Shown here piece by piece: positions 1-21,520 of a stretch of DNA of 21,520 bases. The first letter of the stretch is position 1, and every line of letters begins with the position of its first letter. The position numbers and the translations under genes are program-made. The notes under the pieces were generated by a model, which did not search any database, had not been told where the DNA came from, and worked only from the letters and a program-made list of their open reading frames with translations. The stretch is from IMG/VR virus record IMGVR_UViG_3300013136_000580, positions 1 to 21,520 of that record; one strand, written 5' to 3'. The stretch is from a virus.

Positions 1-123
1 GAAAAAGATGAAAGGTATTTTAAGAGGATACGTGAGAATCTATCAGGCTATGACTTATTACTTTCAAAAAAAATTTCATATAGTACATTTAATGATTTTT
101 TAGAAATATCAAAAATGGAGTAA
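1..123 (+). CDS. 3' end of an unidentified gene, cut by the window edge
   Basis: The first 40 codons are open from the left edge and end at TAA 121-123. The residues are charged and mostly helical (KDERYFKRIRENLSGYDLL), and I do not recognise the family from this fragment. The next codons continue in the same frame after the stop and still look like protein (see 127-237), so this may be the upstream part of an interrupted gene. Its place before a zinc-ribbon protein and the head-tail connector does not reveal a function. An inserted cargo gene such as a nuclease is possible, but that is speculation. Confidence 0.45.
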   Translation, partial: EKDERYFKRIRENLSGYDLLLSKKISYSTFNDFLEISKME

Positions 124-126
124 GAT

Positions 127-237
127 GTGGATTGGTACAGGGCAGAGTTCTTAAATTCTGATCTGCCATCAGACGAGCTGATAATAAATTCAGGGTTGAA
201 TCGAAAAACCATTTCTAAGATGTACAAAATTGCTTAA
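127..237 (+). CDS. Short reading frame with helix-turn-helix-like end; separate small gene or continuation of the interrupted gene
   Basis: From GTG 127 there are 36 codons to TAA 235-237. The product starts with DWYRAEFLNSD and ends with SDELIINSGLNRKTISKMY, which resembles a helix-turn-helix segment. GGAG at 117-120 lies six bases before GTG, so independent initiation is possible. The frame is the same as the reading frame ending at 123 and only one codon (GAT) separates the TAA from the GTG. A nonsense mutation in one longer gene is therefore an equally good explanation. I cannot name the family. Confidence 0.35.
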   Translation: MDWYRAEFLNSDLPSDELIINSGLNRKTISKMYKIA

Positions 238-250
238 AATGACGTATAAT
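221..250 (+). promoter_or_regulatory. Weak candidate promoter upstream of the zinc-ribbon gene
   Basis: TATAAT at 245-250 is a perfect -10 hexamer. TGTACA at 221-226 matches four of six -35 bases with an 18-base spacer. A transcript would begin close to ATG 257, which would make the message leaderless and would fit the missing Shine-Dalgarno sequence. In AT-rich DNA a single perfect hexamer is weak evidence. Confidence 0.2.
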
Positions 251-256
251 ACAAGC

Positions 257-535
257 ATGAGTAAGTTACCTGTTCCGTGTCAAACTTGTGGTATTGAGAA
301 CATGGTAGACATGGATAATTTGGAAAAACAACGTATAGATAAGGTTGCATTCAAATTAGGATTTAAATGTCCAACCTGTGGTTCTTGGGTAACGGTCTCA
401 TATAGGACACAGATGTTGGATGATGCGCTGAAGAAGCTGAAGAATAGATTACCCAACAGTGCAAATTACCGTTTTCACTTTGCCAAAACCCTCAAAAAAT
501 GTGAGGGTATTCAGGAGAAATATGGCGGTTTCTGA
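257..535 (+). CDS. Small zinc-ribbon protein
   Basis: The 92-residue product has two CxxC pairs, CQTC near residues 8-11 and CPTC near residues 39-42. This is the usual layout of a small zinc ribbon, followed by a basic helical C-terminal half (DDALKKLKNRLP). Such proteins are common small members of phage head and neck clusters, but their roles are mostly unknown. I chose ATG 257 because the ribbon begins just after it. ATG 239 and TTG 230 are in-frame alternatives, and none has a clear Shine-Dalgarno sequence. The 3' end overlaps the start of the connector gene by 14 bases. Confidence 0.6.
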   Translation: MSKLPVPCQTCGIENMVDMDNLEKQRIDKVAFKLGFKCPTCGSWVTVSYRTQMLDDALKKLKNRLPNSANYRFHFAKTLKKCEGIQEKYGGF

Positions 536-1754
536 GACAAAAACGTGGTTAAGTCTGGATGAATGGGCGAAGGTTATAGGAATTAATCCGCTTCATTTCA
601 ATGGTCTATCCAGCACTAATTTTAACAATACCGTCTGTGGTGACGTCTGGTTCCAATATGCCTGGCAGAACTCTGATCGCATTGGTCGTGAGGAAGTTGC
701 TCAAGCCATCCACGAAGCCGAAGCCGTCATAAGCAAGGAAGTCGGTTATAATCTGATACCTGACTGGACAATTGAGGAACGCTTGGATTACAGACGCCCC
801 ATCGTTACAGGTGTATTCAATCTCTCTGGAACGAATCCACGAGGTCTACTCAAATCGGTAGAGTTGCGCAAAGGGCATGTAATATCAGGTGGTGTTCGTG
901 CCAAAACCGCCATAGAGCTAGGCTCTGCTGTTGTCAGAACAGACCAGAATGGAGATGGATATTCAGAATTATGTACAGTTACTGTGATAACAACCGTGAC
1001 AGACGCGAATGAAATACATGCTTATTATGTAGGCAAGTCAGGAGCAGACCGATGGGAGATACGCCCGATAGATGTATCCATTTCCGTAGGCGTGGCTACA
1101 ATCACATTCAATTCGTGGCAGATCGTTGTAAATACAGCATTGGATACTTTGGACGCAGTTGCAATAGACGGTGATGCGGTTGGTAGTTATGAAACAACCA
1201 TTGATGTCTACCGTGTTTACAATGACCCTGCCACACAGGTTCAGTTCATGTGGGAGAATGCACCAGGCTTAACCTGTTGCTCAACATGTGCAGCTTGTAC
1301 ACTTGGAACGCAGGCTGGATGCTTCCACCTGCGAAATCCACGATTGGGCATTGCGGTACCTGCACCTGCTTCGTGGGATTCGACTAATGAGGAATTTAAT
1401 ATCAGTGAATGGACAGCTTGCCGCGAACCAGATCAGGTGCGTTTCTGGTATTATTCTGGTTATCAGGATAAATCAATTGACAGATATAATGTAGTCATGT
1501 CAAATTATTGGAAGTATGCGGTTAGCTTCTATGCTGCATCCCTGCTTGATAGATCGGTTTGCGGGTGCAGCAACGTCAATCAATTCATCGAAAGGTGGCG
1601 GTTTGACATGATGACAAGCACTTATGGGAACGGCGTAGGAGTTTCTATAAATCTTACTACCGAGCAGTTAGCGAACCGATTGGGTACCACCAGAGGTGCA
1701 TTATACGCATGGAAGCGTATCAATCAGGAAGGTGTTCGAATAATCAAAGGATAA
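522..1754 (+). CDS. Head-tail connector (gp6-like) with a beta-rich insert and a cysteine cluster
   Basis: The 410-residue protein starts with a helical part (roughly residues 35-75, DRIGREEVAQAIHEAEAVIS) that resembles the head-tail connectors of the HK97 gp6 type, which sit under the portal. A beta-rich stretch of about 150 residues follows, with a DxNxDGxxxE loop (D141, N143, D145, E149) that looks able to bind calcium. Next comes a cysteine cluster (C252, C253, C256, C259, C267) and a helical C-terminal part (residues 330-400). Typical gp6-like connectors are about 100-150 residues, so the middle looks like an insertion or fusion. ATG 522 is preceded by AGGAG at 513-517. Position before the tube gene supports a neck role. 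The connector call is an inference from weak resemblance and gene order. Confidence 0.55.
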   Translation: MAVSETKTWLSLDEWAKVIGINPLHFNGLSSTNFNNTVCGDVWFQYAWQNSDRIGREEVAQAIHEAEAVISKEVGYNLIPDWTIEERLDYRRPIVTGVFNLSGTNPRGLLKSVELRKGHVISGGVRAKTAIELGSAVVRTDQNGDGYSELCTVTVITTVTDANEIHAYYVGKSGADRWEIRPIDVSISVGVATITFNSWQIVVNTALDTLDAVAIDGDAVGSYETTIDVYRVYNDPATQVQFMWENAPGLTCCSTCAACTLGTQAGCFHLRNPRLGIAVPAPASWDSTNEEFNISEWTACREPDQVRFWYYSGYQDKSIDRYNVVMSNYWKYAVSFYAASLLDRSVCGCSNVNQFIERWRFDMMTSTYGNGVGVSINLTTEQLANRLGTTRGALYAWKRINQEGVRIIKG

Positions 1755-1756
1755 TC

Positions 1757-2062
1757 ATGGAGCGTATAGTACATACTGACGATAAAGGTCGCAACTATGA
1801 TGCGTGGAAGGGAGAAGATGGTCAATTTGTTATCATAGGACCAGGTGAGGGTTTGGTTGATTCTCTCGAATTACCTGAACCATTTGCAACAAGATTACAC
1901 AATGTATTACATTCCCGCGGGTTATTAAACTCACGAGAATTGAGCAGGAGATCGAAAGAACTATTCGGTGCTTTACAGGAGGCTTTGACAATTGACGTAC
2001 AGCGGTTGAACGAAGCATATTATCAATATGAGCAAGAAGATTTAGGAGGTCGAAATGACTGA
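1757..2062 (+). CDS. Small neck or tail-completion protein, unidentified
   Basis: This 101-residue protein follows the connector stop by two bases, with AAAGGA at 1746-1751 as ribosome binding site. It begins with a short beta part (RIVHTDDKGRNYDAW, QFVIIGPGEG) and continues with charged helices that may form a short coil (RELSRRSKELFGALQEAL). It lacks cysteines, a signal peptide and membrane segments. In siphovirus gene order the slot between connector and tube usually holds a head-tail joining or tail-terminator protein. That is a positional inference only. Its last eight bases overlap the tube gene, so the two are probably translationally coupled. Confidence 0.6.
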   Translation: MERIVHTDDKGRNYDAWKGEDGQFVIIGPGEGLVDSLELPEPFATRLHNVLHSRGLLNSRELSRRSKELFGALQEALTIDVQRLNEAYYQYEQEDLGGRND

Positions 2063-3557
2063 AGAAGTTGCCTTAACTAGTTTGAACCAAAGAGTATGGT
2101 ATGTGGAAGGTGGGGTACATCCCCTCCGCTCTCCCGAGTTTTTAGGGTTGGGCAAATTCTCATCCGATCCATCACATACGATTGGTGAAGACACCAAGAT
2201 AACCGCGCCTGATCCCAATGACTTTACAAGAGATATTCAGATTGGGACTGTACGCGGAAATGATGAGCGTCCTACGCTATCCATCGGTTCGCGTTATACA
2301 TCCCAGAAAGATATTCTCATGGGATGGAAGAACCGCCGATGCCGTGTTGATATTTATGCCCTGACGGGTCGTTGCGGAAATCCACAAGACTTTTCAGAAG
2401 GTGGCGAAAAATGGGTATTCTTCCCTGATGGTCAAATCTCCAGCCACAGCTTTGAAAACTTCGGTGGATATGGTCGGGATGAAAACTCGCCCACCAACGA
2501 TTCTGTTGATATGACAGCCGAGGATTACTGGGAATTTCTAAAAATGAACCAGGAAGAAATCGGACAGGCTGAAGCCATCCGCTCCATTATGACCATTGAT
2601 GTCTATCGTGGCGACAACTGCGAAGATTGTGATGATCCATGCGCACGTATTTTAGCCACCATGACAGGTGCAGGCACAACTCCTGGTACTTTGCCAAAAC
2701 TTCTATACTCGGATGATGGCGGAGACACATTCTCAGTTGAAAATATATCCACCATGTTCTCTGATGAAAATATAACCGATGGTGAAATTATCGGTGGCGA
2801 TTATGTGGTTCTGTCCGCAGATTCAAAGTCGCTGCACTACACCAATATTGGCGAATTGTTCCTAGACGAGAATAGCTGGAAAGAGGTTACTTCTGGATTC
2901 AACACCACAAAAGCACCTCAGGCTATCACATCTGTTGATGCACGCCATAGTTGGATATGCGCTCTTGGCGGGTATATCTATTTTGTGAGAAACCACAAGA
3001 TAGGCGTTGAGATACAGGAACAGGGTGTTGTTACAACCAATAACTTGTATGACATCCACGCCTATGATAAAGATCGCGTGGTTGCCGTCGGTGCATCAAA
3101 CACCGTCTTGACAACAACCAACGGTGGACTGACGTGGAGCTCTGTGACCGGTCCATCCGTCGGTGTTACCCTTGCCTGTGTTTATATGTGGGATAATGAC
3201 ACCTGGTTCGTTGGTGAAGGCGCAGGAGGAAGCGGCAAACTGTGGGTTACGAATAATACAGGTAACACATGGACTGAAATTGCCCTGCCTGCAACCTATG
3301 TCAGGATTTACGCCATTGAATTCGTGTCCGTAGCTGAAGGCTATCTCCTGGCTAACTCCGGATCACAAGGTTATGTGTTGAAAACCATCACCGCCGGAAA
3401 CGAGTGGGATGTACTGCCACAAGGCAGAAAGACCATCGCAGTTGAGAACTCTTACCTGCGTGAACTGGCTGTATGCTCTAAATATGCCAACACTGTTTAC
3501 GCTGCGGGCGTGGCAAAGGACGGATCGTCAGGCACAATCTTAAAGATGTCTGCTTAA
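2055..3557 (+). CDS. Major tail tube protein with C-terminal YCF48/BNR-type beta-propeller
   Basis: Residues 1 to about 187 are beta-rich and sit where the tail tube gene is expected, directly before the frameshifted chaperone and tape measure. A short cysteine cluster (C189, C192, C196; CEDCDDPC) acts as a linker. From about residue 205 to 500 there are repeated blades with BNR/Asp-box-like signatures: YSDDGGDTF near 218, TTNGGLTW near 353, VTNNTGNTW near 397, and a degenerate copy near 442. The alternation of a short hydrophobic strand (VVAVGASNTVL) with the box resembles YCF48/Hcf136 propellers of six or seven blades. AGGAGGT at 2044-2050 precedes ATG 2055. Siphovirus tube proteins are commonly 150-250 residues, often with one small Ig-like domain, so a propeller of about 300 residues is unusual. 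The tube call rests on gene order and length. The propeller is visible in the repeats. Confidence 0.65.
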   Translation: MTEEVALTSLNQRVWYVEGGVHPLRSPEFLGLGKFSSDPSHTIGEDTKITAPDPNDFTRDIQIGTVRGNDERPTLSIGSRYTSQKDILMGWKNRRCRVDIYALTGRCGNPQDFSEGGEKWVFFPDGQISSHSFENFGGYGRDENSPTNDSVDMTAEDYWEFLKMNQEEIGQAEAIRSIMTIDVYRGDNCEDCDDPCARILATMTGAGTTPGTLPKLLYSDDGGDTFSVENISTMFSDENITDGEIIGGDYVVLSADSKSLHYTNIGELFLDENSWKEVTSGFNTTKAPQAITSVDARHSWICALGGYIYFVRNHKIGVEIQEQGVVTTNNLYDIHAYDKDRVVAVGASNTVLTTTNGGLTWSSVTGPSVGVTLACVYMWDNDTWFVGEGAGGSGKLWVTNNTGNTWTEIALPATYVRIYAIEFVSVAEGYLLANSGSQGYVLKTITAGNEWDVLPQGRKTIAVENSYLRELAVCSKYANTVYAAGVAKDGSSGTILKMSA

Positions 3558-3582
3558 TTTATAAGAAAGGAAGCGAGGAAGC

Positions 3583-4128
3583 ATGAACAAAGATAAGTTG
3601 GAAATGAAAACCATCCGCGCAATTGCGGATACCAAGAAAGACTCGCAGAATGAAATCACTCTTTCGAGTGGCGTAGTTCTGCGAGCCACTAAAGCCAACC
3701 CGATGACACTAATTACCGTAATGTCTCGGTATCCACGTCCTAAACCACCAATGGTTTATATTGAAGTTATGGGACGCGAGATGGAAAACCCCGATAACCC
3801 TGACTATATAGAGAGGGTCAAGAATTGGCAGATTGAAAGCAACACACAGGTATTGAACGCTCTGATTATTTTAGGAACAGAATTGGTAAGTGTTCCAAAA
3901 GGCGTTCAAAAACCTTCAGATGAAAAGTGGTTGAAAAAATATCAAGTATTAGAAATGCCTATCCATCCCGACAACGAAGATTGGCGATATTTGACATGGG
4001 TTAAGTTTGTCGCCGCACCTGAAGAGAGTGATTTAGAGATCATAATGGAGGCAGTTGGCAAGCTTTCCGGAATACAGGAGGAAGACGTAAAATCCGCCGA
4101 GCAGTTTCCTGGGCGCGCTGATAAATAA
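3583..4128 (+). CDS. Tail assembly chaperone, short (unshifted) form
   Basis: This 181-residue soluble protein lies between the tube and tape measure genes, the universal position of the lambda gpG-type tail chaperone, which coats the tape measure during tail assembly. It shows a beta N-terminal part (ITLSSGVVLRATKANP) and helical segments, with no cysteines or membrane spans. The ribosome binding site is the purine-rich stretch GAGGAA just before ATG 3583. Near its end the downstream frame opens and continues to the tape measure, so a fraction of ribosomes probably shifts at TTT 4105-4107 to make a longer product of about 272 residues. The family is not recognised by motif; the role follows from position and from the frameshift architecture. 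Confidence 0.65.
   Translation: MNKDKLEMKTIRAIADTKKDSQNEITLSSGVVLRATKANPMTLITVMSRYPRPKPPMVYIEVMGREMENPDNPDYIERVKNWQIESNTQVLNALIILGTELVSVPKGVQKPSDEKWLKKYQVLEMPIHPDNEDWRYLTWVKFVAAPEESDLEIIMEAVGKLSGIQEEDVKSAEQFPGRADK
4105..4109 (+). promoter_or_regulatory. Candidate +1 ribosomal frameshift site (TTT C)
   Basis: The short chaperone frame reads CAG TTT CCT GGG here. If the Phe tRNA in the P site slips forward one base it re-pairs with TTC (4106-4108), a better match for its GAA anticodon. Reading then continues CTG GGC GCG in the downstream frame. UUU to UUC slippage is the known mechanism of influenza PA-X. The window of overlap between the two frames is only 4091-4125, and no other codon in it offers an equally good re-pairing. 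GGG C at 4111 is a weaker alternative. Confidence 0.5.
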
Positions 4129-4402
4129 CGGCGAGAATCTGGTCAGCGTCACGGAAGTTGAGCTGAACCACGGCCCCAATACAGGAATACGCCTGCGCGT
4201 ATTGGGAAACGGATTAATTCCGGTTTTCGAGGAGCATAGTGTTAGAATAGATAACAGGTTAAGTTTGGAGGAATGGGATAATATCCCATATATGGAGCGT
4301 GCCATGATCGTCGCCTTACATCGAGTGAAAAACGCTATAAATAATCTGTTTACAGAAGCACAGATACGAGAGGATAATAAAATAAGCAAAGGACGAAGAT
4401 AA
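4109..4402 (+). CDS. Tail assembly chaperone, frameshift extension
   Basis: This frame is open from 4091 to TAA 4400-4402 and carries protein-like sequence (NLVSVTEVELN, RLRVLGNGLIPVFE, AMIVALHRVKNAINNLF) with no ATG or GTG start upstream of or within its first half. TTG 4202 is the first possible start but lacks a Shine-Dalgarno sequence and would delete a well-formed segment. Production by +1 frameshifting from the upstream gene is therefore the best explanation. It adds about 97 residues, as the T region does in lambda gpGT. Its stop overlaps the tape measure ATG by one base. A +1 shift (or -2) is less common than the lambda-type -1 shift. Confidence 0.65.
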   Translation: MGALINNGENLVSVTEVELNHGPNTGIRLRVLGNGLIPVFEEHSVRIDNRLSLEEWDNIPYMERAMIVALHRVKNAINNLFTEAQIREDNKISKGRR

Positions 4403-6936
4403 TGGTCGCACCAGCAACGATAGCATCGGCACAAAAAATATTAGTAGGTGTTCAATTTGCAGTCACCTCAATTAATAAATTTAATAAACAAGTTAGTGAG
4501 GTGAAAAGCATTCTGAATTCTATTAAGCCGAAGGCGACTTTAATCGAACGCGCCTTCAAGTCTTTGAGCGACAGAATAAAGGACTTCTCAACCAACGTGA
4601 TAGGGAGGATACTTACCATCGCATTCGGCGTATTGGCCAGAGATGCGATTCAAACAATAATATATAAATTGGGGGAAATGATTAATGTTGTTATTGAGGC
4701 TACCAATGAGTTCCAAGCTTTGGAAATACGATTAAACACATTCAACCTTAACTCATTAATTGAATCTGGTTTATCCTATAACAAAGCCATTAGAGAATCT
4801 ATCAAATTAACGAAAGATCAATTAGAGTGGGCAATTAAATTAGCAAAAGCATCTCCCTATGATGTATTAGAGACTGCAGCGGGTTATTCGCTGGCACGAT
4901 CGTATGGTTTTGCGGACGAAAAAGCAAGAAAATTAACCAATGCCATACTTGATTTTTCGGCAGGTATGGGATTAAATAATGATGCAATTGAACGCATTAT
5001 TACCAACTTGGGGCAAATGTCTCAGCAGGGTAAAATCACTGGAACAGAACTGCGCGACCTTGCCAGAGGTTCGTTTGTTCCCGTAAATAAGATTCTTGGA
5101 ATGGTTGCAAAGAATCTTGGGATAACAACCAGCGAGCTTAATAAATTGAGAAAGGCAGGAACAACAGATCCTCAATGGTTCATTGATGCCTTTATTCAAC
5201 TTGCCGATACCGAATTTGCTGGTGCGTCAGAAAGAATGTCGCGTACTTTTGGCAAGGCAATAGGAAATATGAAAGACTTATTTCTTAGTTTATTTACCCT
5301 GCATTCAATTAAACCCGTATTTGATGCCCTCGGCGCAAGTATAGCCAATTTAGTTGAGGCTTTTGATGATAAAAAATTCGCCATATTAGAATCTTTATTT
5401 AAAAGAATAGGTAGAGCGCTCGTAAATATTGTAAATGGCATACTGGGTCTTTTGCCAAGCGCAGAATCAATGTCGGATACGATTATTGATGTAATTGGCA
5501 ATATTGCGGTGTGGTTGGAGAAAAATAGAAATACTATAGTAGAATGGGCAAAAAAAGCAATAGAACTATTTAATAAAGTCTCATGGGCGGTGGGCAACGT
5601 ATTAATCCCTTTCATAAAATATGAATTATTACCTGCACTGCAAAGATTGAAAGAATGGTTTATTGAAAATAAAACAATGATTATTCTGGTTGTTAGTATA
5701 TTGATTGCCATGTTCCTGGCGTGGGAAATAGGTGTGATAAATGTCAGATTACAATTCTTGCTGCTTGGATTTGCATTTAAGTCACTGTTAGCACCTATTA
5801 AATTTTTATTTACTTCTATAAAAATTTTATTTGCAGCTCTTGCATTAGCGTTGGAGGCTATTCCCCTTTTATTTATCAAGGTAATAATTAAAATAAGATC
5901 ATTAATTAAAGCAGGTAATTGGGAAAAACTTGGTTTGATGATCATATTTGGTATTGTAAATGGGTTATTTGCAGGTTTACCTATTTTAATAATGACGGTC
6001 TTCAAGATAATAAGCTGGATAATCACCATATTTAAAAGCGCCTTTGGTATGCACTCACCATCTAAAGTGATGGCAAATCATGGTTTGAATATCATGCTTG
6101 GGCTTGCCAACGGCATCAAGCTGGGAGGTCTTGTGGCTATATCGGCAGCCAAAGACATTGCCGATCAAGTTGCAGGTGTAATGGGAATTACCAATAACAA
6201 GGTTGGTCAGAATCTTGCGGGACAGTTTTTGGGCAAGAATAACGATGTAATGCGCGGTGAAATGACTAAAGGAGAAAAAGAAGACCCGTGTGCTTCGGGA
6301 ATAGACAAATGTATCACCGCCCCAATAGTGACCGCACTGGGAGGAATAGGAGACCCGTGTGCTTCGGGAATAGACGAATGTATCACCGCCCCAATAGTGG
6401 AAAAATTGGGAGAAATAAGGGAAAACAATGAAAGATGGATTAGGAAAAATGGAATAGAAAATGATACCGGCAATTTCTGGGAAAATATGAGCATTGACTC
6501 CGAGGTTTTATGGAATCAAATGAGCATTGACTCCAAGGCTATGTGGGAAGATATTAAACGTTCTTTCTTAGATAATTGGACAGGAGTTCCAGAAGAAATA
6601 GCAAACAAAATTACTACCAGCACCACCAACGGAACAAACAAATGGTTTTCATATTTCATAACTAAAATTGATGAGATAGCTGTTAAATTTTTGAATATAC
6701 CACAAGCTATAATTGATTTTTTAAAAAAATTTGATTTTTCAGACTTTTTTAATAACTGGGGGAAAGGAGGATCAGGATTTGATAAAAAAGGTTTTCAGTT
6801 TGGCAGTACCGTTCCTACACAAGGAAGAACTTACAACTCTAACGTAAGAAACTTGAGTGTTACCAATAACTTCAACCATATGCAAAAAGGACAGTCTATT
6901 ACAATGGATTACGAAGATTTGAGATTCTGGGTATAA
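4402..6936 (+). CDS. Tape measure protein
   Basis: At 844 residues this is the longest virion gene here and follows the frameshifted chaperone, as tape measures do. It has a helical N-terminus, a tape-measure-type domain at roughly residues 130-310 (ASPYDVLETAAGYSLARSYG, MGLNNDAIERIITNLGQMSQ, TGTELRDLARG), and hydrophobic segments near residues 425-450, 455-490 and 512-545. A GMHSPSKVMANHGLNIM motif near residue 550 is also typical of this family. The C-terminal third carries a 23-residue cysteine repeat (6282-6399) and an 11-residue repeat (MSIDSxxxWxx, at 6487 and 6520). No peptidase or muramidase motif is visible. By the usual 1.5 angstroms per residue the tail would be about 125 nm. AAAGGA at 4388-4393 precedes ATG 4402. 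Confidence 0.9.
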   Translation: MVAPATIASAQKILVGVQFAVTSINKFNKQVSEVKSILNSIKPKATLIERAFKSLSDRIKDFSTNVIGRILTIAFGVLARDAIQTIIYKLGEMINVVIEATNEFQALEIRLNTFNLNSLIESGLSYNKAIRESIKLTKDQLEWAIKLAKASPYDVLETAAGYSLARSYGFADEKARKLTNAILDFSAGMGLNNDAIERIITNLGQMSQQGKITGTELRDLARGSFVPVNKILGMVAKNLGITTSELNKLRKAGTTDPQWFIDAFIQLADTEFAGASERMSRTFGKAIGNMKDLFLSLFTLHSIKPVFDALGASIANLVEAFDDKKFAILESLFKRIGRALVNIVNGILGLLPSAESMSDTIIDVIGNIAVWLEKNRNTIVEWAKKAIELFNKVSWAVGNVLIPFIKYELLPALQRLKEWFIENKTMIILVVSILIAMFLAWEIGVINVRLQFLLLGFAFKSLLAPIKFLFTSIKILFAALALALEAIPLLFIKVIIKIRSLIKAGNWEKLGLMIIFGIVNGLFAGLPILIMTVFKIISWIITIFKSAFGMHSPSKVMANHGLNIMLGLANGIKLGGLVAISAAKDIADQVAGVMGITNNKVGQNLAGQFLGKNNDVMRGEMTKGEKEDPCASGIDKCITAPIVTALGGIGDPCASGIDECITAPIVEKLGEIRENNERWIRKNGIENDTGNFWENMSIDSEVLWNQMSIDSKAMWEDIKRSFLDNWTGVPEEIANKITTSTTNGTNKWFSYFITKIDEIAVKFLNIPQAIIDFLKKFDFSDFFNNWGKGGSGFDKKGFQFGSTVPTQGRTYNSNVRNLSVTNNFNHMQKGQSITMDYEDLRFWV
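6282..6399 (+). repeat. Direct repeat in the tape measure gene (two 49-base copies, 69-base period)
   Basis: Copies at 6282-6330 and 6351-6399 match at 48 of 49 bases. They encode DPCASGIDxCITAPIV twice, each with two cysteines, spaced 23 residues apart. Near identity at silent positions indicates a recent duplication kept in frame, not two old structural repeats. Confidence 0.9.
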
Positions 6937-6944
6937 GGTGTGAT

Positions 6945-9422
6945 ATGTCAAAATTAAGTATTCTTGTTCCCGAATCTACAACCAATTATATTCGTAATCC
7001 GGCATTAAGGATTGACACCACGGGTTGGAATTCCTTCCGCAGTGCAAACATATTGCGCTCTTATACTTATTCGAGACATGGCATTGCTTCCCTGAAGGTT
7101 GTAACGCTTGGTACAGTCATATCCGAAGGCGCATATTATCGTGTCAATGAATTGGTAACTTACGATAGCCCCGTAAGCGTGAGTGTTTATGTTCGCGGCG
7201 AGGGCAAGATAATTTTACGTCTGAACGATAATAGTGCCGACTCAACTGGATCACCCAATGTACGGCAATGGGATTCCAAAATAGCAACTTTGCGTAATGA
7301 TAGATGGCAACGCATAACTGTTCCAGGTTATTGCGCAAAATCAGACAACATGAGCATGGTCATAACAACTTACGGAGAGACGCCACAAGCGGTTACATTC
7401 TACGTTGATGGCGCACAGATGGAATTACACCCTTACGCGACTACATACTGTGATGGATTTCAACCTGGTTGTCATTGGAACGGTCTTTATGACAGTTCTA
7501 CGTCATCCAGGAGTGCTTATACGAGAGAAGGTGGTAGGTGGGCGATGGTTTCTGGACCCGATAGAGAGCGCGAAGATATTTACATGACTGTTGTAACAGG
7601 ACTTGGGGTTGCCCCGATAGCCAACAACAGACATGTTTATTCGCTGTCACCTGGTGGGTATCTGGATAACGTCAAAATACTTGAACGCCCCATCTCCCTG
7701 TTATTTCATGTAAAACACAAATCTATTCCGCGAACATGCAAGGAAGCTTTGTCTCTGGATAAACTCCACGAATTGAGACAGATGCTGATAGATATAATCA
7801 AACCTGATAGAACAGCAGGTAATCAACCATTTTGGCTAGAATATCAGGATGGAGACATTCCCCTTTATATAAAAGTACATTATGATGGCGGGCTGGAGGG
7901 TGATTGGGATATTCGCAATCAATGGGTGATGGACTTCCCATTGCGTCTGCTTGCTCTTTCCCCGATGATGTATGAAGATAATCAGGAAAACTATGCCATA
8001 GATTTTACCAACACAGCCACGTTCAACGATGTGGTGGGAAAGATAGATGGAGACTGGAACAGTTTGAACGCTGGCGTAAATAATACCGTGCGCACTCTGG
8101 CAGTTGGCAAGAATGGTGAAGTGTATGCAGGCGGCATATTCACATCGGTTAACCCTGAATCATCAGACGCAGCCGTCATAGCTTATTATGATGGAACGGC
8201 ATGGATCAACATAGCAACTTCAATGACGGGAAGCGACATATTAGCCCTTGCCGTTGCTCCCGATGGAACTTTATACGCAGGTGGTACATTTTCGATATTG
8301 AACGGAGTAGCCGCCGCCAATATTGCAAAGTGGGATGGTACAACATGGACTGCACTAGCTGCGGGTGTTAATTCAACAGTTAACGGTATCTCCGTTGCCC
8401 CCAATGGTGATGTATTTGTGGTGGGTGCTTTTACAACCGCAGGTGGTGTTTCAAGACGATATGTAGCAAGGTATGACGGAAGTTCATGGCATTCAATGGG
8501 CGCACAGGCAGGCTTGAATGACGCCTGTTATTCAGTTGCAGTATCAAAAGATGGCAAACATGTTTATGTGGGCGGTGATTTCACAGATCAATATGGCTTG
8601 GCAGCAAGTGCATTACTTCGTATTGCCAAATATACGGTATCGACAAATACTTTCTCGGCAATGGGCAATGGATTTAATGGACGGGTAAATGATATAAAAT
8701 TATCAGATGCGAACATTGTTTATACCGGTGGTAATTTTTCCCTATCTGGTATTGCGCCCATGCTTAGAATAGCAAGGTGGAACAATTCGGCTTGGGAGCA
8801 GGTCGGCAATGGCTTTGATTCTAGCGTCTCTGGCATCGCCATAGATACCAAAGGGAACATGGTTGCTGTCGGCTCATTTGGTTATTCAGGCGAACTGCCT
8901 ATAAAAAAAATAGCCCTATGGAATGGTTCTACGTGGGTTTTCATGGACATCAATATTAATTTTGGAAGCGATACCATTACTCTTTATGCTGCGATATTCA
9001 AGGGAGACGACCTGTTCTTCGGCGGTTCAACTCTAGGAACACTCACGTCAAGATACTCTGGAATAACTTATGTCACCAACCCAGGAACTGCGGAAGTACG
9101 ACCAACATTCTATTTCAAGGGATATGGCAATTTGAGATACATTGAGAATCAAACTACGGGTGCGAAACTCTGGTTTAATCTCACTATTCTTGAGAACGAA
9201 GAGGTGTTTCTCGATCTTGGTAATGGCAGGTTCTATTCAAGCCTTCGCGGTGACTTATTCTATACAATGTTGCAAGGAAGTGATTTTCACGCCTTCACCC
9301 TGTTACCTGGTGAGAATAAAATATCCGCCCTGAAACTTAATGATGTCAACGCACTCATAAGAGTCATGTTCACACCTGTACATTGGTCTGCCGATGGAAC
9401 TAAAGTAGTCGAGGAATTCTAA
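6945..9422 (+). CDS. Distal tail protein (Dit) with N-terminal CBM-like domain and inserted seven-bladed beta-propeller
   Basis: The 825-residue protein appears to have four parts. Residues 5-167 look like a carbohydrate-binding module of the CBM4/9 jelly-roll type (TNYIRNPALRIDTTGW, ASLKVV, YVDGAQMEL). Residues 208-350 look like the ring-forming half of a siphovirus Dit (KILERPISLLFHVKHKS, WVMDFPLRLLALSPMMYE). Residues 369-712 contain seven repeats with a core like LAVxPDGxLYAGGxFT followed by IAKWDGTTWTAL, which is a beta-propeller. The opening strand GDWNSLNAG probably closes the ring. Residues 713-825 resemble the galectin-like second half of Dit (TFYFKGYGNLRYIENQ, NEEVFLDLGNGRFYSSL). The place after the tape measure supports Dit, the hub ring at the tail tip. 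Known Dit proteins can carry inserted carbohydrate-binding modules; a full propeller between the two halves is unusual. The predicted role is binding a cell-surface glycan. Confidence 0.75.
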   Translation: MSKLSILVPESTTNYIRNPALRIDTTGWNSFRSANILRSYTYSRHGIASLKVVTLGTVISEGAYYRVNELVTYDSPVSVSVYVRGEGKIILRLNDNSADSTGSPNVRQWDSKIATLRNDRWQRITVPGYCAKSDNMSMVITTYGETPQAVTFYVDGAQMELHPYATTYCDGFQPGCHWNGLYDSSTSSRSAYTREGGRWAMVSGPDREREDIYMTVVTGLGVAPIANNRHVYSLSPGGYLDNVKILERPISLLFHVKHKSIPRTCKEALSLDKLHELRQMLIDIIKPDRTAGNQPFWLEYQDGDIPLYIKVHYDGGLEGDWDIRNQWVMDFPLRLLALSPMMYEDNQENYAIDFTNTATFNDVVGKIDGDWNSLNAGVNNTVRTLAVGKNGEVYAGGIFTSVNPESSDAAVIAYYDGTAWINIATSMTGSDILALAVAPDGTLYAGGTFSILNGVAAANIAKWDGTTWTALAAGVNSTVNGISVAPNGDVFVVGAFTTAGGVSRRYVARYDGSSWHSMGAQAGLNDACYSVAVSKDGKHVYVGGDFTDQYGLAASALLRIAKYTVSTNTFSAMGNGFNGRVNDIKLSDANIVYTGGNFSLSGIAPMLRIARWNNSAWEQVGNGFDSSVSGIAIDTKGNMVAVGSFGYSGELPIKKIALWNGSTWVFMDININFGSDTITLYAAIFKGDDLFFGGSTLGTLTSRYSGITYVTNPGTAEVRPTFYFKGYGNLRYIENQTTGAKLWFNLTILENEEVFLDLGNGRFYSSLRGDLFYTMLQGSDFHAFTLLPGENKISALKLNDVNALIRVMFTPVHWSADGTKVVEEF

Positions 9423-10603
9423 TGGGTGCGACATATGAGTTCTGGCTGACAGATGATAGCGGGAACAAAATGTTCCTGCTTGATAAATATTCATCTGTTT
9501 ACTATACCAGATGTTGTAATATCCTATCCACCATTCAGATGTCATTCGCTTTCAAAGAATGGTTCTCGCAGGTTAAGCCCTTCTTTCAACCTGACTGGAG
9601 AATAGATGTATGGCGATGTCCAGGACAGGGCTACCCAATGCGCAGGGAAGAAATGTATATGCTTCGCAAGGCGGAGATTTATACGCGCAAATCTGATGGA
9701 ATTCAGATGATAATCCTGCGCGGCAGGAACGGCATGGAGCTGTTAAACAGGAGAAGCGTCATCCAGTTTGAGGAAACAAGTTATACAGATAAAACCGATT
9801 ACATTGACGATATGATGAAAGAGATTGTCAGAGAACAATGCCTGTATGGAAGCTGCCTGAACATATCTGGAGCTGTGGATAACGACAGAGGTTTTCCGGT
9901 AGACGAATTTGTAGTCCAGGAAGATTTATCTTTAGGACCAGAAACCACCCTATCCTGTCCGGACAGAGTTGTTTTTGACATAGTGAAAGAACTGCGCGAA
10001 ACCTCATTCGCCTTGAACTACAGCGACGAGACCAAAAGAAAAATATACTATTCAGTATCTCCTTTCATAATGACGGACGGAAGAGTTGGGTACAGGTTTG
10101 AAACTTATGCAGATTTGAGAGGGGCGGATAGGACTAACGGCGTGATATTCTCGGTTGAGAACGGGAACATGCTTGAACCTACCTATGAAGAGAATCATTA
10201 TGACGAGATTAACGCTTGCTACGCCAAGGGGCAGGGATTGGAGAATGAAAGGCTGACATATGAATTGGAGAACCTGACACTCATACAAAAGTCAAGATGG
10301 AACAGGTGTGAGGAAGTGCGCACCGCCACAAATGAAGATGGAGAAGATGGACTTATCACAGCTGCAAATACGGCGTTGGCAGAAGGCAGACCCATCTTTA
10401 TGCTCGACGCAACATTTTTGAACACACCTGGAAGCGAGTACACACCCAGAAGCCTGTATGGAATAGATTGGGACATGGGCGATCTCATTCCCGTCAATTA
10501 TGCCGGGAAACAATTTGATATTGAAATATGCAGTGTTGGTGTATCCATAGATGAAGATGGTAGCGAAAGCATAATTGGAAGGAGCGTTGAGAATGGAGAA
10601 TAG
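9422..10603 (+). CDS. Tail tip/baseplate hub protein, Siphovirus ReqiPepy6 gp37-like
   Basis: The 393-residue protein starts at an ATG that overlaps the Dit stop (TAATG), so the two are coupled. It begins with an FWLTDDSGNKMFLLDKYSS segment, followed by beta-rich sequence with an early hub-like part (SFAFKEWFSQVKPFFQPDWR, DVWRCPG) and later VFDIVKELRETSFALNY and ENHYDEINACYAKGQGLEN. These are the kind of features seen in the ReqiPepy6 gp37-like or Tal-like proteins that cap the tail tube under Dit. No peptidoglycan hydrolase motif is visible. Position between Dit and the fibre agrees. The family assignment is from recall of its general pattern, not from a profile search. Confidence 0.7.
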   Translation: MGATYEFWLTDDSGNKMFLLDKYSSVYYTRCCNILSTIQMSFAFKEWFSQVKPFFQPDWRIDVWRCPGQGYPMRREEMYMLRKAEIYTRKSDGIQMIILRGRNGMELLNRRSVIQFEETSYTDKTDYIDDMMKEIVREQCLYGSCLNISGAVDNDRGFPVDEFVVQEDLSLGPETTLSCPDRVVFDIVKELRETSFALNYSDETKRKIYYSVSPFIMTDGRVGYRFETYADLRGADRTNGVIFSVENGNMLEPTYEENHYDEINACYAKGQGLENERLTYELENLTLIQKSRWNRCEEVRTATNEDGEDGLITAANTALAEGRPIFMLDATFLNTPGSEYTPRSLYGIDWDMGDLIPVNYAGKQFDIEICSVGVSIDEDGSESIIGRSVENGE

Positions 10604-12719
10604 AAATGCTCTGATAACCATCCAAAAACATATTGACAAAATAGAGAAAGAGATACGCCGATTAGGGAGTATGAAGGTTCGCCAATTCAATGCACTTTTC
10701 GGATTGGCAGGTTCTGGTCACGTTATCATTGGCGTGGGTGGAATTCAGATAATGCAGAGTACAGCCGTCATGGGTGAATGGCAGACCGATGGCGACATAT
10801 TCATCGGTTCTAATATTGCTTCGCCTGCCTCCACCTATTTCAGCATACTGGCACAGGCACAGACCTACAACGGAGAGGCATTCAGTGCTGGAGATATGCT
10901 TATAGGTGATAACTCCGCGTTAAAAGCTAACATCTTTTGGGACAAATCGGCAGGAAGACTAAACTTCAGGGGAGGCACGACCACAAAGGCTTATATTGAC
11001 ACAGACGGAACATTCGTTGCGACAGGTGCGAATATAAGCGGAACCATCACGGCAACCACAGGCACAATTGGTGGTTGGACAATAGGATCAACAGAAATAA
11101 GAAATTCTGGTTCAACCGTAATACTAAGAGGTGCTGGAAATTTAGCATTTGGTGCAACTCCGCCGACAAGCGCATCTGTTGGAACAGGCTTATTTATGGA
11201 TTCAACCGGACTATATGGGTTGGCTTCAAGTGTTCAACAAATAATATTTAGTGCCGTCACCGGCAAGATCACCGCCGGAAATAATACGGTCACTATGGAT
11301 GCAAGTGGTATAGCCATACTAACTACGTCTTCTGCCTCATCCGAGGGGTCAATTGATACGCCCAACAATATAATGTGGAACTATTCACCCTATAAATCTT
11401 TTAACATCTATTCCTGGTACGATGCCTCAGCTGGATATATTTATGGAAACATAATTTCAAGAGCGAATGCAGACGAAACATCGGCAAGAATTCAAATAAT
11501 AACAAGAAACTATTCAACAACGCATAATGCTTCTATTGCGTTATTGTCCCCTGAAAGTTCAAACGGAATTATAACCATGGCGTCTGATAACATCATATTG
11601 ACTTCTACAAGTGGTGTTTATCTAAACGATACCACCAATACAAATTCCACAAATGGGCTTACTATAAATCAAGGAAATGCAGGTGATGAAATATTTTCTT
11701 TGAAAAGTTCTTTGATTGACCATCCTTACAGCAACAACACTGAGGCAGATACTTATTTTGGCATAACAAAGTTTATAACCGGTGTGGGTGGATCAGTTTT
11801 ATCTGGATTTACAGAAACTTATGTCGGGATGAACATCAAAGCCTATATTGTCAATACAAGCACCAATAAAACAACCGCGGCATCTGCTCCCATTTTGCTG
11901 GATTCTATATATAGTGGGGGAACAACTCCAGGTGTACCGCAGGTTCTTGGAAGCACAAATAATTTGCTTGTTATTAGAGATTATACGACAGCGAGATTTG
12001 CTTTTGATGCAGCCGGTACGTTACATCACATACCCGATAGTGATACAAATATCAACCTTCTTACAGTACAGGTAACTGACACACCAACAATTTCGTGGAA
12101 CGAAACGGCAGATACGTTCCAATTTAATAAGGGTATTCTATGCACGTATAAATTGACTGCCGGAGGTAACATACTCTCTGCCAATTCTAGTCCGCAGTTG
12201 GATGTAAATAGTTTGACCGGAGGAATATTATCCATCTCAAGTAGAGATGCGTCTCTTGTTGCCAATGACCTTATCGGTAAAATAATATTTTGGTCAAACG
12301 ATACCCAACTGACTACAAAAAATATAGGTGCCAGCATAGAGCTTTATGCTACGAACACCGTTTCAACTGACGCACCCCAAAGTTATATGACCTTCAATGT
12401 TTCGGGAAGTTCTACTGGAACTGATCCATTGGAGCATATTAAATTTGCTCCAACGACAGTACCGAAAATCGGATTTTTTGGAGCAACTCCCGTAGTAAAA
12501 CCTACGGCTTTAACAACCGCCCTAACAACAATTACCCCGCCTGCCTATAGCGCTGATTATACTATTCAAGCAATGATAAGCGTTACTGTGCCAGGAGGAA
12601 CACTTTGGGGATTCAAAGCAGAGAACGAGGGTAATACGGTTATAAATGTAATTAAAAATTTACAAGACAGAGTAAACGACCTTGAATCCAAACTTCAAGG
12701 GCTTGGCTTATTAACTTAA
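10593..12719 (+). CDS. Tail fibre / receptor-binding protein
   Basis: The 708-residue protein starts at ATG 10593, preceded by AAGGAG at 10579-10584, and overlaps the hub gene by 11 bases. The in-frame codons upstream fall in the hub gene. A short N-terminal coil (ITIQKHIDKIEKEIRRL) would attach and trimerise the fibre. The long body is rich in Gly, Ser, Thr and Asn with beta-structure repeats such as ANISGTITATTGTIGGWTIG, typical of trimeric fibre shafts. The end is a second coil (VIKNLQDRVNDLESKLQGLG, about residues 683-705). No intramolecular chaperone peptidase is recognisable. As the last large structural gene it is the probable host-range determinant alongside the propeller-bearing Dit. 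Confidence 0.8.
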   Translation: MENRNALITIQKHIDKIEKEIRRLGSMKVRQFNALFGLAGSGHVIIGVGGIQIMQSTAVMGEWQTDGDIFIGSNIASPASTYFSILAQAQTYNGEAFSAGDMLIGDNSALKANIFWDKSAGRLNFRGGTTTKAYIDTDGTFVATGANISGTITATTGTIGGWTIGSTEIRNSGSTVILRGAGNLAFGATPPTSASVGTGLFMDSTGLYGLASSVQQIIFSAVTGKITAGNNTVTMDASGIAILTTSSASSEGSIDTPNNIMWNYSPYKSFNIYSWYDASAGYIYGNIISRANADETSARIQIITRNYSTTHNASIALLSPESSNGIITMASDNIILTSTSGVYLNDTTNTNSTNGLTINQGNAGDEIFSLKSSLIDHPYSNNTEADTYFGITKFITGVGGSVLSGFTETYVGMNIKAYIVNTSTNKTTAASAPILLDSIYSGGTTPGVPQVLGSTNNLLVIRDYTTARFAFDAAGTLHHIPDSDTNINLLTVQVTDTPTISWNETADTFQFNKGILCTYKLTAGGNILSANSSPQLDVNSLTGGILSISSRDASLVANDLIGKIIFWSNDTQLTTKNIGASIELYATNTVSTDAPQSYMTFNVSGSSTGTDPLEHIKFAPTTVPKIGFFGATPVVKPTALTTALTTITPPAYSADYTIQAMISVTVPGGTLWGFKAENEGNTVINVIKNLQDRVNDLESKLQGLGLLT

Positions 12720-12761
12720 TAGTAAACAACTAGACCCTTGTCGGGTTAAGGAGATATTAAT

Positions 12762-12941
12762 ATGGATAAGGAAGCATTGGATATTACCAAACTATCAATA
12801 ACGGAATTGAAGGCGTATGTATATGACCTGATAGAACTTAAAGAGCAGAATCAGGTGAATATAAACATGCTTGTTAATGAGATAAACAGGCGAAAAGAAA
12901 AGCCTTCACCTGTTGAGATGAAGGCTTCTGGCATAAAATAG
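12762..12941 (+). CDS. Small coiled-coil protein after the fibre gene
   Basis: The 59-residue product begins MDKEALDITKLSITELKAY and is strongly helical (LKAYVYDLIELKEQNQ, INMLVNEINRRK), ending in a proline-containing tail. ATG 12762 has a good AAGGAG (12748-12753) eight bases upstream. Similar short helical proteins often follow phage fibre genes, and their role is unknown. There is no membrane segment, so it is not an obvious holin. The 3' part of the gene doubles as a hairpin that can terminate transcription from the opposite strand. Confidence 0.7.
   Translation: MDKEALDITKLSITELKAYVYDLIELKEQNQVNINMLVNEINRRKEKPSPVEMKASGIK
12893..12927 (-). terminator. Rho-independent terminator of the early (minus) operon
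   Basis: A perfect nine-base inverted repeat, AAGCCTTCA (12900-12908) and TGAAGGCTT (12919-12927), has a ten-base loop. Read on the minus strand it is followed by TTTTCTTTT. It lies 20 bases beyond the last stop of the minus operon and inside the 3' end of the plus-strand 59-residue gene. Confidence 0.65.
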
Positions 12942-12947
12942 GTTATT

Positions 12948-13343
12948 TTATTTCAGAAAGCCCGACAGGTCTTTTTTTATAAAGACCTTTGGTTTTTCAA
13001 TAATCTCCTCATAATACGTCGAAATATTACCATATTTAGTGGCTTTCTCAACCAACTTGGTATCCGTCTTTAGTACAGGGCGAAAGTCATCGCACGTGTT
13101 AAATTTAATCTCATACCCTCCGTGAGACGGTTTCTTCTCACCGTCAAGGTCATAGATGGTTATGGCATCCTGGCACAGTTGTTCAGTCAATTCAATTGCT
13201 TTTGCAACCGCCAGGGCATGATTGACAAGCAATGCCTGGTAAAATGGGGATGCTTTAAATTCTGCTAAAGCATCCAGTTTGGCTTTCTTTGCATCTTCTT
13301 CATGCTGCCGTGCTTTTGCTAATTCTTTCAATGTATCTATCAC
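12948..13343 (-). CDS. Unidentified early protein coupled to the recombinase
   Basis: The 131-residue protein starts with GTG at 13343, overlapping the TGA of the recombinase gene (GTGA), with AGGAG six bases upstream. The first half is a charged helix ([20 protein letters not shown]) that could form a coiled coil. The second half is mixed ([34 protein letters not shown]). It is the last gene of the minus operon. Its coupling to the annealing protein suggests a recombination accessory role, such as a partner or nuclease modulator, but no motif proves it. I do not recognise the family. Confidence 0.75.
12967..12998 (+). terminator. Candidate terminator of the late (plus) operon
   Basis: AGGTCTTT (12967-12974) and AAAGACCT (12981-12988) form an eight-base stem with a six-base loop, followed by TTGGTTTTTC on the plus strand. 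An alternative overlapping hairpin (AAAGCCC GACA GGTCTTT, one mismatch, followed by Ts) starts at 12957. Both fall within the last codons of the minus-strand gene 12948-13343. Confidence 0.4.
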
Positions 13344-14380
13344 GCCAACTCCTGTTGTCCTTCACTTTTGTAGGCTTCGGTTAGAGCCTGGCGTATCTCT
13401 ATCATACTTACTTCGCTTGGCGGATCACCAAAGGCATTTACTTCCATGATTTTCAAAAGGCATTTCACCTGGACAGGCAACAACTTCTTGGTGGATGCCG
13501 TACCGCACAACCAGCGGGTGAATGTATAGCGCATGGTTTTGTCACCATTAAAGATACTGTCAATCGAGGAGGCAAGCACTTTGCGCGTCATGTCATCTGC
13601 TACGATCTCGGTGTTCTTCTTGGCGAAACTATCCTGCATTTTCCCGATCATCTTGTTGTATTTCTCCCGAAACGTATCGGGAGGGTAAGGACGACCACCT
13701 GATTTGTCCTCTGCTTCCTGTTGTGGCATAGGAAACGCCTTATCGAATTCCTCTGCTTCGCTCATGGTTTCCTTTGGGATTTCAAATTTATTTTTTTTTT
13801 CCATATCATAATTAATATCGGCATCGTGTGCCTGTGACATTTCTTCGACTGTATAAAGACCAGACAACTCCTGTGGGAACGCTTTACGTAGAGCAAGGCT
13901 TTCGGCGCACTTTGCCAGCATGTTTGATGGCATCTTTGCCCATATATATACAGGCTTACCATCTTTGTTAGTCTGTAAATATTCAGTATAAGTTGCAACT
14001 CCATAAAGCGCACCGCTAAAACCCTTGCGGTATACGCCAACTTTGGACGCCATTGGAGGCGTTGTTTCAAGCCACACGTCCACCCATTTGCCATCTGCTC
14101 CGCACCAGTAAGGACCATCCTGACCCGCATAATCTCCAGTGCGTTCTGCAATCAATCGGAAGCCGTCAATGGAAATACCGATGGACATGACCTCGCGCTG
14201 CTCACGATTGTCCCAACGCTTTGTGGTATATATCTGGCGGTTGAATGGATCAAGACCAGTGCGTTTGGCTTGCATAACAAACAGGTTCAATTCGTCATCT
14301 GTTGCCCCTTTTGCGATGGTGCGTTTAATCAGATCAATTTGTTCTTTGTTGCCATCAAAACCTACTAATTCATTCGACAT
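13340..14380 (-). CDS. bet: Bet/RecT-type single-strand annealing recombinase
   Basis: The 346-residue protein has the phage recombination protein Bet signature: [20 protein letters not shown] (residues 28-47), RQIYTTKRW (48-56), a [20 protein letters not shown] stretch (66-85), and later [20 protein letters not shown] followed by [10 protein letters not shown]. These proteins bind single-stranded DNA and anneal homologous strands during phage replication and recombination. Lambda Beta is about 260 residues. The extra C-terminal part (after about residue 210) here is charged and probably recruits partners. AAGGAG six bases before ATG 14380 is a strong ribosome binding site. No lambda Exo or YqaJ exonuclease partner is recognisable within the window. 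It overlaps the downstream gene by four bases. Confidence 0.9.
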
Positions 14381-14428
14381 TTCATTCTCCTTTATACTAA
14401 TTAAAATTTGTTTTAGCGGTGCCTTCAG

Positions 14429-14644
14429 TTAAGCTGGGTAAAAAGTTGATATGATGCTGCGGTTGGTATTTTCTTGGTCTTTGGCGTCTGCATCCCGATC
14501 AACCTGTAGCTCTTCTGCCTTTATTGAATCTACCAAGTCGTTTACAGCCAGTCGGACAGATTGGTAATTGCCTTCCAGCTCTGCCAATTCAATTGCATCC
14601 CGCAGTCGCCTTATTGCATAATCAAGCGTGTAAGTTGGTTTCAT
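14429..14644 (-). CDS. Small helical protein, unidentified
   Basis: The 71-residue product is mainly helical and acidic (YAIRRLRDAIELAELEGNYQ, VRLAVNDLVDSIKAEELQVD), ending in FYPA. It lies 17 bases after the helix-turn-helix gene and 48 bases before the recombinase gene. ATG 14644 has no clear Shine-Dalgarno sequence, so expression may depend on coupling. There are no cysteines or membrane segments. Function unknown. Confidence 0.6.
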   Translation of the reverse strand: MKPTYTLDYAIRRLRDAIELAELEGNYQSVRLAVNDLVDSIKAEELQVDRDADAKDQENTNRSIISTFYPA

Positions 14645-14661
14645 ACTGTTATTATTACCGA

Positions 14662-15270
14662 TTATTCTTTATCTTTCAACTGACGAATGTCACCTTCGTC
14701 AGTGATATTCATCCCTAGCCAGTTGAAAAGGTCATAAGATAACTCTCTGCCCTCATCGGGCAGGTCGGTAGACTTGTGTAGGCTAGCCAATGCTTTCATC
14801 ACACGCTCACCATAATACATCCAGTCCTTTATTTTCCCATACTTATCCCTTATCAGCATATCAATATCTCGACTTGAGATACCGCCTTCATCCAGAACAA
14901 TATCTCGTAATATCCAAAAAGTTTCGTCAAGGGATAGATTGTACCTATTCCTGGCAGCGTACAATGCTCGAAAGTGGGAGTAGTAAACTCGCGGCATTTC
15001 CTTTGACATCCTGGTAGCCTTGCGGTATTTCTGCTTGCTACAGAACTCTATGAACATCATATAAGCGTGGGCGAGGTTTTCTACGGTATCGGAGGACACA
15101 CCCATGTCGTCTGCCAGTCCGATTGTCGCACCGCGTTCATACTTCCCGACGACCTTTGCACACCAGCGGGCGGCTTCCCAACGACCACTGTCTGAGTTCT
15201 TATACGCGGCGCAGGCATTTTCATACCATTTTTGTAATTTTGCTTCTTCCGTACTACCAATAAAATACAT
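14662..15270 (-). CDS. Helix-turn-helix early protein, unidentified
   Basis: The 202-residue protein is almost all helical. Residues about 50-72 (IGLADDMGVSSDTVENLAHA) have the spacing of a helix-turn-helix. The rest contains aromatic and basic helices (KWYENACAAYKN, VYYSHFRALYAARNRYNLS, ETFWILRDIVLDEGG). AGGAG seven bases before ATG 15270 marks the start. A candidate sigma-70-type promoter lies just upstream. It may be a DNA-binding regulator or a replication or packaging accessory protein. I cannot place it in a family. Confidence 0.7.
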   Translation of the reverse strand: MYFIGSTEEAKLQKWYENACAAYKNSDSGRWEAARWCAKVVGKYERGATIGLADDMGVSSDTVENLAHAYMMFIEFCSKQKYRKATRMSKEMPRVYYSHFRALYAARNRYNLSLDETFWILRDIVLDEGGISSRDIDMLIRDKYGKIKDWMYYGERVMKALASLHKSTDLPDEGRELSYDLFNWLGMNITDEGDIRQLKDKE

Positions 15271-15288
15271 GGGTGTCTCCTGCTTTAT

Positions 15289-15317
15289 ATCTTATCCATA
15301 TTTAGCAACATTGTAAA
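15289..15317 (-). promoter_or_regulatory. Candidate sigma-70-type promoter inside the early operon
   Basis: On the minus strand TTTACA (15312-15317, five of six -35 bases) is followed after exactly 17 bases by TAAGAT (15289-15294, four of six -10 bases). It falls in the 57-base gap before the helix-turn-helix gene, one of the few gaps in an otherwise overlapping operon, and could drive that gene and the recombinase. Confidence 0.4.
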
Positions 15318-15327
15318 GTGATAAATG

Positions 15328-15639
15328 TCACGTCTCTACAATGTCAATGTTGTGGCAAGCTTTCATAAGTTTAGCCTTTATTTGATATGGCTGGATGCGC
15401 CTTCCTTTGCTGTCCTCAACAATGGTCTCGCAGAGACGTATATCCCAATAAACAAAATCTGCCAGGTAATTACAGATATGTACATCATTCACGTCAAGAC
15501 TGTACTTGACCTGAAGCTGCAGGTCTTTGATCTCACCAGCCTTGACCAGCAATATTAACTCGGTATAGCGGTGCGCTTCCCTTTTTGAACGAAACTTTAT
15601 CCCATCCACTACGGTTATGTCTGACCTGTACTTTGACAT
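15328..15639 (-). CDS. DUF1064 family protein, probable PD-(D/E)XK-type nuclease
   Basis: The 103-residue protein matches the DUF1064 pattern: VVDGIKFRSKREAHRYTELI (residues 10-29), LVKAGEIKDLQLQ (31-43), CNYLADFVYWD (56-66) and IVEDSKG (73-79), ending with YQIKAKLMKA. Possible nuclease active-site residues are E21, D61, D76 and K78, consistent with a restriction-endonuclease-like fold, but enzymatic activity is an inference. AAGGAG lies eight bases before ATG 15639. Members are common in phage replication and recombination clusters. A shorter relative is encoded at 15715-15909. Confidence 0.75.
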   Translation of the reverse strand: MSKYRSDITVVDGIKFRSKREAHRYTELILLVKAGEIKDLQLQVKYSLDVNDVHICNYLADFVYWDIRLCETIVEDSKGRRIQPYQIKAKLMKACHNIDIVET

Positions 15640-15655
15640 TCATCCATCTCCTTAC

Positions 15656-15718
15656 TTAATAAAAGTTTAAGGTTTTCATGTATTCGAGATAATCGCCTAG
15701 ATGTAATGTGTAAGTCAT
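15656..15718 (-). CDS. Possible 20-residue microprotein gene
   Basis: ATG 15718 overlaps the stop of the 64-residue gene in the ATGA arrangement used throughout this operon. The frame (MTYTLHLGDYLEYMKTLNFY) ends at TAA 15656-15658, just before the ribosome binding site of the DUF1064 gene, so it exactly fills an otherwise empty gap. An AAGGAAATGGAAGA purine stretch precedes it. It is too short for composition to prove coding. It may instead serve only to keep ribosomes moving to the next gene. Confidence 0.35.
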   Translation of the reverse strand: MTYTLHLGDYLEYMKTLNFY

Positions 15719-15909
15719 TCTTCCATTTCCTTCATGGTGCGGTAGTCAAAATACTTGAACCCGACAGGCTTATTGTCTCTCATCACCACTTCCAAATCTT
15801 TGATCGAAGTGCCTACCAATTTGAGCAAGTTGGAGTATCTCAATGCCATTTTACGATCAACAAACTTTGTTCCCTCAATGTAACTTACGACATCATTATT
15901 ACCGCTCAT
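15715..15909 (-). CDS. Truncated DUF1064-like paralog
   Basis: The 64-residue product aligns by eye with the first 43 residues of the DUF1064 protein: VSYIEGTKFVDRKMALRYSN and LLKLVGTSIKDLEV correspond to TVVDGIKFRSKREAHRYTEL and ILLVKAGEIKDLQL. The part that would hold the ADF and EDxK residues is missing and replaced by a short different tail (RDNKPVGFKYFDYRTMKEME). The SKREA acidic residue is replaced as well (DRKMA). It is therefore unlikely to be catalytic and might be a remnant or a regulatory partner. ATG 15909 overlaps the preceding stop (ATGA), with AAGGTGG upstream. Confidence 0.65.
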   Translation of the reverse strand: MSGNNDVVSYIEGTKFVDRKMALRYSNLLKLVGTSIKDLEVVMRDNKPVGFKYFDYRTMKEMEE

Positions 15910-16037
15910 CTTACTGCCACCTTATGATAAATTCCACAGGTCTCACATCGGTAGACCTCATAAATGCCTTCGTCTCGCACGAATCTCTGCAAGGTCCTAT
16001 CCCAGCACCGTATGCAATAGCTCCAGATAATGTTCAT
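15906..16037 (-). CDS. 43-residue zinc-ribbon microprotein
   Basis: ATG 16037 overlaps the stop of the upstream gene by ATGA, and the TGA 15906-15908 overlaps the next start in the same way. The product carries two CxxC pairs, C8/C11 (YCIRCW) and C31/C34 (RCETCG), with an aromatic-rich middle (DEGIYEVYRC) characteristic of small zinc ribbons. Perfect coupling on both sides plus the metal-binding pattern makes it a convincing gene despite its size. Function unknown; DNA binding or protein contact is possible. Confidence 0.7.
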   Translation of the reverse strand: MNIIWSYCIRCWDRTLQRFVRDEGIYEVYRCETCGIYHKVAVR

Positions 16038-16243
16038 GTCTTTTTCTCCCTATTCATTCTCTTTGCCCAGCTCTCGCTGTTTGGTGCTTCATCCTGGACG
16101 TACCAGAATCCGTTATGCCACGTGGCGGGTCTGCCATTCCGTTTTGATTCAATGAACGCCATATTGTTGACATCCTCAAAACCATTTGGTTTGGGGGAGG
16201 GATTATCTTCTCTTGTAAAATTGCCACGATGTCCTAGTTTCAT
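16034..16243 (-). CDS. Small unidentified early protein
   Basis: The 69-residue protein is basic and rich in Asn, Pro and Trp (ATWHNGFWYVQDEAP), without recognised motifs. ATG 16243 overlaps the TGA of the LexA-like gene, and AAAGGAG about eight bases upstream lies within that gene. The end overlaps the zinc-ribbon microprotein gene. The C-terminus is a short charged helix (ESWAKRMNREKKT). Function unknown. Confidence 0.65.
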   Translation of the reverse strand: MKLGHRGNFTREDNPSPKPNGFEDVNNMAFIESKRNGRPATWHNGFWYVQDEAPNSESWAKRMNREKKT

Positions 16244-16473
16244 AATATTTCTCCTTTATCTTCTTGGGGAATGGCTCTATATTGCTTGCCTTTGGATTTG
16301 ACATATCCGTTTTCTTCAAGCCAACGGAAATGAGGGGACATATCAGAATTGGATTTCAGCTTCAATTCGTCGGCGATCTCACGCGTGGTCATACTGAAAC
16401 CTTCCTTTTGTTGATACTCGATCATAAGTCTGTAAATCTGCATTGCTTTATCTTTCTTGATTACTCGTTTCAT
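16240..16473 (-). CDS. LexA-like winged-helix DNA-binding protein
   Basis: The 77-residue protein resembles the N-terminal DNA-binding domain of LexA: YRLMIEYQQKEGFSMTTREI, then ADELKLKSNSDMSPHFRWLE as recognition region (about residues 33-52), and a wing ending in NGYVKSKGKQYRAI. It lacks the S24 self-cleavage domain, so it is a stand-alone DNA-binding module. It may regulate the early operon or contact replication DNA. ATG 16473 overlaps the helicase stop (ATGA), with a GGAGAG purine stretch upstream, so its level is probably tied to helicase translation. Confidence 0.75.
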   Translation of the reverse strand: MKRVIKKDKAMQIYRLMIEYQQKEGFSMTTREIADELKLKSNSDMSPHFRWLEENGYVKSKGKQYRAIPQEDKGEIL

Positions 16474-17789
16474 TCCACGTCTCTCCCGTTGTAATATATT
16501 TCTTTTGTAATTGCGTTCTCGAAGCGCATGGTTCCTGGAAGAAATACCGCATCACACTCTCCCGTTCTACCGTTACGATGTTTCGCAACTATGAATTTAA
16601 CTGCATTAACATTTAATTTATCGGGTCTATAAATAAAAATGACCGTATCCGAATCATTCTCGATACTGCTTGATTCCTTCAGGTCGTAAAGTCCTGGTTT
16701 TCTTTCGGCTCTTGATTCTACGGTTCTATTCAACTGTGCCAATTGAATAACAGGGATATTCAGTTCCATAGCCAGACATTTCAAACCAGATGTGACTTCT
16801 CCTATATCCAAGTCGCGCCTCTCGTTCTTCTTATTTGGTTGAGCTAGTTGAATATAATCAACACAGATACAGTCATATTCCTTTTTTCTTGACTGCGTTT
16901 TTATCTCTCCTATTTTAATGCTGGGAATGTCTATGATCTGTATGCTCAGGGATTTCAAATCTTCAATTGCCTGCTCATATTTATTGTTTTCGCTTGGGAG
17001 GATGCGTCCTCGCATTATTCTCCATGTCTCAATTCCTGATGCTTGGGCGATCAATCTTTGCGTGAACGGGATATGTCCTCCTTCGAGCGAGAATACAAGC
17101 CATCTCTTTCCTTGGTGCGCCGAGTTCAATACAATCGTGGCAAGAAAAGCGGTTTTGCCTTGTGAGGTTGGGGCAGCAATTGTTATTAATTCGCCCTTTT
17201 GAATGGCAATTATCTCGTCAAGGTCATTAATTCCACTATCTAGTGTTTTAACGTCTAAAACAGCATTTTTAGTGGCATTTGAGGCATTTTCTACAGCACT
17301 TCTAATATCGTATGAATGTTTTTCTGCCATTCCGGAAAATGTATTGAGTTTTGCCATTTTTGTTTGCATATCCGCTATTATGTCGAATGCCTTTCTGCCT
17401 CCATTAATTGCTTGAGAAGCCACCTCGCCTGAATAGATAAGCAATTGTCTTTTAGCATAATCATCTATGATTAAATTGGCATAAGATGGCGCCGCATTTT
17501 GAGAAGGGTTATAGTCACGTATTAAGGATATTGCCGAGCGACCATAAATATGGCTATGCCCAGGAATGCAGAAGTCTTTCAGCTTTCCAATTTTATCCAG
17601 CGCATCCCCTAAAATAATTCCATCAAGAGATAAGCCTGCTTCGTGTATATTTACAACTTCCCTCCACGCATCTTGAAACAGCTCCCATCGAAAATATTCC
17701 GGTTGGAGAATATCCCTCAAGGTACCGATATGCTTCGGATTGTTTATCACTGCTGCGAATATGGCAATCTCAATATCAAAGTTATACAC
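16470..17789 (-). CDS. dnaB: DnaB-type replicative helicase
   Basis: The 439-residue protein has a helical N-terminal domain (FDIEIAIFAAVINNPKHIGT, corresponding to the DnaB N-terminal start) and a RecA-like C-terminal ATPase. Walker A is APTSQGKT, with the lysine near residue 212. Walker B is CICVDYIQL, with the aspartate near residue 311. Later motifs include VIQLAQLNRTVESR, LKESSSIENDSDTVIFIYRP and IVAKHRNGRTGECDAVF, all typical of DnaB. It would unwind the phage replication fork. I chose GTG 17789 because GGAG lies seven bases upstream and the protein then starts as DnaB proteins do. An in-frame ATG at 17873 would add 28 residues that lie inside the upstream gene and look unrelated. The start overlaps that gene by eight bases. 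Confidence 0.9.
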   Translation of the reverse strand: MYNFDIEIAIFAAVINNPKHIGTLRDILQPEYFRWELFQDAWREVVNIHEAGLSLDGIILGDALDKIGKLKDFCIPGHSHIYGRSAISLIRDYNPSQNAAPSYANLIIDDYAKRQLLIYSGEVASQAINGGRKAFDIIADMQTKMAKLNTFSGMAEKHSYDIRSAVENASNATKNAVLDVKTLDSGINDLDEIIAIQKGELITIAAPTSQGKTAFLATIVLNSAHQGKRWLVFSLEGGHIPFTQRLIAQASGIETWRIMRGRILPSENNKYEQAIEDLKSLSIQIIDIPSIKIGEIKTQSRKKEYDCICVDYIQLAQPNKKNERRDLDIGEVTSGLKCLAMELNIPVIQLAQLNRTVESRAERKPGLYDLKESSSIENDSDTVIFIYRPDKLNVNAVKFIVAKHRNGRTGECDAVFLPGTMRFENAITKEIYYNGRDVE

Positions 17790-18018
17790 TGTGTAACTCC
17801 ATCCATTCTTTATCTGATAGACCGTCCATCCATTCCCTATCCAGTAGTTTATCGAGATAATTTCTCTTATCAATCATACCATCAATAAGCATGAAGAAAC
17901 CGCGATAGGGGTTATCAATAGATTCAATTATTCCTTCAATTTGTTTTTTTAGGTATGGTGGAACATCCATACCATTGAAAACTCTGTAATCATATTCGGC
18001 AAGGATGTTTTTAATCAT
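17782..18018 (-). CDS. Small protein between initiator and helicase, possible helicase-loader position
   Basis: The 78-residue acidic protein is predicted to be helical (YLKKQIEGIIESIDNPYRGF, MIDKRNYLDKLLDREWMDGL, KEWMELH). ATG 18018 overlaps the TGA of the replication initiator gene (ATGA) and its end overlaps the helicase start. Phage helicase loaders or loader-like adaptors often sit in this slot, but this protein has no AAA+ motifs and is much shorter than known loaders. A loading adaptor is only a positional guess. Confidence 0.65.
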   Translation of the reverse strand: MIKNILAEYDYRVFNGMDVPPYLKKQIEGIIESIDNPYRGFFMLIDGMIDKRNYLDKLLDREWMDGLSDKEWMELHSV

Positions 18019-18977
18019 TTCTTACCAATGGCTTTATTGAGAGTGGGCATTAACTCTTCTGCGGTCATATAGACTGGCGAAGGTTCGGCTGGTTTGGGCA
18101 GTGGTTCGGGATGCACATATTTTTTAGGCGCTTGTGGCCACGAATTCTTAACTTGCTCTGGAGTTATTCTCCAGGAATTGATCCTTCTGAAATCATCCGA
18201 CATATACCAATCCATCCATTCTTCCAAATTGCCTTGTCTCATAATCCATTTAGCTAAATCCTGCCAAGCGCCTGTTCTTGGAATATTGCGATGTAATCCA
18301 ACCTCCAGAGAGTCTAGTATATCTTCCATGGCATCAATCTTCTGATCTAATCTTTGTTTTTGATAAAACAAGAATCCATCTACTAAATCGCCTTTCTTTT
18401 CTTTTTTTGGAGAATTGTTGTTCTTGTTAATATCTTGTTCTTTCTTGTTAGAGTCAAGCTGGCTTGACTCATCAGGGCTATCATTTTGACTCATTGGGGT
18501 ATTAAAATTAGATGAGTCCAATTTTTGGACTGGTTTTTTATCTTTTCCGATAGCTATAAAATCATCAGAAACATGATAGATATTATATCTTTTTGTGCCT
18601 CTCGTAACCGTCAGCAGCCCCAATAATTCTAGTTCATTTATTGCAGTTAATACCGTTTGATGACTGATGTCGAGTGCAGTTGCAATTGTTTTAATTCCTG
18701 GAAATGCAATGCCATTATAATCAACACTCAGGGCAATATATATCCATATTCTGAGCGCGTTCGGCTTTATAGCTTTCATCTCTTTTTTGAATGCTGTTGA
18801 AAACTTTATCCATGCCGGATGTTTTATTTCGTCAAGTTGGAATCCATCGTTCCGCTCCAACGTTTGCCTGGGTGGCTCTATAACGGTTGACGGATACCGC
18901 TTTAGCAACTTATCTGCCTCCCGCAGATTGTCCATAAGAGATTGATCTGTCTTATATTCCTCTTTTTGTTCGTCCAT
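18015..18977 (-). CDS. Replication initiator-like protein with winged-helix domain
   Basis: The 320-residue protein has a winged helix at about residues 70-136: NALRIWIYIALSVDYNG, then FPGIKTIATALDISHQTVLT as helix-turn-helix, then a wing with LLGLLTVTRGTKRYNIYHV. This is the HTH_36/lambda-O-like arrangement seen in phage replication initiators. A low-complexity linker (about residues 145-195, rich in Ser, Asn, Asp, Lys) follows, and a helical C-terminal part (WQDLAKWIMRQGNLEEWMDW) could contact the helicase or its loader. The gene lies directly upstream of the small protein and the helicase, as O lies before P in lambda. DNA encoding the linker contains clustered inverted and direct repeats that may be the origin. 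AAGGATC lies six bases before ATG 18977. Confidence 0.75.
   Translation of the reverse strand: MDEQKEEYKTDQSLMDNLREADKLLKRYPSTVIEPPRQTLERNDGFQLDEIKHPAWIKFSTAFKKEMKAIKPNALRIWIYIALSVDYNGIAFPGIKTIATALDISHQTVLTAINELELLGLLTVTRGTKRYNIYHVSDDFIAIGKDKKPVQKLDSSNFNTPMSQNDSPDESSQLDSNKKEQDINKNNNSPKKEKKGDLVDGFLFYQKQRLDQKIDAMEDILDSLEVGLHRNIPRTGAWQDLAKWIMRQGNLEEWMDWYMSDDFRRINSWRITPEQVKNSWPQAPKKYVHPEPLPKPAEPSPVYMTAEELMPTLNKAIGKK
18421..18531 (-). repeat. Repeat cluster inside the initiator gene, candidate replication origin
   Basis: Within 111 bases there is a near-perfect palindrome (GAGTCAAGC TG GCTTGACTC, 18451-18470) and a second hairpin (AGTCCAA TTT TTGGACT, 18515-18531). TTGACTCAT is present twice 22 bases apart (18464 and 18486), with an inverted related copy at 18511-18521. 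TCTTGTT occurs three times in the AT-rich flank (18422, 18433, 18443). Iterons inside the initiator gene linker are the lambda ori pattern. Repeated Asp-Ser codons in the linker could create part of this by chance. Confidence 0.35.
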
Positions 18978-19007
18978 TTCTGATCCTTTATATATAAAAC
19001 CTGTTTT

Positions 19008-19340
19008 TTAGTGTTCGCCGCTGTCATCCTTATAGTGCAGGGTTCTGTGGGACAGGACAACATCATTCGTTTTTTTATATTTTATCTTCATAAAGATAAC
19101 GATAACCTTGCCTGTTTTTATATTCTGGAATTTAGTACCGGGTGACCAGTTATCCCAGACAATACCATCATACTGCCTCCTTATGTCCTCGATGAAGAAG
19201 TGACCACCCAAAATCATCTCTCCACTTGGGTCTTTTATTAATTTCCATAGGGGCAAATGTCGCCTTTCGTGCCGGCAGTAGTCATAATCTTCTTCAAGCC
19301 CACACCCTGAGTTCCAGGGATAGCAGCAAGAAATGCTCAT
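19008..19340 (-). CDS. Unidentified protein with N-terminal cysteines
   Basis: The 110-residue protein has Cys5, Cys6, Cys13 and Cys22 followed by several histidines (YCRHERRH), which could bind a metal. The rest is beta-rich (MILGGHFFIED, GIVWDNWSPGTKFQNIKTGK, VIVIFMKIKYKK). ATG 19340 overlaps the stop of the upstream gene (ATGA), with GAGGTG seven bases before it. A gap of 30 bases separates it from the initiator gene downstream. Family not recognised. Confidence 0.65.
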   Translation of the reverse strand: MSISCCYPWNSGCGLEEDYDYCRHERRHLPLWKLIKDPSGEMILGGHFFIEDIRRQYDGIVWDNWSPGTKFQNIKTGKVIVIFMKIKYKKTNDVVLSHRTLHYKDDSGEH

Positions 19341-19705
19341 TTTTCACACCTCGATAATTTGTCTTCCTTGTGCCCTTCGTTTAACATTTCAAGGTCGTGG
19401 TCGTCATAGTTGGTCGATTTGTGCCGGATTTCCTTCCAAGATAATTTGTCTAATATATTCTGTATTCTTTTTAGGTCTGCTTCCAATTTCTCGACTTCTG
19501 CATTGGGTACTCTTGGACCGTCCAGATAAACTTTCATTTCCTCGCGCGCCATACAGTCAGGCAATTCGTATCTTACGAATTTACGCATTAATAACTCCAT
19601 GTCGTCAATAATACGCGTCATTAATCGTATTCCTTCATCCGTAACTTTAACTGGATGGTGTATTATTTCATGTCTATCCCGTTTGTATTGTTCAATGTCT
19701 CTCAT
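19337..19705 (-). CDS. Unidentified helical early protein
   Basis: The 122-residue protein is charged and helical, with a likely coil in the second half (NAEVEKLEADLKRIQNILDK). The first half contains RDRHEIIHHPVKVTDEGIRL and FVRYELPDCMAREEMKVYLD. ATG 19705 overlaps the TGA of the ASCH gene (ATGA), and its own stop overlaps the next start, so it sits in a coupled chain. No catalytic motif or membrane span is visible. Function unknown. Confidence 0.65.
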   Translation of the reverse strand: MRDIEQYKRDRHEIIHHPVKVTDEGIRLMTRIIDDMELLMRKFVRYELPDCMAREEMKVYLDGPRVPNAEVEKLEADLKRIQNILDKLSWKEIRHKSTNYDDHDLEMLNEGHKEDKLSRCEK

Positions 19706-20301
19706 CTTTTAATTTCCTTCTTAAATTTAATAACAAATACCCATGGGTTCGTATCCCAACCATAACCACGCGTGGCGTTGATAGAGTTCCACAAATTCTC
19801 AAAAGCGTGGCGATCGGGGAATATACCTTCTGCAACAATATCTTTCGTAGTTATACTCTGCACTTGTTCCACCCTAATATTGACAATCTCCAACGTGATA
19901 CGACTTGCCCAACGTGGCATGTGAATGGATGGGATAGTTTTATATCCATCGCCCCACAAATTGTCTGTTTCGTCCGCGCGGTAGCAGAAATGACCACACT
20001 CAAACTCTGATTTTGCGCTATTTTTTTCTACGCAAAGGCTTTCACGCACCCAAAGCCGATCTCCGGGCTGACCGTAGGGGCAAAAATCAATTGGCATTCC
20101 TTTACGCATATGGTTCTCGTTTGCGTAATGCAATCCAGTTTTGTTTTTTATGTCACCTGGAATATTTGATGGATACCAAACTCCACTGTCCATCAAAACT
20201 GGCTGCGGCTTTATTACCCTTCTTGTCTGCGTCTTTCTGCCTTCCAGAATAGCGCATACCATTTTACTAGAGAATATTATCGGATGTTCGTGTTTTTCCA
20301 T
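19702..20301 (-). CDS. ASCH-domain protein
   Basis: The 199-residue protein has the phage ASCH pattern: IIFSSKMVCAILEGRKTQTR (residues 8-27) followed by RVIKPQP, then CPYGQPGDRLWVRESL, later MPRWASRITLEIVNIRVEQV, then IVAEGIFPD, FENLWNSIN, and GWDTNPWVFVIKFK at the end. ASCH domains have a PUA-like beta-barrel fold thought to bind RNA or modified nucleotides. In phages they occur in early regions with methylases and replication genes, and some are labelled morphogenetic without firm evidence. The start has only a weak purine run upstream and may be coupled to a tiny upstream frame (20305-20376). Confidence 0.85.
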   Translation of the reverse strand: MEKHEHPIIFSSKMVCAILEGRKTQTRRVIKPQPVLMDSGVWYPSNIPGDIKNKTGLHYANENHMRKGMPIDFCPYGQPGDRLWVRESLCVEKNSAKSEFECGHFCYRADETDNLWGDGYKTIPSIHMPRWASRITLEIVNIRVEQVQSITTKDIVAEGIFPDRHAFENLWNSINATRGYGWDTNPWVFVIKFKKEIKR

Positions 20302-20304
20302 CTT

Positions 20305-20376
20305 TCACTTTACTTTCGTAGCCGGTTTTGTGTAGACCATGATCCAATATGACATATCCGCGAACCATTTAATCAT
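20305..20376 (-). CDS. Possible 23-residue microprotein gene
   Basis: ATG 20376 overlaps the stop of the 64-residue cysteine protein gene by eight bases. The frame (MIKWFADMSYWIMVYTKPAT and on to TGA 20305-20307) ends four bases before the ASCH start, thereby bridging the only gap between the two genes. It is hydrophobic and aromatic and could be a short membrane or leader peptide. An alternative 33-residue frame from the ATG at about 20367 overlaps it. Evidence is only arrangement, so the call is weak. Confidence 0.25.
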   Translation of the reverse strand: MIKWFADMSYWIMVYTKPATKVK

Positions 20377-20563
20377 CTTCTACATCCGTTATTCTACAAT
20401 AACGCCCATAATATTCTCCGTTTGTTGGAAAATGAACCTGGCAATCTGATGTGTACCAGTATAAACCATCGTTTTTCTCGCCATGCCAATTATCCATCAC
20501 AGGACACGTACATCCAAGTTTTATCGCTTCGTCACTGCCTGGGTTTGGTATGTTATCTATCAT
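20369..20563 (-). CDS. Small cysteine-containing phage protein
   Basis: The 64-residue protein begins MIDNIPNPGSDEAIKLGCTC and continues PVMDNWHGE, followed by an aromatic stretch (GLYWYTSDCQVHFP). The NPGSDEAIKxGCxCPVxDN pattern recurs, as I recall, in small phage proteins of unknown function. Cys18, Cys20, Cys41, Cys56 and His residues could bind a metal. AGGAGGTG lies six bases before ATG 20563, the strongest ribosome binding site of the early region, so it is probably well expressed. It follows the methylase gene by 12 bases. Confidence 0.75.
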   Translation of the reverse strand: MIDNIPNPGSDEAIKLGCTCPVMDNWHGEKNDGLYWYTSDCQVHFPTNGEYYGRYCRITDVEDD

Positions 20564-20575
20564 CCTTACACCTCC

Positions 20576-21520
20576 TCAAAACAACTGATCTTCACGCCCA
20601 TTAATTTCCAGGCAATGTGGTGATATAAATAAACACTCTCTGTGGCTGTTGCTTTTTCCATTCCTATTTCCTAAATTTCCATAACCGCCTCTTGTTTTCC
20701 AGTGATGAACACCCCATCCCGCATTTACGAGACGACTATATTCATCGTCATAACCGCATACGATAATCCGGTAGTTCGGATTAGTACCCCTTTCCAATAC
20801 CCACTCCTCAACCGCACCGGAAAGATCGTAACTATCGTGCCTGTATATGTCCTTCACTCTTTTTTTTGATCCATACGGCGGGTCAAAGAACATGCCTACC
20901 GGCTTGTTATTATCCTGCCAATTCCCACCGCATACCCGCGTCCAGTCTCCGCACACAACCTTTACATATCTCAGCCGCCGTTGTAACCTATGGATAATGT
21001 CCTGCTCACCTCCCAATTCGTGAGTTGTGATGCCTCGGTCCCATGTTAGGTGTGGTATCTTCGACGTGATGCCTTTATCGTCTGTTAGGTGTGGTATCCG
21101 CGACGTGATGCCTTGATCGTGTACTAGGTATGGTATCCCCGACGTGATGCCTTGATCGTCTGTTAGGTGTGGTATCTGCGACGTGATGCCTCCCTGAACA
21201 TCCCCCTTTCTTCTCGTCATCATTCCGCCTCCGATCCAGCACGAGGTGACGTATATCCAATAACCCGCCAGTTTAGCGTCGTGGAATTCCGGGTCTTTTA
21301 ACATATTCTCTAACAAGCTATTTTCTTTGTCTATCAATTGAATTCTGCGGGCTTCCATGTCCACATGACTAACCGGATTATCACAATACTTCATCACCTC
21401 ATCAGGGCTATGTATGATGGAACGCCATACGTTCACAATATGCCCGTCTTTATCATTGACGATCTCGTAGATTTTCTCGTGTTGTGTCGCTGGACGTTTC
21501 AGTAATACCGCACCCGACCC
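20576..21520 (-). CDS. dam: Dam-type DNA adenine methylase, N-terminus beyond the window
   Basis: The frame is open to the right edge, giving 314 residues of a partial gene. It starts with GSGAVLLKRP, the end of the FxGxG S-adenosylmethionine-binding motif of D12-class N6-adenine methylases. It has the catalytic DPPYG motif (FFDPPYG, Asp near visible residue 213) and a typical phage-type C-terminus (HHWKTRGGYGNLGNRNGKS, RECLFISPHCL). Between them, after YWIYVTSCWIGGG, lies a 13-residue repeat present four times (GITSxIPHLTDDx) with a fifth partial copy, then VKVVCGDWTRVCGGN. Phage Dam relatives, as I recall, carry similar GVxRKLPHL repeats in this place. The enzyme would methylate adenine in phage DNA, probably protecting it from host restriction. 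A GTG at 21436 is in frame but internal. Confidence 0.9.
   Translation of the reverse strand, partial: GSGAVLLKRPATQHEKIYEIVNDKDGHIVNVWRSIIHSPDEVMKYCDNPVSHVDMEARRIQLIDKENSLLENMLKDPEFHDAKLAGYWIYVTSCWIGGGMMTRRKGDVQGGITSQIPHLTDDQGITSGIPYLVHDQGITSRIPHLTDDKGITSKIPHLTWDRGITTHELGGEQDIIHRLQRRLRYVKVVCGDWTRVCGGNWQDNNKPVGMFFDPPYGSKKRVKDIYRHDSYDLSGAVEEWVLERGTNPNYRIIVCGYDDEYSRLVNAGWGVHHWKTRGGYGNLGNRNGKSNSHRECLFISPHCLEINGREDQLF
21024..21190 (-). repeat. 39-base in-frame tandem repeat in the methylase gene
   Basis: The anchor GACGTGATGCC recurs at 21063, 21102, 21141 and 21180, with a diverged copy (GTTGTGATGCC) at 21024, giving an exact 39-base period. Each unit encodes 13 residues of the form GITSxIPHLTDDQ. 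Units differ by a few bases, partly at coding positions (PYLVHDQ, PHLTWDR), so the array has had time to diverge while keeping frame. Confidence 0.9.

Follow-up and report, generated by a model that had tools for sequence, protein, structure and literature searches.

A Dit of uncultured siphophages with a predicted seven-bladed beta-propeller in its linker

Organization of the Dit-propeller locus

The stretch of DNA analysed here (the window) is an IMG/VR virus record of 21,520 bases. Its central feature is a gene whose 825-residue product combines domains of a phage Dit with a set of short sequence repeats, and this gene is flanked on both sides by genes for tail proteins. The features pertinent to our analysis are as follows.

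4402..6936, + strand: tape measure protein, directly upstream of the Dit-propeller gene (Pfam TMP_3, E 1.5e-19; PHROG tape measure)
6945..9422, + strand: Dit-propeller protein, 825 aa (open reading frame; AlphaFold model)
6945..7478, + strand: N-terminal CBM4_9-like beta-sandwich, residues 1-178 (family-level Pfam match; family profile)
7536..7979, + strand: Dit ring domain, residues 198-345 (structural matches; Sipho_tail in ring segments)
8046..9056, + strand: predicted closed seven-bladed beta-propeller in the Dit linker, residues 368-704 (Pfam, blade profile, AlphaFold, VIA-align)
8046..8072, + strand: outer strand that closes blade 7, residues 368-376, DGDWNSLNA (ends of VIA alignments; blade count)
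9060..9395, + strand: SPP1_Dit-type C-terminal domain, residues 706-817 (phrog_33 and SPP1_Dit profiles)
9422..10603, + strand: Gp37-like tail protein in the Tal position, directly downstream of the Dit-propeller gene (Pfam Sipho_Gp37, E 2.3e-10)

A second, identical copy of the Dit-propeller gene is carried by another IMG/VR record (L001; 10,350 bases). Among loci with both flanks, the order of tape measure, Dit-propeller and Gp37-like gene (about 370 aa) is kept, and the Dit-propeller gene thus occupies the place characteristic of a Dit, between a tape measure gene and a Tal-like gene, both in the window and in nearly all loci where both neighbours are present. An additional gene or a longer downstream gene is found at L002 and a few other loci. 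Farther downstream in the window, a large uncharacterised product of 714 aa (10575-12719) has no family match in Pfam or PHROG.

Several other elements of these records deserve mention. Upstream of the tape measure gene lies a gene of about 500 codons (window 2055-3557, + strand; L004 3317-4819, L011 1192-2721, L036 3258-4817), whose product is probably a tail-tube or tube-associated protein and ends in a Ycf48/sortilin-like propeller (2xbg, E 1.2e-5). These phages would therefore carry two unrelated propellers on their tail proteins. The tape measure gene itself contains a 69-bp direct duplication (window 6271-6417) that encodes DPCASGIDKCITAPIV-type repeats. On the opposite strand, an open reading frame at 20576-21436 has a DPPY motif (adenine methyltransferase-like) and contains a 39-bp tandem repeat of 3.8 copies (21044-21191), which codes for 13-aa units.

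The repeats are predicted to form a closed ring

An initial annotation of this DNA had proposed that seven repeats at 8040-9080, equivalent to residues 366-712 of the frame at 6945-9422, form a propeller inserted between the two halves of a Dit. The location is correct, but the number of full motifs is not seven. With a blade profile derived from family sequences, six complete repeats are identified (residues 380-673, 38-62 bits each), and these are followed by a degenerate seventh blade (residues about 677-704) that lacks the GG.F and AKWDG motif and has no last strand of its own. The outer strand absent from this blade is provided by GDWNSL (369-374), which precedes the first complete repeat. 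Pfam likewise recognizes repeats of this general type in the window protein, with scores of 71.7 bits for the Rax2 propeller (cut-off 28.8) and 32.9 bits for DUF5122 (cut-off 27).

AlphaFold, run with 24 aligned family members, produced a model with a mean pLDDT of 84.5 and a pTM of 0.76. When compared by VIA-align, the propeller in this model (model range 360-694) superimposes on the designed seven-bladed structure 7bif with Z 28.9 and rmsd 2.7 (273 of 286 residues aligned), and similar scores are obtained with the WD40 domain 5yzv (Z 28.8) and with RACK1 proteins (Z about 28). The alignments to seven-bladed propellers start at residues 368-369, in the GDWN strand, and end at residues 696-697, in blade 7, as expected if the ring is closed by a split last blade. 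Failure of the repeats to close would have counted against the original proposal. Instead, the model contains a closed ring of six full blades and one split blade, and the suggestion that the strand GDWNSLNAG completes the last blade is borne out.

The flanking domains are those of a Dit

The same annotation had assigned the sequences on either side of the propeller to a Dit-like ring and a Dit C-terminal domain, with separate non-Dit folds as the outcome that would overturn this view. VIA alignment of the full model gave only propellers, and so the Dit assignment was checked on a separate model of the ring domain (pLDDT 87.1). The nine top PDB matches of this domain are Dit-type proteins (Z 9.6-10.8) from TP901-1, monocin, 80alpha, NF5, Bxb1, Douge, SPP1 and p2 (two entries), which we take to be Dits partly by their entry titles and partly by what is established for these phages. 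Lower scores, of Z 8.1 or less, are obtained with tail tubes and other ring proteins. Furthermore, a profile made from 68 ring domains finds three weak matches in the PDB (E 0.065-0.12), namely NF5 Gp15, Bxb1 gp23 and SPP1 Dit, and Pfam Sipho_tail is recognized in 6 of 24 whole family proteins and in 19 of the 68 ring segments.

For the C-terminal domain, a match to Pfam SPP1_Dit at E<=0.1 is seen in 11 of the 24 family members, and L004 reaches 29.9 bits (cut-off 25). The match of the window protein lies under this cut-off, at 21.4 bits, with E 2.9e-4 in the protein from which the propeller has been excised. Excision of the propeller is also informative with PHROG profiles. In the intact protein, the phrog_106 alignment spans residues 153 to 757 and skips the propeller, while phrog_33 (Dit) covers the C part only (E 1.7e-7). 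Once the propeller is removed, phrog_33 runs unbroken over the junction and covers both halves (E 1.7e-13). Models of tail proteins of 277-302 aa in a viral structure library span about 630 query columns with a target-normalised TM of 0.67-0.69, which requires that both halves be superimposed simultaneously. Searches of the PDB with the C-domain profile found no solved relative, and phmmer searches of the PDB with the window protein returned nothing useful.

Taken together, these observations argue that both flanks belong to a Dit, and we conclude that the protein is almost certainly a siphophage Dit whose linker holds a closed seven-bladed propeller. The Dit fold, the closure of the propeller, its insertion site and its distribution across the family all rest on sequence comparison and structure prediction.

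The N-terminal CBM4_9-like domain had been overlooked in the initial annotation. Pfam CBM_4_9 is detected in 13 of 24 family members, the window protein itself not among them, and the N-domain profile (A3) matches solved xylanase CBMs (4xup, E 1.9e-7). By family profile, the domain is present in nearly all family members. CBM4_9-like N-domains also occur on other phage proteins that have no Dit ring or propeller (L172, L173, L179, L183 and L186-L189), suggesting that this domain may be a mobile N-terminal module.

Relatives lacking the propeller define the insertion site

One family locus, L036, resides in an Anaerolineae MAG, and 298 genomes of the class to which this MAG belongs were searched. 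The ring domain is found in six of them, as part of three propeller-sized open reading frames and three of about 290 aa. Of the propeller-less relatives from this class (L197, L198 and L199; 283-293 aa), two have matches to the ring profile (E 2.7e-17 for L197 and 6.8e-13 for L198) and also to the C-domain profile (2.7e-11 and 5.9e-16), and L199 has a clear ring match (1e-11) together with a weak C-domain match. The distance from ring to C-domain is 34-38 residues in L197 and L198 versus 363 in the window protein, indicating that the propeller occupies the linker between the two domains. L197 and L199 are each preceded by a large gene that is tape-measure-like by sequence.

Blade number is nearly constant in the family

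A single propeller-sized insert (330-410 aa) is present in 65 of the 69 non-redundant complete metagenomic homologues, and exactly six full repeats are found in 58 of these 65 proteins. Three proteins (L002, L014 and L168) carry 13 full repeats each, which corresponds to 14 blades, or twice seven. In L002 and L014, a shortened junction, read by eye, falls exactly at the boundary between blade 7 and blade 8. Blade identity in these two proteins is 48-62% in the first propeller and 34-36% in the second, and the greater likeness in the first suggests recent amplification. The insert of L184 is longer and divergent, and L127 and L128 are diverged with inserts of normal length.

L167 has five full repeats and was considered as a six-bladed counterexample to seven-fold closure. 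It was set aside because it contains 77-bp exact direct repeats, which might have collapsed during short-read assembly. In L131 (1979-4316) and L124 (6001-8420), the Dit-propeller frame is broken inside the propeller into two overlapping open reading frames, owing either to sequencing error or to a real frameshift.

A tblastn search of 50,697 phage records with four family proteins yielded no homologue spanning the Dit-propeller protein; the lone match, a weak one, is to the CBM region and lies in Arthrobacter phage Molivia. Likewise, no propeller within a Dit was found in the literature searched. Judging from the metagenomic sequences, the Dit-with-propeller design is common to a large group of uncultured viruses.

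The propeller evolves rapidly in one clade

Pairs drawn from L020, L022, L024 and L025, which form one clade and are not independent of each other, have similar dS values across domains (about 0.5-1.7). However, dN is 0.26-0.40 in the propeller versus 0.04-0.09 in the ring and C-domain, and the corresponding omega values are 0.27-0.43 versus 0.04-0.10. With synonymous divergence comparable among the domains, the protein sequence of the propeller changes 3-9 times faster than those of the ring and C-domain, a pattern that indicates amino-acid change rather than wholesale replacement. The CBM of L024 is divergent as well. In the clade of L129, L134 and L139, the propeller is constrained like the rest of the protein (omega about 0.05-0.09, unsaturated dS only). 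Omega is below 1 everywhere.

Within the repeat unit, variability in the L020 clade is highest at positions 2, 4, 5, 7 and 19. These positions also vary more than others in the clade of the window protein (0.81 versus 0.53), where 20,000 random position sets all fall short of 0.81, and most of the five are prominent in the L129 clade. In standard propeller topology, these positions correspond to the D-A loop or the start of strand A, and to the end of strand B. They lie on the face opposite to chain entry (outer strand D) and exit (strand C), and so the variable rim would face away from the Dit. An outward variable rim would fit receptor binding and would also fit an exposed surface under no constraint.

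A proposed role in host binding

In the mechanism we favour, the propeller would replace a linker of about 35 residues between the ring domain and the galectin-like C-domain. If the first strand after the ring completes the last blade on its outer side, then both connections to the Dit would exit from one face of the propeller, leaving the opposite face directed outward. Assuming the hexamer of the Dit family and standard propeller topology, from which subunit number and outward orientation are respectively inferred, six propellers, one per subunit, would surround the tail tip beside the N-terminal CBM-like domain. The outward face would then bind a component of the host surface, probably a glycan, at adsorption. 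Host-surface binding is a probable role for the propeller, and we hold with reasonable confidence to the overall reading of a Dit whose propeller most likely uses its outward face for this purpose.

A more ambitious version of this hypothesis makes the Dit itself the principal receptor-binding protein of a large uncultivated siphophage lineage, one that diversifies fast and presents a variable rim encoded by the repeats. The six propellers (twelve in the 14-blade forms) would have had their blades amplified and diversified one by one while the ring stayed fixed. We consider this version possible but put it forward tentatively.

Alternatively, the propeller might make no host contact and serve as a structural dock that holds a side fibre or some other receptor-binding protein, such as the 714-aa product encoded downstream, which is large and without a family match. 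There is precedent in the p2 Dit, whose galectin-domain extension (arm) serves as such a dock (PMC7291167). Propellers are common interaction platforms, and the strong constraint on the propeller in one clade is compatible with docking. A docking surface should be conserved, however, and in the L020 clade it is the propeller that changes fastest, the divergent CBM of L024 aside; moreover, the 14-blade forms would bring a second dock. We therefore judge this function to be unlikely.

Far less probable still is a sialidase-type enzyme acting on surface polymers. Propeller hydrolases do exist, and a GH74 structure is among the lower-ranked Foldseek matches, but WD40-like and designed propellers, which are not enzymes, head the structural matches, no propeller glycosidase family scores above the Pfam cut-off in the window protein or the 24 family members, and the seven short, near-equivalent blades have no long catalytic inserts. 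Finally, although the whole protein scores best, among tail-labelled PHROGs, with one named 'minor tail protein', the notion of a different tail protein that merely resembles a Dit, or of an assembly chimera, is largely refuted by the Dit fold and gene position, by 69 non-redundant homologues from many samples with nearly all in one layout, and by the identical gene in L001.

Relation to known phage adhesion modules

Decorated Dits have so far been described in phages that infect Gram-positive bacteria and are for the most part dairy-related. The evolved Dits of Lactobacillus, lactococcal and streptococcal siphophages carry their CBMs as insertions within loops of a peripheral galectin domain (PMC7291167). 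These proteins resemble ours in that a Dit acquires an extra, probably host-binding module, but here the insert is a seven-bladed propeller rather than a CBM fold, and it lies between ring and C-domain rather than in galectin loops. The initial annotation had drawn this contrast, which holds for the fold and site of the insert but is incomplete, given that the protein also has its N-terminal CBM-like domain.

The receptor-binding protein of Staphylococcus phage phi11 likewise places a beta-propeller, closed by an N-terminal strand, in a siphophage adhesion device, but that propeller has five blades and belongs to a separate homotrimer with a helical stem, platform and tower, outside the Dit (PMC4901313). 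The propeller in our model has seven blades, lies inside the Dit and is preceded by no stem helices. The C-terminal domain of PhiKZ gp131, cited in the same source, is a seven-bladed propeller at the baseplate periphery, and differs in belonging to a peripheral myophage protein that is not a Dit (PMC4901313). Cellular Rax2/DUF5122/kelch-like arrays (Hymenobacter, Verrucomicrobia and others) share the repeat type, with 30-40% identity, but are encoded by cells and are not phage Dits.

Dits with extra modules are therefore known, and what is new, on the predictions made here, is another fold at another site that recurs in many uncultured phages. The family combines whole-propeller doubling, from 7 to 14 blades, with rapid evolution of the propeller beside a conserved ring in one clade. 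If the more ambitious hypothesis is true, then the Dit ring would stay constant while the propeller rim varies blade by blade. The system thus offers a testable case of repeat propellers gaining new specificity upon a fixed ring base, and makes the propeller a candidate host-range module in phages that have no isolate.
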